Assembly (NCBI GenBank): GCA_031262695.1
Contig: JAISHF010000002.1
Span: forward strand, 1-64,000
DNA: 64,000 nt
Direction of reading: 5' to 3'
From: Candidatus Nomurabacteria bacterium
Lineage (GTDB): Bacteria; Patescibacteriota; Saccharimonadia; Saccharimonadales; Saccharimonadaceae
In this document: one piece after another, positions 1 through 64,000 of the stretch
Numbering within the stretch: the first letter of the stretch is position 1
How the letters are laid out: every line of letters begins with the position of its first letter
Notes under the pieces: generated by a model
Database searches by the model: none
What the model was told of the DNA's origin: nothing
The model's input: only the letters and a program-made list of their open reading frames with translations
Translations under genes and position numbers: made by a program

Positions 1-2640
<2,640 letters not shown>

Positions 2641-2710
2641 GTATTGTCGTGGATAGTGCGGCTAGCCTCCATCTTAGTTTCTAATCTATAATATATATTA
2701 TATGGCATAA

Positions 2711-2812
2711 ATTGATGTCGATGAAATGTTTACCAGAGTGGTAAGCAGAAGAAGTTGACGACTCTGTTTCAGAGCCGGCATCTCGAAATGTAAACATTTC
2801 ATCGGTGTCAAT
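2711..2812 (+). repeat. long inverted repeat in the 23S-5S spacer overlapping the 5S 5' end
   Basis: Positions 2711-2733 can pair with 2790-2812 over 23 bp: 14 perfect bp in the inner part, then further Watson-Crick pairs with three G-U pairs. The right arm includes the first ~11 nt of the predicted 5S rRNA, so the stem competes with the 5S terminal helix. The loop contains a D-arm-like string (CCAGAGTGGTAAGC) and a small hairpin, but no complete tRNA. A role in precursor processing is an inference. Confidence 0.7.
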
Positions 2813-2905
2813 GGCGCTGGGGCAACACCTGTTCTCATTCCGAACACAGCAGTTAAGCCCAGTTGCGGCGATTATACTGGAAACGGGAAAGTAGCAAGAT
2901 GCCGA
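2802..2905 (+). rRNA. rrf: 5S ribosomal RNA
   Basis: The segment has the 5S signatures CCGAACACAGCAGTTAAGCCC and a terminal helix formed by TCGGTGTC and GATGCCGA. At about 104 nt it is short for 5S rRNA (usually ~115-120). It is followed at once by a strong intrinsic terminator that ends the rRNA operon. Exact ends are estimated from helix pairing. Confidence 0.9.
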
Positions 2906-2910
2906 ATCTT

Positions 2911-2941
2911 CAAAAAAGTCACCAAAAAGGTGACTTTTTTG
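2911..2941 (+). terminator. rRNA operon intrinsic terminator
   Basis: Perfect 12-bp stem AAAAAAGTCACC / GGTGACTTTTTT with a 5-nt A-rich loop, ending in a T run. It lies 6 bases after the 5S gene. Confidence 0.95.
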
Positions 2942-2942
2942 C

Positions 2943-2971
2943 TTGCAATTCGGTTTTGAGTGTGATATTAT
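2943..2971 (+). promoter_or_regulatory. rpoB-rpoC promoter
   Basis: TTGCAA at 2943-2948, a 17-nt spacer ending in TGTGA, then TATTAT at 2966-2971. The predicted start near 2979 leaves a leader of about 110 nt with several short hairpins before rpoB, which could host attenuation or autoregulation (inference). Confidence 0.75.
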
Positions 2972-3088
2972 GATAAGATAGAGAAGAGATGCGGTTCACA
3001 AACCGGCTTTTTCGCGCTAGAGGCGAAGTGCGAAAGGCCGTGAGCGGCGGGGCTCTCTAAAACGCTTATATAAAAAAGAGGGAGAGAG

Positions 3089-6000
3089 ATGGCGAAAAGC
3101 GAACCAGTAAAAGCAAGCGGAGCAAAAAACTCTAACACAAAGAAGGCATCATTAGCGGTCGGCAAGGCGTCGGCGCGTGAATGGATGAGTAAGCGCAAGG
3201 AAATCTTACAGGTCCCAGATTTGATTGAGCACCACACGAGGTCGTGGGCAAATTTTATCACAACTGGGCTTGCTGAATTACTAGCCGAAACTGGCGTGAT
3301 TGAAGATTATTCGGGTCAAAAATTGACTATTCGCCTAAAAGATTTCTACTTTAAGGAGCCGCGTTTTACAGACGGCTTTGCACTTGCTAATGAACTAACT
3401 TATGCTGCCCCGCTACATGTTAATGTGGAGTTAATCAATAAAGTGACCGGTGAGACCAAAGAGCAAGATATATTCTTTGGTGATTATCCGTGGATGACGG
3501 AGCGTGCCTCGTTCATCATCAACGGCACCGAGCGCGTGGTGGTGTCGCAACTCGTGCGTTCGGCTGGTGTTCTCTTTACTGAGACTGAATCAACTACTTC
3601 GGGTAAACACCTTTATGGCGCAAAAGTTGTGCCGAATCGTGGTGCTTGGCTTGAATTTGAGACGGCTGCTAACGGCGCAATGTATGTGCGGATTGATCGC
3701 AAAAAGCGGATTGCGGCAACAACTCTCCTCCGTGCTATTGGCTTTGAGACAAACGAACAGATTCGTGAGCAGTTTGTCGATATTGACGGTGGCGAGCTTA
3801 GCTTTATTGCGGCAACCTTAGATAAAGATACTAGCGCAAATGCGCGCGAGGCTTATATGGCGCTATTTAAAAACATTCGCCCTGGCGACCATGCAACGGC
3901 AGAAAACGCAAAATCGTTGATTGATAGTATGTTCTTTGACCCGCGTCGCTATGATTTGTCGCGCGTTGGCCGCTATAAGTTGAATCGTCGCTTAGGTTTG
4001 ACGGCGCCAAATGATAAAGAGCATCGCATTTTGGCTCCAGATGAGATTGTGGCAATTTTGCGTGAGATTGTTCGCCTGAATAATACACAAGAGCCAGCCG
4101 ACGACGTGGATAGCCTCGCTAATCGTCGCGTACGTTTGGTGGGCGAGCTCTTGGAACGCTCGTTCCGCATTGGTTTGATGCGCTTGCATCGCAACGCATT
4201 AGATCGGATGAGCATTATCAGTGCTGAAGAAGCAACGCCAAGCAATATTTTGAATCCACGCCCAGTGGTGGCGGCGGTGCGCGAGTTCTTTACAAGTAGC
4301 CAGCTTTCACAGATGATGGACGAGACTAACCCTTATGCTGCTTTGGCACATAAGCGCCGTTTGTCAACGATGGGGCCTGGCGGACTCACACGTGAGCGTG
4401 CAGGCTTGGAAGTTCGCGACTTACACCCTTCGCACTACGGTCGCATTTGCTTGATTGAGACGCCAGAAGGTGGCTCGGTCGGTTTAGTGCTTTATCTTGC
4501 AATGTTTGCGCGAATTAATGAATATGGTTTTATTGAAGAGCCTTATCGCAAGGTAGTAAAGGGTAAGATTACTGATGAGGTAATCTATCTGGATGCTGAC
4601 GAAGAATTCAATGAAGTAATTGCTGACGCGAAGGCTTTGGTTGATGCAAGCGGCCGTTTCATTGAAGAGCGGATTGGCGCGCGCAAACAGGCTAAGACTG
4701 AATTCTTTGGTGCTGAAGAGATTACCCTGATTGACGCTTCCAATGCCCAGATTTTGGGAAGTTCGGCGGCGATGATTCCATTTGTGGAGCGCAATCGTAT
4801 TGACCGCGCTTTGACGGGTTCGTCTATGCAGAAGCAGGCCGTGCCACTACTTACACCAGTGGCGCCAGCGGTCGGCACCGGTGTAGAAAAAGCAATCGCA
4901 CGTGCTACGGGCAGCCAAGTTGTGGCAACCGAAGACGGTGAGGTAGTAAAAGCCGACGGCAACATGGTTGAGGTAAAAAGTGGTAAAACGACTAAGCAAT
5001 ATCCGATTACGCATTTCCGCAAGTCTAATGACGACCGCGCGATTAACCAAAAAGTGGTAGTGGTGCGTGGGCAAAAAGTGGCGAAGGGCGACATTCTGGC
5101 TGAGGGCGCAAGTACGGCCGAGGGCGAAATTGCGCTGGGCGCAAACTTGCTGGTGGCATTTATGCCTTGGCATGGCTACAATATGGACGACGCTGTGATC
5201 GTTAGCCGCCGTTTAGTTGAGGATGATACTTTGACGAGTATTAATATTAAAGACGTGGAAGTAGAAATCCGCAATACTAAACTTGGGCCAGAGATTATGA
5301 CGCGCGATATTCCAAATGCATCGGAGCATGCGCTTAGGCATTTGGACGAGAACGGTGTGGTGCGAGTTGGTGCAGAAGTTGAAGAAGGCGACGTGTTGGT
5401 TGGTCGGATTACGCCAAAAGGCGAACAAGATCTTTCTAGCGAGGAGCGATTGCTTCGTGCTATCTTTGGCGAAAAGGCGAAGGACGTAAAGGACACCTCT
5501 GAGCGATTCAAGCAAGCGACGTCAGCGAAGGTGATAGACGTAAAAATCTTTACCGCTGAAAGTGGCCACGAGATGAAGTCAGATGTTTTGATGAAGGTGA
5601 AGATTTATATTGCGGAAATGCGCAAAATTGGCGTTGGCGACAAGATGGCTGGCCGTCACGGGAATAAGGGTGTGGTTTCACGCGTGTTGCCAGTAGAAGA
5701 CATGCCGTATTTGGCCGACGGTACGCCGGTTGATATTCTACTGTCGCCGATGGGCGTGCCAAGTCGTATGAACTTGGGGCAGATTTTTGAGACACATCTT
5801 GGGTTACTCGCACGAGCGCTTGATATTAAGGTCGCAGTGCCATCTTATGACAACATCTCAGATGCTGAGTTGTCAGATAAGTTAGAGGCGGCAAAATTGC
5901 CACGCGACGGTCGCCTGCAACTGTTTGACGGTTTGACCGGTGAGGCATTTTTGGAGCCGGTGACGGTTGGCGTGATGCATATGATTAAGCTGCACCACAT

Positions 6001-6565
6001 GGTTGATGATAAGATGCACGCGCGTTCAATCGGGCCATACACAATGGTGACCCAGCAGCCACTCGGCGGTAAGGCGCAAAACGGTGGCCAGCGTTTCGGT
6101 GAGATGGAAGTTTGGGCGCTGGAAGCTTATGGTGCCGCTGCAATGCTGCAAGAGATGTTGACGATTAAGTCAGACGATGTGATCGGCCGTGCACAAGCTT
6201 ATGAGGCGATTGTTAAGAGTGAGCCGATTGCAAGTGCGAAGTTGCCAGAGGGCTTTAACGTGTTAGTAAAAGAGTTACAGGCCTTGGGCTTAAAGGTTGA
6301 TTTGCTAAGTCGCGGTGCTGTTAAGACAAAAGAGAGTCTGAGTAAAGAGCGGGCTGAGGCGCAACGTGAATTAGAAAAGGAAAAGGCAGCAGCAGAAGCG
6401 ATTACAGCTGAAGCAGTGGCTGAGACTGTGGGTAGCGAGGTCAGTGAAATGCCAAACGAAGATTTGGAAGAGATGTTGACCGAAGAAGAGGGCGAGGACT
6501 TAGAGGTTCGTGAAATAGACGAGCTGGAAGATTCGGCCGCAAACGATGAAAGTGAGGAGGCGTAA
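3089..6565 (+). CDS. rpoB: DNA-directed RNA polymerase subunit beta
   Basis: Catalytic core subunit of RNA polymerase. The 1158-aa product is recognisable along its length, with the conserved GRHGNKGVVSRV segment near residue 854 and the C-terminal GGQRFGEMEVWALEAYGAA block that contacts beta'. The ATG is preceded by GGGAGAGAG. After the conserved end (near residue 1080) the protein continues with a ~75-residue Glu-rich extension. The stop is one base before the rpoC ATG, so the two are translationally coupled. Genes for L10 and L7/L12, which precede rpoB in many bacteria, are absent here; the rRNA operon sits directly upstream. Confidence 0.99.
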   Translation: MAKSEPVKASGAKNSNTKKASLAVGKASAREWMSKRKEILQVPDLIEHHTRSWANFITTGLAELLAETGVIEDYSGQKLTIRLKDFYFKEPRFTDGFALANELTYAAPLHVNVELINKVTGETKEQDIFFGDYPWMTERASFIINGTERVVVSQLVRSAGVLFTETESTTSGKHLYGAKVVPNRGAWLEFETAANGAMYVRIDRKKRIAATTLLRAIGFETNEQIREQFVDIDGGELSFIAATLDKDTSANAREAYMALFKNIRPGDHATAENAKSLIDSMFFDPRRYDLSRVGRYKLNRRLGLTAPNDKEHRILAPDEIVAILREIVRLNNTQEPADDVDSLANRRVRLVGELLERSFRIGLMRLHRNALDRMSIISAEEATPSNILNPRPVVAAVREFFTSSQLSQMMDETNPYAALAHKRRLSTMGPGGLTRERAGLEVRDLHPSHYGRICLIETPEGGSVGLVLYLAMFARINEYGFIEEPYRKVVKGKITDEVIYLDADEEFNEVIADAKALVDASGRFIEERIGARKQAKTEFFGAEEITLIDASNAQILGSSAAMIPFVERNRIDRALTGSSMQKQAVPLLTPVAPAVGTGVEKAIARATGSQVVATEDGEVVKADGNMVEVKSGKTTKQYPITHFRKSNDDRAINQKVVVVRGQKVAKGDILAEGASTAEGEIALGANLLVAFMPWHGYNMDDAVIVSRRLVEDDTLTSINIKDVEVEIRNTKLGPEIMTRDIPNASEHALRHLDENGVVRVGAEVEEGDVLVGRITPKGEQDLSSEERLLRAIFGEKAKDVKDTSERFKQATSAKVIDVKIFTAESGHEMKSDVLMKVKIYIAEMRKIGVGDKMAGRHGNKGVVSRVLPVEDMPYLADGTPVDILLSPMGVPSRMNLGQIFETHLGLLARALDIKVAVPSYDNISDAELSDKLEAAKLPRDGRLQLFDGLTGEAFLEPVTVGVMHMIKLHHMVDDKMHARSIGPYTMVTQQPLGGKAQNGGQRFGEMEVWALEAYGAAAMLQEMLTIKSDDVIGRAQAYEAIVKSEPIASAKLPEGFNVLVKELQALGLKVDLLSRGAVKTKESLSKERAEAQRELEKEKAAAEAITAEAVAETVGSEVSEMPNEDLEEMLTEEEGEDLEVREIDELEDSAANDESEEA

Positions 6566-6566
6566 T

Positions 6567-9500
6567 ATGTCGTGGATGAATCAATATATTGGCACGGACG
6601 ACTTTGATGCGGTGCGACTTGGCGTCGCCAGCAGCGAAGACATTTTGAGCTGGAGCTTCGGCGAAGTTCTGAAGCCAGAGACAATCAATTATCGCACGCA
6701 AAAACCAGAGCGGGACGGGTTGTTCTGTGAGCGGATTTTTGGGCCAGTGAAAGACATTAACCCGAATGACCCACGAATTAAGGGCGTGCGGAGCCGCGAA
6801 ATGGCAGTTGACCGCGAGGGTAATTTAGTGACTAAAAGTATTGCTCGCCGTGAACGGATGGGACATATTAAGTTAGCGGTGCCAGTGGCGCATATTTGGT
6901 TTATGCGCGGCGTGCCGTCAACGATTGGCCAAGTGCTAGATATGACCGTAAAAGACATTGAGCGAGTTGTTTACTTTGCGGCTTTTATGATAACGGATAT
7001 AGACGAAGAGGAAAAGCAGAAGTTACTGACGACTTTAGACGAAACTACGGCAGCGGCGCGTGAGGCGATTAAAATGCGCTACGAGAACGCGCGTAAGGAT
7101 GATGGCGCGAATATTGATGAGTTGAACGCGGCTGAGACGAAAGAAGCAGAAGAGTTGGAGCAGAGCTATCGCACGCAAAAAGACCAGTTGGACAAATTGG
7201 TTAAGGGCGGCCTAATCTCTGAGATGGACTACAATGCCTTGCCAGAAGAATACGCAGATTTGATTCGGGTAGAGATGGGCGCGAAGGCAATCGCAAAATT
7301 CTTGGCCGAAGTTGATGTCAACGAAATGGTCGCAAAATTAAATGAAGAGGCGGCAAAATCAACTGGCTTAAAGGCAAAACGAATTGCTAAGCGTTTGAAG
7401 ACTTTTGAGTCGTTGGCACACGCAGGAATTAGTCCAAACGACCTTGTTTTGACGGTGTTGCCAGTAATCCCACCAGATCTCAGACCGATTATCAGCCTTT
7501 CGGGTGGTCGGTTTGCTGTTTCGGACTTAAATGATTTGTATCGTCGGGTGATTAACCGCAACAACCGCTTGAAGCGCTTGGTTGAACTCCGTGCGCCAGA
7601 AGTGATTTGCCGCAATGAAATGCGGATGTTGCAAGAGGCGGTAGATGCTTTGATTGACGGCTCTAACCCTCGCTCAGTGCGGGCGGCAAACGCGGCCGGT
7701 GGGCGGCGGCGTCGTTTGAAGTCGTTGGCTGACATCTTGAAGGGCAAGCAAGGGCGTTTCCGTCAGAACTTGCTCGGAAAGCGCGTGGACTATTCGGGCC
7801 GTTCGGTGATTGTGGTTGGGCCAGAGTTGAAAATTGATCAATGTGGCTTGCCAAAACAGATGGCGCTGGAACTTTTCCGCCCATTTGTAGTCTCGTGGCT
7901 AGTGCGTGGCGAACATGCTAGCTCGGTGCGCGCAGCGAACAATATGATTGATGCGCAAAACGAGTTGATTTGGGACGCTTTGGATGACGCAATTCAGGGG
8001 CGCTATGTGCTATTGAACCGTGCGCCATCACTGCACCGTTTGAGCATTCAGGCTTTCCAGCCAAAATTGGTGGAGGGGCATGCGATTCGCTTGCACCCAT
8101 TGGTGGCCGAGGGCTTTAACGCCGACTACGATGGCGACCAGATGGCAGTCCACTTACCACTTTCAGCAGCGGCACAAGAAGAAGCCAAACATTTAGTATC
8201 AAGTGTAAATAACTTGATTAAGCCAGCTGACGGTGAAGCGGTCCTTGCTATCTATCAGGATGTCGTTTTGGGCGCTTACTTTGCAACGATGGATGTTGCC
8301 AGTGAAGAAGTAAAGCCAATCGCATTTTCAAGCCAAGAAGAGGCAGAACTTGCCTTTGGCGCGGGTAAAATTACTTTACATACACCGATTCGTGTTGAGG
8401 TGAAGGGCGAAGTACGCACGACGACTTGGGGTCGCGTGCTGCTAAACGAGTGCTTACCGAAAGATTTTCCGTATGACAACACAGTGATGACAGGCAAGCG
8501 AATCAAAGCGATTTTGCGTGATATTTTTGAGCAATATGGCAATGAAGAGATGGCGCAAACGGCTGACAACATCAAGAATCTATCGTTTGATTACGAAACT
8601 TACGCAGGTATCTCAACTTCTAAAGATGACTACATTACCTTCCCAGAGAGTGCTGAGATTATTGCGGCAGCCGAGGGGCGTGAGGCTTTGATTCAAGATC
8701 AGTTTGCAAACGGTCTTTTGACTGAAGAAGAACGCTACAAGGCGACAGTGGCTAGCTGGCGTGAGGCTGACGCGGCGATTAAGAACTTAGTAACTGACAA
8801 ATTGAAGAGTATGAATACCGACATTTCCTTGATGGTCAACTCGGGCGCTCGTGGTAGTTCGTCTAACGTGAAGTTGGCGAGTGCTATGATTGGTATCATG
8901 GTTGACGTTTATAACCACGAGATTGAGTTGCCAGTGCGCGGTAGCTTTAAGTCTGGCTTGTCGCCTTTGGAGTCATTCGTGGCTTCACGCGGTGCGCGCC
9001 AGGGTTTGGTGTCCACGGCGTTAAAAACGGCTGACTCTGGTTACTTGACTCGCCGTTTGGTTGATGTAGCGCAAGACATTTTTACTGATGATATTGACAA
9101 TAGCGCGGATGAAGGCTATGCAATTTACCGTTCAGAGAGTGAAGAGACGATGATTCCGTTTGCTGACCGCTTGAAGGGCCGCTTTGCCGCCGAAGAAGTA
9201 GCTGGTTATGTGCAAAAAGGCGATCTAATCACGGTGGAGATTGCAGAGAACATTGAAAAAGACAGCAATATTGAGAGCGTGAAGATTGAAAGCATTTTGA
9301 CAACGCCAGTTTTGGATGCTGTGCCAAGAACGGCTTATGGCTACGATATGGCGAAATGGCAGACGGTGGACGCTTATCAGCCAGTTGGCGTAATTGCGGC
9401 ACAAAGTGTCGGCGAGCCGGGCACGCAGTTGACGCTGGACACCTTCCACTCATCGGGTGTGGCTGGGTCTGGTGCGGTGGCGCAAGGTTTGCCACGCGTG

Positions 9501-10352
9501 GAAGAGCTTTTGGAAGCTCGCAACCCTAAGGGTCAGGCTTTGATGGCGACCGTGGATGGCGTGGTAGAAATCGTAGAAGAGGGTGCAATGAAGACTCTGA
9601 CGATTACACCAAGCACAGGTAAGGTAGAGACGATTGATTGCGGCGACCGCGAGGTCAAAGTTAAGGACGGCAAAAACGTCAAAGCGGGCGATGTATTGGC
9701 GGCGAAAGCTGATGGCAAAGAGCCGATTGTGGCGCCATTTGCCGGCAACGCGCAGGTACTTGATGGCAAGATTGTGCTTTCGGGCAAGCCAGCCAACCCA
9801 GTGCATTATACGGTGGCACGCGAAGTTAACTTTGTGGTTGAGAATGGCGGCGAGGTGCAGGCGGGTGATCGCTTGACGCTTGGCTCGCTCAACTTGCAAG
9901 AACTGATGAAGTATAAGGGCATTGAAGCAACCGAACGCTATATCTTGAACGAGATTCTGCGGATTTATGCGGCGCAAGGGCAAAATATCGCTGACAAGCA
10001 CTTGGAGATTATCGTGCGGCAGATGTTTAGCCGCGTGGTAATTGACGAGCCAAATGACAGCCGCTTTATCGCAGGCGAGATTCGCTCACTAGCATCAGTA
10101 GTAGAAGAGAATAAGCGGCTTGAAATTGCAGGCAAAAAGCCAGCTGAATATACACGGCAGATTCTCGGCATTACCAAGGTTTCGGTCTATTCAGATAGCT
10201 TCCTCTCGGCGGCATCGTTCCAAGACACGACTCGCGTGTTGATTCGCGCAGCGATTTCGGGGCAGGTAGATAGTCTGCGTGGCCTGAAAGAGAACGTGAT
10301 TATTGGCCGCAAGATCCCAGTTGGGACGGGTGCTACATCAAACTTTTCTTAA
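6567..10352 (+). CDS. rpoC: DNA-directed RNA polymerase subunit beta'
   Basis: 1261 aa from the ATG at 6567, which has GAGGAGGCG in the end of rpoB as its Shine-Dalgarno; an upstream in-frame ATG at 6546 lies inside rpoB and is less likely. The active-site motif is NADYDGD near residue 518 instead of the usual NADFDGD; it keeps the three Mg-binding aspartates. The trigger-loop region VGVIAAQSVGEPGTQLTLDTFH is intact. Odd: the N-terminal zinc domain that normally carries four cysteines between FCERIFGP and RRERMGHI has none, and the second four-cysteine site before VGVIAAQS is also without cysteines. A hairpin overlaps the stop codon and a terminator follows. Confidence 0.99.
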   Translation: MSWMNQYIGTDDFDAVRLGVASSEDILSWSFGEVLKPETINYRTQKPERDGLFCERIFGPVKDINPNDPRIKGVRSREMAVDREGNLVTKSIARRERMGHIKLAVPVAHIWFMRGVPSTIGQVLDMTVKDIERVVYFAAFMITDIDEEEKQKLLTTLDETTAAAREAIKMRYENARKDDGANIDELNAAETKEAEELEQSYRTQKDQLDKLVKGGLISEMDYNALPEEYADLIRVEMGAKAIAKFLAEVDVNEMVAKLNEEAAKSTGLKAKRIAKRLKTFESLAHAGISPNDLVLTVLPVIPPDLRPIISLSGGRFAVSDLNDLYRRVINRNNRLKRLVELRAPEVICRNEMRMLQEAVDALIDGSNPRSVRAANAAGGRRRRLKSLADILKGKQGRFRQNLLGKRVDYSGRSVIVVGPELKIDQCGLPKQMALELFRPFVVSWLVRGEHASSVRAANNMIDAQNELIWDALDDAIQGRYVLLNRAPSLHRLSIQAFQPKLVEGHAIRLHPLVAEGFNADYDGDQMAVHLPLSAAAQEEAKHLVSSVNNLIKPADGEAVLAIYQDVVLGAYFATMDVASEEVKPIAFSSQEEAELAFGAGKITLHTPIRVEVKGEVRTTTWGRVLLNECLPKDFPYDNTVMTGKRIKAILRDIFEQYGNEEMAQTADNIKNLSFDYETYAGISTSKDDYITFPESAEIIAAAEGREALIQDQFANGLLTEEERYKATVASWREADAAIKNLVTDKLKSMNTDISLMVNSGARGSSSNVKLASAMIGIMVDVYNHEIELPVRGSFKSGLSPLESFVASRGARQGLVSTALKTADSGYLTRRLVDVAQDIFTDDIDNSADEGYAIYRSESEETMIPFADRLKGRFAAEEVAGYVQKGDLITVEIAENIEKDSNIESVKIESILTTPVLDAVPRTAYGYDMAKWQTVDAYQPVGVIAAQSVGEPGTQLTLDTFHSSGVAGSGAVAQGLPRVEELLEARNPKGQALMATVDGVVEIVEEGAMKTLTITPSTGKVETIDCGDREVKVKDGKNVKAGDVLAAKADGKEPIVAPFAGNAQVLDGKIVLSGKPANPVHYTVAREVNFVVENGGEVQAGDRLTLGSLNLQELMKYKGIEATERYILNEILRIYAAQGQNIADKHLEIIVRQMFSRVVIDEPNDSRFIAGEIRSLASVVEENKRLEIAGKKPAEYTRQILGITKVSVYSDSFLSAASFQDTTRVLIRAAISGQVDSLRGLKENVIIGRKIPVGTGATSNFS

Positions 10353-10363
10353 AAGAAAAGTTT
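10340..10363 (+). terminator. hairpin spanning the rpoC stop codon
   Basis: AAACTTTTCTT / AAGAAAAGTTT, 11 bp with a 2-nt centre. The rpoC stop lies inside it. It could act with the stronger terminator 20 bases downstream or protect the mRNA end; A/T-rich and weak on its own. Confidence 0.45.
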
Positions 10364-10382
10364 GGCAAAAGAACCTAGTTAA

Positions 10383-10427
10383 GAAAATCAGCCAAGAATA
10401 AATATTGGCTGATTTTCACTTTTTTAT
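10383..10427 (+). terminator. rpoBC intrinsic terminator
   Basis: Perfect 13-bp stem GAAAATCAGCCAA / TTGGCTGATTTTC with the 9-nt loop GAATAAATA, then CACTTTTTTA. The same 9-nt loop occurs in the leuS terminator at 54864-54872. Confidence 0.9.
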
Positions 10428-10467
10428 GATTTGGTATGGTTTTTATTGTTTATGCTATAATAATATT

Positions 10468-11505
10468 ATGTGGAAGAAGCAAACAGTTCGCGATATAGCA
10501 ATCAAGGATAAGGTGGTGTTACTGCGGGCGGATTATAATGTGCCGCTAGAACGCGGCAAGGTAGTGGACGATAACCGGATTTTTGCGTCATTGCCGACCT
10601 TGCGATATTTGTTGGCGCATGACGCGCGGCAAATTGTGGTCATCTCGCATTTAGGGCGTCCAGAGGGGCGCGACAAGGCGTTTTCGCTAGCCCCAGTGGC
10701 AAAACGACTAAATAAGTTACTGGGTAAGCCAGTGAAGTTTTATGATGGCATAGGCAAAATGCCGAGTGCAAGAATTGTAATGTTAGAGAATTTGCGTTTT
10801 AACAAAGGTGAAGAGGCGGGGAGCGTTGAGTTTGCTAAGGATTTGGTGGCGCAGACCAAGGCCGACCTTTTCGTGCAAGACGCTTTTGGCATGGTGCACC
10901 GAGCGCATGCTTCCATGGTGGCGGTGGCGAAATTACTGCCCAGCGTGGCCGGGCTATTGCTGGAATCGGAGGTAAAGGCAATTTCTGAGGCCTTGGACAA
11001 GCCAAAGCGGCCGTTGCTTGCGATTATTGGCGGCGCTAAGGTGGAGGACAAACAGCCGCTGATTGAGTTGTTTGCTAAAACGGCCGATACAGTGGCACTG
11101 GGCGGTCGTTTGGGGCTAGATTATGCGGCGACGACGCCGAATGTCGTGGCGCCGCTTGACTATAACTATAATCGGGCGGGCGAGCCATATGATATTGGCG
11201 AGATTGCAACGGCAAGAATTATTGATTTGATTCGTTCAGCAAAGACGATTATTTGGAACGGCGTGGTTGGCAAGGTGGAAGAAATGGGTTTTAGCAAGGC
11301 GTCGCGGCAGATTGCTGAGGCGATTGGGGACTCGCGTGCGACTTCGCTAATTTTGGGCGGCGACACGGCAGGATTTGTGCTGGGCCTGCAAGAACGTGAG
11401 CCTAGCCTAAAATACACGTTAATTTCAACGGGTGGCGGCTCGGCTTTGGAGTTAATCTTGGGCAAAAAAATGCCCGGCATAGATGTTTTGCCAGACAAAA
11501 AATAA
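10468..11505 (+). CDS. pgk: phosphoglycerate kinase
   Basis: Transfers phosphate between 1,3-bisphosphoglycerate and ADP in glycolysis. Recognised by RADYNVPL near the N-terminus, VVISHLGRPEG, the hinge region IGGAKVEDK, IWNGVVGKVE and the nucleotide loop GGDTAGFV, with STGGGSALEL near the end. The 345-aa length is short for the family (usually ~390-415). The start at 10468 is chosen because TATAAT (10456-10461) is followed by exactly six bases and then this ATG, predicting a leaderless mRNA; an upstream in-frame ATG at 10405 lies in the rpoC terminator. Confidence 0.97.
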   Translation: MWKKQTVRDIAIKDKVVLLRADYNVPLERGKVVDDNRIFASLPTLRYLLAHDARQIVVISHLGRPEGRDKAFSLAPVAKRLNKLLGKPVKFYDGIGKMPSARIVMLENLRFNKGEEAGSVEFAKDLVAQTKADLFVQDAFGMVHRAHASMVAVAKLLPSVAGLLLESEVKAISEALDKPKRPLLAIIGGAKVEDKQPLIELFAKTADTVALGGRLGLDYAATTPNVVAPLDYNYNRAGEPYDIGEIATARIIDLIRSAKTIIWNGVVGKVEEMGFSKASRQIAEAIGDSRATSLILGGDTAGFVLGLQEREPSLKYTLISTGGGSALELILGKKMPGIDVLPDKK

Positions 11506-11519
11506 TACCCTCTCTTTAC

Positions 11520-11548
11520 ATTATATCACACTTATGCTTAAAAGTCAA
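11520..11548 (-). promoter_or_regulatory. minus-strand promoter module facing the 3' end of pgk
   Basis: On the minus strand: TTGACT (11543-11548), 17-nt spacer TTAAGCATAAGTGTGA-type, TATAAT (11520-11525). Transcription would start near 11513 and run antisense into pgk, since no minus-strand gene follows. It is one copy of the recurrent promoter module of this window. Confidence 0.65.
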
Positions 11549-11587
11549 TAGTTGCTGTGTATTTTGTCGGCCATAACAGGGGTAGTT

Positions 11588-12316
11588 TTAGCGTAGAATT
11601 CGCTCATCTGGGCAGGATCTGAGGGTTTTTTGCATAGCCTGTTTTTCGGCGGTGGTGATGCTTAGATTGTATTTGAATTTGACAGAGATTTGGCGCGCCA
11701 CGTAGTAGCAGTGGGCGGCGCGATTTGGCGGTAGCCAAGCGTCAGCAGCGGCGTCGGATTTTTCTTGATTCGCTGGTCCATCCACGGCAAGTAGGTTCAT
11801 TGGGTCGTTGGCGAACTGTTTGCGTTCGGTGGCTTCACGCGTGTTCATACCGCTTTGCCAGCCATTGGAGAGGGCAACGACATGATCAATTTGCACAGCA
11901 CCACTACCCGAGCCGCGTTGAAAATAGATAGTTTCGCCAGTATAAATATCTTGCAGGGTGCCACTCATCACATAACAAGAGGCCTCGGGTTTGTCGGTAG
12001 TCGCCTCGCCGAGAGTGATATCGCGGAGGTCGCGGGCAAGAATCACATTGCGGGTGTCACAGCCGTTGATTTCGCCCCAGCCGCTGCCAAAGAGGTCGCG
12101 CTTGTAGCCAGGAGTATTCTCGTCGCCGCGGACGGCAAGTTTTTCAAGCGCCTCGGCGGCACGCATCTCGTCGGTGGAGCCAGAGGACATTTGAGGTGTG
12201 GGCGTGAAGCGACCCGTAAAAAACAGATAGCCGACAAAGGCGAGGAGGACTAGCAAAAAGACGCCGAGCCGCCGCCTGGCATAAATGGTCTTATTGGGGA
12301 CTAGCGATATGTTCAT
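11588..12316 (-). CDS. membrane-anchored HNH/GmrSD-type endonuclease
   Basis: 242 aa. An N-terminal membrane segment (residues ~17-34, LGVFLLVLLAFVGYLFF) acts as anchor or uncleaved signal. The C-terminal half matches secreted HNH nucleases of the DUF1524 kind: QIDHVVALSNGW provides the His-metal core, followed by NDPMNLLAVDGPANQEKSD. Such proteins are common in Actinobacteria; in an episymbiont an extracytoplasmic nuclease could supply nucleotides or help DNA uptake (inference). The mRNA is predicted leaderless from a -10 element shared with the divergent gene at 12337. Confidence 0.85.
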   Translation of the reverse strand: MNISLVPNKTIYARRRLGVFLLVLLAFVGYLFFTGRFTPTPQMSSGSTDEMRAAEALEKLAVRGDENTPGYKRDLFGSGWGEINGCDTRNVILARDLRDITLGEATTDKPEASCYVMSGTLQDIYTGETIYFQRGSGSGAVQIDHVVALSNGWQSGMNTREATERKQFANDPMNLLAVDGPANQEKSDAAADAWLPPNRAAHCYYVARQISVKFKYNLSITTAEKQAMQKTLRSCPDERILR

Positions 12317-12322
12317 AAATAC

Positions 12323-12330
12323 ATTATAAT
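12323..12330. promoter_or_regulatory. palindromic divergent -10 element serving two leaderless genes
   Basis: The palindrome ATTATAAT gives TATAAT on both strands (12325-12330 plus, 12323-12328 minus). Each is separated by exactly six bases from an ATG: 12337 on the plus strand and 12316 on the minus strand. The two start codons are 20 bases apart. Confidence 0.8.
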
Positions 12331-12336
12331 ATATCT

Positions 12337-13029
12337 ATGAATCATTTCCATACGGTTGTGTTTACTTTTGCGTTTTGCGCGTTAGTTGGTTGGCTCTATG
12401 AGATGTTGGTTTATTGCACGAGGGAGCGTAGATTGGTGCCGCGGGGTTTTTTGGTCGGACCGTTTTTGCCGCTCTACGGGTTCGGCGGCGTGATTTTGAT
12501 TTATGCGACACAAGGGGTGGCGGATTCGCCGCTGGCGGTGTTTCTGATTGGTATGGCGGTAGCGACACTTTGCGAATATCTAGCAGCATCATTGCTAGAA
12601 GTGATTTTTAAGATGTCGTGGTGGGATTATAACGATATGCGTTTTAATTATAAGGGCGTGATTGCACTTTTGCCATCATTGGTTTGGGGTGCGGCGACGA
12701 TGCTCGGGGTCTATGCTTTTTGGCCAATCATCCATAACTTGGACGCTGTTGTCTATAATAACTGGGGAATTATGCCATATATTGTATTTTTGGTGTTACT
12801 AGTGGCGGATGCGACGTTTAGCGCAATTCATGTGGCGGCGTTTCGGACTTATGCGCGGCGAGTGAAAAAGAGCTGGAAAAAGGATGGTGAATTAGACACA
12901 GCAAAATATATGCGGTTTTTATATCGTGAAATGCGGGCGCATTCGCCGTTCTATTCGTTGAGGAAGTTGGTTTTGACGACGGCGCCAGAGCATCTAAAAG
13001 AATTATGGGAGAAAGCGAGGAAAAAATAG
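12337..13029 (+). CDS. CmpB-like multi-pass membrane protein (putative ABC-transporter type IV family)
   Basis: 230 aa with about five hydrophobic segments and the family-like blocks GWLYEMLVY, PRGFLVGPFLPLYGFG and EVIFKMSWWDYNDMRFNYKG typical of PF06541. No transported substrate can be deduced. The last stop is adjacent to the next ATG, so it forms an operon with the HD protein. Leaderless start from the shared divergent promoter. Confidence 0.8.
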   Translation: MNHFHTVVFTFAFCALVGWLYEMLVYCTRERRLVPRGFLVGPFLPLYGFGGVILIYATQGVADSPLAVFLIGMAVATLCEYLAASLLEVIFKMSWWDYNDMRFNYKGVIALLPSLVWGAATMLGVYAFWPIIHNLDAVVYNNWGIMPYIVFLVLLVADATFSAIHVAAFRTYARRVKKSWKKDGELDTAKYMRFLYREMRAHSPFYSLRKLVLTTAPEHLKELWEKARKK

Positions 13030-13617
13030 ATGGAACGAGAGGTAGATTTTTTGTTTGAGATTGGCACGCTCCGACATGTGGCGCGGACCTGGAATCAGTT
13101 TGGTGGCTTGCCAATGGCAAATGATGCCGAACATACCTTTCGGGTGGCGATGCTGGCGTGGTTGCTCGCCTCTAAGGAGGGGGCGGATACTGGTAAAGTT
13201 GCGAAAATGGCACTAATCCACGATTTGACCGAGACGAGGTGCGGCGATGTGCATTATTTGTCGCGATTGTATACAGAACGGAACGAGGCGAAGGCAACAG
13301 AAGACCAAACGGCGGGCGTGGCGACACAAGATGAAATGCAGGAGCTGGCAACTGAGTATGAGGAGCGGGAAAGTTTGGCGGCTCGGATAGTGAAGGATGC
13401 CGACAATTTAGATGTGGAGCTGGAATTAAAAGAGGGTATGGCACGAGGTGAGGATTTTTGTCGGATTCTACACGAAAAGCGGGTAATTTTGCGGGAGAAG
13501 TTATTCACCGAGAGTGCGCGTGAATTGTTTGACGCAATTCGGGCTGCCGACCCGAATGACTGGCACGGCAAGGCCAGTAACCGCTTTACGGCGGGGGATT
13601 GGCAAAGTAAAAAATAA
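13030..13617 (+). CDS. HD-domain phosphohydrolase (YfbR-like)
   Basis: 195 aa. The HD metal site is visible as H35 (DAEHTF), H64-D65 (LIHDLTE) and a later Asp in VKDADNLDVE. The family includes 5'-deoxynucleotidases such as YfbR, so a role in nucleotide turnover is likely; the substrate is not proven. It starts one base after the upstream membrane protein gene, with GAGGAAAAA in that gene's end as ribosome site. A second, longer HD protein is at 32979. Confidence 0.85.
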   Translation: MEREVDFLFEIGTLRHVARTWNQFGGLPMANDAEHTFRVAMLAWLLASKEGADTGKVAKMALIHDLTETRCGDVHYLSRLYTERNEAKATEDQTAGVATQDEMQELATEYEERESLAARIVKDADNLDVELELKEGMARGEDFCRILHEKRVILREKLFTESARELFDAIRAADPNDWHGKASNRFTAGDWQSKK

Positions 13618-13620
13618 TTT

Positions 13621-13705
13621 TGGTGTGCCCGACTGGACTTGAACCAGCACAGCTTGCGCCACTACCACCTCAAGGTAGCGTGTATACCAATTTCACCACG
13701 GGCAC
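13621..13705 (-). tRNA. tRNA-Leu (GAG)
   Basis: 85 nt, acceptor GTGCCCG/CGGGCAC, long variable arm typical of Leu, anticodon loop TTGAGGT. CCA is encoded. A TATAAT lies about 20 bases upstream (plus strand 13724-13729). Confidence 0.97.
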
Positions 13706-13797
13706 ATGGTCTACTCACTTATTATAGCATATGCGGGGCGGATTTTCAACAAAAAACCGCGCCAGATGATGAGGTGCTGGCGCAGTTTTGTTTAGGC

Positions 13798-14016
13798 TTA
13801 ATCTTCGGCCATGATGATGTTAGAATCGTATTTTAACATCATTTTAGTCAGCAGCATAGCGTGGTTTTTTTCGTCCGAGATAATCTCTTTGATGATATCT
13901 TGGTCGGCTTTGTCCATAATCTTGGGCAAAATCTCGTAGTAGCCTTGAATTGCCGTCTCCTCATCGGCAGCGTTCTTAGCAATCTCGGCCGCTAGGTTAA
14001 AATTTTCGTTATTCAT
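13798..14016 (-). CDS. two-helix ferritin-like (rubrerythrin-type) mini-protein
   Basis: 72 aa, far shorter than a four-helix ferritin or rubrerythrin (~140+). The first helix carries DEETAIQGYYE (E19/E20) and the second DEKNHA with an E49-x-x-H52 pair, the half-site pattern of diiron proteins. Two subunits would be needed to form a full site, as in encapsulated ferritins (inference). AAGGAGGA precedes the ATG; a TTGCAA-16-TAAAAT promoter lies upstream. The C-terminus (NIIMAED) shows no encapsulin-targeting motif that I recognise. Confidence 0.75.
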   Translation of the reverse strand: MNNENFNLAAEIAKNAADEETAIQGYYEILPKIMDKADQDIIKEIISDEKNHAMLLTKMMLKYDSNIIMAED

Positions 14017-14068
14017 TCTCCTCCTTTTCTTTTATTTTATCACAACGATAGCTTTTTGCAAGAAAAAC

Positions 14069-14097
14069 TTGACTTTTAAGCATAAGTGTGATATAAT
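14069..14097 (+). promoter_or_regulatory. consensus promoter module upstream of queA
   Basis: TTGACT (14069-14074), 17-nt spacer TTTAAGCATAAGTGTGA, TATAAT (14092-14097). Downstream, GGCT(8 nt)AGCC then GTTTTT at about 14110-14130 could end a very short transcript. A second -10 (14135-14140) sits five bases before the queA ATG. Confidence 0.85.
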
Positions 14098-14145
14098 GGG
14101 GAGATAGGGGCTGTGTTACCAGCCGTTTTTATGTTATAATAAATT

Positions 14146-15192
14146 ATGCTGTTATCAGATTATAGTTATGATTTGCCAGAGGATTTGATTGCGAAATATC
14201 CGCCAGAAGTACGTGGGGGTTCGCGGCTATTGGTGTTGGACCACAAAACTGGTGAGCTAAAAGACAGTTTTTATCGTGATTTGCCAGATTTTTTGCGGGC
14301 AGGGGATGTTTTAGTATTAAATGAAACTAAGGTGATGAGCGCACGGCTATTCATGCTGGATGAACAGGGGAAGGAGCATGAACTAATTGTGCTAGAAAAT
14401 CATGGGAAGACACAAGATATGGCATTATATCGTGGCAAGTTGCGGATGGGTGATGTTTTGTGTCTGAAAAAAATGCAAGCACAAAAAGTCAGGGTGGCTG
14501 AGATTTTGGATGGCGGCATCGCTCGCGTGGAGGTGATTAGGGGTGATGTTATGGCGAAACCGGAGTCAGAAAATGCGCTTAACTTGGCAGAGCTAGCAGC
14601 AAAATATGGCGAGGTGCCATTGCCGCCCTACTTGAAACGTGAGGCGGAGGAGAGCGATTTGGAGCGGTATCAGACGGAGTTTGCGAAAAACCTAGGTTCG
14701 GCAGCAGCGCCGACGGCAAGTCTAAATTTGACCAGGGAGATTATCCAGCGAGCCGAGGCGAAGGGTGTAAAGGTGGCGAAACTGACTTTACATGTGGGGC
14801 TGGGGACGTTTTTGCCGATTCGCACGGACGATTTGACTGACCACAAAATGCATTCAGAATATTACGAGATACCAGAGACGACTTTGCGGGCGATAGAGGA
14901 CGCAAAATTGAATGGTGGGCGCGTAGTAGCGGTTGGGACGACGGCGGCACGGGCATTGGAAAGTTTTGCTACCTCAGGGGAGGCTAGGGGTGAAACGCAG
15001 ATTTTTATTTACCCTGGCTATGAATTTAAGCTCGTGGACGCGCTATTAACCAACTTTCATGCGCCAAAATCAACGGTTTTGATGCTCGCGGCGGCATTTG
15101 CGGGCTGGCAGAATCTAAAGCGCGCCTATGAATATGCTGTCGCCGAAAAATATGCGCTTTTATCTTATGGCGACAGCATGTTGATTGTCTAG
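14146..15192 (+). CDS. queA: S-adenosylmethionine:tRNA ribosyltransferase-isomerase
   Basis: Makes epoxyqueuosine in the anticodon wobble position of tRNAs from SAM and preQ1-tRNA. The 348-aa product has the family's ordered motifs: LNETKVMSARL, GEVPLPPYLKR, ERYQTEFA, TLHVGLGTF, VVAVGTTAARALE, TNFHAPKSTVLML and the terminal SYGDSMLI. The usual APTAGLHFT reads APTASLNLT. No tgt or other queuosine genes are in this window. TATAAT at 14135-14140 precedes the ATG by five bases, so a nearly leaderless start is likely. Its end overlaps the end of convergent ftsH by 4 bases. Confidence 0.96.
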   Translation: MLLSDYSYDLPEDLIAKYPPEVRGGSRLLVLDHKTGELKDSFYRDLPDFLRAGDVLVLNETKVMSARLFMLDEQGKEHELIVLENHGKTQDMALYRGKLRMGDVLCLKKMQAQKVRVAEILDGGIARVEVIRGDVMAKPESENALNLAELAAKYGEVPLPPYLKREAEESDLERYQTEFAKNLGSAAAPTASLNLTREIIQRAEAKGVKVAKLTLHVGLGTFLPIRTDDLTDHKMHSEYYEIPETTLRAIEDAKLNGGRVVAVGTTAARALESFATSGEARGETQIFIYPGYEFKLVDALLTNFHAPKSTVLMLAAAFAGWQNLKRAYEYAVAEKYALLSYGDSMLIV

Positions 15193-17075
15193 TGGAGTTT
15201 AGCAGAGTCGGGGAGTTTAGTGGCGGGTTCTAGGATGGCCTTAACTTCGTCTTCTTCTAGGGTCTCCTTTTTTAGGAGTTCGGCAGCTAGGGCTTTTAGG
15301 GCTGGCAAATTAGCTTTTAGCACGGCTTCGGCGCGTTTGGTGGCCTCGGTGGTCAGAGCCTCTACTTCTTCATCAATTTCGCGAGCGGTGACTTCGGAAT
15401 ATTCGTATTTTTTGCCGCCGAGCCAGCCACTATCAACCTCTGGGAATACACGGTTGCGGAGCTTTTTGCTCATACCTTCTTCAATCACCATGGCGCGAGC
15501 AATTTCAGCGACATGTTTAAGGTCAGCGCCAGCGCCAGTAGTTACGGCATCGGCGCCATAAATCAAGCTCTCGGCAATGCGACCACCCATGGCGCGGGCC
15601 ATAACGTCTTTAAACTCATAGATACTTTTATAAGAGCGGTCCTCGGGTGGCAAGAACCAAGTGACGCCACCTGTGCGACCGCGTGGGATGACGGTGACCT
15701 TGTGAACCGTATCAGAGTCAGGCAAGACAAAGCCGACAACAGCATGGCCAGCCTCGTGGTAAGCGGTAAGTTCACGCTCTTTTTCGTTCATTGCTTTATT
15801 TTTGCGTTCTGGACCGATGGCGACCTTCTCAAACGCCTCAACAACTTCGCGGTTTTCAATTTCTTTTTTGCCATCGCGAGCCGCAATAATTGCTGCCTCG
15901 TTGGCAATATTTGCGAGGTCCGCCCCTGATAAACCAGTAGTTTTGGCGGCCAGCGACTTGATGTCAACTTTGCCGTGCGGCTTATTCTTGAAGTGGACTT
16001 CTAAGATTTCTTCGCGGTCTTTGCGTTCTGGGAGCTGGACGTTGATGTGGCGGTCAAAGCGGCCAGGGCGGAGTAAGGCTTTGTCAAGCATGTCTATGCG
16101 GTTAGTGGCGGCAATCACAATTACGCCAGTTTTGCCGTCAAAGCCATCCATTTCAACCAAGATTTGGTTCAGGGTTTGTTCATCTTCACGGCCAGCGCCA
16201 CCGCGGGCGTCACGCTTGTGGGCGACGGCATCAATTTCGTCAATAAAGATGATGCTTGGGGAATTTTTGCGGGCTTTAGAGAATAGGTCGCGGACACGGC
16301 TAGCGCCGACACCGACGAACATTTCGGCAAATTCAGAGCCAGAGATAGAGAAGAATGGCACACCAGCCTCGCCAGCAACGGCACGCGCCATCAAGGTTTT
16401 GCCCGTGCCTGGATCGCCTGCTAAAAGCAGGCCGGTCGGGATTTTAGCGCCCAAGGCTTCGTATTTTTTCGGGTTTTTGAGAAAATCCACTACTTCAAGC
16501 AAGTCCTGCTTGGCGTTTTCGTTGCCGGCGATGTCGGCAAATTTGACTTTTTTGCTGTCGTCGTAAATCTTAGCATTTGCCTTGCCGAAGCCCATAGCCT
16601 GGCTGTTGCCGGCATTCATTTGTTTGACCATAAAGAAGAAGAGAAAGCCAATAGCGACAATTGGCAGACCAATAGAGAGTAGGCTCCAAAGAATCTCGCC
16701 CATTTGACTTGGCTCAGTGATAACTACCTCGGTAGAGTCGGCATTCAGGCCTTGCTCAAAAATGGAGCTGCCCGCCTCTTTGCGGGAGACCTCGGTTGGT
16801 TTATCGGAATCCTTAGGGGTGATTTTAACTTCTTGACCGATGATTTCAATTTTTTTGACTTCGCCCGCGTTGGCGCGGCGGATTACCTCAGAAATTGGCA
16901 CCTCGGTTAGTTTTTGAGGACCCTCGGTGCCTCGCCAGAGCGAGCTGATGCCGATAATCATTGCTGCAACGAGCAACCAAAAGAAGACATTACGAGCAGC
17001 ATTTGAGTTTTTGCTCGGCTTTTTCGGCGCCGACTTTGATTTGTTGTCTTTTTTGTCTGGTGTATAAGTTGGCAT
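15189..17075 (-). CDS. ftsH: ATP-dependent zinc metalloprotease FtsH
   Basis: Membrane-bound AAA+ protease that degrades misfolded and regulatory membrane proteins. 628 aa: basic cytosolic start, TM1 ~30-46, periplasmic-type domain, TM2 ~131-151, Walker A GDPGTGKT 220-227, Walker B IIFIDEID near 275, arginine finger RPGRFDRHI near 336, and the zinc site HEAGH 440-444. AGGAGG precedes the ATG. It ends by overlapping queA's end. The ~250 bases upstream hold a series of hairpins rather than genes. Confidence 0.98.
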   Translation of the reverse strand: MPTYTPDKKDNKSKSAPKKPSKNSNAARNVFFWLLVAAMIIGISSLWRGTEGPQKLTEVPISEVIRRANAGEVKKIEIIGQEVKITPKDSDKPTEVSRKEAGSSIFEQGLNADSTEVVITEPSQMGEILWSLLSIGLPIVAIGFLFFFMVKQMNAGNSQAMGFGKANAKIYDDSKKVKFADIAGNENAKQDLLEVVDFLKNPKKYEALGAKIPTGLLLAGDPGTGKTLMARAVAGEAGVPFFSISGSEFAEMFVGVGASRVRDLFSKARKNSPSIIFIDEIDAVAHKRDARGGAGREDEQTLNQILVEMDGFDGKTGVIVIAATNRIDMLDKALLRPGRFDRHINVQLPERKDREEILEVHFKNKPHGKVDIKSLAAKTTGLSGADLANIANEAAIIAARDGKKEIENREVVEAFEKVAIGPERKNKAMNEKERELTAYHEAGHAVVGFVLPDSDTVHKVTVIPRGRTGGVTWFLPPEDRSYKSIYEFKDVMARAMGGRIAESLIYGADAVTTGAGADLKHVAEIARAMVIEEGMSKKLRNRVFPEVDSGWLGGKKYEYSEVTAREIDEEVEALTTEATKRAEAVLKANLPALKALAAELLKKETLEEDEVKAILEPATKLPDSAKLH

Positions 17076-17123
17076 GATCCTCCTAGATATATGATATTAG
17101 ATTTTTGGGAGTGGTTTATGGTA

Positions 17124-17327
17124 ATCACTCGGATTTCGCCAAATAAATTTGCCTGAGTGATTTCCTCTGGTAGCCACTCGAATTTTGCCAATAAATTGGC
17201 AAGGAATTACTGCGTAATTCCTTCTAGACTTCGTCGTTCGATAAAAATGCAAGCATTTTTATCTTCACTCCTTGTTTAGAAAATTCTTCGTGTCTTCCAT
17301 TTGAAATTGCAAAGCAATTTCAAATGG
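17124..17327. repeat. array of five perfect hairpins beside tRNA-Pro
   Basis: The gene-free stretch between ftsH and tRNA-Pro contains five inverted repeats in a row: ATCACTC/GAGTGAT (17124-17161), TTGCCAAT/ATTGGCAA (17185-17202), GGAATTAC/GTAATTCC (17203-17221), GATAAAAATGC/GCATTTTTATC (17240-17263), and a 14-bp stem with 3-nt loop (17297-17327). The last arm includes the encoded CCA of tRNA-Pro. Similar stems occur after tRNA-Arg at 44290-44325. Confidence 0.8.
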
Positions 17328-17400
17328 TCGGGGTTAAAGGACTCGAACCTTCGGCCTCACGGTCCCAAACCGCGCGCGCTACCAACTGCGCCAAACCCCG
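17325..17400 (-). tRNA. tRNA-Pro (TGG)
   Basis: 76 nt including encoded CCA; acceptor CGGGGTT/AACCCCG, T-loop TTCGAGT, anticodon TGG in GGTTTGGGACC. Flanked on its 3' side by a 14-bp hairpin that starts within CCA. Confidence 0.97.
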
Positions 17401-17450
17401 CCACTTATAATATATCACGTGCACTTAGATTTTGCAATAAGTTTCTGGTT

Positions 17451-18341
17451 TTATTTGCGCTTCCGCTTAACAACTGGAACGCTATTTTCGTGTATGTCTT
17501 TAGTGAGCGAAAAAACCAAAATTAACCCCTTAGTCAGGCGGTGTTTATAGTCGTTTTTGTCAGCAAAATCAATCAGTTTGGCGTGCTGGCGAGTGTCGGC
17601 CTCAATAATCACGAGACCGCTTTTAGTTAGTTTAGTCTTGGCTTCTTGGAGTAATTTTTTGATATAAAACATACCCTCGTCGCTCGCAAAGAGCGCCCGC
17701 TCAGGCTCAAAGGCTGTTTCGGGGCTAACTTCCCAGTCGCGGTCAACATAGGGCAGATTGGCAACGACGAGGTCGTAGGTGCCAAAAACATCCTTCATCA
17801 GGTTGGATTGCACGATTTTAGCACCGACGCCGAGCATGCGCATATTGTAAGAGGCAATAGTGCAAGCGGCACTAGAGAGGTCGCTAAGGGTTAGCTTGGC
17901 GTTAGGCAGTTCAAGCGCTAGCGTGATACCGATGACGCCCGAACCAGTGCCGACATCAACAATTTTCGGTGATTTGAGGGGGAGAGCCTTGACAATGTCT
18001 ATGATTGTTTCAGTTTCAGGGCGAGGGACAAGCACAGAGCTTGTGATTGTGAATTCGCGGCCATAAAACTCCTTTTTCTCGGCGATATAAGCTAGTGGCT
18101 CACGATTTTTGCGACGCTCCAAGAATTTGTCCGCCATATCTAGCGTGTCGGCGTCTAGCGGCACGCTAGCCCTAGCGTAAACTTGCGAGCGATCAAGTGG
18201 TTGCTTCTCGCTGATGCTCATTGCAGTAGTTAGTAGCAACCCAGCGTCCAGATGCGGGCTCAGCACCTTAGCCTGCGCTAAGACCTTCTCAGCTTCGGTT
18301 AGCCAATCGGCTACAGTAATTATACTATTCGCTCTCCTCAT
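17451..18341 (-). CDS. prmC: peptide chain release factor N5-glutamine methyltransferase
   Basis: Methylates the Gln of the GGQ motif of release factors. 296 aa: helical N-terminal domain, then a Rossmann methyltransferase with SAM motif [11 protein letters not shown] (128-138). The catalytic motif, normally NPPY, reads NLPY at 195-198, followed by [10 protein letters not shown]...EPERALFA as in the family. Its start overlaps the end of prfA by 17 bases; co-transcription with the substrate gene is the usual arrangement. The C-terminus is basic (KRKRK). Confidence 0.93.
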
Positions 18342-19410
18342 TTACTTTAAGTATATCGCCTCCCGAGCGTAAATTCAACTCATTTTTGGCAAGTTCTTGA
18401 ATAATGTCGCCGATTTCGCCCTGCATGGCGACAGGAATATTGCTACGTGAGTAGTGAATACGGTGGTCAGTAATGCGATCTTGAGGGAAATTATAGGTGC
18501 GGATTTTCTCGCTGCGGTCGCCCGAACCAATGAGGGACTTGCGGGCGTCGGAGGCTTTTTGACGTTCTTCGGCCTGCTGTTTTTCTAGTAATCTTGATCG
18601 CAAGATTGTCATAGCGCGCATACGGTTTTGGAGTTGCGAGCGCTCATCTTGCATAGCGACGACAATGCCAGTCGGCAAGTGGGTAATGCGGACAGCAGAG
18701 TCGGTAGTATTGACGCTTTGTCCGCCATGACCACCTGAGCGATAGATGTCAATACGGAGGTCGTTGGGGTTAATGGCAAGCTCTTGCTCGGCGACCTCTG
18801 GCAAAACGGCGACCGTGACGGTAGAAGTATGGACACGACCTTGGCTCTCGGTGACTGGCACGCGCTGGACGCGATGGACGCCGCCCTCAAATTTGAGGCT
18901 GCCGTAAGCATTGGCGCCTTCAACCCGAAAAATCACCTCTTTGTAACCGCCAGCGTCGCTGAGGTTCTCAGAAAGCAGGTGGGTTTTAAGACCAAGGCTG
19001 TTAGCATAGTTAATGTACATTTTATAAAGTTCGCTCGCGAATAGGGAGGCCTCGTCGCCACCAGCGCCTGCGCGAATCTCCACGATTGCCGGCTTGTCGT
19101 CATTCGGGTCCTTGGGGAGGAGTTTTTCGGTGATTATGGCTTGGAGCTCGGCAATTCTTGCCTCGCTCGCAGCAAGGTCTTCGCGTGCAAGGGCAGCAAG
19201 TTCAATGTCATCACTATGGGCTAGTTCTTTTGCCTCTGTCTGAGATTTTGCAGCATTTTTAAGGGCTTGGCTAAGCTCTAGTAGCTCGCCAATCTCGGCC
19301 AGTCGCCGCGATTTTGCCGCGAAATCAGGGCTTTGGTAGGCGTCAGGTCGTGCTAAAAACTGGTTGATTTCGGCCTGCTCGGCGATTATTTTTTCGCTGT
19401 CAATCTTCAT
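18325..19410 (-). CDS. prfA: peptide chain release factor 1
   Basis: Reads UAA and UAG and triggers peptide release. 361 aa with the catalytic GGQ in [14 protein letters not shown] and the RF1-type downstream block [18 protein letters not shown]. The ATG lies seven bases after TATAAT (minus strand, 19418-19423), consistent with a leaderless or near-leaderless mRNA. First gene of prfA-prmC. Confidence 0.98.
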
Positions 19411-19451
19411 ATATTATATTATACCACAAGAAAATGTGAAAAACCGAAATA

Positions 19452-19529
19452 CTGGTGGGAACTATAGGGCTTGAACCTATGACCTCACGAATGTGAATCG
19501 TGCGCTCTAGCCAACTGAGCTAAGCTCCC
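19452..19529 (-). tRNA. tRNA-Val (CAC)
   Basis: 78 nt including CCA. Acceptor GGGAGCT/AGTTCCC with one G-U, D-loop AGTTGGCT, anticodon loop TTCACAT, T-loop TTCAAGC. TATCAT lies about ten bases upstream. Confidence 0.96.
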
Positions 19530-19629
19530 GTGGTTAAATGATAGCAGAAATTAAACTAAATTGCAAGCCCTACCCCTGTTAGACCGAACAAAATTAAACT
19601 TATTTGTAGGCTTGTGATATAATGTGCTT

Positions 19630-19902
19630 ATGAATTACAGGACGAAATTGCACAAAATATTGGCGTTTAGCGGCTGGTCGCAGGATCGGCTGGCGGATTT
19701 ATTGGAGGTGTCAAATGGCACGATGTCGCTCTGGCTCAGGGGTAAAAAGCCGCGCCCAGCGGTGGCACAGGTGATTGACGAGCTTTATAATGAGTTTGTA
19801 GTGCCGTTTATCCCGACGCTTGAAAAGCGGGCCGACGAGATTGAGGCAGTGTTCCTCGCGCGGCGGATAACTAAACTTCCGACCGAACAAAATCACAAAT
19901 AA
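19630..19902 (+). CDS. small XRE-like helix-turn-helix protein
   Basis: 90 aa. The N-terminal half fits an XRE/Cro-type HTH: WSQDRLADLLEVSNGTMSLWLRGKKPRP. The C-terminal half is helical without a recognised ligand domain. Start chosen at 19630 because TATAAT (19618-19623) is followed by six bases and this ATG. The gene is bracketed by two copies of TACCCCTGTTAG (19571-19582 and 19944-19955). Targets unknown. Confidence 0.75.
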   Translation: MNYRTKLHKILAFSGWSQDRLADLLEVSNGTMSLWLRGKKPRPAVAQVIDELYNEFVVPFIPTLEKRADEIEAVFLARRITKLPTEQNHK

Positions 19903-19911
19903 CAGAGGTCG

Positions 19912-19943
19912 CCCCGCCGAAATTAGTTTAATTTGGGCGGGTT
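19912..19943. terminator. bidirectional terminator between the HTH gene and L31 gene
   Basis: CCCGCC-g-AAATTA, 3-nt loop, TAATTT-GGGCGG. Convergent genes end on either side. Confidence 0.65.
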
Positions 19944-19961
19944 TACCCCTGTTAGCGATGT

Positions 19962-20279
19962 TTAATTTGCCTTTTTACTGGCGTTGGCAGCGGCTTTTTT
20001 GGCTTTGTTTTGGAGGGCCTCTTTACGTTCTTGAGCCTTCAAAGTGCGAGCCTTGAAGCGGTCAACACGACCCTCGGTGTCAAGGATCTTTTCCTCACCG
20101 GTGTAGAATGGGTGTGAGGCACTTGAAATGATTACTTTGACTAGTGGGTATTCATTGCCGTCTTCCCACTTAATCACCTCTGTGGTGGTAGCGGTGGATT
20201 TGCCGAGGAATGAAAAGCCGGCGGTTTCGTCCAAAAACACAACAGGACGATAAGTTGTAGGGTGGATATTTTTCTTCAT
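19962..20279 (-). CDS. rpmE2: 50S ribosomal protein L31 type B
   Basis: 105 aa from the ATG at 20279 ([21 protein letters not shown]). Type B L31 lacks the CxxC zinc motifs of type A, and no cysteine is present. [24 protein letters not shown] is the family signature. A Lys/Ala-rich tail ([12 protein letters not shown]) makes it longer than the usual 80-90 aa. TATAAT lies seven bases before the ATG. An in-frame upstream ATG at 20315 overlaps the rpsB promoter region and is rejected. Confidence 0.95.
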
Positions 20280-20303
20280 ACCATATATTATAGCAAGAAA
20301 GTC

Positions 20304-20332
20304 TTGCAAATGCAAGGGTTTTCTGATAAACT
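20304..20332 (+). promoter_or_regulatory. rpsB-tsf promoter and leader
   Basis: TTGCAA (20304-20309), 17-nt spacer ending TCTGA, TAAACT (20327-20332). The short leader carries a hairpin CTTAGGC/GCCTAAG (about 20350-20377) just before the GGAAAGGAAAC ribosome site, a possible place for S2 autoregulation (inference). Confidence 0.7.
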
Positions 20333-20393
20333 ATATAAAAGTAATCAACTTAGGCGGTTTCCTGATGCTTGCCTAAGTGAAGGAAAGGAAACA

Positions 20394-21107
20394 ATGGTTG
20401 AAATTGACATCAAGGAATTATTAGAAAGTGGCGCGCATTTTGGGCATTCGGCGGCAAAATGGCACCCAAAAATGGCGCGGAACATCCACAGCAAACGGGG
20501 CGACACGCATATTATTAATTTGGAGCGCACCGTTGAGGCGTTTGAAGAGGCTTTGCCGGCCTTGACCGAGATTGCGGCAAGTGGCAAGCCGATTTTGTTT
20601 GTTGGCACCAAAAAGCAGTTGTCAGAGGTGGTAAAAAACGCCGCCGAGAGCGTGGAGCAGCCTTATGTGATTGACCGCTGGGTTGGCGGCACATTGACCA
20701 ATTCTGGCACGATTGCGAAGCAAATCCAAAAACTGACCGAACTTGAAAAGCGAATGGAGAGCGGCGAGTTGGCACGCAAGTATAATAAACTTGAAGTTCA
20801 GCGTTTTCAAGAGGAAATTGACCTTTTGAACGCCCGCTATGGCGGCATCAAGAAGTTGGCTGGCAAGCCGGGCGCAGTGGTGATTTTGAGCGCCAACGAT
20901 GACGCTAACGCCGTGCGTGAGGCAAAAATTCTAGGCGTGCCGATTTTTGCGATTGTAGATAGTAATGTTGACCCAACAGGGATCAAATATGCAATCCCAG
21001 GCAATGACGACGCTTTGATGGCTTTGGAAGTTTATACCAAATACTTTACCGAGGCGATTAAAGAGGGTCTGAAGAAAAAAGGCGAAAAAAACGAGAAAAA
21101 AGCGTAA
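20394..21107 (+). CDS. rpsB: 30S ribosomal protein S2
   Basis: 237 aa from ATG 20394, preceded by GGAAAGGAA. Family blocks present: ELLESGAHFGHSAAKWHPKM, LFVGTKKQ, VIDRWVGGTLTNSGTI, and PIFAIVDSNVDPTGIKYAIPGNDDA. An upstream in-frame ATG at 20262 overlaps the L31 gene start and the promoter and is not used. Ends 9 bases before tsf; the pair rpsB-tsf is a conserved operon. Confidence 0.98.
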   Translation: MVEIDIKELLESGAHFGHSAAKWHPKMARNIHSKRGDTHIINLERTVEAFEEALPALTEIAASGKPILFVGTKKQLSEVVKNAAESVEQPYVIDRWVGGTLTNSGTIAKQIQKLTELEKRMESGELARKYNKLEVQRFQEEIDLLNARYGGIKKLAGKPGAVVILSANDDANAVREAKILGVPIFAIVDSNVDPTGIKYAIPGNDDALMALEVYTKYFTEAIKEGLKKKGEKNEKKA

Positions 21108-21116
21108 GGAGGGAAG

Positions 21117-21707
21117 ATGAAAGTAGATATTAAAGACGTAAAGAAATTAAAAGAGCTCGCAGGCGTGGGCTTGACTGATGCCAAGCAAGCACTGGAAGCG
21201 GCCGAGGGTAATTTTGATAAGGCCTTGGAGGCGATGCGAGCCAAGGGCTTGACTAAGGCTGAAAAACGCGGCGATCGTGAGACGCGGAGTGGCATTGTGG
21301 ATGCCTACGTGCACGACAGCCGAATTGGGGCGATTTTGGAACTCAACTGCGAGACGGATTTTGTGGCTAAAACCCCTGAGTTTAAGGAGTTGGCACACTA
21401 CCTTGCGATGCAAATTGCCAGTATGAACCCACTCTATGTGGCGCTCTCTGATGTGCCAGAGGAGCAAATGGCTAAGGTGCGCGAGGATGCCGAAAAAGAA
21501 GTTGGCGATAAGCCAGCCGAGATTAAAGAGAAGATTGTCAGTGGCAAGGTGGCGAAGCATTTTGAGGACAAGGTGCTTTTGACGCAAAAATACATCTTGG
21601 ACGACAGCAAGACTGTGGATGAGTTTATTAAGACTTACATTGCAAAAACTGGAGAGAATATCTCGGTGCGACAGTTCAAGCGGATTGAGCTTGGGGTTAC
21701 GGAATAA
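21117..21707 (+). CDS. tsf: translation elongation factor Ts
   Basis: Nucleotide exchange factor of EF-Tu. 196 aa, the short form with one core subdomain. N-terminal UBA-like LKELAGVGLTDAKQALEAAEGNFDKALEAMR and the core ILELNCETDFVAKTPEFKELA are clear. GGAGG lies just before the ATG. A terminator follows. Confidence 0.98.
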   Translation: MKVDIKDVKKLKELAGVGLTDAKQALEAAEGNFDKALEAMRAKGLTKAEKRGDRETRSGIVDAYVHDSRIGAILELNCETDFVAKTPEFKELAHYLAMQIASMNPLYVALSDVPEEQMAKVREDAEKEVGDKPAEIKEKIVSGKVAKHFEDKVLLTQKYILDDSKTVDEFIKTYIAKTGENISVRQFKRIELGVTE

Positions 21708-21729
21708 AACGCTCAATAAAATCAGTTAG

Positions 21730-21766
21730 AAAAATCGGCAAAAGTAGATGTTGCCGATTTTTCGCA
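21730..21766 (+). terminator. rpsB-tsf terminator
   Basis: AAAAATCGGCAA / TTGCCGATTTTT, 12 bp with a 9-nt loop. The stem is identical to that of the leuS terminator at 54852-54884. Confidence 0.9.
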
Positions 21767-21784
21767 GTATGATATATTATATAT

Positions 21785-22900
21785 ATGGAAGTAAATGTTA
21801 AAACTGGCACATTCGTGCGTTTTTGGCTCGTAATTTTGGGTTTTATAGCGGTGGCGGCGCTGATTTATTCGGCACGTTGGGCACTAACATTAACTTTTAT
21901 TTCGCTGTTTTTGGCAGTGGCGCTAAACCCGTTTGTGGCAAAAATTATGATTAGAATCCCGAAAATCAGTCGCACGCTAGCGGCAGTAATTTCGTACCTT
22001 GTAGTCGTGGCAGTGATTGGCGTGGTGGTTGCGCTGGTTGTGCCAGTAGCGACGCGACAAGTCTTGCATTTGGCAGAAACTTTGCCGGCCGCCCTAGAAA
22101 CTTCTAGCGACTCGTGGGCGGGAGTAAATAACTTCATTGATACGAACGGCCTTTCGGCGATTCGTGAACAGATTTTTACAGGGCTAGACAATCTTTCGGG
22201 TAATCTTGTCGGTAATATCGGTAGCAATTTCCTCTCTGGTGCTGTAGCCTTTGGGCGGTTTTTGGTCGGAATGCTACTCGTGCTTGTAATGACCTTTTTG
22301 TTTCTCAACTCGGGCCCAGCAATTTACGCTAATTTCTACAAAAAACTCCGCAAGACTAAGCAAATTGAACGAGTGCATAGCGTGTTGATGCGAATGCGCT
22401 TCACGATTTCGCACTTCATGATGGGGCAACTGGTAATTGCGATTATTGACGCTATCGTGGTAACTATCGCAATTTTTACGCTTTGCTTGATTTTTGGCGT
22501 AGACCTCAGTTTTGCCTTACCGCTCGGCTTACTTGCTGGCACGATGACACTAGTGCCAATGTTTGGTGCGCTAATTGCCACTTTTGCGATATTCTTTATT
22601 CTAATGCTTTCTAGCGTGCCGGCGGCGATTATTTTTGCCGTATTCTTTATCGTCTATCAGCAAATTGAGAATAATATCATTATCCCAAAGGTGCAGAGCA
22701 AGCACTCCGAATTACCAGCCCTAGTCGTGTTGGTGGTGGTTTTGATTGGTACGAGCATTTCGGGTCTGCTTGGGGCGATTGTTTCTATCCCGATTGCAGG
22801 CTGTATTAAAATCTTGATGGATGAATACCTCTTTACACCTGACAAAAACAAGAACGAGCAAGACAAACTGGCCGAGGAAGAGTTCCGTAATGCCCTCTGA
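21785..22900 (+). CDS. AI-2E family transporter (PF01594)
   Basis: 371 aa polytopic membrane protein with about seven hydrophobic segments; SLFLAVALNPFV near the start and the C-terminal pattern IVYQQIENNIIIPKVQS...LGAIVSIPIAGC are typical of the AI-2E/TqsA-PerM family. Family substrates vary (autoinducer export, Na+/H+ exchange), so none is assigned. TATATT then six bases then ATG predicts a leaderless transcript. Its end overlaps cysS by 11 bases. Confidence 0.9.
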   Translation: MEVNVKTGTFVRFWLVILGFIAVAALIYSARWALTLTFISLFLAVALNPFVAKIMIRIPKISRTLAAVISYLVVVAVIGVVVALVVPVATRQVLHLAETLPAALETSSDSWAGVNNFIDTNGLSAIREQIFTGLDNLSGNLVGNIGSNFLSGAVAFGRFLVGMLLVLVMTFLFLNSGPAIYANFYKKLRKTKQIERVHSVLMRMRFTISHFMMGQLVIAIIDAIVVTIAIFTLCLIFGVDLSFALPLGLLAGTMTLVPMFGALIATFAIFFILMLSSVPAAIIFAVFFIVYQQIENNIIIPKVQSKHSELPALVVLVVVLIGTSISGLLGAIVSIPIAGCIKILMDEYLFTPDKNKNEQDKLAEEEFRNAL

Positions 22901-24344
22901 GAGCGAACGTAGGGCGAGACCTCTGATTGTGCCGCGGTTTTTTAATACCTTGACACGTGAATTGCAAGAGTTTCCTGTGGGTAAATATAACGCAGAGAAC
23001 CCCGCTAAAATCTACACTTGCGGCCCGACGGTCTATAATTATCAGCATATTGGCAACTTTTTGGCCTATGTCTATTGGGATGTTTTAGTGCGGTTGTTTG
23101 CAGTTTTAGAGGTGCCGACTAAGCGCGTGATGAATATCACCGACGTCGGACACCTTGCAAGCGACGCCGACGAAGGCGAAGATAAGATGGAAAAGGGCGC
23201 AAAGTCAAGCGGCAAAACCGTTTGGGAGGTGGCTGATTTCTTTGCGGATGATTTTTTGGAACATTTTACTAAGTTAAATCTACTACAACCAGCCAAAACT
23301 GCCCGTGCGACCGACTATATTGAGGATGATATGGCATTGGTCGACCGTCTGACCGAGAAGGGCTATACTTATGAGACGAGCGACGGGATTTATTTTGACA
23401 CAACCAAGTTTCCACGCTATGCTGACTTTGCACGGTTAGATTTGGCAGGCTTGAAGGCAGGGAAGCGAGTTGATTTTAATCGCGAAAAGCGCAATGTGAG
23501 TGATTTTGCCCTCTGGAAGTTCGTGCGTGAGGGAGAGAGTCATGCCATGCAGTGGCAATATTTGGGACGAGCGGGCTACCCCGGCTGGCATATTGAGTGT
23601 GCGAGCATCATCCTCGCAGAGCTGGGCGAGAGTATAGATATTCACACGGGTGGCGTTGATCACATACCTGTGCATCATACCAACGAAATCGCCGAGGTGG
23701 AGTCACTGACAGGCAAGCTACTGTCTAAGTTCTGGCTGCATAATAACCATGCGATGATAGATGGCGAAAAAATCAGCAAAAGCCTTGGTAATGTGATTTT
23801 ATTTTCTGACTTGCAAGCCCGTGGCTTTAATTATATGGATTTCAAGATGTGGGCTTATGAGGGGCATTACCAAAAAGGGCGCAATTTTACTTGGGAGGGC
23901 TTAGAAGCCGCAAAAAAACGACTAAACAACTGGCGGCGAGCTGCCGACCTGCGGCACGAATTTGACTATGAAGTGACGGCTGGCGAGGAGATCATATTGG
24001 ACGTCATAACCGCTACCGTAGCAAACAACCTATCGACAGGAGTGGCACTAGCACTAGTGGACGATTTTATATCGTATGAGCGACAAGAGGGCAACACTTG
24101 GATGAGCGTTAAAATCGGCTCACCGAGCGAACATTTCTGGGCAAAAATTGACGAATTATTCGGCCTGAACATACTGGAATCTACGCCGCCGCTCACGCCA
24201 ATTCAGCGTGATCTGCTGGCGTCACGAACTGCTGCCCGCGAAGCAAAAGATTTCGTCGTGTCTGACCAACTCCGCGACCAGCTAAAAGAGCAGGGTATCG
24301 GTATCTTGGACGGTGCCGACGGCCAAACTTGGTATCACCTATAA
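22890..24344 (+). CDS. cysS: cysteinyl-tRNA synthetase
   Basis: 484 aa class I synthetase. The HIGH-type signature is HIGN in YNYQHIGNFLAYVYWD; KISKSLGN is intact. Zinc ligands are visible in YTCGPTVY, WHIECASI and the HHTNEIAE segment. The start at ATG 22890 overlaps the end of the transporter gene and gives the usual N-terminus (FFNTLTRELQEF); an in-frame ATG at 22821 lies far inside that gene. The C-terminal DALR-like domain is complete. Confidence 0.97.
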   Translation: MPSESERRARPLIVPRFFNTLTRELQEFPVGKYNAENPAKIYTCGPTVYNYQHIGNFLAYVYWDVLVRLFAVLEVPTKRVMNITDVGHLASDADEGEDKMEKGAKSSGKTVWEVADFFADDFLEHFTKLNLLQPAKTARATDYIEDDMALVDRLTEKGYTYETSDGIYFDTTKFPRYADFARLDLAGLKAGKRVDFNREKRNVSDFALWKFVREGESHAMQWQYLGRAGYPGWHIECASIILAELGESIDIHTGGVDHIPVHHTNEIAEVESLTGKLLSKFWLHNNHAMIDGEKISKSLGNVILFSDLQARGFNYMDFKMWAYEGHYQKGRNFTWEGLEAAKKRLNNWRRAADLRHEFDYEVTAGEEIILDVITATVANNLSTGVALALVDDFISYERQEGNTWMSVKIGSPSEHFWAKIDELFGLNILESTPPLTPIQRDLLASRTAAREAKDFVVSDQLRDQLKEQGIGILDGADGQTWYHL

Positions 24345-24347
24345 TAT

Positions 24348-26468
24348 TTATGCTGCACTCGCAAGCTGCTCAACCGTATTACGGAAGAGCTGCGACACGT
24401 CAATGCTACTGGTGCCGCCAGCATTGGCTGGCGCGGCGCTATTTGTTGCCATAGTGATATTCGGCCGTGCACCATCAATTTGTGCTGTGCCGAGTAGTTG
24501 CTTGGTTGCCTGCTGGCTCTCTTTTGCCGCCACCTCTGTCGCCGCTTTGCTTGATTGCGACTCGTGTTCAGTGCGGGCAAGAATCTGCTTGCTGAGCCGA
24601 ATTGAGTTTGGCGCGAGCATTGCTGTCGTTGCCAAAAACGAAGCGCCCCTTGCTAAAGCTGTGCCATCGCCAAAAATCTTACTGATTGCTGGGTTGGCCA
24701 GCGAGAACGCGCCGACCATCAACCCAGAAGTCACGCCGGCTTTAACTGCCCGTTTGGCGCGCAACTGGTTGAATACTTTATTGGCCAGTTCACGCTCTTT
24801 GCCAAACGTATCAACCTCTTGTCGTGCAGCAAGTTGCGTCGCTAGTTCTTGGCTAACTTGCTCACGAGTGTCGATTAAAGCCTGCTTAAACTCTGCCGAG
24901 CCAAAAGCTGCCATCTGAGCAGCATCGTAATTCGCCAGCAAATCTTGCACGGCCGTGCGACGGCGACGCATCGTCCAAAATTCCTTTTCGGCTGATTCGC
25001 GATTTGAGAAATTAAACAGGGCGGTTTTATTTGCGACTTGGTCTCGGATGCGTTGGTCAATCTCGGCGAGCTGATCGATAATTTCGCTGCGTTTTTCAGC
25101 TGAAAGAATTGGCCGTTCGCCCTCGCCTGTGCGAGCAAAATCTCTTTGAGCCCTCAAAACATCCCCGACTGCCTTGATGTCTAATTCAAGGTTATGAGTG
25201 ATTTCTAGGGCGTTTTTGGTCTTTATGAGAGAATCTTTAACCTCTTGGCTGACCCGCCCGCCTTCACCAAAAGCGACTTGCTGCTCGGCTCGCTTGCGTT
25301 CCTCGGTTGCACGCCGAGCTTCAGCGACACCAGCAAAAGCGCCTACGGTCGCCGCGGAAGCTACGCCGCCTAATGCTGGATTAACAAGTGAAGCAAGCGT
25401 CGCCGCTCCGCGGACGGCGCCAAATTGGCCAGCCGCCGAAATAACACTGGTCGCTACTGTGGCAGCACTGGTTATCTTATCGCGGTTCAAAAGGCCATGT
25501 GAGGCGTTATGCAAAGCAGTCGCCACGCGGTCAATTTTGCTCATCCGCTCGGCTGGCACTGGCGAGACAGCCTCGGCAAAAATTACGTTAACTTTGCGCA
25601 AACCTTCACGCACATTGGCGATTGATGCGCCTTGCTCTATCGCATTTTTGGCCGCGTCAGCAAACTGCATAAAGTTATTCGCCGAGAACTGCCCGCGAGT
25701 CGCGTCATCACGATTAACCAACTTGTTATAGGCGGCAATCGTCGCGCTAATATCGGCTTGCAGAGCCTCACGAGCGGCCGCAGGCTCGGTATCAGACTGG
25801 CTCAGAACTGTCGGCACGCCAGCCAGATACTGAAGAATCTTTTGTTTGATATTGTGCTCAAAAATTATGTCATTGGCATCTTTGCTAGATTTTTTGTCGC
25901 GGACGTTCTCGGCTTCGTCATGGACGATTACTTGGTCGCCATCGACCTCAATATTTTGCCCTAATCGGTTTAGCGCATCTTGGTAGCGATTACTTGTGTC
26001 TTTATCATGTGCGCCCAAAAGCTGCTGCTCCTTGGAGCGGGTAGTAAGATTCTTCGCCAGCTGATTGGCGATACGGGGGAGAAGCATTATGCCGCCTGAT
26101 GCGCCGGCAGTTTCTTCTTTGGCACGGAGAACGGCGCTACCGATCATGCCAAGCATACCGCCAGCTGAGGCGGCTCCGCGAATCATTTGGTGCTTCTCGT
26201 CTTGTGCCGAAGCGATGGCGGCCTGACTACGTATCTCGCGTTCTGTGTCTTTAGTCGTATCGACCAGTGCCAAATTAGCGGCATTATATTTGCCTTTCAG
26301 TTGTCCGTCCTGATTAGTCTCGCCGATGCCAAAGTTAACCTCGCCGTTTTCTCCTAGCGTGAACCCGACATTGGCGCGGTCGCCCGTGAGCATTTTGCCA
26401 ATCGCCTCTAACTGAGCGGCACCCTCTGTAGAGGCAGCCGGCCCCGAAGACCTAAGCCGCTCGCTCAT
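24348..26468 (-). CDS. large Ala-rich protein with hydrophobic segments, unknown function
   Basis: 706 aa, not recognised. Mostly alpha-helical, rich in Ala, Glu, Arg and Lys, with Gly/Ala-rich hydrophobic stretches at about residues 98-112 (GAASAGGMLGMIGSAVL), 340-395 and 565-615 that could insert in membranes. Charged helical regions separate them (ATEERKRAEQQ, RSEIIDQLAEIDQRIRDQ). No signal peptide or catalytic motif seen. Its start overlaps the upstream gene by 4 bases, so it is in a three-gene operon with the 123-aa and 233-aa proteins. A membrane-associated structural or secretion role is only a guess. Confidence 0.7.
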   Translation of the reverse strand: MSERLRSSGPAASTEGAAQLEAIGKMLTGDRANVGFTLGENGEVNFGIGETNQDGQLKGKYNAANLALVDTTKDTEREIRSQAAIASAQDEKHQMIRGAASAGGMLGMIGSAVLRAKEETAGASGGIMLLPRIANQLAKNLTTRSKEQQLLGAHDKDTSNRYQDALNRLGQNIEVDGDQVIVHDEAENVRDKKSSKDANDIIFEHNIKQKILQYLAGVPTVLSQSDTEPAAAREALQADISATIAAYNKLVNRDDATRGQFSANNFMQFADAAKNAIEQGASIANVREGLRKVNVIFAEAVSPVPAERMSKIDRVATALHNASHGLLNRDKITSAATVATSVISAAGQFGAVRGAATLASLVNPALGGVASAATVGAFAGVAEARRATEERKRAEQQVAFGEGGRVSQEVKDSLIKTKNALEITHNLELDIKAVGDVLRAQRDFARTGEGERPILSAEKRSEIIDQLAEIDQRIRDQVANKTALFNFSNRESAEKEFWTMRRRRTAVQDLLANYDAAQMAAFGSAEFKQALIDTREQVSQELATQLAARQEVDTFGKERELANKVFNQLRAKRAVKAGVTSGLMVGAFSLANPAISKIFGDGTALARGASFLATTAMLAPNSIRLSKQILARTEHESQSSKAATEVAAKESQQATKQLLGTAQIDGARPNITMATNSAAPANAGGTSSIDVSQLFRNTVEQLASAA

Positions 26469-26836
26469 GCGGTCGCCTCCGTCGCAGTCTCTTTATCTAA
26501 ATCGTCGGCCAACACCTCGCCTCTATAGAGCGCGCGAAACTGCAATAAGGTGTCAGTTGCGATAGCGTCTAAGTCCAGATTAGCATCGGCGGCTTTTTTA
26601 AGAATCAACTCCGTGAGTGCCGTCGGCTCGTCGTTAATATGCGCCTCAATCTCTTGTAGTGATGCATCTGGCAACTGCGCCAAGACTGCCCGATTAATTG
26701 CGTCGTTAATTTCAGTGGCGATACTTTGGTGCATTTCTGCCTGCATTTCTGGCGTTAGGCCTGTCGCCTTGTCGCCAATCAGGTCGTTAATAAACTGCTC
26801 CAGCCCGCCCGTCACCACTTGATTTTGCTCGTCCAT
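26465..26836 (-). CDS. small acidic helical protein, possibly DUF5663-like
   Basis: 123 aa, acidic, all-helical by appearance: LEQFINDLIGDKATGLTPEMQAEM, then INRAVLAQLPDASLQEIEAHIND. The pattern of a helix ending AQLP followed by an EIEAHI-type helix resembles small proteins of CPR genomes grouped as DUF5663, from memory and not verified. Its end overlaps the 706-aa gene by 4 bases, suggesting translational coupling and joint function. Confidence 0.6.
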   Translation of the reverse strand: MDEQNQVVTGGLEQFINDLIGDKATGLTPEMQAEMHQSIATEINDAINRAVLAQLPDASLQEIEAHINDEPTALTELILKKAADANLDLDAIATDTLLQFRALYRGEVLADDLDKETATEATA

Positions 26837-26851
26837 AATCGCTCCTCTTAC

Positions 26852-27553
26852 CTAGTTACTATTAGTATAAGCGCTTTCGCACCACAAGTCAAGCCGAAAA
26901 ACAATCTTTGTAAGTTTGCCTGCTGGATTTTGGACTTCTATCTCTAATGGCTTGGGCGTGCCGTCGGTAGGGCAGACAATTTCACGTGAAATCGTGTAGT
27001 CGCTCTGTCGTGTCCAGCCAATTGGGACTTCGATCGTAGCCTCCTCGCTTGTTACCGTTATGCTAACTGGCGTGCCGGCAGTTAGACCGCTCAGGCTATT
27101 GCAGGCAAGACCGTTGCAAGAGAGGCTAAGGCCCTCCAGAGTGGGCAAGACAGCATCATTATCAGATTCAGCCGGCGAGTTTGGCTCGGTGGAGACGTCT
27201 GGGTCGGCCAGTGAGGTGTTTTCATGGACATTCTCATGGTCATTTTCTGTAATGCTTTCTGAGAGGTTTTCAGAGGTGTTTTCATGGACATTTTCATGGT
27301 CATTTTTGGCCTGACTTGATGATTTTTTGGACACACTCGGATCCTCCGCCGCTCCAGGCGCTAGACTCTCTGCCTCAGCCTCCTCGCGAGCCAGCTGCTC
27401 GGCCCGAGCAAGTATTTCGCCTTGCCGCCGCTCAGACGCCGCCGCCATCGCCGCCATCTGCGATTTAGCAAAGGCAAAAATACCAATCCCCAGCGGTATA
27501 TTAATCGCCGGGATAATCAGCCAAACCCAGGCCGCTTTGGACATTTTTACCAT
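26852..27553 (-). CDS. single-pass membrane protein with low-complexity repeat stalk, unknown
   Basis: 233 aa from ATG 27553. An in-frame ATG at 27562 abuts the TATAAT (27563-27568) and would lie upstream of the transcript start, so it cannot be the start. One membrane segment (WVWLIIPAINIPLGIGIFAF), a Glu/Ala-rich coil, then a repeat region where NDHENVHENTS occurs twice, then a C-terminal beta-rich domain with cysteines (SLSCNGLACNSLSG; ISREIVCPTD; LDLWCES). Probably exported C-terminus. First gene of the three-gene block. Confidence 0.6.
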   Translation of the reverse strand: MVKMSKAAWVWLIIPAINIPLGIGIFAFAKSQMAAMAAASERRQGEILARAEQLAREEAEAESLAPGAAEDPSVSKKSSSQAKNDHENVHENTSENLSESITENDHENVHENTSLADPDVSTEPNSPAESDNDAVLPTLEGLSLSCNGLACNSLSGLTAGTPVSITVTSEEATIEVPIGWTRQSDYTISREIVCPTDGTPKPLEIEVQNPAGKLTKIVFRLDLWCESAYTNSN

Positions 27554-27620
27554 ATCATTCATATTATATCACACATAAAACCGCCATAATTATCGTTTTT
27601 TGTGGTATAATATATATTAT

Positions 27621-29432
27621 ATGGATAAAATTCGTAATTTTTGCATTATTGCGCATATTGACCACGGCAAAAGCACGCTAGCCGATCGGATGATGGAACT
27701 TTCTGGCACGGTGCAAAAGCGCGATATGAAGGCGCAGCTTTTGGATTCCATGGAATTGGAGCGCGAGAAGGGAATTACGATTAAACTTGCACCGGTGCGG
27801 ATGAAATGGCGTGGCTACGAGCTAAATCTGATTGACACACCGGGGCATGTGGATTTTTCGTATGAAGTTTCACGGTCGCTTGCGGCGGTGGAGGGAGCGA
27901 TTTTAGTGGTGGATGCCAGTCAGGGAGTGCAGGCGCAGACGCTTGCCAATGTTTATTTAGCGATGGATGCGGGCCTCATGATTATTCCAGTTCTGAATAA
28001 GGTGGATTTACCGGCGGCTGATGTGCCTCGCGTTAGTCGTGAAGTAAGCAATTTGCTTGGCTGTGATGAGAGCGAGATTATCGCGATTTCAGCAAAAAGC
28101 GGGCTAAATGTGGGGAGCGTGCTAGACGCCGTAATAGAAAAAATCCCGAGCCCCCTTAGCCGTATAGGCGGGGATAGCGCGACTCCCGCCATAACTAGCG
28201 GTCCTGCTCAGGCGCTAATTTTTGACAGCTATTTTGACGATTACCGTGGCGTGGTTTTGTATGTGCGGATTTTTGGCGGCGAAATTAAAACAGGGGACGA
28301 GATTCTGATGATGGCGAATGGCAAAAAGGGCCTTGCGCTAGAGGTTGGGTGTCTAACACCTAAAATGCAAAAGGGCGAGCGCCTGCAAAATGGCGAAATT
28401 GGCTATATCGTCACCAACTTAAAAACCACTCGTGATGCGAAAGTCGGCGACACCGTAACGCTCGCAAAAAATCCCGCAGAACAGGCTTTGCCAGGCTATA
28501 AAAATGTCTTACCGTTTGTTTATGCGGGCTTTTTTACCAGTAGCAACGAGCAATACAAAGATTTGAAGGAAGCGATTGAGCGTTTGGCACTTTCGGACTC
28601 AGCATTAGTTTGGTCGCCAGAGAATTCACCGGTCTTGGGGCAAGGCCTCAGGATCGGCTTCTTAGGCTTATTGCATTTAGACATTATCAAAGAGCGGTTA
28701 GAGCGCGAATTTGACCTAGATTTAATTATTACTAACCCAAGCACCGACTATAAAGTAACTTTGACTTCGGGCGAGCAACTAGACATCAAGTCGGCATCGG
28801 AACTGCCAGAACAAACCAAGATTTTGGAAATCCGCGAGCCATTTGCGGCGGGCGAGATTATCGTGCCAAAGACAATGACGGGGGCAGTGATAGACTTAGT
28901 AGTTAAAAGGCGGGGAGCCGTGAAAAACATCTCCTATTTAGAGACGGGGAGCGATGCACAGGCACTTTTGACCTTTGAGGCGCCAATTGCCAACTTGCTG
29001 ACTGATTTTTATGACCGTTTGAAGTCATCCACCAGTGGCTATGGCACGTTCAATTATGAACTCGCTGATTATCGTGCGGGCGACCTCGTGCGAGTGGATT
29101 TTTATGTCGGCGGAGAAATGGTAGACGCACTCTCAGTAATGGCGCACCGCAGTGAAGCCGTCGGCATCGCCCAAGAAATCACCAAAAAACTCAAGGAAGT
29201 CGTGCCGCGGCAGGCTTTTGAGGTCGCCTTGCAGGGTGCAATCGGCGCCAAATTTATCGCCCGCGAAACTATCGGCGCTTACCGCAAAGATGTCTTAACT
29301 AAAATCCACACCGGCGACCGCGACCGCAAAGCCAAATTGCTCTCCAAACAGAAAAAGGGCAAGGCCCGAATGAAACGCTTCGGCAAAGTTGATATTCCGA
29401 GTGAAGCTTTTACATTGCTACTTAAGCGTTAG
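27621..29432 (+). CDS. lepA: elongation factor 4 (LepA)
   Basis: Ribosome-bound translational GTPase. 603 aa with G1 AHIDHGKSTLADR, G2 region REKGITIKL, G3 DTPGHVDFSYEV, G4 NKVDLP and the LepA-specific C-terminus (QKKGKARMKRFGKVDIPSEAF). Start at 27621 (MDKIRNFCIIAHIDHGKS) matches the family; TATAAT lies nine bases upstream. Between IEKIPSP and ALIFDSYFDDYRG the protein has about ten extra residues (GGDSATPAITSGPAQ) encoded by a GGCGGG/CCCGCC palindrome. Confidence 0.97.
   Translation: MDKIRNFCIIAHIDHGKSTLADRMMELSGTVQKRDMKAQLLDSMELEREKGITIKLAPVRMKWRGYELNLIDTPGHVDFSYEVSRSLAAVEGAILVVDASQGVQAQTLANVYLAMDAGLMIIPVLNKVDLPAADVPRVSREVSNLLGCDESEIIAISAKSGLNVGSVLDAVIEKIPSPLSRIGGDSATPAITSGPAQALIFDSYFDDYRGVVLYVRIFGGEIKTGDEILMMANGKKGLALEVGCLTPKMQKGERLQNGEIGYIVTNLKTTRDAKVGDTVTLAKNPAEQALPGYKNVLPFVYAGFFTSSNEQYKDLKEAIERLALSDSALVWSPENSPVLGQGLRIGFLGLLHLDIIKERLEREFDLDLIITNPSTDYKVTLTSGEQLDIKSASELPEQTKILEIREPFAAGEIIVPKTMTGAVIDLVVKRRGAVKNISYLETGSDAQALLTFEAPIANLLTDFYDRLKSSTSGYGTFNYELADYRAGDLVRVDFYVGGEMVDALSVMAHRSEAVGIAQEITKKLKEVVPRQAFEVALQGAIGAKFIARETIGAYRKDVLTKIHTGDRDRKAKLLSKQKKGKARMKRFGKVDIPSEAFTLLLKR
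28167..28190 (+). repeat. in-frame palindrome in lepA
   Basis: GGCGGG (28167-28172) and CCCGCC (28185-28190) enclose 12 bases, coding for extra residues after the G domain. Smallest and least certain of the in-frame palindromes. Confidence 0.4.
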
Positions 29433-29435
29433 CAC

Positions 29436-29465
29436 TTGACAGCACCCCCCCCCGTGAGGTATAAT
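29436..29465 (+). promoter_or_regulatory. promoter with a 9-C tract in its spacer, upstream of the purine permease
   Basis: TTGACA (29436-29441), 18-nt spacer, TATAAT (29460-29465). Nine consecutive C (29445-29453) lie inside the spacer, so loss or gain of one C would alter promoter spacing. A leader of about 145 nt follows; no known purine riboswitch consensus was recognised in it. Confidence 0.75.
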
Positions 29466-29616
29466 GCACTTGTTAGCGCTGTTTTTTTGCAGCACAATCT
29501 CGGTGGGCGGTTGTCCAAACTCTGGCGTTAGGTAATTTTACAGATTGGAGGTTTTATTTACGCTTAACGAAGAGCAGCCCAGCCGTTCACCCAATACACT
29601 GAAAGGGGTTTTCTAT

Positions 29617-31095
29617 ATGGAAGCAACCGCTAGTAGCGGCAGCGTTCTCCGGCAAGGATTCCAGCTTAAACGATATGGCACGACCCCCGGCAAAGAATTT
29701 GTCGGCGGTTTTGTCACCTTTTTGGCCTTGGCCTATATTATCGTCGTCAACCCGAACATACTGGCACAAACCGGTATGCCGGCAGGCGCGGTAATGCTGG
29801 CAACCTGCTTTGCTTCAGCGTTCGGCACAATGATAATGGCAGTTTATGCGAACGTCCCGTTCGCGCAGGCGCCCGGTATGGGCCTGAACGCATTCTTCAC
29901 GTTCACGGTCGTATTCGGGCTGGGGTTTAGTTGGCAACAAGCCTTGGCGATGGTCTTTATCTGCGGTATTATTAATATCGCGATTACCGTAACCTCGCTC
30001 AGGCAAAAGCTAATTAACGCAATCCCGCGGCCGATGCAACTCGCAATTGGTGCCGGTATCGGTGCCTTTATCCTCTATATCGGTGTCAAAAACGCTGGCT
30101 TGATTAACTTTACGCTTGACCCCGGCACCTACACGGTTTTAGGAGACGGCGATCCGCTGACCTCGACTATCGTCGGCAGCGCAGGCGCAGTTCCGGCAAT
30201 CGTGCCGTTTAACACCCCTGCTTTAATCTTGGCGATCGTTTCACTGATTATTACATCAATCTTGATGGCCAAGAAAGTCCCCGGCGCAATGCTCATCGGG
30301 ATTATCGTTGCCACGATTCTCGGCATTTTCCCGGGCTTAGTTTCGGTTGATTTCGGCGGATATTTCGGCACCCTCGGCACAGCTTTTACCGACCTCGGCT
30401 CCGTAGCAGGGCAGGCATTAACCGCAATCCCCTCGCTATTCGCCGACCCTGCAAAAATCGCCCTCGTAATCGGCACGATCTTTGCGATGTCCATCACCGA
30501 CACGATGGATACGATCGGCACGCTTCTCTCGGCAGGCAACACGCTGTTTAGCAAAGCAGAAATTGCAGGCACGGGCGGCGACGGGCGTTTCAAGAGAGCT
30601 CAAATTGCCGACTCGTTAGCAACTTCTCCGGGGGCAATCTTCGGAACTAGCAATGCCACAACTTTTATTGAATCAGGCGCAGGCATTGCGGCCGGCGCAC
30701 GCACAGGTCTAGCATCGCTTTGGACTTCGGCGTTCTTACTGCTTAGTATCATCTTGCTGCCGCTCGTTTTAGCCGTGCCGTCATATGCGACGGCTCCGGC
30801 GTTGATTATAGTCGGCTGTATGATGTTTGCACCTCTCCGTGAGCTTGATATGGATAACTTGGCGATTGCTATTCCGGCAGTTGCAACCATCGTATTTATG
30901 GTGGCGGCTTATTCCATTACCGAAGGCATCGCTATCGGTATGGTGCTTTATCTTGCAATTCGCATCTTCCAGAATAAAGAGCAACGTTTAGAATCCAGCG
31001 ACCCGGACGACCAATACGAGACCGGCATTAACCCGTTCTTAGTGGCGATGACAGCACTGTTTATTCTCCATTGGATTATCTCAGTCGTGTTATAG
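29617..31095 (+). CDS. NCS2-family purine permease (AzgA/PbuG-type)
   Basis: Proton-coupled uptake of adenine, guanine or hypoxanthine. 492 aa, about 12-14 membrane segments; AzgA-type signatures FAQAPGMGLNAFFTFTVVFG and SNATTFIESGAGIAAGARTG are clear. The ATG at 29617 follows GAAAGGGG; an in-frame ATG at 29545 lies in the leader. Proline is mostly CCG here, while neighbours prefer CCA, suggesting acquisition by transfer. Co-transcribed with the phosphoribosyltransferase gene 11 bases downstream: a purine-salvage unit. Confidence 0.93.
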   Translation: MEATASSGSVLRQGFQLKRYGTTPGKEFVGGFVTFLALAYIIVVNPNILAQTGMPAGAVMLATCFASAFGTMIMAVYANVPFAQAPGMGLNAFFTFTVVFGLGFSWQQALAMVFICGIINIAITVTSLRQKLINAIPRPMQLAIGAGIGAFILYIGVKNAGLINFTLDPGTYTVLGDGDPLTSTIVGSAGAVPAIVPFNTPALILAIVSLIITSILMAKKVPGAMLIGIIVATILGIFPGLVSVDFGGYFGTLGTAFTDLGSVAGQALTAIPSLFADPAKIALVIGTIFAMSITDTMDTIGTLLSAGNTLFSKAEIAGTGGDGRFKRAQIADSLATSPGAIFGTSNATTFIESGAGIAAGARTGLASLWTSAFLLLSIILLPLVLAVPSYATAPALIIVGCMMFAPLRELDMDNLAIAIPAVATIVFMVAAYSITEGIAIGMVLYLAIRIFQNKEQRLESSDPDDQYETGINPFLVAMTALFILHWIISVVL

Positions 31096-31105
31096 GAGGC
31101 TCAAA

Positions 31106-31687
31106 ATGGAATTAGAAAGTTCTTACCCGATACTACTTGCAGGAGTTTCACTTGACTTACCGCGAATTCGCGACCCGAACGGCAAACAAGACTTTTTTGT
31201 TTTGGACATCAAGCGGCGGGCTGACTTAGCACATCTTTTTGCGGCCGACCTGCATAAAAAACTCGCTGCGGACGCCTTGCTCGATTCGCCGATCATTACA
31301 GTTAGCGGCAAATGTCTAAATATGGTTGACCGAATGGCAATTAATGGGCGCTATGCCATAATCGAAAAGGAGCACGACCGCAAACCCTATTACGACTACC
31401 CTTATTGGGCGGCGCGTGAGCAATCAATGACAACCCGTAGCACTAACAACTTTTACCTGCGCGACGATGACGCAAAATGGCTCAAAGGGCAGATGCGCAA
31501 CTTGGTTTTTGTGGACGATGTCTTATCCACCGCAAGTACGGCGGACGCCGTAATAGATCTTTGCGAGCAAATCGGCAGACCGCTTGCAGCTATCGCGGTC
31601 GTGCTAGTAGAGGGCGAGCGCCGCACGGAATACCGAGGCATACCTGTCATTTCGCTCGGCTACTTGCCGCTGCCGCATATGCCGTGA
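31106..31687 (+). CDS. purine-type phosphoribosyltransferase
   Basis: 193 aa type I phosphoribosyltransferase. The PRPP-binding loop is NLVFVDDVLSTASTADAV near residue 131; a beta-strand pair VVLVEGERRTEYRG follows. The N-terminal half (KPYYDYPYWAAREQSMTTRSTNNFYLRDD) probably forms the base-binding hood, so the exact base is uncertain. TAGGAGG at the permease stop is its ribosome site. Codon style matches the permease rather than the surrounding genes. Converts an imported base to a nucleotide (inference from pairing). Confidence 0.8.
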   Translation: MELESSYPILLAGVSLDLPRIRDPNGKQDFFVLDIKRRADLAHLFAADLHKKLAADALLDSPIITVSGKCLNMVDRMAINGRYAIIEKEHDRKPYYDYPYWAAREQSMTTRSTNNFYLRDDDAKWLKGQMRNLVFVDDVLSTASTADAVIDLCEQIGRPLAAIAVVLVEGERRTEYRGIPVISLGYLPLPHMP

Positions 31688-31715
31688 GCAAAAATGTAGA
31701 GCTTCCAATCTTGCT

Positions 31716-31749
31716 AAGCCCCCCGTAGTTATCTATGTGGGGCTTAAAA
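31716..31749 (+). terminator. terminator of the purine permease operon
   Basis: AAGCCCC / GGGGCTT hairpin with a CGTAG...CTATG inner part, followed by AAAATCG. U-run poor but positioned right after the operon. Confidence 0.6.
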
Positions 31750-31777
31750 TCGCCCAGAAATATGATATAATATAGAT

Positions 31778-32851
31778 ATGAGCTTGAAGATTGCGATTGT
31801 TGGATTGCCGAATGTTGGCAAAAGCACGCTTTTTAACGCGCTAACGAATGCCAAGGTGCTGGCGGCGAATTATCCGTTCGCGACGATTGAGCCAAACAGT
31901 GGTATGGTTGCCGTACCAGACGAGAGGCTGGAACGGCTAGCCAAAATGTATGATACCGAAAAAATCGTGCCCGCCCAAGTGGAGTTTGTGGATGTAGCGG
32001 GGCTAGTCAAAGGAGCGAGCGAGGGCGAGGGGCTTGGCAATCAGTTTTTGGCGCATATTCGCGAGTGCGATGCGATTTGCCATGTGGTGCGGGCCTTTGC
32101 GGACGACGATGTAATTGCGACTGGCACCAGCCCGAAGGATGATATTGAAATTATCAACCTAGAATTACAGTTGGCCGATGAGCAAACGATTGCCAAAATG
32201 CGTGCCAAAAAGGGCTTTAAGGAGAGTGATTTGGGTTCTGTGCCGCTACTCACTAAAAAACCAGTGATTTATATGTTTAACGTTGACGAGGCGACGCTCC
32301 ATGACGAGAAACTACAAGGCGAGCTAGCCGCCTCGGCCCGCTCCGCGTCAGGCTTCGCAAGCGAAGCACTGGCAGGCCGCTCGGGCCAAGTCTTTAGTCC
32401 TTCGGCGACTAGCTCGCTTTGCATTACTGTCGGAGGCGCTAATGCCAGCTCTCAATGTATCTTTGTTAATGCCAAAATTGAGAGCGAACTCGCCGATTTG
32501 GACGCGGAGTTAAAAACTGAGTTTTTGGCAGAATATAATATTGCCCACTCTGGGTTAGAGCAACTGATCAAGGCAGCCTATCATACGCTTGGTTTGCAGA
32601 GCTTTTTGACGGCCGGCAAAAAGGAAGTCCGCGCTTGGACGATTCGGCAGGGTGCCACTGCACCGCAGGCTGCCGGCGTAATCCATACTGATTTTGAGCG
32701 CGGCTTTATCGCAGCGACGGTTGCCAAATATGACGATTTGGTTGCACTCGGCTCAGAAAAGGCCGTAAAAGAGGCCGGTAAGCTCGCCACCGTCGGCAAA
32801 GACTACATTATGCAAGACGGCGACGTGGTTGAGTTCCGTTTCAATGTCTAG
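31778..32851 (+). CDS. ychF: YchF/OLA1-type redox-regulated ATPase
   Basis: Obg-related P-loop protein that binds ribosomes. 357 aa: GLPNVGKSTLFNALT at residue 8, DVAGLVKGASEGEGLGNQFL, and the C-terminal TGS-like region FLTAGKKEVRAWTIRQGATAPQAAGVIHTDFERGFI. In place of the NKxE region the protein reads YMFNVDEATL. About 40 extra residues (ARSASGFASEALAGRSG...) sit before FVNAKIESEL, encoded by a palindromic insert. TATAAT, six bases, ATG: leaderless. Confidence 0.96.
   Translation: MSLKIAIVGLPNVGKSTLFNALTNAKVLAANYPFATIEPNSGMVAVPDERLERLAKMYDTEKIVPAQVEFVDVAGLVKGASEGEGLGNQFLAHIRECDAICHVVRAFADDDVIATGTSPKDDIEIINLELQLADEQTIAKMRAKKGFKESDLGSVPLLTKKPVIYMFNVDEATLHDEKLQGELAASARSASGFASEALAGRSGQVFSPSATSSLCITVGGANASSQCIFVNAKIESELADLDAELKTEFLAEYNIAHSGLEQLIKAAYHTLGLQSFLTAGKKEVRAWTIRQGATAPQAAGVIHTDFERGFIAATVAKYDDLVALGSEKAVKEAGKLATVGKDYIMQDGDVVEFRFNV
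32335..32387 (+). repeat. in-frame palindromic insert in ychF
   Basis: Outer arms GGCCCG (32335-32340) and CGGGCC (32382-32387); inner hairpin GCTTCGC-AA-GCGAAGC around 32352-32367. It codes for Ser/Ala/Arg/Gly-rich residues absent from typical YchF. Confidence 0.65.
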
Positions 32852-32882
32852 TTAAGGTAGCACTATTCCTTAGGTAAATAAA

Positions 32883-32979
32883 CCTGCCAAAAACTAAGTT
32901 GCTTATGCTTGCAATTCGGACGCCAAGCCGTCATACTAAACTTAGTAGTTATAAACTTGGAGTTTACCAGAAAGGCAGG
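32883..32979 (+). promoter_or_regulatory. structured leader that may hide the ribosome site of the HD-protein gene
   Basis: CCTGCC near 32883 is complementary to GGCAGG just at the GTG start region (~32973), and nested inside are ACTAAGTT and AACTTAGT. Folding would pair the Shine-Dalgarno region. Whether this is regulatory or also contains the promoter (TTGCAA-16-TCATAC is possible) is unclear. Confidence 0.4.
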
Positions 32980-33764
32980 TGAGCGACGTGCTTGATTCGC
33001 GCGGTTTCGCGGTATGCGAATTTTACGCCTTGCAGGCGCGCAATTTCCCGCGGGCGATTACGGCTCGGCGACTTGGCTACCCCGACACAATGGAGCAGTT
33101 GCTCTATCGGATTTACTGGCAGAGTATTGACGAGCATAGCGCGCTGGTCGCACGGCTGGCGGCAGTTGCAATTCCGTCGGAATTTGACGATTTACTAAAA
33201 GAGCCGATTGATATGTTTCAGGTTGCTTTTAGTGGGCTGGTTCACGATGACGCCGAAAAGATCACAGCCGACAGCGCAACTAGCGTGGACAAAGTGGCGC
33301 CCGAGCAAAAAATGTCGGCTGAAGTTGAGGCGATGCAGAGAATCTACGGAAAACTCAAGAAAGGTCAGCGGGTGCTAGAAATTTGGCAGGAGTATGAAGG
33401 TCGGCAGCCGTATTACACAAAGTTAATCAAAATGTGCGACGGCTTGGAACTAGTGTTGTGGCTGAGGATGTTGCAGAGTAATAGCATCGGCAAAGTCAAG
33501 CAAGAGGGTGGGATTTTGGTGCAATTGCGTGATGAATGGCGACCGATTGACCCAAGGGCCTACCCGGAAACGGCCTCTTATCTAGCACGGCAAAAATCCA
33601 CAACGACGGCAACGATTGTTGGCAACGCGGTACACAAACGGCTAAAACAGCAAATGAAAACTGCGCCAGAGCTGGTTGAGATTTACGAGATTGTCGACTC
33701 AGTAGCGCGACACTTTAATTTCGCAGCGTATAGCCCAGAAACCTTGCTGCCTTTGTGGGTATAA
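32979..33764 (+). CDS. HD-domain phosphohydrolase, second copy type
   Basis: 261 aa. HD-like site: DEHSALVARLA and FSGLVHDDAEKITADSA, the HD_3 pattern. Related in style to the protein at 13030 but longer, with a C-terminal half of no recognised function. Start is GTG (32979, or GTG 32988); no ATG occurs until deep inside. GAAAGG precedes it. Probably a nucleotide phosphohydrolase; substrate unknown. Confidence 0.75.
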   Translation: MSDVLDSRGFAVCEFYALQARNFPRAITARRLGYPDTMEQLLYRIYWQSIDEHSALVARLAAVAIPSEFDDLLKEPIDMFQVAFSGLVHDDAEKITADSATSVDKVAPEQKMSAEVEAMQRIYGKLKKGQRVLEIWQEYEGRQPYYTKLIKMCDGLELVLWLRMLQSNSIGKVKQEGGILVQLRDEWRPIDPRAYPETASYLARQKSTTTATIVGNAVHKRLKQQMKTAPELVEIYEIVDSVARHFNFAAYSPETLLPLWV

Positions 33765-33794
33765 ACCTCTGCTGTTTGGCAGGGGTTTATTCTA
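33761..33794. terminator. bidirectional terminator after the HD gene
   Basis: ATAAACCTCTGC / GCAGGGGTTTAT, 12 bp with one G-U, 6-nt loop; T-rich on both sides. It sits between convergent genes and includes the HD stop codon. Confidence 0.8.
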
Positions 33795-33803
33795 TAAAAA
33801 CAG

Positions 33804-34772
33804 CTATTTAATGCGGGTGGCGACGGCGTCAGGGTCGGCGTCAAACTCAAAGTCATCAGAGAGCGGGCGGCCGAGCAGACGCTCAAAGATGTCCGAAACG
33901 GTCAAAATACCGCGTGGCTTTTTGTGGCGGTCAATCACGACCAGCATAAAGGTATTGGTGCGGGCAAAAATCGCCAAAATGTCGTCAAGTGAGTTGTCGG
34001 TGCGAGCAAAATAGACCTTCGGGCGCATTGCCTCACGAGCGGTGAGAGTTTCTTTGACGCTGAGGCTGGTCAGGCGGCGGAGGTTGAGGACGCCGACGAT
34101 ATTATCTTCAGTTTTGTCAAAAACAGGGAAGCGGCGATAGTGCGTGCGCGAAAGTTCGTCAATTTTAGTCGGGGTGAGTTCAGTGCTGGCTTTAAGCATG
34201 ATCGCGTCTTCTATCGGCGTCATAATGTCGCTCGCACGATATTCAGAGAATTGCAAGGCACCGACCAGAAGCGACTTTTCCTCAGGTGCGACCACACCGT
34301 CGCTCGCGGTTTCTACAAGGCGCATCAGTTCTTCTTTGCTGCCGATGGTCGGGTTAATAAAGTCATCTTTGACATTGGCAAAAAAGCGCAAAACAACATG
34401 TAGATATTTGACAAAATTAAGTAATTCTGGCTCAATATGACGGTAGAGCGAGGTGGCAAGGTTAGACCAAGTGCGAATATTGCGCACAACCGCAAGAGTA
34501 ATCGCGGCGAGTGCGGTGATAAAAATTGCCAACATAAAGCCATAAGTAAAGTAGGCGACCACAGCAAAGCCCAGAATCGCAAGTAGCACGAGAAAATCAC
34601 GCAGAACTAGCACGCTCGGCAGCAATTTTTCGCGAAAAATCGCTTTTTTGGCTTGCGCGTCGCCCGTCTTAGCTCGCCGCTCTAACTCATACTCGCTCAA
34701 AATTGACCGCGTCGGCCGCACGGCCGCTAAAAACACTGCTACTGCATACAAAATAAGCAAAACTACTATCAT
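33804..34772 (-). CDS. CNNM/CorC-type membrane protein with CBS pair
   Basis: 322 aa: an N-terminal TM helix (IVVLLILYAVAVFLAAV), a second hydrophobic region ~57-92, then two CBS domains starting with REASDIMTPIED-like RASDIMTPIEDAIML and containing RRFPVFDKTEDNIVGVLNLRRL and LDDILAIFARTNTFMLVVIDRHKKPRGILTVSDIFERLLG. Family members act in Mg/Co efflux or sense adenine nucleotides. The membrane part is shorter than a full CNNM domain. Leaderless: TATAAT (34779-34784 minus), six bases, ATG. Confidence 0.85.
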   Translation of the reverse strand: MIVVLLILYAVAVFLAAVRPTRSILSEYELERRAKTGDAQAKKAIFREKLLPSVLVLRDFLVLLAILGFAVVAYFTYGFMLAIFITALAAITLAVVRNIRTWSNLATSLYRHIEPELLNFVKYLHVVLRFFANVKDDFINPTIGSKEELMRLVETASDGVVAPEEKSLLVGALQFSEYRASDIMTPIEDAIMLKASTELTPTKIDELSRTHYRRFPVFDKTEDNIVGVLNLRRLTSLSVKETLTAREAMRPKVYFARTDNSLDDILAIFARTNTFMLVVIDRHKKPRGILTVSDIFERLLGRPLSDDFEFDADPDAVATRIK

Positions 34773-34825
34773 AAATAAATTATATCATATATAATGATAT
34801 TATAATAAATTGAAAGGGAGTTCCT

Positions 34826-35119
34826 ATGGCATTTGAACAATTAAAGATGTTGAACGAGTTAAAAAAAGCGCAAAAGGCGTTGGCAAACGAAATTATTGAA
34901 GTTGAAACAGGCGACGGCGCAGTGGTAGTGCGGATTAATGGCGAGCTAAAAATCCAAAAAATCAAGTTAGACAAAGAAAAGATTGATTTTGACGACGTGC
35001 CAGAATTGGAGCGTTGGCTAGAGAAGGCAATCGCCGAGGCTTATACGCGTGCCCAAAAAATCGCCCAAGAAAAAATGACGCCGCTGATGGGGTCGCTCGG
35101 CCTAGGCGGCAAGCAGTAA
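34826..35119 (+). CDS. ybaB: YbaB/EbfC nucleoid-associated protein
   Basis: 97 aa DNA-binding dimer that often lies next to recR. Pattern LNELKKAQKALANEIIEVETGDGAVVVRINGELKIQKIKLD is typical. GAAAGGGAG precedes the ATG; a -10 (TATAAT-like, ~34799) faces away from the divergent CBS gene. Followed by recR after 9 bases. Confidence 0.92.
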   Translation: MAFEQLKMLNELKKAQKALANEIIEVETGDGAVVVRINGELKIQKIKLDKEKIDFDDVPELERWLEKAIAEAYTRAQKIAQEKMTPLMGSLGLGGKQ

Positions 35120-35128
35120 AGTTGTTTT

Positions 35129-35758
35129 ATGTCGCAGATTCCGCAAGCTAATCTGTTGCCGAAGGCTTTTTCGAGCCTGATTGAGGCATTTGGCAAGATT
35201 CCGGGCGTTGGCGCACGGACGGCGGAGCGTTATGCTTATTTTATCTGGAAGGCCGATCCGCAAGTAGCAGGCAATTTGGCCGAAAAATTGGCCGATTTGC
35301 ATAGTTCAATCAAACTTTGTCCTAAGACTTTTGCCCTCATCTCTGAGGATGAAGACACCAGCCCTCTCTATTATATCACAGATAGGGATAAAAGTCAAGT
35401 GCTTGTGGTTGAAGAGCCATTAGATATTGTAGCAATAGAGAAAACTGGCGGCTATACCGGCACTTATCACTGCCTTGGCGGGGCGATTTCGCCGATTGAC
35501 AATGTTGGGCCAGAGCAATTAAAAATTGGCGAGCTAATAGAGCGGATCGCCGAGGACGAAGTGCGAGAGGTAATAGTGGCAACCAATGCTAGCATTGAGG
35601 GCGAAAGCACGGCGATTTACCTCGCCCGCCTAATCCGCGAAAAATTCCCAGAAGTTAAGACCAGCCGCTTAGCGCGTGGCATCCCAATCGGCGTAGACTT
35701 AGAGTATGCCGACAGCCTAACACTCTCCCAAGCCCTCAAAGGCCGCACAGAAATCTAG
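35129..35758 (+). CDS. recR: recombination mediator RecR
   Basis: Works with RecF/RecO to load RecA. 209 aa: helix-hairpin-helix IPGVGARTAERYAY, Toprim segment VLVVEEPLDIVAIEKTGGYTGTYHCLGG and the Walker-like C-terminus TSRLARGIPIGVDLEYAD. Odd: the zinc finger between them normally has four cysteines, but here the segment LCPKTFALISEDEDTSPLYY has only one. Rest of the protein is normal, so zinc was probably replaced by other contacts. Confidence 0.95.
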   Translation: MSQIPQANLLPKAFSSLIEAFGKIPGVGARTAERYAYFIWKADPQVAGNLAEKLADLHSSIKLCPKTFALISEDEDTSPLYYITDRDKSQVLVVEEPLDIVAIEKTGGYTGTYHCLGGAISPIDNVGPEQLKIGELIERIAEDEVREVIVATNASIEGESTAIYLARLIREKFPEVKTSRLARGIPIGVDLEYADSLTLSQALKGRTEI

Positions 35759-35777
35759 GTTGTGGTATAATGGATAT

Positions 35778-36749
35778 ATGAGTAAGATTTTGGAATTTGC
35801 CAAGCAGTATGAGCGGGTAATAATTATCCAGGCCGAAAACCCTGATGCCGACAGCCTAGGGTCGGCGCTGGCGCTGGAGGGGGCGCTGCCGAATAGGGAA
35901 GTTTCGCTTTATTGCCCGGTGCAGATTCCGAAGTATTTGCGCTATTTGCAGGGGTGGGGGAGAGTTTCGGATGAGTTTGATTTTCGGGCTGAGGCGGCGA
36001 TTATCGTGGACACGGCAGCAAAAATCTTACTCTCTAAGCTACTAGAAAAACCCGAAATCGCCAGTTTTTTGCAAAATAGGCCTATTTTGGTGATTGACCA
36101 CCATGAAACCGAGCCAGACCTGCCGTTTGATTTTACTGGACTAATTGCGGCGACAGAGAGCACGACCAAACTGATTTTTGATGATTTGGTGGACGGAAAC
36201 GATAGGATTACACCAGAGGTGGCGCAAAATCTATTAGCAGGATTGATGAGCGACACATTGGGGCTGACTACCGCTAATGTTGGTGCCGAGACCTATCGCA
36301 CGGCGGCAGGTTTGTTAGATTTGGGTGCCGACATCAATAAATTAGAGCAAGACCGCCACGAACTAATGAAAAAATCGCAAAAAATCTTGCGTTATAAGGC
36401 TGAGCTGATTCAGCGAGTAGAATACCACTTGGGTGGACGGCTTGCAACAGTGCTGATTCCGTTTGAGGAGATTCGTGAATACTCTGACGAGTATAACCCA
36501 AATGTGCTGATTTTGGATGAACTACGTTTGGTAGAAGGCGTAGAAGTGGCAATTGCACTCAAAACCTACCCCGATGGCAAGTTGACTGGCAAGTTGCGCG
36601 CCAGCAAGCCAGTTGCCGAGGAGCTAGCGGCGGCATTTGGTGGTGGCGGACATGCTTATGCGGCTGGGTTTCGCATCTATGAAGATTACGCGGCATTTTT
36701 GCCCGAGTTAATCGCTAAAACCGACGAGTTGCTGGAGCGGACGAAATAA
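35778..36749 (+). CDS. DHH-family phosphoesterase (NrnA-like)
   Basis: 323 aa. Motifs NPDADSLGSALAL (I), DTAAKI (II), LVIDHHETE (III) and the DHHA1 signature GGGGHAYAAGF near the end. Such proteins degrade nanoRNA, pAp or cyclic dinucleotide products; which of these is unknown. TATAAT (35766-35771), six bases, ATG 35778: leaderless. Followed after one base by the GT-C-like gene. Confidence 0.9.
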   Translation: MSKILEFAKQYERVIIIQAENPDADSLGSALALEGALPNREVSLYCPVQIPKYLRYLQGWGRVSDEFDFRAEAAIIVDTAAKILLSKLLEKPEIASFLQNRPILVIDHHETEPDLPFDFTGLIAATESTTKLIFDDLVDGNDRITPEVAQNLLAGLMSDTLGLTTANVGAETYRTAAGLLDLGADINKLEQDRHELMKKSQKILRYKAELIQRVEYHLGGRLATVLIPFEEIREYSDEYNPNVLILDELRLVEGVEVAIALKTYPDGKLTGKLRASKPVAEELAAAFGGGGHAYAAGFRIYEDYAAFLPELIAKTDELLERTK

Positions 36750-36750
36750 T

Positions 36751-38121
36751 ATGAAAATCCTCAAAACCAAATTCACCGATACGCTAACCTATAAACTGCG
36801 GTATGTCTGGCTTTATATAATTGTCGGGGCGCTACTTTTAGGAGCGGTGATTGCGATGCCAGAACTAACTGGTATGCGACTCTCCGACGCCGAGCGGACA
36901 AGCGCACTGACTTCCGCGAGCAAGGATTTACATTTGGCGAATTTTCCATACCACCTTTTGCAAGGTCTGTCAATTAGTATGCTGGGTATGACACCGCTCG
37001 CGGTCAAACTGCCCTCAATTGTATTGGGCATAATTACAGCAATTTTAATTACCCTGCTGCTCAACCGCTGGTATCGCAACTTGACAGCCTTCATAACGAC
37101 AGCACTAATCGTTTCTAGCGTCGCTTTCTTGACTCTCACTGGTAGCGGCACGCCGACTATTCTTTATCTGCTGTTTCCGGTTCTGATGCTTTGGCTTGGC
37201 TCGCAAATTATCGACGAAAAGCCAAAAGTTTTAACGGTAGTTGCACTTTCAGCCGCTGCAATTATATCTGTATTTATACCTTATATGATATATTTTGATT
37301 TGGCACTTTTCTTGTTGGTTTTTGCCCACCCGCACCTCAGATTTTCGCTCTATCGCTTGCCGAGGCGGGCAATTATTATCGCTATTCTTGCTGCTGCCGT
37401 CGCCATTGTGCCACTCTTTTTGTTTGTGCCAGGAGTTAATTTTAATGAATTCTTGCTACCGCATTTTCAGCCAGCCGAGAGTTCGCTTGGCGCTTGGCGG
37501 CAGATTATTGGCCTGAACGAACCGCTGTCTTGGTTTAGCCTGCCGCTACTTGCGTTGATGCTTGTCGGTGCCTATGCCACTTTTCTAGATTATCATATCG
37601 CCCGCAATCAAATTGTGTTTGCACTAATTCTTATCTCGCTCTTAGCCTCGCTATTTTTCCCGCCACTTTTCACAACGACAGTTCTACTTGCGATTATACT
37701 GATTGGCAACGGGCTCGGCTTTTTGATTAAAAATTGGCGGGGGATTTTTCCAAACAATATCTATGCGGCGCTCGTCGCCGCCTTGCCGCTAGCGGCCTTT
37801 ACGATTTTAGCGGCGGCGACCAGTATCAACTTCTTTTATACTGCGCCACGAACGATTGCGGCCGTGCATTACGAGGCCAATAATGATTTGCAGTTGCTCC
37901 AAGAAAACATCAGCGAAAAAGACCAGCTGGTGCTGGTAAATTTTACAGAATTTTATGCGCAAGCTTTCCCAGATAATGCTACTTATGCCGATTTTAGGCC
38001 TGAGAACCTAACCGCTAGCCGAGTAATTTCTGACCGCCCCCTCACCACTGACCGACGACTAGAAAAAATCATCACGAGTAGTAGCGCCACGCAAGCCGCA
38101 CGATTTTATATCTACAAATAG
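36751..38121 (+). CDS. GT-C-like polytopic membrane protein (possible glycosyltransferase 39-type)
   Basis: 456 aa with about nine or ten membrane helices and a small extracytoplasmic C-terminal domain (from ~375). The first outside loop has LSDAERTSALTS, comparable to the acidic pair of lipid-linked sugar transferases, and the layout (loop, then KLPSIVLGIITAIL) resembles ArnT/PMT. Assignment is by topology, not by a decisive motif. Lies immediately after the DHH gene. Confidence 0.6.
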   Translation: MKILKTKFTDTLTYKLRYVWLYIIVGALLLGAVIAMPELTGMRLSDAERTSALTSASKDLHLANFPYHLLQGLSISMLGMTPLAVKLPSIVLGIITAILITLLLNRWYRNLTAFITTALIVSSVAFLTLTGSGTPTILYLLFPVLMLWLGSQIIDEKPKVLTVVALSAAAIISVFIPYMIYFDLALFLLVFAHPHLRFSLYRLPRRAIIIAILAAAVAIVPLFLFVPGVNFNEFLLPHFQPAESSLGAWRQIIGLNEPLSWFSLPLLALMLVGAYATFLDYHIARNQIVFALILISLLASLFFPPLFTTTVLLAIILIGNGLGFLIKNWRGIFPNNIYAALVAALPLAAFTILAAATSINFFYTAPRTIAAVHYEANNDLQLLQENISEKDQLVLVNFTEFYAQAFPDNATYADFRPENLTASRVISDRPLTTDRRLEKIITSSSATQAARFYIYK

Positions 38122-38228
38122 CCCTAGAATTTGCGGCTTTACAGAAAAACATTTTTAGGATTTACGGGCCGACATTTTCTCTAACTTTTCGCTTGTGTTT
38201 TGTTTGACGGGCTGATATACTATGATAT

Positions 38229-39476
38229 ATGAGACGGGGTAAGTTGCGGATTTTGATGTTAGGCTGGGAATTGCCACCGCATAACAGCGGCGGGCTGGGC
38301 GTGGCTTGTTACCATATGGCACAGGCTATTGCCCAAAAGGGCGCTAAGGTCGCCTTTGTTTTGCCATATTCTGCTAAGCACGAATGCGGTTTTATGCAGA
38401 TTTTGCACGCCACAACACTTGACCCGTTAGAGCGCTTCGGCGGTAGCGCCTATGACCACCTTGACCTAGACGCACCGACTTTCATAGCCGAGCACGGCGG
38501 CTTTTCGATTCGCGATGTGCAGGCAAAATATGTAGAATTCGTCAAAAGACACCTCAAAAACCACCAGTATGATGTGGTGCATGCCCACGATTGGCTAACT
38601 CTAGAGGCTGGCGTCGCTGCAAAAAAAGCGACCGGCGTGCCTTTGGTGGCACACATCCATGCCACCGAGTTTGACCGATCCGGTGGCGAAGGCGGCAACC
38701 CGATAATCCACGAGATTGAGCGTGAAGGCCTGATTATGGCCGATAAAATCATCGCGGTTTCTGAGCTTACGCGACAACTAATTGCCGAAAAATACGCAAT
38801 CCCACTAGATAAAATTGAGGTTGCGCACAACGGTTTTGACCCTGCGGAGTGGGGCGAATATGACTATGACCCGTCGCGGCTGGCCTATATTACACAAAAA
38901 AAACAGACTGGCTACACGGTTGTAGCGACAATTTCGCGGCTAACTATCCAAAAGGGCTTGGTGCATCTGTTGCGCTCATTTGCTTTGGCTCTCAAATTCA
39001 ACCCAAAAATGCTGCTTGTTATTGCTGGCGACGGCGATCAGCGGGACGAGCTTTTAGAACTTTCGGCCGACCTTGGAATTATGCAAAACGTGCTTTTCAC
39101 TGGCTTTATTCGTGGGCAAGAAATCCGCGATATTTATTCTAGTGCCGATATTTTTGTGATGAGTAGCCGCTCTGAGCCGTTTGGGCTGACCGCTTTTGAG
39201 GCTGCGCACCACGGCAGCGCAGTGGTTTTGACTCGCCAGTCAGGTGCCGCCGAGGTTTTGCGCAATGTCTTGAAATACGACTTCTGGGACGAGCATCGTT
39301 TAGCCGATATCTTAGTGAATATTTCTGAATCTACTGGACTTATGAGTGAGCTGCGCGAGAATATCGCCCGCGAATACACTAAATTGCCGTGGAGCAAGGT
39401 GGCAGATGTGATTTTGGGAGCCTATCAAAACACTATGCGTGGCGTGGCAGCGGTCAAAGCAAAGGTGGCAATATGA
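38229..39476 (+). CDS. GT4/GT5-type glycosyltransferase (glycogen-synthase-like)
   Basis: 415 aa GT-B enzyme: N-terminal GWELPPHNSGGLGVACYHMAQ (sugar-nucleotide loop), DVVHAHDWLT, then C-terminal TISRLTIQKGLVHLLRSFA and SRSEPFGLTAFEAAHHGSAVV with the conserved Glu pair. Closest in pattern to glycogen synthase-like GT4 proteins. Its stop overlaps the GH57 start (ATGA), so the two are coupled; together they suggest alpha-glucan or similar polysaccharide synthesis and trimming (inference). TATACT lies seven bases before ATG. Confidence 0.88.
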   Translation: MRRGKLRILMLGWELPPHNSGGLGVACYHMAQAIAQKGAKVAFVLPYSAKHECGFMQILHATTLDPLERFGGSAYDHLDLDAPTFIAEHGGFSIRDVQAKYVEFVKRHLKNHQYDVVHAHDWLTLEAGVAAKKATGVPLVAHIHATEFDRSGGEGGNPIIHEIEREGLIMADKIIAVSELTRQLIAEKYAIPLDKIEVAHNGFDPAEWGEYDYDPSRLAYITQKKQTGYTVVATISRLTIQKGLVHLLRSFALALKFNPKMLLVIAGDGDQRDELLELSADLGIMQNVLFTGFIRGQEIRDIYSSADIFVMSSRSEPFGLTAFEAAHHGSAVVLTRQSGAAEVLRNVLKYDFWDEHRLADILVNISESTGLMSELRENIAREYTKLPWSKVADVILGAYQNTMRGVAAVKAKVAI

Positions 39477-40663
39477 GTTCTGCCGCTAAAAAACCGACGA
39501 TTGTGCTGTATCTGCATATGCACCAGCCGTGGCGCGTGCGGCCGTATTCGCTGTTTGAGGTTGGGCAAGACCATGAATATTACGGGGCCGACAACGAGCG
39601 CGTTTTCAAAAAGGTGGCCGACAAATCCTATCGTCCAATGCTGACCTTACTCGGCAAATTGCTCAAGCAACATCCAGATTTCTGCTTCTCGCTCTCAGTT
39701 ACTGGCACGTTTTTAGAGCATGCCGAACATTGGGGGCCAGATATTATTGCCAAGTTGCAAGACTTGGTCAAGACGGGTCGCGTGGAGATTGTCGCCGAGA
39801 CTTATTATCACTCTTTAGCGTTTTTTTATGACGAGACGGAATTTGAGCAGCAAATTAAATTACACCAAGCAAAAATTAAGGAACTATTTGGCATTAAATC
39901 GACCAGCTTTCGCAATACAGAGCTCGCCTACAATGATGCTTTGGCCGAGAAGGTTGCCGAGATGGGCTTTAAGTCTATCGTGGCTGAGGGTTGGGACAAA
40001 ATTCTCGGTTGGCGCGGGCCAGGCTATGTTTATAATGCCAAAGCTAACAAACCACTGCGCTTACTCTTAAAGAACTACCGCCTCAGCGACGATATCGCCT
40101 TCCGTTTTTCTGACAAGAAATGGTCAGAGCACCCATTATCAGCACAAAAATACCTTAGCTGGGCAAAGTCTGCAACTGCCGAGGCGCCATTACTCAATTT
40201 ATTTATGGATTTTGAGACTTTTGGCGAGCACCAGTGGGCAGACACGGGGATTTTTGAGTTTTTTGAGAAATTCGTGGAGTTTTGGCTAAAAGATGGTGGC
40301 GATTTTGCGACAATTTCTGAGGCTGCCGAACAAAACGCACCAAAAGACACGATCTCAATGCCCGAAACAGTAACTTGGGCTGACACCGAGCGTGATCTAT
40401 CGGCGTGGGTCGGCAATGCAATGCAACGCGAGAGTTTGAGACATCTCTATTCACTATTGCCAGAGATATTACAGCGAAACGACAAGAAATTGCTGGCCGA
40501 CTTCCGCAACTTAACCACGAGCGACCATGTCTATTATATGTGCACTAAATACTGGAATGACGGTGATGTCCATGCTTACTTTTCGGCCTATGAGTCACCT
40601 TATGATGCGTTTCTGTTCGTAACTAATGCAATTCGCGACTTGGAGTGGCGTGCAAAGGCGTAA
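39473..40663 (+). CDS. GH57 glycoside hydrolase (alpha-amylase/branching-type)
   Basis: 396 aa retaining glycosidase. Family blocks: YLHMHQPWRVRP, SVTGTFLEHA, VEIVAETYYHSLAFF, the nucleophile region SFRNTELAYND and acid/base region LFMDFETFGEHQW. Start at ATG 39473 overlaps the glycosyltransferase stop; an in-frame ATG at 39389 lies inside that gene. Intracellular by lack of signal peptide. Specificity (amylase versus glucanotransferase) cannot be read. Confidence 0.92.
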   Translation: MSSAAKKPTIVLYLHMHQPWRVRPYSLFEVGQDHEYYGADNERVFKKVADKSYRPMLTLLGKLLKQHPDFCFSLSVTGTFLEHAEHWGPDIIAKLQDLVKTGRVEIVAETYYHSLAFFYDETEFEQQIKLHQAKIKELFGIKSTSFRNTELAYNDALAEKVAEMGFKSIVAEGWDKILGWRGPGYVYNAKANKPLRLLLKNYRLSDDIAFRFSDKKWSEHPLSAQKYLSWAKSATAEAPLLNLFMDFETFGEHQWADTGIFEFFEKFVEFWLKDGGDFATISEAAEQNAPKDTISMPETVTWADTERDLSAWVGNAMQRESLRHLYSLLPEILQRNDKKLLADFRNLTTSDHVYYMCTKYWNDGDVHAYFSAYESPYDAFLFVTNAIRDLEWRAKA

Positions 40664-40673
40664 TTTTGGGCGA

Positions 40674-40745
40674 CTTATGTGTTCCTCTAACACATAATCA
40701 GGGGTAGAATTGCCACTTGACAGCACCATTTTGAGGGTGTATACT
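40674..40745 (+). promoter_or_regulatory. hairpin and promoter upstream of the 169-aa gene
   Basis: A perfect hairpin TTATGTGTT/AACACATAA (~40675-40697) follows the GH57 stop. TTGACA (40717-40722), 17-nt spacer, TATACT (40740-40745) follows; its TTGACAGCACC start equals that of the purine permease promoter. Confidence 0.75.
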
Positions 40746-40770
40746 GTAAGTAAATTACAAAAAGGGGAGT

Positions 40771-41280
40771 ATGCCAGACAAACAACTTCGTCGGTTGAAG
40801 ACACTACTGCAAGAGGCAGAAACTAACCTTGCAGCGGCGCGCGAGTTGTTGGCAAGCGTTCTAAACGATGACGGTGCTGTTGTCGCCCCTGCAAACATTA
40901 CGACTGAGCCACTAGAAGGCAAGGTGATTGAAGGTATTTTTGACGGCCAAGTAATGGTCGGTCCAGATGACCGCAACTATCCAGTGCCGTCCAACTACGC
41001 CTCCAAGTCAAAATTGGTTGAGGGCGATGTACTAAAACTCACAATTACGCCAGAGGGCAACTTCCTCTATAAGCAGATTGACCCTGTAGCGCGGCGCAAC
41101 GCAATCGGCATACTCAAAATGCGCGATGGGCTCTATTACGCTGATGTTGACGGCAAGGATTATCGGGTCTTGCTTGCCTCGGTTACCTTCTTCAAGCTAA
41201 AGGTCGGCGAGCGTGTCGCCGTAATCGTGCCAGCCGATAATCCTGATGCTTCTTGGGCGGCGGTTGAGATGAGTCTTTAA
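40771..41280 (+). CDS. conserved CPR-type hypothetical protein
   Basis: 169 aa. A coiled N-terminal 30 residues (RRLKTLLQEAETNLAAARELLASV) precedes a beta-rich domain with two related halves: VIEGIFDGQVMVGPDDRNYPVPSNYASKSKLVEGDVLKLTI and GDGLYYADVDGKDYRVL-type strands. Proteins with this pattern are, in my memory, widespread in CPR genomes with no known function. AAGGGGAG precedes the ATG. Its stop overlaps the end of the convergent peptidase gene. Confidence 0.75.
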   Translation: MPDKQLRRLKTLLQEAETNLAAARELLASVLNDDGAVVAPANITTEPLEGKVIEGIFDGQVMVGPDDRNYPVPSNYASKSKLVEGDVLKLTITPEGNFLYKQIDPVARRNAIGILKMRDGLYYADVDGKDYRVLLASVTFFKLKVGERVAVIVPADNPDASWAAVEMSL

Positions 41281-41714
41281 GGTCGGTAATTTCGCATTTC
41301 TTGGCGACAGGCACGATATTTTGGGCAATGCTTGGCGACTTCGCGCCAAAAGGCGGCCGAGTGGTTCATATGTAAGATATGGCATAATTCGTGGATAATT
41401 ACATAGTCAATTAGGTGGTTGGGTAGCCGCGCAAGCCCGATATTCAGCGAAATCGTGCCAGTCGAGCTCCGCGAACCCCAGCGCGTCCGCATATGGCCCA
41501 GCCGAATGCCATCACGAGTAATATTATAATTTATACCAGTAATTTGCACTAATTCCGCGAGCCGTGCCGGCAAAAGCCGCTTCGCCTTGGCCTTGAGGTC
41601 GTTTTCTTGTTCCAAAAGTAGCCGCTCGCGCATCGTAAGGGCGGTTTTTGGCACAGGTTTGCTAATTTTACGGCGTCGCACAGTCGTCGCAGTGTCAAAA
41701 AACTCAAAGAACAC
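41277..41714 (-). CDS. YgjP-like M48-type metallopeptidase (short)
   Basis: 145 aa. Zinc site HELCH (108-112) with third ligand H118 in MNHSAAFW; preceding GHMRTRWGSRSSTGTISLN is the YgjP/DUF45 signature. Typical members are ~230 aa, so the N-terminal domain is missing or reduced. Its start touches the end of the kinase gene at 41714, so both are in one operon. Confidence 0.85.
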   Translation of the reverse strand: MFFEFFDTATTVRRRKISKPVPKTALTMRERLLLEQENDLKAKAKRLLPARLAELVQITGINYNITRDGIRLGHMRTRWGSRSSTGTISLNIGLARLPNHLIDYVIIHELCHILHMNHSAAFWREVAKHCPKYRACRQEMRNYRP

Positions 41715-42220
41715 TATTTGCTCGCAAGTTTTTCTAACACCGAACGGACTTGGGTAGAAAAAATGTGCTTGCCGCTGACATAGACGACCTTTTCTTGTGG
41801 CTCGGGCAGTTCAACCTCTTTCATTGCCGAGATAAAGACGTCTGGGGCGAGCTTTTCGTCCTTCATACGCTCAGCAAAGCGACGTTTGAGAGTTGGTTTA
41901 TCAACTTGCAGCCAGACAACTGTCGTTTGATAGCCGGCACGCTCGGCCATAGAGCGCCATTTTTGGCGTTCGGCGAAAGTTTCACCGCCGACAGCGAGTA
42001 GTGGATAGCCAGAAGTCATAAAAGTGCGGAGCATAATCAGCGCCACTTTATGCGCTAATTTGCCCTCCACCTCAGAATAATCAGGCTTACGCTTCAAATC
42101 GTAGCGGATTGCCTCCACATCAACTGCTGGCGCCTTAAAAAGCACCGAAAACTGCTCAGCAAAACTCGATTTTCCACTCCCAATCGGGCCCGCGATGATC
42201 AAAAATTGTGGCTTCGCCAT
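41714..42220 (-). CDS. P-loop kinase-like protein (AAA_33/zeta-toxin fold)
   Basis: 168 aa with Walker A GPIGSGKSS (11-19), an AVDVEAIRYDL strand and a lid-like segment LQVDKPTLKRRFAERMKD. Resembles small nucleotide/ethanolamine-type kinases and zeta toxins; no antitoxin is next to it and the neighbour is a metallopeptidase, so a metabolic or repair kinase is as likely. Confidence 0.75.
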   Translation of the reverse strand: MAKPQFLIIAGPIGSGKSSFAEQFSVLFKAPAVDVEAIRYDLKRKPDYSEVEGKLAHKVALIMLRTFMTSGYPLLAVGGETFAERQKWRSMAERAGYQTTVVWLQVDKPTLKRRFAERMKDEKLAPDVFISAMKEVELPEPQEKVVYVSGKHIFSTQVRSVLEKLASK

Positions 42221-42287
42221 AAACCCTCCGTTTATTATAAATATACCACACTACGAATAGTGTGGTCAAGGGGTTTTGATAATTTTC

Positions 42288-42362
42288 TGGCAGGGGCGCA
42301 CAGAATCGAACTGTGATCGGAGGTTTTGGAGACCTCAATCATAACCATTAGACCACGCCCCT
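42288..42362 (-). tRNA. tRNA-Trp (CCA)
   Basis: 75 nt including CCA; acceptor AGGGGCG/CGCCCCT, anticodon loop CTCCAAA, T-loop TTCGATT. TATAAT is eight bases upstream. A CCA anticodon reads UGG only, consistent with UGA as stop. Confidence 0.97.
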
Positions 42363-42439
42363 ATGCAAGTATTATAGCGAAAAACCCTAAAAAAAGCAAC
42401 TCTATTGCCGCTTTATATAATATATAGTATAATTTGCGT

Positions 42440-43069
42440 ATGCAGGAAATGATTATTGAGGTGATGAACCAATTCGGCTATCTGGGGGTGGCACTCTTAA
42501 TTATGATTGAAAATATCTTTCCGCCAATTCCGAGCGAGGTAATCTTGACTTTTGGCGGTTTTATGACGACTTATGCTACGCTTAATGTTTGGGGCGTAAT
42601 TTTGGCTGCGACGATTGGCTCGGTGCTAGGAGCGCTTGCACTGTTTTATGTTGGGCGGATTTTGAACGCCGAGCGCTTAGAGCGGCTAGTTAGTGGCAAA
42701 ATCGGGCATGCTTTACGACTGAAAAAAGAAGACATCGCCAAAGCCGACGCTTGGTTTGACAAGCACGGCAACAAGGCGGTGTTTTTTGGCCGTTTTGTGC
42801 CGATTGTGCGGAGTTTAATCTCGCTACCCGCAGGTTTTAGCGATATGAAATTGGGGCCGTTTCTGACATTTACCGCAAGCGGCACGCTAATTTGGAATAT
42901 TGTGTTGGTTTGGGCAGGGCGATTCGCGGGCGGCGTCTGGGAAAAGGTCGCGCATCTGTTTGACATCTACTCACTAGTTGCCCTCGTGGCTTTGGTGGTG
43001 ATTTTTGGCATTGTAGTGCTAATTTTTATCAAAAAACGTTTCCTGAAAAAGCCTAACATTTCAAAATAG
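42440..43069 (+). CDS. DedA family membrane protein
   Basis: 209 aa, SNARE-associated/VTT domain: MIENIFPPIPSEVILTFGGF, an internal FYVGRIL, and the signature FFGRFVPIVRSLISLPAGFSDM with the conserved Arg residues, then three C-terminal helices. DedA proteins flip lipid carriers or phospholipids in several bacteria. Start at ATG 42440, six bases after TATAAT (42428-42433); a TTG at 42434 would be upstream of transcription. Confidence 0.93.
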   Translation: MQEMIIEVMNQFGYLGVALLIMIENIFPPIPSEVILTFGGFMTTYATLNVWGVILAATIGSVLGALALFYVGRILNAERLERLVSGKIGHALRLKKEDIAKADAWFDKHGNKAVFFGRFVPIVRSLISLPAGFSDMKLGPFLTFTASGTLIWNIVLVWAGRFAGGVWEKVAHLFDIYSLVALVALVVIFGIVVLIFIKKRFLKKPNISK

Positions 43070-43102
43070 TGTGTTATAATGTGATATAACCAAAGGAGGA
43101 AA

Positions 43103-44002
43103 ATGCGATTGTTTGTGCGTTCGCTTTTAGGCGGATTTTATATCGGGCTAGCGATGCTGGCATGCTTAGTGGTGAGGAATATCTCGCCCGACTGGGGTAA
43201 TCTACTCGGTGCGCTAGTGTTTCCGATTGGGATTTTGTTGGTAATCTATGCTAAAGGAGCTTTATTTACTGGGGTGGCAGGGCAGTTTGCCGAGCGCAAA
43301 ATTGCCACACGACACGGCGATACGCTCGCCTTTGACGGGCGAACATTCTTGCGCTGGCTAAGCGACCTTGGCATTTCGCTACTTGGCAACGTTATCGGCA
43401 TTGCCGTTTTGGCGCTGTTGGCGCAGCGACAGATCGGCTCAATCGACGTTCGCGTCGCCACGCCGTTTTGGCAACTCTTTGGGCTAGGAATACTTTGTAA
43501 TATTATGGTCTTTTTGTCGCTGAACAGCAAAAATATACCTCTACAATATATCCCTATCTTTGCGTTTGTCTTGCTCGGCTTCGCCCACTCTATCGCCGAT
43601 ATCTCGCTAATGTTCTGGGCATGGCAATTCGGCTGGTTTATCGTGCCAGTTTTGCTCGGCAATTTGGTCGGCGGCAGTTTATTTAGCCTACTATACCAAG
43701 AAGCCGCAAAGCACGACCCTGACTGTGACTGCGATGCTTGTTATGATGCTAGATACGACGCTTGCCACTGCGTCAGCTTCGACCCTTGGGCTCCATGGGA
43801 GGATCCAGATGCTTCAGACGAAGAATACTATAAAGACGAATATGACGAAGAAGATTACGACGGCGACGAAGAGGGCTATAATGATGATGGCGACGATGAA
43901 TACTATGATGATGGCGACGAAGAAGACGATGACGAGGAAGAGTATTGCGACCCAGAGGAGATTGCAAAAAAGGCTGGCCGCACTAGCGAACCGTCATTTT
44001 AG
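43103..44002 (+). CDS. formate/nitrite-type (FNT) channel with acidic Cys-containing C-terminal tail
   Basis: 299 aa. The first ~205 residues have six helices with FNT features (LGALVFPIGILLVIYAKGALFTG; WLSDLGISLLGNVIG; ILCNIMVFLSL). FNT channels move formate, nitrite, hydrosulfide or lactate. Residues ~210-299 form a tail with five clustered Cys (DCDCDACYDARYDACHC) then a long run of Asp, Glu, Tyr and Gly. The tail is not part of the family. AAAGGAGGAAA precedes the ATG. Confidence 0.82.
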   Translation: MRLFVRSLLGGFYIGLAMLACLVVRNISPDWGNLLGALVFPIGILLVIYAKGALFTGVAGQFAERKIATRHGDTLAFDGRTFLRWLSDLGISLLGNVIGIAVLALLAQRQIGSIDVRVATPFWQLFGLGILCNIMVFLSLNSKNIPLQYIPIFAFVLLGFAHSIADISLMFWAWQFGWFIVPVLLGNLVGGSLFSLLYQEAAKHDPDCDCDACYDARYDACHCVSFDPWAPWEDPDASDEEYYKDEYDEEDYDGDEEGYNDDGDDEYYDDGDEEDDDEEEYCDPEEIAKKAGRTSEPSF

Positions 44003-44027
44003 CATTCAAAATTACCATATTTTGTGA

Positions 44028-44033
44028 TATAAT
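44028..44033 (+). promoter_or_regulatory. -10 of the tRNA-Thr/Arg/Pro cluster
   Basis: TGTGATATAAT eight bases before tRNA-Thr, after the FNT gene. Confidence 0.7.
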
Positions 44034-44041
44034 AGAGTGGT

Positions 44042-44116
44042 GCCGCCTTAGCTCAGTGGTAGAGCAACGGTTTTGTAAACCGTAGGTCGTCGGTTCAAGC
44101 CCGACAGGCGGCTCCA
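44042..44116 (+). tRNA. tRNA-Thr (TGT)
   Basis: 75 nt with encoded CCA; acceptor GCCGCCT/AGGCGGC, anticodon loop TTTGTAA, T-loop TTCAAGC. First of three tandem tRNAs. Confidence 0.97.
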
Positions 44117-44197
44117 TTTTAACAAAAAGCGGTTTCTGGTTCGCCCACAACTTGGCGAGAGATGCTTAGTTGTACGCGGCGTGCCGTTGCCAATTTG

Positions 44198-44273
44198 GCG
44201 CCATAGCTCAGCTGGATAGAGCAGAGGACTTCTAAGCCTAAGGTCGCAAGTTCGAATCTTGCTGGCGCTACCA
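44198..44273 (+). tRNA. tRNA-Arg (TCT)
   Basis: 76 nt with CCA; acceptor GCGCCAT paired to GTGGCGC-like 3' arm (TGGCGC), anticodon loop CTTCTAA, T-loop TTCGAAT. Confidence 0.96.
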
Positions 44274-44289
44274 TTCTAGGAGGCAAGCG

Positions 44290-44338
44290 AATAAATGCTT
44301 GCATTTATTCCGAGCCGACGACGAATGAAAAGAAATTG
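44290..44338. repeat. two palindromes between tRNA-Arg and tRNA-Pro
   Basis: GAATAAATGC-TT-GCATTTATTC and AAATTGC-AAA-GCAATTT. Their cores (AAATGC..GCATTT and AAATTGC..GCAATTT) match two of the hairpins next to tRNA-Pro(TGG) at 17240-17327. Confidence 0.75.
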
Positions 44339-44366
44339 CAAAGCAATTTTTTGCCGTAAAATATGT

Positions 44367-44443
44367 CTGGGCGTGGCGCAGTCTGGTAGCGCGCGCGGTT
44401 CGGGACTGCGAGGTCGCAAGTTCAAATCTTGTCGCCCAGACCA
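44367..44443 (+). tRNA. tRNA-Pro (CGG)
   Basis: 77 nt with CCA; acceptor CTGGGCG/CGCCCAG, anticodon CGG in GGTTCGGGAC, T-loop TTCAAAT. Second Pro tRNA of the window. A terminator follows. Confidence 0.96.
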
Positions 44444-44462
44444 TTAAAATTATTTACGCTCT

Positions 44463-44492
44463 AAGCCCGTCTTGTTTAGTACGGGCTTTATG
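44463..44492 (+). terminator. terminator of the tRNA cluster
   Basis: AAGCCCGT / ACGGGCTT, 8 bp, loop of 10, then TATG; weak T tract. Confidence 0.65.
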
Positions 44493-44500
44493 TGCTAGCA

Positions 44501-44944
44501 TTAGATTACATCAAGATCTTGCAAAGCGCGGCGATAAACGACAACGGCGCGCTTGGCTTGGTCAAAGCCGACTGAGAATTTGCGGGTGTGGGCGATTTCG
44601 TTGCGGAGTTTGTGGACATACCAGACGGCGTTGATATTAGAGATGGCGGAATTGGCGGCACGCAAGCGGTCAGCCATGGTTTCGCCCGCGTAGCCGAGTT
44701 CACGCAAGACTTCATCTAGCATTTTGTCAAGTTCCATCACGGTTTCGTTCCAAGATTTGGGCTGCAATTTATCTAGCGCATTCTCAACTGCCAAAAAGTC
44801 GGCTTGATATTTAGTTTTGTCAATATTGACAACTTTGTGCGAGGTCAGGCTAACTGCCGCAAAAACTAGCACGCCGACAATCAGCACGGCGGCCAAGAAA
44901 AAAGCGAGGTTAAACTCGAAAATTGCGGCGAAATAATTTGCCAT
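44501..44944 (-). CDS. membrane-anchored HEPN-like protein, unknown
   Basis: 147 aa from ATG 44944, seven bases after TATCAT; an in-frame ATG at 45025 lies beyond the promoter. One membrane helix (residues ~12-33, LAFFLAAVLIVGVLVFAAV), then a helical domain ending HKLRNEIAHT: R114-NEIA-H119 fits the Rx4-6H motif of HEPN domains, many of which are RNases or dimer scaffolds. The match is by motif only. No nucleotidyltransferase partner is adjacent. Confidence 0.6.
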   Translation of the reverse strand: MANYFAAIFEFNLAFFLAAVLIVGVLVFAAVSLTSHKVVNIDKTKYQADFLAVENALDKLQPKSWNETVMELDKMLDEVLRELGYAGETMADRLRAANSAISNINAVWYVHKLRNEIAHTRKFSVGFDQAKRAVVVYRRALQDLDVI

Positions 44945-45034
44945 ATACAATATGATAGCACGAGGGAGGCGAGAAGTCAAGTTAGCAGGGCATTTTAGGT
45001 GTGTTTTGCGGCAAAAAACTGCCAAGCATAAGTA

Positions 45035-45559
45035 TTACAAGCTTTCAGCAATTTTGGCAATGATTTTAGGGAGTAAATCTGGTAATTCAGCTTTTTCCGC
45101 CTCTGTAAATTGACCCAAAACAAAGTCGGTGTCGCCCATTTTGGCACGCATATCATTGCCCGTGCCGAGTCGCAACCTCTTGACATTCTCGCCGAAGTGT
45201 GATATAATGGAAGAAAGGCCGTTGTTGCCACCGGCTGAGCCATCGGTGCGATAGCGTAACTCACCAAAAGGCAGGTTAAAATCGTCGCAAACCACCAGAA
45301 TATCACTGGTGGGTATTTTGTAGAAGTTCGCCACTTGTTGCACAACTTCGCCCGAGTCATTATAAAACGCCTGCGGCTTGACGAGTAGCGCCTTCTCGTC
45401 AGCGATTTCCACTTCGGCAATTTGGGCTTGCCATTTCGGCTTATCTTGCCACTTTACACCTAATAAAATCGCCCAAAAATCAAGTGCAATAAAGCCAAAA
45501 TTATGCCGCGTCCAGAGATATTTGGCGCCTGGATTGCCGAGTCCAACAACTAGCTTCAT
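45035..45559 (-). CDS. pth: peptidyl-tRNA hydrolase
   Basis: Recycles peptidyl-tRNA. 174 aa with VGLGNPGAKYLWTRHNFGF (catalytic His), LVVCDDFNLPFGELRYR and SAGGNNGLSSIISHFG. Overlaps the end of der by 4 bases (start inside der), so it is co-transcribed after der. A consensus promoter on the opposite strand lies inside this gene (45180-45208). Confidence 0.97.
   Translation of the reverse strand: MKLVVGLGNPGAKYLWTRHNFGFIALDFWAILLGVKWQDKPKWQAQIAEVEIADEKALLVKPQAFYNDSGEVVQQVANFYKIPTSDILVVCDDFNLPFGELRYRTDGSAGGNNGLSSIISHFGENVKRLRLGTGNDMRAKMGDTDFVLGQFTEAEKAELPDLLPKIIAKIAESL
45180..45208 (+). promoter_or_regulatory. antisense promoter-like sequence inside pth
   Basis: TTGACA (45180-45185), 17-nt spacer ending AAGTGTGA, TATAAT (45203-45208): a full consensus on the plus strand within the coding region. 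Could drive an antisense RNA; chance cannot be excluded. Confidence 0.4.
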
Positions 45560-47154
45560 TTGCGCCCTTTAGTTGCAGACTTTCGCTCCGAATTGCCGCT
45601 GGAATTGCGTGCTGAACTTTTGCCGGCAAAGCGTTTTTCATGGCCGCCACTATCGCGAAAACTAAATTTGATTGGCGTGCCAAAGAACGGAAAAGCGGCG
45701 CGGAGTTCATTCTCAAGATAGCGTTGGTAGGAAAAATGCAAATTAGACAAGTTAGATCCGTAAATCACGAACCAAGGCGGCGTGACGTCCGTCTGCGTGC
45801 AGTAGCGCGGGCGCGGCAGCGGCGCACGTCCGGCTGGCGGGTTCTTCTGCACGGCATCCAGCAAAACCCGATTCAAATCAGAGGTTTTAATCGTCGTATG
45901 GCGTGATTCGTCAATTTTGAGCGCCAGTTCAAGCAGTTTTGGCACATTTTTGCCGGTTTTGGCGCTAATCAGCACGACAGGGGAGAATGGCGCGAATTTA
46001 TACTCGCGCGAGAGGCGACTTAGCAGTTCGTCGGCTTCCACTGGCGCCTCGCCAGTCGCCAAGCCAGTGCTTGACACGTTAGGGCTCGCCGAATTGCCGA
46101 CCAAATCCCACTTATTAACCGCCAAAATCAATCCCTTGCCGGCCTCAATAATCTCACCGGCAAGCCCGGCATCAAAGGCGACGAATGGGTCGGTGGCGTC
46201 CAAAATCAACACGCAAATGTCAGATTCCAAAATCGCTGCCATCGTGCGCATCACTGAGAACTTTTCAATGCCGACCTCTTGTTTGCCACGACGCCGCACG
46301 CCAGCAGTGTCCAAAATCTCAAAATCACGGCCAAAAAAACGCAGTTCGGTGCGATTGACGTCGCGCGTCGTGCCAGCACGAGCGCTCGCGAGCGCTTGTT
46401 GCTTGTTGGCGATAGTATTGAACAGCGAGCTCTTGCCAACATTTGGCCGGCCGATTAGGGCGATTTTGATAACACTATTTACAGCTTCAGGGTCTGGCAA
46501 GCCGACTGGCTTTTCGGACACGGGGTCGGTTTCGCCCGTCGCCACGGGGAAACCGCCCCTCGCTCTCGCGCTGCCGCGCTCCGAGAGTTCCTCAAAACCA
46601 GCTCGGCTTACCAGACCGCCCTCCGCATTGCCCGCAACGGTTTGTATGACGCCAGATGTACTGGTAATGTTCACCTCTATCAGCTCGCGGAGTTTTGGCA
46701 CGCCCGTGTTATGCTCGGCGGAGACTTTGATGATATCTTTAATGCCAAGCCGCAAAAACTCAGTTTCGGGGAGTGAGCCGCCTAAATCGGCCTTGTTTAG
46801 CACCAAAATCACCTTTTTGCCGGATTTGAGGGCCTTTTTGGCAATTTTTTTGTCGTCGTCGTTTGGATATAAGGTAGAATCAAGCACGAGCAGAATCAAG
46901 TCAGCCGATTCAATCGCATCATCAATTTGGTCTTGGATAGTCGCCTCAAAATCGTCCTCGGGGTCTTTTAGCCCAGCCGTATCAACCAACATTACCTCCG
47001 CATTGCCGACGGCAAGCCGCCGCATCACGCTGTCGCGCGTCGTGCCGGGGTCGTAGGCGACAATCGCCTCACGGCTCCGCGTCAAGCGGTTAAAAAGCGC
47101 GCTCTTGCCCGCATTGGTCTGGCCTACAATCGCCACCATCGGAAGTTGTTTCAT
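45556..47154 (-). CDS. der: ribosome-assembly GTPase Der (EngA)
   Basis: 532 aa, tandem-GTPase protein needed for 50S assembly. First G domain IVGQTNAGKSALFNRL, second IGRPNVGKSSLFNTI with DTAGVRRRGK, VNKWDLV, and the KH-like end (YTQTDVTPPWFVIYGS-type). The family is ~440-490 aa; the excess comes from an insert in the inter-domain linker (SARARGGFPVATGETDPV region), a short one after NKWDLV (SSTGLATGEAPVEAD) and a basic Ser-rich tail. Both inserts are palindromic in DNA. Confidence 0.96.
   Translation of the reverse strand: MKQLPMVAIVGQTNAGKSALFNRLTRSREAIVAYDPGTTRDSVMRRLAVGNAEVMLVDTAGLKDPEDDFEATIQDQIDDAIESADLILLVLDSTLYPNDDDKKIAKKALKSGKKVILVLNKADLGGSLPETEFLRLGIKDIIKVSAEHNTGVPKLRELIEVNITSTSGVIQTVAGNAEGGLVSRAGFEELSERGSARARGGFPVATGETDPVSEKPVGLPDPEAVNSVIKIALIGRPNVGKSSLFNTIANKQQALASARAGTTRDVNRTELRFFGRDFEILDTAGVRRRGKQEVGIEKFSVMRTMAAILESDICVLILDATDPFVAFDAGLAGEIIEAGKGLILAVNKWDLVGNSASPNVSSTGLATGEAPVEADELLSRLSREYKFAPFSPVVLISAKTGKNVPKLLELALKIDESRHTTIKTSDLNRVLLDAVQKNPPAGRAPLPRPRYCTQTDVTPPWFVIYGSNLSNLHFSYQRYLENELRAAFPFFGTPIKFSFRDSGGHEKRFAGKSSARNSSGNSERKSATKGRK
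46039..46069 (-). repeat. short in-frame palindrome in der (second G domain)
   Basis: CACTGGC (46039-46045) and GCCAGTG (46063-46069). It encodes TGLATGEAPVE, which resembles the VATGE-DPV peptide of the larger element. Confidence 0.6.
46491..46617 (-). repeat. in-frame palindromic element in der (copy 1 of conserved family)
   Basis: 127 bp bounded by 15-bp inverted arms (46491-46505 / 46603-46617, one mismatch). The 69-bp core 46515-46583 contains a long hairpin (GGGG-GGTTTC-CCCGT / ACGGG-GAAACC-CCCC) and a second one GCGC-TGCC-GCGC. The leuS element 55384-55450 has the same core with paired base changes that keep both stems. Confidence 0.85.
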
Positions 47155-47221
47155 AATAATAGTTTACCACAATTTTAGCGTTTAGAAAAATGCTTGAGGT
47201 AATTCAAGCGTTTTTCACCAC

Positions 47222-47262
47222 TAAAAAGGCCAGCGAGGGTGGGCTTCGCTGGCCTTTTTACC
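47222..47262 (-). terminator. terminator of the ncRNA candidate
   Basis: On the minus strand GGCCAGCG, 11-nt loop, CGCTGGCC, then TTTTTA; preceded by AAAAA. Confidence 0.9.
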
Positions 47263-47556
47263 CTTCGACTCGCCTTTTGGGCCCACCACCGTGGAGCATG
47301 ACCCACCTCATCATCCTTGGGGCCTGCCGTTCAAAGGGGTTGTCCTGATTTTGTATGTCTCAAAAAGTGGAGGTAAGATTACTTTTTGACCCGAAGGCCC
47401 TAGGAGGATACAAAAGCAGGCAACACCTTTCAGGAGTAAAGACCAAGCATAACCGGCGGATATACCGCCTAAAAAAGTCTTTACTTTGTCCTGAAATATG
47501 TTATTATTTATTTAGGTGCGGATTAAAGGATGCTTTTTACGGCTCTCCCTTAACTC
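47222..47556 (-). ncRNA. free-standing structured RNA candidate (~335 nt)
   Basis: The 517-base gap between der and dprA holds a complete minus-strand unit: promoter 47563-47591, start near 47556 and terminator 47222-47262. Nested stems are evident: CAGGA/TCCTG around AGTAAAGAC/GTCTTTACT around GGCGG/CCGCC; and AAAGG(T)GTTG/CAACCCCTTT around TTTTGTAT/ATACAAAA around CAAAAAGT/ACTTTTTG. Two single-stranded CCTCC segments could pair with Shine-Dalgarno sites. It lacks the marks I know for tmRNA, RNase P RNA, SRP RNA and 6S RNA. A plus-strand ORF here (47355-47612) crosses the promoter and looks spurious. Confidence 0.65.
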
Positions 47557-47562
47557 TCTACC

Positions 47563-47591
47563 ATTATATCACACTGCAAGCACAATGTCAA
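47563..47591 (-). promoter_or_regulatory. promoter of the ncRNA candidate
   Basis: Minus strand TTGACA (47586-47591), 17-nt spacer ending GTGTGA, TATAAT (47563-47568): one of the best promoters in the window. Confidence 0.85.
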
Positions 47592-47671
47592 TACTTTTTG
47601 CTAATTTTGTGATAAAAACAATGAATATAGCATAAAAATCACGCTAATGCTAATAAAACAGGGGAGAAATA

Positions 47672-48601
47672 ATGACAATTAAGCGCTTGACAAAGTCAGA
47701 AAATCAGTTTTTGGACCATTTTCCAGAAGAAACCGCCTTTTTTGTGCGCGGAAAGTTGCCCGAAAAGCGAGTTTTGACCGTCGCAATCGTTGGGTCGCGC
47801 AAGCCGACTAAATACGGCGAGGAAACGGCTTATAGTGTCGCCTACGAGCTAGCGCGGCAGGGGGTCGTGGTGATTTCAGGCTTGGCAATAGGGGTGGATG
47901 CGGCGGCGCACAGGGGTGCGCTGGATGCTGGCGGGACGACGATGGCTGTTTTAGCAAGCGGAGTTGATAAAATCACCCCTTGGGCAAATACGACACTCGG
48001 AGAGCGAATCTTGGCGAGCGACAGTGCAATTATCAGCGAATACCCCAATGGCACGCAGGCGTTTGCGTCAAATCTATTGGCGAGAAATCGGGTCGTATCA
48101 GGGCTGGCGGACGCAGTAATTATTGCAGAAGCGGCAGCAAAATCAGGCACGTTAGCAACAGCACGTCATGCGATGAGGCAAGGGCGGCCGATTTTTGTCG
48201 TGCCGGGGCGATTAACCGACAAAATGAGCGCTGGTTGCCTGCTTTTACTTGAAAAATACCCTGAAAAAGTTCATATTTTCACTTCAGCCAATAGTCTGCT
48301 ATCCTCGCTCCCGGCGTTGCATTTTTCGGCCGACATAGGAGAGGGGATCTCTCCTCTTGCTCCTCGCGACGCTCGGAGCAATTCACCTCACAGTCGGCCT
48401 CAAAATGCAAGCGCCTCGCGCGAGGAGCGCAATTCGCGCGGAGTCAAAGCGGCTCACATTCTCCCGAAAAATGCACGAGCCTCGCACCAAGTGCAAGATT
48501 TGATTAGGTCTGGAGCAAATTCAACCGAAATTACCGAGCAACTCGGCATCTCGGCGAGCGAACTCGCGATTATTCAGACGGAATTAGAATTATTCGGCTA
48601 A
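47672..48601 (+). CDS. dprA: DNA-processing protein DprA
   Basis: Binds incoming single-stranded DNA in transformation and loads RecA. 309 aa: Rossmann-like domain with VAIVGSRKPTKYGEETAY, VISGLAIGVDAAAHRGAL, LLARNRVVSGLADAVIIAEAAAKSGTLATARHA and RPIFVVPG; C-terminal winged-helix-like QVQDLIRSGANSTEITEQLGISASELAIIQTELEL. Between them lies an Arg/Ser-rich insert (SREERNSRG region) from a palindromic DNA segment. Convergent with recA; with the pilin at 50819 it supports natural competence. Confidence 0.95.
   Translation: MTIKRLTKSENQFLDHFPEETAFFVRGKLPEKRVLTVAIVGSRKPTKYGEETAYSVAYELARQGVVVISGLAIGVDAAAHRGALDAGGTTMAVLASGVDKITPWANTTLGERILASDSAIISEYPNGTQAFASNLLARNRVVSGLADAVIIAEAAAKSGTLATARHAMRQGRPIFVVPGRLTDKMSAGCLLLLEKYPEKVHIFTSANSLLSSLPALHFSADIGEGISPLAPRDARSNSPHSRPQNASASREERNSRGVKAAHILPKNARASHQVQDLIRSGANSTEITEQLGISASELAIIQTELELFG
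48338..48428 (+). repeat. in-frame palindromic insert in dprA
   Basis: GGAGAG-GGGAT-CTCTCC (48338-48354), then 10-bp arms GCTCCTCGCG (48359-48368) and CGCGAGGAGC (48419-48428). Codes for the linker between the Rossmann and winged-helix domains. Confidence 0.7.
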
Positions 48602-48624
48602 ATTAAGTTGCTAGCCGAATAATT
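48588..48624. terminator. bidirectional hairpin between dprA and recA
   Basis: AATTATTCGGCTA / TAGCCGAATAATT, 13 bp perfect, 11-nt loop; the dprA stop is within it. T-rich flanks are modest. Confidence 0.65.
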
Positions 48625-48639
48625 CTGCCGTAAACGATT

Positions 48640-49731
48640 TTATTCGGCTAAATCGGCAGCGTCTTCGCCCTCATAGGGAGCTTCTTCGGCAACTTCTTCG
48701 GCGGTTTCGGTTGCAAAAAGGCGGTCGCGGAGCTTTTTGTCGATTTCGGCGGCGATTTTGGGGTTGTCTTTGAGGAATTGCTTGGCGGCCTCGCGCCCTT
48801 GACCGATGGTTTGGTCGTTATATTTGTAGAAAGCGCCACTCTTCGCCACGACATCACGGTCGGTAGCGAGGTCAAGCAGGTCGCCCATCTTGGAAATGCC
48901 CTCGTTATACATGATATCAAATTCGGCGGTGCGGAAAGGCGCAGCAATCTTGTTTTTGACGACTTTAATCTTGGTGCGGTTGCCGATGATGTCGTCGCCA
49001 CTCTTTAATTGACCAATGCGGCGAATATCTAGCCGCACCGAGGCGTAGAACTTCAAGGCATTGCCGCCAGTGGTCGTCTCGGGGTTGCCGAACATCACGC
49101 CAATCTTCATACGAATTTGGTTGATAAAAATCACCGTGCAATGGGTTTTACTGATAATACTGGTCAGTTTGCGCATGGCTTGACTCATTAGGCGAGCGTG
49201 CAGACCCATATTGGAATCGCCCATATCGCCGTCAATCTCAGCCTGAGGCACGAGGGCCGCCACCGAGTCCACCACGATAATATCAACCGCGCCACTCCGC
49301 ACTAGTGTTTCACAGATTTCAAGCGCTTGCTCGCCGCTATCAGGCTGAGCAAAGACTAGTTTATTGGTGTCAACGCCGATTTTTTTAGCATAAGCAGGGT
49401 CAAAAGCGTGCTCAGCGTCAATAAAAGCCGCCGAACCACCCGCCCGCTGCACCTCTGAAACGGCGTGCATCGCCAGTGTCGTTTTGCCCGAGCTCTCTGG
49501 CCCGTAAATCTCAATAATTCGCCCCTTTGGGAACCCGCCACCGAGCGCCAAATCCAATGACAGCGAGCCGCTCGGGATCAGTTCAACGTCCGCCTTGTGC
49601 GTCTCGCCTAGTTTCATAATTGAACCCTCGCCAAACTGCTTGGTGATTTGCTCCATCGCCAGCTCCAACGCCTTACCCTTGCCATCTTGGGCTGCCGGCA
49701 CTGCCGCTGATTTTTCCGCCTTTTTTGCCAT
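48640..49731 (-). CDS. recA: recombinase RecA
   Basis: 363 aa. Walker [10 protein letters not shown] near residue 74, Walker [13 protein letters not shown], loop [20 protein letters not shown] and [30 protein letters not shown]. Acidic C-terminal tail. GGAGAGG precedes the ATG; no LOS box was recognised in the short upstream region. Convergent with dprA. Confidence 0.99.
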
Positions 49732-49786
49732 AACCTCTCCTTTATAGTTATTATATCACAACTATATCTGGTCTAAAATTTTTTGC

Positions 49787-49898
49787 AAGCATAAGCGTCA
49801 ACGGTTATGTTTAGTTTGACCGAAAGAGGGGATAGGGGTAAAAAACTTTATAAAAAAATCGTATATTCAGAGCCGGTTTTTGCAAAATATAGCAATAA
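49787..49898 (+). repeat. direct repeat copy 1 (upstream of small-gene/toxin-like locus)
   Basis: Begins AAGCATAAGCGTCAACGGTT and contains ATGTTTAGTTT, GGGGTAAAAAACTTTATAAA and TTCAG...TTTTTGC. The same ~110 bases recur at 50661-50774 with scattered changes. No ORF inside. Confidence 0.85.
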
Positions 49899-49900
49899 TC

Positions 49901-49929
49901 TTGACTTTTAGACATAAGTGTGATATAAT
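49901..49929 (+). promoter_or_regulatory. promoter module of the 65-aa gene
   Basis: TTGACT (49901-49906), 17-nt spacer with ACATAAGTGTGA, TATAAT (49924-49929); six bases to the ATG at 49936, predicting a leaderless transcript. Confidence 0.85.
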
Positions 49930-49935
49930 GTAAAT

Positions 49936-50133
49936 ATGGACGATATAAATCAGCTAGCTTACAGCGAAGAGGAAGCCAAAACGGCGCCAAAAACAAAGGC
50001 GGTGACGCACGAGCCCGTTTTGGGTGGTCACGAGCTGAGCAGAGAAGCCCGGAATGACATCGCAATCTGGCTGCACAACATAGGCGATATCGCCACTGCA
50101 GGGGTTGAGATTTTGGAATCGCTCGCTAAATAA
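49936..50133 (+). CDS. small hypothetical protein
   Basis: 65 aa, not recognised. Acidic N-terminal half (DDINQLAYSEEEAKTAPKTK) and a helical C-terminal half (LSREARNDIAIWLHNIGDIATAGVEILESLAK). It has one of the strongest promoters in the window and its own terminator. Located between the direct repeats, convergent with the nuclease-like gene; a partner role is possible but not shown. Confidence 0.7.
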   Translation: MDDINQLAYSEEEAKTAPKTKAVTHEPVLGGHELSREARNDIAIWLHNIGDIATAGVEILESLAK

Positions 50134-50138
50134 CCGCA

Positions 50139-50164
50139 AAAAATCCCGCCAAAAAGCGGGATTT
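50139..50164. terminator. bidirectional terminator between the two small genes
   Basis: AAATCCCGC / GCGGGATTT, 9 bp, loop CAAAAA; A/T-rich on both sides. Confidence 0.8.
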
Positions 50165-50217
50165 CAATTATCTTGGAGCACTCCTTTCGCCTGGATAACC
50201 CCTGCGCGGTCGCTCAT
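50164..50217 (-). CDS. possible 17-aa leaderless peptide downstream of the nuclease gene
   Basis: Minus strand TATAAT (50224-50229), six bases (AAGCT-type), ATG 50217, then MSDRAGVIQAKGVLQDN and a stop that abuts the terminator. The -10/ATG spacing equals that of proven-looking genes here, but so short an ORF may be chance. Confidence 0.3.
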   Translation of the reverse strand: MSDRAGVIQAKGVLQDN

Positions 50218-50234
50218 AGCTTGATTATAGCACA

Positions 50235-50627
50235 TCATCTTGTGATTTCAAGTACTTTTTTGCGGCTGGCAATAACGACAATTTTAATAATCCTCTTATT
50301 CTGCTTGACTAGTAGCGCCTCACACGCTAAATCTAGCATGCGTTTTTCGATTACTTTAGTCCAGCGGATATCTATAACAACACGTTCTGCTTGATCCGAC
50401 GCCTCACTGATCAATGTTAAGATTTTTCTAGCTTGTGAAGTTTCTGGTGTTTTCAGCTCGTAGGGCTTGCCGTTTATCTTAAAATCTGGCGTCCGCTCGC
50501 GATAGCGAGCGCTAGGGCGGAGCATTTCGACAGTTGTCTTGTAAAAGCGCGCCAGCACCCACGCCGCATCCTTCTCTTTGCGTGCCGGCTTATAGCCATC
50601 GGGGATCAAAACATCTATTTTTGCCAT
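50235..50627 (-). CDS. CdiA-CT-like PD-(D/E)xK nuclease domain protein
   Basis: 130 aa. ERTPDFKINGKPYELKTPE (residues 44-62) gives D48 and E57-x-K59, and the following AERVVIDIRWTKVIEKRMLDLACEALLVKQNKRIIKIVVI fits the fold seen in CdiA C-terminal tRNA/DNA nuclease toxins. It stands alone: no delivery domain or signal peptide. Could be a toxin, a defence nuclease or a domesticated nuclease. Lies between two direct repeats. Confidence 0.65.
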   Translation of the reverse strand: MAKIDVLIPDGYKPARKEKDAAWVLARFYKTTVEMLRPSARYRERTPDFKINGKPYELKTPETSQARKILTLISEASDQAERVVIDIRWTKVIEKRMLDLACEALLVKQNKRIIKIVVIASRKKVLEITR

Positions 50628-50660
50628 TTTCTTACTTTATCATAAACCTCTTACACATAA

Positions 50661-50774
50661 AAGCATAAGCGTCAACGGTTATGTTTAGTTTTACCACGAG
50701 AGGGTATTGGGGTAAAAAACTTTATAAAAAAATCACCTATTTTCAGCACGTTTTTGCGATTTATGGTGTAATAA
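50661..50774 (+). repeat. direct repeat copy 2
   Basis: Same orientation as 49787-49898, starting AAGCATAAGCGTCAACGGTT. The first ~30 bases are identical, as are ~20 bases around GGGGTAAAAAACTTTATAAA. Confidence 0.85.
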
Positions 50775-50818
50775 GGTGGGGGTTTCGCAGTTGCGGGGCT
50801 TTGTGATATAATTTAAGT

Positions 50819-51202
50819 ATGAAAAAAGGTTTTACGGCGTTGGAACTAGTGATTGCAATCTGTTTTGTTGGGGTGGCAGTGTTCTTTTTCTTGATGCAAA
50901 AGGCGACAATTGACGCTTATGCCCGCGATGACCATAACAAAACGGCAATAAATGCAATGTATTATGCGCTAGAAGACGTCTATCATTTTACTTATGGCTA
51001 TTATCCAGAAGCACTAACGGAAGAGGCTCTACGGGGAGCGGACCCACTCTATACAGTAGATAACGCGGGCAATTTTGTCAATAGCGTTGGCTCGGCACTA
51101 CACTATGAGCCAGAGAATTGCACTGATGCCAAGTGCGAAAGTTACGTTTTGCGGGCAACGCTAGAAAAAGAAACAGATTTCGTCAAACGTTCGCGGAATT
51201 AA
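50819..51202 (+). CDS. type IV pilin-like protein
   Basis: 127 aa with a class III prepilin signal: [26 protein letters not shown], cleavage after Gly4 and Glu at mature position 5. The globular part has a Cys pair ([10 protein letters not shown]). Probably a major or minor pilin for adhesion, twitching or DNA uptake. TATAAT (50807-50812), six bases, ATG: leaderless. Assembly genes are not in this window. Confidence 0.9.
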
Positions 51203-52206
51203 CTAGGTAAACCTAAATGCTCTTGGGCGCGCTTGGTGACGACCCGACCTCTTGGAGTGCGCTCCAAAAAGCCGATTTGCATCAGGTATGGCTCGTAGTA
51301 ATCTTCAATCGTGGAGGTTTCGTCGCCAGTCAGGGCAGCAATAGTTTTGACGCCAACGGGGCGGTCGGCATAATGCTCTAAGACAGTTTTTAAGAGGTTG
51401 CGGTCGGCGGCGTCAAGACCGAGATGGTCGATTTGCAATAATTCTAGGGATTTTTGGGCGATATTTTGGCTGATTTTGCCGTCGTTATTCAATTCAGCGT
51501 AATCGCGAACGCGTTTAAGTAGGCGGTTAGCAATCCGCGGCGTGAGCCGCGCACGACCCGAAAGCAAGTCGGCGGCGTCATCGGCGAGCTCAACGCCCAA
51601 AATATTTGCCGAGCGCAAAATAATCTGTTTTATATCATATATGGCATAATATTCTAGGCGATAAACCAGCCCAAAACGGTCGCGGAGGGGGTTCGCAAGC
51701 GAGCCAGCCCGAGTAGTCGCCCCGACCAACGTAAACCGCGGCAAGGGCAGACGAACACTCCGCGCGCCAGGACCTTTACCGATTATGATATCTAGAACAT
51801 AGTCTTCCATCGCCGAGTAGAGTGTCTCTTCAACCACGCGGCTCAGGCGGTGGATTTCGTCAATAAACAGCACGTCGCCATCTTGCAAGCCGGTCAAAAT
51901 TGCGGCGAGGTCGCCCGGCCGCTCGATACTCGGGCCAGAGGTCATCTTAAACCCCTTGCCCATCTCATTTGCAATCACCCCTGCAAGCGTAGTTTTGCCA
52001 AGACCCGGCGGGCCAAACAAAAGCACATGGTCTAGCGGCTCACCCCGCTGTTTAGCAGCATCAATCGCTAATTGTAAGCTAGTTTTGAGGTTTTCTTGAC
52101 CGATATATTCTGCCAGCCGCTGCGGCCGAAGCGTGTTCTCAAACCGCTGCTCCTCTGGCGCCTCCGCCGCGCTACCTTCCGCGTCAATAATCCTCTCAAC
52201 TGCCAT
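51199..52206 (-). CDS. ruvB: Holliday junction branch-migration ATPase RuvB
   Basis: 335 aa. [19 protein letters not shown], Walker [14 protein letters not shown], Walker [30 protein letters not shown], and the winged helix [30 protein letters not shown] (52213-52218 minus), six bases, ATG: leaderless. Ends overlapping the pilin gene's end by 4 bases. Confidence 0.98.
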
Positions 52207-52226
52207 AGCTATATTATATCAGACAA

Positions 52227-52910
52227 CTATATTTTGTTGGCATAGGCGACGACACGGTGCGAGGCGTCGCCACTACCTAGCATTTTGCCGTAGCAAGTCA
52301 TCAGAGAAAAATCGTAGCCAGTGTGCTGAATAACCTCTGCCATATCCAGTTCTGGATATTGGTTGCCTGTGCAATCGTATTTTTGCTTTTCTTTACCGTT
52401 ATTGTTGATATTTGCGGCATCGCAAACGATTTCGGTTTTGACAATTTGATATTGCTCGGTTTTGCCGTTTTTAGTGATAGAAAAAGTCTGTGCTTTTAAT
52501 AATGGGCCAAACTGCTCCTTGGTATTGTGTGCAAAGAGAAAATCCTCGCCGAATTGGCCGTCGTAGTTTTTGACCCCCCTACGTGGGTCGTCTCTAAGGT
52601 CATCCGTTGCTGTAATACAGAGCTCGTTGTCGCCAATCGTCATTGACCATGGGCAAGACTTGCTCACTTTGGGGGTGCTTGGCGCAGGCTGCTCCACCTC
52701 AGGCGAAGCGACTTTTTCTGCTACTGCCGCTATGCGAATTGGGTTTGTGGGTGCAGTCTCGTTTGCGACAGGAGCTGAGGTGGCAGTCTCTGGAGCTAGG
52801 ATTTCCTCAGCGGCAAAAGCAGTATTGGTGCGGACCACGGCAAAAGATGGTAAAAATGCCAGCACCGTGCCAGCAACCATGCTAAAAAGATAGCGACCAA
52901 GCCCCTTCAT
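52227..52910 (-). CDS. secreted sortase-like protein
   Basis: 227 aa. Signal peptide (YLFSMVAGTVLAFLPSF... cut near TAFAAEE), Pro/Ala/Glu-rich linker to ~82, then a sortase-type domain with H128 (FLFAHNT), C206 (FSLMTCYGK) and R219 (ASHRVVAYA), the expected His-Cys-Arg triad. Extra Cys pairs suggest disulfides. Probably processes or attaches surface proteins; no LPxTG-type substrate is in the window. Leaderless: TATAAT (52917-52922), six bases, ATG. Confidence 0.82.
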   Translation of the reverse strand: MKGLGRYLFSMVAGTVLAFLPSFAVVRTNTAFAAEEILAPETATSAPVANETAPTNPIRIAAVAEKVASPEVEQPAPSTPKVSKSCPWSMTIGDNELCITATDDLRDDPRRGVKNYDGQFGEDFLFAHNTKEQFGPLLKAQTFSITKNGKTEQYQIVKTEIVCDAANINNNGKEKQKYDCTGNQYPELDMAEVIQHTGYDFSLMTCYGKMLGSGDASHRVVAYANKI

Positions 52911-52922
52911 ATTTACATTATA

Positions 52923-53570
52923 TCACAAATATGCTAGAAATGCAAGTTTCGGGCTGTTGCCGGCGATAATTGCACGGGCGACATTGTTGATTTTGGTGAT
53001 TCTGCCACTAGTATCACCTCTGTCGGCTAGTTTTTTTGCAAAAAGGTTAAGGACTTCAAGGGCGAGTTCGGGTTTTTTGTCTAGTTTATTCGCCATCTCC
53101 ACCACTGACAACTTGGCGATTTCGGCAGCTTCGGACGAGGTGGTTTTGGCAGCCGGCAGGTGAAAAATCGCCGAGCGACTGAGAATAGTCGGCAAAATCT
53201 GAGCACTAGGGCGAGCAAGCAAAACAATGTGCTGACGGGATTCTTCTAGGGTCTTCAACAAGGTATTGCTGGCGTTTTCGTTCAAAAATTCGGCGTTTTT
53301 GACCAGTAAAAAGTTCGGTTTTTCTGGGGTGGAAGCCGCCATAGACGTGTTCAGGCGGACGATTTCTTGGGCAACATCTTTGGTGATACCGCTAGGTTTT
53401 TTAATGGGCTTTTCTGCGTCTTTTTTGGCTGACTTTTTTAGGCTTTCTCCAAACACTAAAGTTTGTGTGGCAGGGAACTTTGCGAGCATAAGCGTAGGGT
53501 CGCCATAAAAAATCGTGCAACCAAATTGCTTGGCGATTGTAGGCAAATCGGCGTCCTCATCTAGAAACAT
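52923..53570 (-). CDS. DNA polymerase III delta'-like protein lacking the P-loop
   Basis: 215 aa. LLVKNAEFLNENASNTLLKTLEESRQHIVLLARPSAQILPTILSRS is the clamp-loader delta' motif set (including the SRC-like SRS). The N-terminal ~100 residues that hold the Walker A and zinc module in other family members are replaced by a short unrelated stretch. Probably the non-ATPase delta' of a reduced clamp loader. Located 75 bases after rluD-like gene in the same direction. Confidence 0.8.
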   Translation of the reverse strand: MFLDEDADLPTIAKQFGCTIFYGDPTLMLAKFPATQTLVFGESLKKSAKKDAEKPIKKPSGITKDVAQEIVRLNTSMAASTPEKPNFLLVKNAEFLNENASNTLLKTLEESRQHIVLLARPSAQILPTILSRSAIFHLPAAKTTSSEAAEIAKLSVVEMANKLDKKPELALEVLNLFAKKLADRGDTSGRITKINNVARAIIAGNSPKLAFLAYL

Positions 53571-53580
53571 CGGCCGCCTT

Positions 53581-53642
53581 TATGCCATATATTGTATATT
53601 TGATTATGCTTGATGTTGAATATGCCATATATTGTATATTTA
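53581..53642 (-). repeat. tandem 20-bp repeat before the delta'-like gene
   Basis: TATGCCATATATTGTATATT occurs twice in 62 bases (about 53581-53600 and 53623-53642). On the minus strand each copy gives TACAAT, a possible -10, so two start points for the delta'-like gene are possible. Confidence 0.7.
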
Positions 53643-53645
53643 GTC

Positions 53646-54803
53646 TTAAACATATTTATTAAACTCGGCAGGCGTCTTGGACTTAAAGGTGCGGCGCTCG
53701 CTATTTGGCAGGGTGATTTCTAGCTCGCTGGCATGAAGCATAATCCGCGGCGCCTTGCGGCCGCCATAGGTGGTATCGCCGAGAATTGGGTGGTTCAAGT
53801 AGGCGAGATGTACGCGCAGTTGATGAGTGCGACCAGTTCGTGGCTTCAATTCTAGCAGGGAATAGGCCTTCATTGGCGCGACTTTTAGCAATCTAAGCTG
53901 AGTTTGGGCAGGTTTGCCGTTAGCACTGACCAAAAAGGTAGTCGGGCGGCGAAAGTTGCGAGCAATCGGCAGATCAAGTAGAACTTCGGCCTGTTTTGGC
54001 TCGCCCTCAACGATGGCAAGATAGGTCTTTTTGGCCTTGCGCTCGGCGAACTGCTTTTGTAAGAATTTTTCGGCAACAGGGTTTTTTGCCAAAATCATCA
54101 CGCCGCTAGTGCCACGGTCAAGGCGATGAACGATGCCGCGACGGTCGCCCATTGGGCTGGGCAGATTTATCTGCTCGGGTACAGCGTCGCCTGCTTGCGC
54201 CGCCAGCCAAGTCGCAACGGTTTCTTCGTCGTTTTGCTCGCCTTTGCTATGGGATAATATTCCGCTGGGCTTGTCAATTACTATCACATCTTCGTCTTGG
54301 TATAGAATCGGCAAATCAAGGGTGCTGGCGGGCTTTCGTTCAGGGATGAGGGTGATTTCAATATCATTATCGTATTCGCGGCTCGGTTTTTCAACGGTTT
54401 CGCCAGCTACTCGCACCAATCCTGCCTCAATTTTGCCCTTAGCGGCGGCACGGGTCAGGCTAAAACGCTCAGCAACCAAGATGTCTAGCCGCGAACGAGG
54501 AAAGGTGCGGACGAGTGCCAAAGTTTTGCCACGCTCCTCGTCTAATTTGATAAATTGCAAGCGTGCATTCGGCGCCAACTTTTGCACTTGGTCTTTGGCG
54601 GATTTTTCGGCGTCAGCCGAGGTGTCTTGCGATAAATCCACCGCCCAATAAGTTACGGGCTTGCCACGCTCAAATTCAAAGCGGAACTCGGTGATGTCGC
54701 CAGCTTGGCGCAGACCAGTGAGATTTTCGTCGTCCACAATCTGTTCTTTGAGTTCGCCAAACTTCCAGAGTAGGTCAATCGCTTGCTTTTTTGACCACTT
54801 CAT
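53646..54803 (-). CDS. RluA-family pseudouridine synthase with N-terminal extension
   Basis: 385 aa. An S4 domain (SRLDILVAERFSLTRAAAKGKIEAGLVRVAGE) near 103-145, then the catalytic RIVHRLDRGTSGVMI-type motif GIVHRLDRGTSGVM (Asp nucleophile) and LELKPRTGRTHQLRVHLAYLNHPILGDTTYGG. RluD subfamily by layout. The first ~100 residues (FGELKEQIVDDENL...) are extra and unrecognised. Just upstream of the start is a perfect 24-bp palindrome (54808-54831). Confidence 0.9.
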   Translation of the reverse strand: MKWSKKQAIDLLWKFGELKEQIVDDENLTGLRQAGDITEFRFEFERGKPVTYWAVDLSQDTSADAEKSAKDQVQKLAPNARLQFIKLDEERGKTLALVRTFPRSRLDILVAERFSLTRAAAKGKIEAGLVRVAGETVEKPSREYDNDIEITLIPERKPASTLDLPILYQDEDVIVIDKPSGILSHSKGEQNDEETVATWLAAQAGDAVPEQINLPSPMGDRRGIVHRLDRGTSGVMILAKNPVAEKFLQKQFAERKAKKTYLAIVEGEPKQAEVLLDLPIARNFRRPTTFLVSANGKPAQTQLRLLKVAPMKAYSLLELKPRTGRTHQLRVHLAYLNHPILGDTTYGGRKAPRIMLHASELEITLPNSERRTFKSKTPAEFNKYV

Positions 54804-54807
54804 CTTC

Positions 54808-54831
54808 GCCTTTCTTTTGCAAAAGAAAGGC
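54808..54831. repeat. perfect 24-bp palindrome upstream of the RluA-family gene
   Basis: GCCTTTCTTTTG followed directly by its complement CAAAAGAAAGGC, no loop. Four bases before the start codon. Could be an operator or an mRNA hairpin near the ribosome site. Confidence 0.75.
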
Positions 54832-54851
54832 GCGAAAGAAAACTAAATTGA

Positions 54852-54885
54852 AAAAATCGGCAAGAATAAATATTGCCGATTTTTG
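54852..54885. terminator. leuS terminator (bidirectional form)
   Basis: AAAAATCGGCAA / TTGCCGATTTTT, 12 bp, loop GAATAAATA. Stem equals the tsf terminator, loop equals the rpoC terminator. Confidence 0.9.
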
Positions 54886-54890
54886 GATTA

Positions 54891-57422
54891 TTAAATAACA
54901 ACATTAACTAACCTTCTTTCTGGTAGCACAACCGTCTTTTTGACAGGGGTGGAGCCGATAAAACTCTTGACTTTTGCGTCCGAGTGTGCTATACTATTAA
55001 GATAGACCTCGTCAATCTTATCGGCGGGGACTTTGATTTTGCTCCTAAGTTTGCCGTTAACCTGAATTACAACCTCTACTTCGTCTTCAAGCAGGTCTTT
55101 TTCGTCGTAAGTAGGGAAGACGGCGTCATCAAGATTTTGTGGGCGAGGGGCGTCAGCGACTAATTGGGAGTAAAGTTCATTCGCGATATGCGGCGCAAAT
55201 GGCGAGAGCAGAATGCAGAAGTCAGCCAAAGTGTCGGCGTCGGGCGTAAGTTTGGCGAGGCTGTTCAGGCCCTCCATCAGGGCAGCGACGGCGGTATTGT
55301 ATTGCATTGCTTCCAAGTTGTCTTGGACTTTTTTGATGGTTTTGGCACGGACTTTTCTCATGCCGCCGCAAGGTGGCTCTCCTCGGACGGGGTCGATTTC
55401 GCCCGTCGCCACGGGGAAATCGCCCCTCGCACTCGGGCTGCCGCCCTCCGTGATGCCTCGGCGAGCCACACTTTCGGCTCGCTCTATAACTCCTTGACAT
55501 AAGTTCCAAAACCGCACCAAAAAGCGATAGGTGCCAGCGACGCCTTCGGGGTTCCAAGGGGTGGTTTGATCGTAAGGGGCGAGGAAGGCAATGGCAAGTC
55601 GCAAGGCGTCGGCACCGTAGCCATCTTCAATCACGCTTGACGGGTTAATCACATTGCCGAGGCTCTTACTCATTTTGCGGCCGTCGGCAGCGAGAATAAT
55701 TCCTTGACCACGCCGTGCAGCGTAAGGCTCAGGGGTGGGGACAAGCCCTTGATCGTAGAAGAATTCGTGCCAAAAACGGGAGTATAAGAGGTGAAGAGTA
55801 GTATGCTCCATGCCACCGAGATACAAATCAACTGCGCCTGTGTTTTTCGCGCCGCTCGCAAAAACTGGCTCCTCGACAGAACCGCCCTTATTGTCTTCGG
55901 AGCCAGTTTTCTGCTCGCTCACTTTGCCCGCTCCGACGCCACTCCAATAAGCTAATTTGTCGGGCGCCGCGAACGCTTTGTCATTGCGTGGGTCAAAATA
56001 ACGGAGATAATACCAAGAAGAGCCAGCCCAGTTTGGCATAGTATCGGTTTCGCGTTTGGCATCTTTGCCACAGTTTGGACATTTGACATTGACCCAGCCA
56101 GTAATTGCCGCAAGTGGGCTCTCGCCAGTGTCGGTTGGCTCATAATGGTCAACTTTGGGCAATTCTACGGGCAAATCTGCCTCGGGAACAGGCACAACAC
56201 CGCAATCTGGGCAGTGAATAATCGGAATCGGCTCGCCCCAATAGTGTTGGCGGCTAAAAATCCAATCGCGAAGCTTAAAGTTGACTTTTGGCTTGCCAAA
56301 ACCAGCCTGCTCAATCTGTTTGATAGCCTCGCCAATTGTCGGCAACGCAAAATCGGCGACAATCGGCAAGTTGTATTTTTCGGCAAATTCGCGGTCGCGC
56401 TCGTCATAGGTCGGCACAGCCATAATCGCCCCCTCGCCGTAGCCCATCAAGACATAATCGGCAATCCAAATCGGCAATCTTTCGCCACTGACAGGGTGGA
56501 TAGCATAAGCACCAGTAAAGACGCCGGTTTTTTCTTTTTGCTCGGCACGATCAACTTCGCTAAGCGAAGCAACCATTTTGCGATAAGAATTGACCTCTGG
56601 TAGGGCGTCTTTGGTGGTGATTTGTTCAACCAGCGGATGCTCAGGCGCCAAAACCAAGAAAGTGGCACCAGCAAGTGTGTCGGGGCGAGTGGTAAAGACC
56701 TTGATTTTTGTTGACTCATCAACCGCAAACTCTAGCTCGGCACCAGTGGACTTGCCAATCCAGTTAATCTGTTGGTCAGCAATGCGAGACGGAAAATCAA
56801 CTTCTTTTAGGCCTTCAATTAAGCGGTCGGCATATTGGGTGATTTTGAGCATCCATTGTTTGAGGTTTTTCTTCTCCACTAGTGTGTCGCAACGCTCGTG
56901 ACGACCGTTTTGGACTTCTTCGTTCGCTAGCCCCGTTTTACAGCGTGGGCACCAGTTGATGGCGATTTCGGCCTGATAGGCTAACCCCGCCTTAAAAAAC
57001 TGCAAGAACAGCCACTGCGTCCACTTATAATAACTGGGGTCAGTGGTGTTGATTAGGCGGGAATAGTCAAAAGACCAGCCAAGTTGCTGAAATTGCTTGG
57101 TAAAATTCGCAATATTGCGGGCGGTCGCCACCTGAGGGGCAATTTTATTTTTAATTGCAAAGTTCTCGGTTGGCAGGCCGAAAGCGTCAAAACCCATTGG
57201 ATAAAGCACATTATAGCCCCGCAAACGCTTGTAGCGGGCGATAATGTCGCCATAGGTGTATTCGCGAGTGTGCCCGAGGTGCAGGCCATCGCCAGAGGGG
57301 TAGGGAAACTCGGTGAGCATTACAAACTTCGGTTTTTTGCCAAAATCCTCCGCCAGATAGGGGTGGTCAAGCCAATATTGCTGCCACTTTTGCTCCACTG
57401 CCTTGGGATTATATTTTTCCAT
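54891..57422 (-). CDS. leuS: leucyl-tRNA synthetase
   Basis: 843 aa class I synthetase. HIGH-type HLGH in YPSGDGLHLGHTREY, zinc knuckles CPRCKTGL..ERCDTL and CPNCGKDAK, editing domain, KMSKS in DGRKMSKSLGNVINP. Start at 57422 since TATAAT (57429-57434 minus), six bases, ATG; an in-frame ATG 309 bases further upstream is beyond the promoter. Two inserts absent from typical LeuS: VSEQKTGSEDNKGGSVEEP before VDLYLGGMEH, and SARGDFPVATGEIDPVRGE before AKTIKKVQDNLEAMQ; both are palindromic in DNA. Confidence 0.97.
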   Translation of the reverse strand: MEKYNPKAVEQKWQQYWLDHPYLAEDFGKKPKFVMLTEFPYPSGDGLHLGHTREYTYGDIIARYKRLRGYNVLYPMGFDAFGLPTENFAIKNKIAPQVATARNIANFTKQFQQLGWSFDYSRLINTTDPSYYKWTQWLFLQFFKAGLAYQAEIAINWCPRCKTGLANEEVQNGRHERCDTLVEKKNLKQWMLKITQYADRLIEGLKEVDFPSRIADQQINWIGKSTGAELEFAVDESTKIKVFTTRPDTLAGATFLVLAPEHPLVEQITTKDALPEVNSYRKMVASLSEVDRAEQKEKTGVFTGAYAIHPVSGERLPIWIADYVLMGYGEGAIMAVPTYDERDREFAEKYNLPIVADFALPTIGEAIKQIEQAGFGKPKVNFKLRDWIFSRQHYWGEPIPIIHCPDCGVVPVPEADLPVELPKVDHYEPTDTGESPLAAITGWVNVKCPNCGKDAKRETDTMPNWAGSSWYYLRYFDPRNDKAFAAPDKLAYWSGVGAGKVSEQKTGSEDNKGGSVEEPVFASGAKNTGAVDLYLGGMEHTTLHLLYSRFWHEFFYDQGLVPTPEPYAARRGQGIILAADGRKMSKSLGNVINPSSVIEDGYGADALRLAIAFLAPYDQTTPWNPEGVAGTYRFLVRFWNLCQGVIERAESVARRGITEGGSPSARGDFPVATGEIDPVRGEPPCGGMRKVRAKTIKKVQDNLEAMQYNTAVAALMEGLNSLAKLTPDADTLADFCILLSPFAPHIANELYSQLVADAPRPQNLDDAVFPTYDEKDLLEDEVEVVIQVNGKLRSKIKVPADKIDEVYLNSIAHSDAKVKSFIGSTPVKKTVVLPERRLVNVVI
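54967..54995 (+). promoter_or_regulatory. antisense promoter-like sequence inside leuS
   Basis: Plus strand TTGACT (54967-54972), 17-nt spacer ending GTGTGC, TATACT (54990-54995), antisense to the leuS 3' end. Confidence 0.35.
55373..55469 (-). repeat. in-frame palindromic element in leuS (copy 2 of conserved family)
   Basis: Outer arms GTGGCTC (55373-55379) and GAGCCAC (55463-55469). Core 55384-55450 aligns with the der core: hairpin GGGG-GATTTC-CCCGT / ACGGG-GAAATC-CCCC and hairpin GGGC-TGCC-GCCC. Relative to der, GGTTTC/GAAACC became GATTTC/GAAATC and GCGC/GCGC became GGGC/GCCC. Confidence 0.85.
55861..55910 (-). repeat. second in-frame palindrome in leuS
   Basis: Perfect 12-bp arms AAAACTGGCTCC (55861-55872) and GGAGCCAGTTTT (55899-55910) with 26 bases between. 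Encodes KTGSEDNKGGSVEEPVF, not found in typical LeuS. Confidence 0.75.
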
Positions 57423-57507
57423 AATAATATTATAGCAGAATCTGCCCCTGATGCAAGGCTTGCGTAAGCAGAAAAGGCGTGATAAAATTGGGGTAAAGAG
57501 GAGTAAG

Positions 57508-58530
57508 ATGAGCGAGCGATTAGGGACGAACAAAAATCGGGGTGGCGAACGAGTGGCGGCGGAAACCAAAAAAGCCACGGCTCGGGGGCAAAAAACCAAA
57601 AATATCCCGCAAGTAAAGGAACCGCTAGATGAACGCAAACTAGCGATTGCAAATCTTAACCAGCAGAGGTGGGCTTTGCAACGCGAGTTCTGGCAAGAAC
57701 TCCACGATACGCAAAAACAAGCCACTTTCAACCGAACGCAAGAGCTCTTAACTGAGATGCATACCGAAGATGCGTCAATTATTGTGCCAGATGAAACTTA
57801 TGATGAGCAGACGATTGAGCGCTATGAGAATCGCTTGCAGGGTAATCAACTGCAAATCGCCGACGCCACCAGAGGTATGACTCAAGAGGCGCGGGCTGAG
57901 GCGACGGGCTCGTATGATAGCAACAACCAAACCGTAGAAGTGCAGAGTGGCGCTCTGTATAACAAGCGCGTCGGGAGATTACAGAAGGCACTAGATAGCG
58001 CACGAATTACCGACGAGGAGCGGCAAAAGAGCAATGCGACACTCAACGCCACGCGTGACCTCTATAAGAAGCATCAAGATTTGGCCGACAAAAACAAGAA
58101 TCCGCAACCGGCTGGCATTATGGAGTCGCAAGAATATTACCGCGAACGGGCGCGGGCGCACAACAATTTAATCAACAACTTAAACGAAACCAACAAGCTG
58201 TGCGAAAAATACGGCGTGCGGCGGCTAACTTATCGCAATTTTTTGGTCAGCGACCCATATCAAGATAAGGTTGACCCGTATCTACATCACCGCCAAGAGG
58301 AGGATCGGGCAATTGTGGAGAATTATTTCTATGTGGCTTATGGTGGCGATCGCGATCTGGACTACAAAAAACGCAGTAGTGCTGAGCAAAAAGCCGAGGC
58401 AAAAAAACCGAATCTGTTTGATAACTTTGGCGTGATACCAGGCGAAGACGATCCAGCGACGGTGCGGATGCAAAAGGTGGCATACATTGAGCAGCTACGG
58501 GCGGACGGCAAATTAGACAAAAATAGGTGA
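57508..58530 (+). CDS. charged, coiled-coil-rich protein of unknown function
   Basis: 340 aa from ATG 57508 (AAGAGGAG upstream); an in-frame ATG at 57451 lacks a ribosome site. No membrane segment or signal peptide. Strongly charged, helical with heptad-like stretches (ERQKSNATLNATRDLYKKHQDLADKNK; ARAHNNLINNLNETNKLCEKYG), and a Lys/Arg-rich N-terminus that could bind nucleic acid. No family recognised. Confidence 0.7.
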   Translation: MSERLGTNKNRGGERVAAETKKATARGQKTKNIPQVKEPLDERKLAIANLNQQRWALQREFWQELHDTQKQATFNRTQELLTEMHTEDASIIVPDETYDEQTIERYENRLQGNQLQIADATRGMTQEARAEATGSYDSNNQTVEVQSGALYNKRVGRLQKALDSARITDEERQKSNATLNATRDLYKKHQDLADKNKNPQPAGIMESQEYYRERARAHNNLINNLNETNKLCEKYGVRRLTYRNFLVSDPYQDKVDPYLHHRQEEDRAIVENYFYVAYGGDRDLDYKKRSSAEQKAEAKKPNLFDNFGVIPGEDDPATVRMQKVAYIEQLRADGKLDKNR

Positions 58531-58556
58531 TTTTTACGAGTTTTATGGGTTTGGTC

Positions 58557-58585
58557 TTGACTTTTAAGCACTAGTGTGATATAAT
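58557..58585 (+). promoter_or_regulatory. promoter module of the 115-aa gene
   Basis: TTGACT (58557-58562), spacer TTTAAGCACTAGTGTGA, TATAAT (58580-58585). A leader of ~80 nt follows. Confidence 0.85.
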
Positions 58586-58672
58586 GTAGTTGAGTCAAGA
58601 AACTGGCTCGGTTTAGCAACCTTAAAAAACGGCATTACCCCAAGAAAATCAGAGTAAAGGAGGTGGACAACA

Positions 58673-59020
58673 GTGTTGCGCTGTTGTGAAGAAAAGTCCG
58701 AGACAAAGCCCATAGCGGGCGCTGGTGCACTCAAGCTCGGGAATCCGAGCGAATTGGCACACGCCTTGCCTGTAATTCAAGCATACATAGCAGGTCTACC
58801 CGAGCCCGTGTTTAGAGAGCTGATAAAAACGGACGGCCCGCTATATGGCGAGAATAAGCGTCGTGACGGCAAGCCCAGCAGAGAAGATTTTGCACTCTTT
58901 AAGAAAGTTCTCTTGGCAAACGACCGCTATCTATTTGACAGATACACCGACGAGGAGGTGCTTAGTTTACTTGATTTGCTACACAATGCGGCCAATGGTC
59001 GCTATATGCAAAGCCGTTAA
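58673..59020 (+). CDS. hypothetical protein with strong promoter
   Basis: 115 aa, not recognised. Start GTG 58673 (or TTG 58676) after AAAGGAGGTGG. Short N-terminal Cys pair (LRCCEEK), then a helical protein (ELAHALPVIQAYIAGLPEPVFRELI; RYTDEEVLSLLDLLHNAANGRYM). One of a set of small unknown proteins here that carry the recurrent promoter module. Confidence 0.65.
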   Translation: MLRCCEEKSETKPIAGAGALKLGNPSELAHALPVIQAYIAGLPEPVFRELIKTDGPLYGENKRRDGKPSREDFALFKKVLLANDRYLFDRYTDEEVLSLLDLLHNAANGRYMQSR

Positions 59021-59195
59021 AATTTGCCAATTTTGGCAATCGATTTTATGGCGACGACGCCACAAAATTGCACTTTTGGAATAGCTCTCACGAGGTCGTG
59101 GGGGCTTTTTCCGTTTTGATAATATTTGGAGAAAAAGTCAATATTGCAATCGGCAGTTTGGCGTGCTAGAATATAATTACTAAAAGAGGAGGATT

Positions 59196-59624
59196 ATGGC
59201 ATTGACCATTGACCAACAGTTTATTGAATACATCGTAAAGACGCTGGTAAACAAGCCAGAGGCGGTGAGCATTGAGCGGACGACAGACGACCGCGGCGTG
59301 TTATTGTCGCTTTCGGTTGACCCAGAGGATTTGGGTCGCGTGATTGGTCGCGAGGGTCGCACGGCGCAAGCTTTGCGTTCACTTTTGCGGGCCTTGGGCA
59401 TGAAGAACGACGCTCGCTACAACTTGAAGATTGTTAGCGACGACGAGACCGCTCCACGCCCAGCCGTAGCAGTCGCAAGCGAAGTAACCGAAGTCGCAGG
59501 CGAGCCTGTGGAAGCCGCTACCGAGGTTGTAGCCGAGGAGCCTGTGGAAAACTCATCCGAAAACAGCGAATTAGCCGAAAAAACTCGCCAAGAACTTGCA
59601 GATTTGGACGATTTAGATATATAA
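59196..59624 (+). CDS. khpA: KH-domain RNA-binding protein KhpA with acidic tail
   Basis: 142 aa. Residues 1-80 are a KhpA-type KH domain with the GxxG loop in LGRVIGREGRTAQALRSLLRAL. Residues 85-142 form an Ala/Val/Glu-rich acidic tail (EEPVENSSENSELAEKTRQELADLDDLDI) not seen in ordinary KhpA (~76-80 aa). AGAGGAGG precedes the ATG. KhpA acts as a sRNA/mRNA chaperone and in cell-size control in some Gram-positives. Confidence 0.9.
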   Translation: MALTIDQQFIEYIVKTLVNKPEAVSIERTTDDRGVLLSLSVDPEDLGRVIGREGRTAQALRSLLRALGMKNDARYNLKIVSDDETAPRPAVAVASEVTEVAGEPVEAATEVVAEEPVENSSENSELAEKTRQELADLDDLDI

Positions 59625-59682
59625 TATATCTAAGTCGCGAGAGAGAAACGACTTGAATAGAGGTTGAGAGCTTTATATTCGC

Positions 59683-59712
59683 AAAAAACCCTGCCATTTG
59701 GTAGGGTTTTTT
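59683..59712. terminator. khpA terminator
   Basis: AAAAAACCCT-G-CC / GG-T-AGGGTTTTTT with a 4-nt loop; bidirectional. Confidence 0.9.
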
Positions 59713-59741
59713 GTTTGTAATGCTCGGCAAGCTCTGAAAAA

Positions 59742-59776
59742 CAGCAAAAAGCCCGCCAAATGACGGGCTTTTGCTG
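59742..59776 (-). terminator. terminator of the transglutaminase-like gene
   Basis: CAGCAAAAAGCCCG / CGGGCTTTTGCTG, ~13 bp, 8-nt loop, immediately after the minus-strand gene. Confidence 0.85.
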
Positions 59777-59780
59777 CAAA

Positions 59781-60842
59781 TTAAGCACTTGCAGACAATA
59801 ATTCTCTTTTGACGGCATCCTCAATCCAGCAGGCGTATTGGTGCGAAAAAGTTATGCGATAAGAAGTGTCGTTGCCGCCAATGGCGACTTCCTGCTCAAT
59901 AAAATGATGCCCAACTGCCAGAAAATCATCAGAAAGTGCGGTTTTTCGTTGTCTGATGTCAGGAAATAGCGAGTAAAACATCGTCCTGAACACTTCCCAG
60001 CCAAAATCACCATACATTGCACCAAAAGGGATGCCAGTGATGTCAAGACAGGCCACGAGAAAAGCGAATTCCAACACGTGGTGCCGACGCCAAGATGTTT
60101 GCCACAAGGCAACCTTACGCCAAAAATCTTGCTTTCTCTGGCTAATCTTGGCATCGCGAATGTCATAGAGGCGGTAATAGTCGTCGCGGAGCATCCGAAA
60201 GGCACCCGTGGTATCATAGCACCAGATCTGACCGCCGATACACCGCTCAACCCAACTATGATGAACTCCTGTAATGCTCTTGTCGGCAGCAACCGTCAGG
60301 TCAGGAATATGTAGTCTTCGGCCGCCAACGGTCACCTTTTGCTGGATGTGCGGTTCGTCCTTAAAGGGGTGGCAGCGGCTGTTGTAAAAGCGCACCGTCC
60401 CGACCATTACCCAAGCATCATCAGTAATGCCGTAGTGGAGCCAGAGGGCGGCGAGCGCTGCTGCACGGAGATAGCAGCAATTTTGCGTGGTTGAGTGAAA
60501 AGACAGTAAAAAAAGACTTGTCAGGCTGCTGTCTTCTTTGAGTGGCAAACCGTCCACAAGTTGGAAATCCGACATACGCCCCTGCTCTTTGAGGTCTGCC
60601 ATCATTTTGCTGTGACAATAATTATCGCACTGACCGCATAGAGCAGACTCTGCTTCGCCCATACAAACATCCGAGTAGTCGGGCGGCAACGCCCAAGTAA
60701 AGGCAAATTTTAGAGTGTTTAGAGCTTGCGCCAACTCAGCGCTAGTGAGCGGTTTGAGTGGACGCTCATCAGTTTTGGGCGGAGTTTGACCACGTTTGTA
60801 GTGTGGTTTGGGCTTATACTCTCGTTTAGGGATGGCTGACAT
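59781..60842 (-). CDS. transglutaminase-like cysteine protein with N-terminal Cys cluster
   Basis: 353 aa, no exact family recognised. A likely Cys-His-Asp triad of the transglutaminase/NAT-like fold: C122/C123 at the start of a helix (NCCYLRAAALAALWLHYG), H195 (TGVHHSWVE) and D210 (IWCYDTTGAF). C60, C69, C72 and C76 (LCGQCDNYC) may bind zinc. The basic N-terminus has no signal peptide, so it looks cytosolic. AAGGAGG precedes the ATG; promoter 60925-60953. Could be a peptidase, acyltransferase or crosslinker. Confidence 0.6.
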   Translation of the reverse strand: MSAIPKREYKPKPHYKRGQTPPKTDERPLKPLTSAELAQALNTLKFAFTWALPPDYSDVCMGEAESALCGQCDNYCHSKMMADLKEQGRMSDFQLVDGLPLKEDSSLTSLFLLSFHSTTQNCCYLRAAALAALWLHYGITDDAWVMVGTVRFYNSRCHPFKDEPHIQQKVTVGGRRLHIPDLTVAADKSITGVHHSWVERCIGGQIWCYDTTGAFRMLRDDYYRLYDIRDAKISQRKQDFWRKVALWQTSWRRHHVLEFAFLVACLDITGIPFGAMYGDFGWEVFRTMFYSLFPDIRQRKTALSDDFLAVGHHFIEQEVAIGGNDTSYRITFSHQYACWIEDAVKRELLSASA

Positions 60843-60896
60843 ATTTATCCTCCTTCAAAAGAAAATTATAAAAGTGGTTTTAGGAATCGGCAGAAC

Positions 60897-60953
60897 TCCC
60901 CTATAAATAGGGGCTACTCTTTACATTATATCATACTCGTGCTTAAAAGTCAA
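60897..60953 (-). promoter_or_regulatory. promoter module and leader hairpin of the transglutaminase-like gene
   Basis: Minus strand TTGACT (60948-60953), spacer TTTAAGCACGAGTATGA, TATAAT (60925-60930). The transcript then has CCCCTAT-AA-ATAGGGG (60897-60912) within a ~75-nt leader. Confidence 0.85.
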
Positions 60954-60979
60954 GTTTTGGGCAGATTTATAACAAAAAG

Positions 60980-61738
60980 TTAGCGTTTGGGGGCGTTTTC
61001 GGCGCGCCATTTGGCGATGGCGGCGTGATTACCTGAGAGGAGAATGTCGGGGACGCTCAGTTCTTCGCCGCTTGGGGTGGTGAAGGCGGCGGGGTGGGTA
61101 TATTGCGGGTATTCTAGATTGTCGCCATCAGAAAAACTCTCAATTTCGGCGGAGGTTTCGCCGCCGAGGACGTTGGGCAGTAAGCGGACGATACTATCTA
61201 TCATTACCATCGCAGGGAGTTCGCCACCGGTCAAAACATAGTCGCCGATGCTGATTTGCTGGTCCACGACAGATAGTACACGCTCGTCAACGCCCTCGTA
61301 GTGACCGCAGACAATGATAAGGTTTTGCGTGGCGTCGCTCGCGGATTTGCGAGCCAGCGACTGCGACCAAGTGGTGCCGCGAGGAGAAGTTAGGACAACT
61401 TTGCAGTTCGGATCTTGGGTGGTTTTGGAATCTATGTCGCAGGGACTAAACGGAAGCGCAGCCGCCGCAGGCGGCGTGAGCGGTCCCTGTGGCGTAGGTT
61501 CCAAAACCTTTTTGGCATACTCTATGGCCGCAAACAGTGGTTCGGGCTTTAAGAGCATACCGTCGCCGCCGCCGTAAACAGTGTCGTCAACCCGCTTGTG
61601 GGGGCCAATGCCGAACTCGCGGAGGTTGATAATATGGAACTCGGCGGCGCCAATAACGCTTGCCTTCCACATCATACTTTGACCAAGAACCTTCTCAAAC
61701 ATCTCAGGGAAGAGGGTGATAATCGCAAACTTTTTCAT
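60980..61738 (-). CDS. trmD: tRNA (guanine-37-N1)-methyltransferase
   Basis: SPOUT methyltransferase that protects against frameshifting. 252 aa: [79 protein letters not shown] and [13 protein letters not shown]. About 30 residues ([25 protein letters not shown] region) are inserted between AIEYAKK and VVLTSPRG, encoded by a palindrome. Starts 4 bases inside the gltX end, so gltX-trmD is an operon. Confidence 0.97.
61436..61493 (-). repeat. in-frame palindromic insert in trmD
   Basis: CAGGGAC (61440-61446) pairs with GTCCCTG (61483-61489), extendable by four pairs with G-U; inside, GCCGCC-GCA-GGCGGC (61461-61475). Confidence 0.75.
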
Positions 61739-63198
61739 TTAGCGAGGGTGTCCATAACTTTTTTCAGGCGAGAGATAGTTTCGTCCTTACCGAGAACGGC
61801 GAGAGTGCGGGGGAGTTCGGGCGAAAACGGCGCAAACGACACGGCAATGCGGAGGAGTGAGAAGAGTTCGGCTGGCTTGGTAGCGGTGCGAGCCAAGAGG
61901 TCGTTCAGGGTATTTTGCAGGGCGTCGGCGTTCCAGTCGGTGGTTTCTAGGGCCGAAATGGCGATTTCTAGCAATTCTACCAGTTTAGCAGGCGCAAAAC
62001 TTGCCAAAAACTTGTTCTCCGTAATTTGCGTGAGGTCAATTTGCGGCGCAGCGAAGAAATATTCCGTGAGTGCTGGCAAGTCGGCGAGGGTTTTCAGCCG
62101 CTCTTGAACGGCGGCGAGGACTTCTAGGCGGCGCTCGTCAGAGGCAATACGGCCATGTTCGCCCCAAAAACTATTGCTATAATCGGCAGGGTTGGCGGAA
62201 TTACGAGCATATTCAAACAATTTAGCAATATCAAGCCGACGGAGCCACTGACCGTTGAGCCAAAGCAGGCGCTTTTCGTCAAAGCGGGCGCCCGCACGTT
62301 GGACACGGGTGAGGTCAAACTTGGCAATCATATCATCTAGGCTAAAAATATCGGTCGTCGTGCCGTCGTTCCAGCCAAGCATCACCAAAAAATTCAAGAT
62401 TGCCTCTGGCAAAAAGCCCTCGGCGCGGTATTCTTGGACCGATTTGGCGCCGTCGCGCTTGCCGAGTTTTTTATTGCCGGTCGGCGCCATAATGTGCGGC
62501 ATGTGGACAAAAACGGGTGGCGTGATTTCTAGGGCCTCGTAGAGCGCTAGATAATTACCCATAGAACTAATGTATTCCACGCCACGAGTCAGATGGGTGA
62601 TTTCCATCTCAAAATCGTCCACGACATGGGCAAAATTATAGGTTGGCAGGCCGTCGGCCTTGATTAACACAAAGTCGTCCAGAGTCTCAGCGCCCGCCTC
62701 TAGGTCGCCCATAATTTCGTCGTGGAAGTGCTTGCGTTCAATTTTGGTCTGCTTAAAGCGGAGTGGCAGGCCGAGATGCCACTCGGGCGGGTTCTCGGGG
62801 CGATAGTTGCGGTATAAAAAGGCCTGCTTATTAGCCTGAGCCTCCTCACGGAACTGTTGCACCTGTTCTGGCGTATAGGGGTCAGCATAAGCAAGGCCCT
62901 TATCTATTAGCTTTTGGGCCCATTTGAGATAATGCTCACGGCGTTCGGTTTGGCGATAGGGGCCAAAGGGGCCGCCGACCTCTACGCCCTCGTCCCAGTT
63001 GAGGCCGAGCCACTTCAAGGTGTCAAGCAACACTTGTTCGGCGTCGGCGACATAGCGGTTTTGGTCAGTGTCTTCAATGCGAAGCACAAATGTGCCATGA
63101 TTTTGCTTGGCGAGAAGGTAGGGAAAAAGTGCAGCCCGAATATTGCCGATATGGACGTAGCCAGTCGGGCTAGGGGCAAAACGGGTGCGAATATTCAT
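61735..63198 (-). CDS. gltX: glutamyl-tRNA synthetase
   Basis: 487 aa class I synthetase: [19 protein letters not shown] (HIGH as HIGN), [23 protein letters not shown] for KMSKS, and the anticodon-binding C-terminal domain. Whether it is discriminating or also charges tRNA-Gln is not readable. TATAAT (63206-63211 minus) then seven bases then ATG: near-leaderless. Confidence 0.97.
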
Positions 63199-63240
63199 AT
63201 CTGGTATTATACACTATCGGCGGATTTTTTGCAAAAAACC

Positions 63241-63394
63241 TTGAATTTTAGGCACAAGTGTGATATACTGTAAGTAATCGGTGCGGGCTTAGAAACGCCC
63301 CCCCCCGACCGCCACGCGAGTGGCAAATCTATTTGGGCGAGAAGCTTAATATGATTCTTGCCCCTATATTCTTTATTACTTTGGAGGGTCTTTT
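63241..63394 (+). promoter_or_regulatory. promoter and structured leader of the 150-aa gene
   Basis: TTGAAT (63241-63246), spacer TTTAGGCACAAGTGTGA, TATACT (63264-63269). The ~117-nt leader has a 9-C tract (63298-63306) within a GGGC..GCCC hairpin, GCCAC-GCGA-GTGGC, and GGGCGAGAA/TTCTTGCCC, before GGAGGG. Confidence 0.75.
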
Positions 63395-63847
63395 ATGACT
63401 ACTGCTGTGAAAACTATCGGCCAATCGCTCAGCATAACCAGTAACGCTTGCTACATCAAGGTGCTTCAGAAGCTTTTTTCGGAGCTACTTGACGGCCTGC
63501 CGCCCGAATTCACTAAAGCCCACCTTGTCGTGCAAGGTGTGGATAACCGAGCGGCCACCTCGGATGACGAGACTATCTTCTCGTTTGAAACTGCGACCCT
63601 TAATTATAAAGATGCCGATCTCGTAGAAGTGAGAGGCGTTTTAGAATATCTGAGAGAAGAGGAAGCCCTCTACATTCTTGATAACGGTTTTAAGTTTAAT
63701 CACAGAGACGATGGGGTTGACGAAACTTGGTGTGTTGCCTTTACGGGCATCAACTCAATTGTCGGGAGGCCCGATCTTGCCGTTGATGCGTTCCACGATT
63801 TCATATCAGCAGTTGGGGAAACAAGGCGATTAAAAAAAGCCAGCTAG
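63395..63847 (+). CDS. hypothetical protein
   Basis: 150 aa, no recognised family. GGAGGGTC precedes the ATG. No signal peptide or membrane helix. Mixed alpha/beta appearance (CYIKVLQKLFSELLDGLP; AHLVVQGVDNRA; VRGVLEYLREEEALYILDNGF; WCVAFTGINSIVG). It carries the recurrent promoter module and a structured leader, as several other unknown small proteins here do. A terminator follows. Confidence 0.65.
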   Translation: MTTAVKTIGQSLSITSNACYIKVLQKLFSELLDGLPPEFTKAHLVVQGVDNRAATSDDETIFSFETATLNYKDADLVEVRGVLEYLREEEALYILDNGFKFNHRDDGVDETWCVAFTGINSIVGRPDLAVDAFHDFISAVGETRRLKKAS

Positions 63848-63864
63848 TAATAAAAGAATCATCA

Positions 63865-63889
63865 GACGCTCCACATTGTGGGGCGTTTG
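63865..63889 (+). terminator. terminator of the 150-aa gene
   Basis: ACGCTCCA / TGGGGCGT with a 5-nt loop, then TTGAAATTG. Confidence 0.65.
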
Positions 63890-63923
63890 AAATTGTCGGA
63901 AAGATTTGATATAGTAGTAGTAT

Positions 63924-64000
63924 ATGATGATATTATTAGTTTTGATTTTGGTGGTTTCGGTGTTAGTTTTGGCGCGGGTTTGCACGGTGGCGCCTCTATG
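63924..64000 (+). CDS. 5' end of a membrane or secreted protein (partial)
   Basis: Open frame from ATG 63924 (or 63927) to the window end: MMILLVLILVVSVLVLARVC, a strongly hydrophobic start that is a signal anchor. TATAGT lies eight bases before. Identity cannot be told from 25 residues. Confidence 0.5.
   Translation, partial: MMILLVLILVVSVLVLARVCTVAPL

Follow-up and report, generated by a model that had tools for sequence, protein, structure and literature searches.

A conserved, structured RNA gene family with an exposed anti-Shine-Dalgarno loop in Saccharibacteria

The minus strand of the window (the whole stretch of DNA analysed, 64,000 nt, which is the beginning of one contig of a 652-kb genome) carries at 47222-47591 a stand-alone RNA gene of approximately 335 nt between der and dprA that almost certainly represents a conserved RNA gene family. 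The gene has, by computation, defined boundaries, the helices P3, P3a, P4 and P5 and C-rich loops; it is single-copy, and it is conserved order-wide. Small Saccharibacteria genomes, from which SRP and detectable 6S RNA have seemingly been lost, still retain an RNA of approximately 300-400 nt whose helices are under selection, a degree of retention typical of RNase P RNA or tmRNA. Should this RNA control the access of ribosomes to mRNAs, it would rank with the largest and best-conserved anti-Shine-Dalgarno (anti-SD) RNAs known, and translation control in the candidate phyla radiation would become directly testable, since cultured, genetically tractable Saccharibacteria exist (PMC10633639). The family is new and Rfam-ready; it was undescribed in the RNA databases and the open-access literature searched, so that an earlier report elsewhere is possible.

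Architecture of the RNA gene

The features of the gene and its neighbour dprA are given below in the direction of RNA transcription (basis of the assignment in brackets).

47672..48601, plus strand: dprA, head-to-head neighbour (tblastn)
47586..47591, minus strand: -35 hexamer TTGACA (sequence; TTGAC in 63 of the 64 homologues with a parsed promoter)
47563..47568, minus strand: -10 hexamer TATAAT, within TGATATAAT (sequence)
47522..47555, minus strand: 5' hairpin P1, variable in sequence, retained as a hairpin (fold, homologues)
47500..47519, minus strand: joining segment GCACCTAAATAAATAATAAC, replaced in most other genera by GCACCTTATACCCCCTATTCTAAC, which is a third C-rich stretch
47425..47497, minus strand: hairpin P2, large in the genus of the window, short elsewhere (fold)
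47408..47424, minus strand: 5' strand of the long-range helix P3 (shuffles, strand swaps)
47398..47410, minus strand: first CCTCC of the initial annotation, TATCCTCCTAGGG, genus-specific and mainly paired
47362..47387, minus strand: hairpin P3a, AAAAAGT-loop-ACTTTTT (52 of 67 homologues score a stem of 4 bp or more)
47369..47380, minus strand: anti-SD loop AAUCUUACCUCC, second CCTCC of the initial annotation (conservation, P(unpaired))
47340..47356, minus strand: 3' strand of P3, directly preceding P4
47331..47339, minus strand: 5' strand of P4, CCCCUUUGA (covariation)
47295..47329, minus strand: hairpin P5, GGCA/UGCU and GGCCC/GGGUC, with GAGGU in the loop (covariation)
47283..47294, minus strand: short variable hairpin P6 (fold)
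47261..47268, minus strand: 3' strand of P4, UCGAAGGG (covariation)
47223..47259, minus strand: intrinsic terminator, GC-rich hairpin and U-run (sequence, fold)
47235-47246, minus strand: conserved terminator loop AAGCCCACCCUC (a single pattern match in 49 of the 52 family genomes)

In this near-consensus promoter the two hexamers are separated by a spacer of 17 nt, and the -10 hexamer is extended by TGA directly upstream (the extended form TGnTA is present in 61 of the 64 homologues with a parsed promoter); transcription is expected to start near 47557, and a promoter of this strength would lead to constitutive transcription. The calculated fold of the window RNA (-121 kcal/mol) was not equalled by any of 100 shuffled sequences (-97 ± 5 kcal/mol; z = -4.5); family members range from less than 300 to more than 400 nt and are multibranched. 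A complete RNA gene with promoter, stems and terminator had been proposed in the initial annotation, and this description is borne out by the sequence, the fold and the conservation of homologues. The same applies to the statement that no plausible ORF is present: the small ORFs inside the gene (43 aa on the minus strand, 85 and 52 aa on the plus strand) do not look like genes, because the homologues differ in hairpin length and the single ATG that follows GAGGTGGGTC belongs to a covarying stem (ATG/ACG). A reading frame starting from this ATG was rejected, as the codon covaries to ACG together with P5. In the gap from the terminator to der, another short hairpin with T's behind it (47187-47211, GCTTGAATTACCTCAAGCATTTTT) possibly serves as a back-up terminator.

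Comparison of the homologues revealed compensatory changes that support P3, P4 and P5. For P3, whose strands were picked with some regard to pairing, 48 of 49 homologues paired better than 98 or more of their 100 shuffles; independent of such a choice is the result for P4 and P5, in which 99.1% of the cells were paired and five pairs carried changes in both partners (slid controls paired in no more than 56%). Matched P3 strands gave -22.3 kcal/mol versus -11.9 kcal/mol for strands swapped between dissimilar homologues, and the outer pairs of the helix co-vary (GUUAG/CUAAC, GUUGC/GCAAC, AUUGC/GCAAU, GUUAU/AUAAC, GUUGG/CCAAU). The letters of P3a change in part with the pairing retained (AAAGU/ACUUU, UUUCU/AGAGAA, AAGGU/ACCUU); a clear P3a stem is missing from four homologues (L034, L043, L059, L060). 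A double change from GC to AU in P5 (GGCG/CGCU to GGCA/UGCU) is present in 7 of 19 sequences. Ten strand combinations of P4, among them CCCUUUGAC/GUCGAAGGG, CCCUCUAAC/GUUAGAGGG, CCUCUUGAC/GUCGAGAGG and CCCUUUCAC/GUGGAAGGG, retain 8-9 of the 9 pairs in 71 homologues, a result that supports the helix without being independent proof, since the selection of the 3' strand was guided by the best pairing.

In some genera P5 is replaced by a larger domain, as in other large ncRNAs; at this position L081-L089, L106, L121 and L022 possess a domain of 100-170 nt with the conserved pieces GACTATCCAGTAGTG, CAGGCGC and GACGCTTC. Two tertiary contacts were considered and not adopted. A kissing interaction of the anti-SD loop with the GAGGU of P5 (5 bp in some genera) displays no covariation, since the genera with ACCCUCC retain GAGGU; a GCACC/GGUGC pseudoknot immediately 5' of the 3' strand of P4 can be drawn in many genera, but the window and genus g2 have mismatches in it.

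Distribution and gene neighbourhood

BLASTN retrieved the RNA in full length from the three remaining genomes of the genus (84-86% identity); from other genera it retrieved the core. A 21-base core pattern yielded 30 stretches from a set of 84,980 genomes: 26 of them carry the RNA and are labelled Saccharibacteria or related candidate-phylum MAGs, while the remaining four (L036, L041, L042, L062) lack the architecture and are chance matches, as is L122 from another branch of the phylum. Named records with close homologues are Saccharibacteria (TM7) MAGs. Of 380 genomes from the whole phylum, 14 were matched by the covariance model R1 of P4-P5, each of them a member of the family of the window, and a 17-base terminator-loop pattern occurred once in each of 49 of 52 family genomes and in two genomes of a second family (reversed pattern as control: 1 of 198). 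With permissive filters, R1 weakly matched nine additional families of the order; inspection by eye of all nine loci revealed the promoter, a loop reading TTACCCTCC or CTACCCTCC, the P4 strands and the CCCACCC loop, with dprA head-to-head at every one of them. The RNA is near-universal and single-copy in the genomes searched from the Saccharibacteria family of the window and extends to ten or more other families of the order. The genomes compared are mostly MAGs (0.5-1.6 Mb in the set searched); strict searches outside the order found no homologue, and phage records gave no match.

The gene neighbourhood bears on two readings in which the RNA would serve an adjacent gene. In the window, der lies on the same strand and begins 68 nt past the terminator, an arrangement that would suit a cis-acting leader or attenuator of der; however, der directly follows the RNA in the genus of the window only, its position elsewhere often being taken by pth in the opposite direction, and der has a -10-like box of its own just before its ATG. 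A conserved same-strand downstream gene is not found, and because the gene after the terminator varies, the RNA is no leader; this reading is refuted for the family as a whole and retains hardly any credibility. The other neighbour is dprA, located head-to-head with the RNA in 63 of 74 family loci (tblastn) and in 10 of 10 further loci, and cultured Saccharibacteria are naturally transformable (PMC10633639), so that a tie to DNA uptake, with the RNA regulating this competence gene, might be envisaged. Yet one clade (L046, L048, L057, L064) holds the RNA beside pth and away from dprA, small genomes often preserve gene order, and no specific pairing with dprA was noticed; a role as dprA regulator is accordingly quite improbable. 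Taken together, the variable downstream gene and the clade with the RNA at pth argue that the RNA is no leader of der and has no obligatory link with dprA.

C-rich loops and comparison with known RNAs

The initial annotation had described two anti-SD loops, of which one withstood the comparison. The motif CCTCC recurs in 67 of 69 homologues, against 13 expected from shuffled sequences (L055 lacks CCUCC), and sits on the 3' side of the P3a loop. The mean P(unpaired) of this anti-SD loop across the homologues is 0.97, versus 0.36 for the whole RNA, and in the window the second CCTCC (CTTACCTCCAC) lies in an exposed loop (P(unpaired) 0.96) that is conserved order-wide; its sequence is ACCCUCC in the majority of genera and ACCUCC in some, the genus of the window among them. 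The RNA family thus possesses an exposed C-rich motif able to pair with SD sequences, as is characteristic of UCCC-type regulatory sRNAs. The first CCTCC (TATCCTCCTAGGG), in contrast, is mostly paired over TATCCT (P(unpaired) 0.01-0.29) and open at its CCT only, confined to the genus, and altered even there (CCTTCC in L038). Besides these, CCCCC occurs in 36 of 69 homologues, and the CCCACC of the terminator loop is as conserved as the anti-SD loop and predicted to be unpaired (0.94). Its complement GGUGGG is found upstream in 67 of 69 homologues (2.6 expected), so that the terminator loop may pair internally in a possible pseudoknot that would compete with P5.

The Rfam search proposed at the outset gave no match at the gathering cut-off for the window stretch and, at E<=10, chance-level matches only for the window RNA, e.g. 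ar14 (RF02344) with 19.0 bits against a cut-off of 58.8; nothing credible was obtained for 18 diverse homologues at E<=1. This agrees with the initial annotation, in which the RNA could not be matched to tmRNA, RNase P RNA, SRP RNA or 6S RNA. A diverged member of these housekeeping families could be suspected since two roles appear vacant in the window's genome and its relatives: SRP RNA (RF00169/RF01854) was detected neither at the RNA gene nor in any of 21 genomes (the window's own and relatives), and 6S RNA (RF00013) neither at the RNA gene nor in relatives except for one weak match elsewhere. Several observations speak against this. RNase P RNA (C5:27882) and tmRNA (contig C5; L107 4163-4543, minus strand) are separately encoded in the same genome, and RF00010 and RF00023 gave no match at the RNA gene. 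An SRP RNA would have no partner, because the RNA-binding M domain of Ffh is missing from all 21 genomes (present in 14 of 14 controls). The multibranched fold of the window RNA is unlike the long 6S hairpin with its central bubble, and the 18 homologues fit no Rfam model credibly. This explanation is mostly refuted and very improbable. The Saccharibacteria of these 21 genomes appear to be devoid of SRP, a loss that has been reported for Parcubacteria (PMC4508563).

Two side observations concern the housekeeping RNAs themselves. In L107, tmRNA (4163-4543) and RNase P RNA (7883-8220), both on the minus strand, are approximately 3.3 kb apart on contig C5; this arrangement is shared with relatives, and the tmRNA of the own genome was missed by ARAGORN. 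The weak 6S match in one relative (L032; G062:C51:16563-16716; 32.4 bits, cut-off 46.4) is located approximately 400 nt from RNase P RNA and is possibly a diverged 6S RNA of the order.

Pairing of C-rich motifs with SD sites is a demonstrated mode of action of Listeria LhrC and of the Firmicutes UCCC-motif sRNAs (PMC4132741), e.g. RsaE, RNAIII, SprD and FsrA, which, like the window RNA, have their own promoter and terminator. The comparison with Gram-positive C-rich-loop sRNAs drawn initially fits the proposed mechanism; in size, elaboration and conservation the window RNA differs from them, being larger than most, multibranched with long-range helices, single-copy, near-universal in its family and far more conserved, with an ACC(C)UCC loop and no sequence relation. 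The C-rich sRNAs described so far mostly measure 50-250 nt and show weaker conservation, whereas the window RNA, with its approximately 335 nt, does not consist of simple stem-loops. The large ornate bacterial RNAs OLE, raiA and GOLLD, whose functions were unknown at discovery, share with it a large size, strong structure, clade-wide occurrence and detection solely by comparison; it differs from them as a promoter-driven single gene with an anti-SD loop and no Rfam match. The Hfq-independent sX13 of Xanthomonas also acts on G-rich ribosome sites through C-rich loops (PMC3771888); it is a short RNA of three simple stem-loops from unrelated bacteria. Alphaproteobacterial ar14 likewise exposes an anti-SD-like CCUCC in a hairpin loop, although its sub-threshold match fell on the terminator region and not on the P3a loop.

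Possible function and translation starts

By analogy with LhrC-type sRNAs, the reading we favour, tentatively and with slightly less than even confidence, is that of a constitutive regulator that would pair with G-rich ribosome-binding sites via its C-rich loops. The ACC(C)UCC of the P3a loop would pair with the G-rich SD regions of mRNAs, perhaps assisted by the terminator loop and, in most genera, by the 5' UAUACCCCC stretch. Such pairing would compete with the ribosome and block 30S binding, which would render the RNA a broad repressor or tuner of SD-led translation; the folded body might confer stability or bind protein. As nearly every copy displays a stretch complementary to ribosome sites, a core regulator of translation in these very small, parasitic bacteria is possible. 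SD pairing leaves the conserved P4/P5 sequence and GGGUGGGUUGAAGGG without explanation.

The leading alternative is a housekeeping ribonucleoprotein or ribosome-associated RNA, since regulatory sRNAs are not usually retained to the point of being near-universal and single-copy; we consider it doubtful on balance, yet of real weight. ACC(C)UCC would then serve as a fixed site for binding or imitate the 3' tail of 16S rRNA, which we take to be GAUCACCUCC, and would be no device for mRNA pairing. The order-wide distribution, the large fold with invariant unpaired segments and the constitutive-looking promoter would suit such a role, as would the unusual housekeeping RNA set of the relatives, in which SRP is missing and 6S RNA nearly undetected. 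However, no protein partner could be linked to the RNA, its resemblance to the 16S tail hardly exceeds ACCUCC, and the loop varies (ACCUCC/ACCCUCC, approximately 9-13 nt), a variation more easily accommodated by pairing than by a fixed site for protein.

For the favoured regulator, the use of SD sites by the window organism is relevant. The mean pairing energy to the 16S tail (a general-knowledge sequence, not that of the window genome) is -5.3 upstream of the ATG of window ORFs versus -2.7 in a control stretch, and 15-16 of approximately 51 ORFs have clear SD motifs; the organism does use SD sites. A more far-reaching variant, in which an essential order-wide housekeeping RNA would mask SD sites and set the balance between SD-led and leaderless translation, is unlikely. 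Masking would then favour leaderless over SD-led genes. Leaderless starts look frequent: many mRNAs of this Saccharibacterium are probably leaderless, since TATAAT ends exactly 6 nt before the ATG in approximately 10 of 51 window ORFs (e.g. with starts at 27620 on the plus strand; 19410, 52206, 34772 and 52910 on the minus strand).
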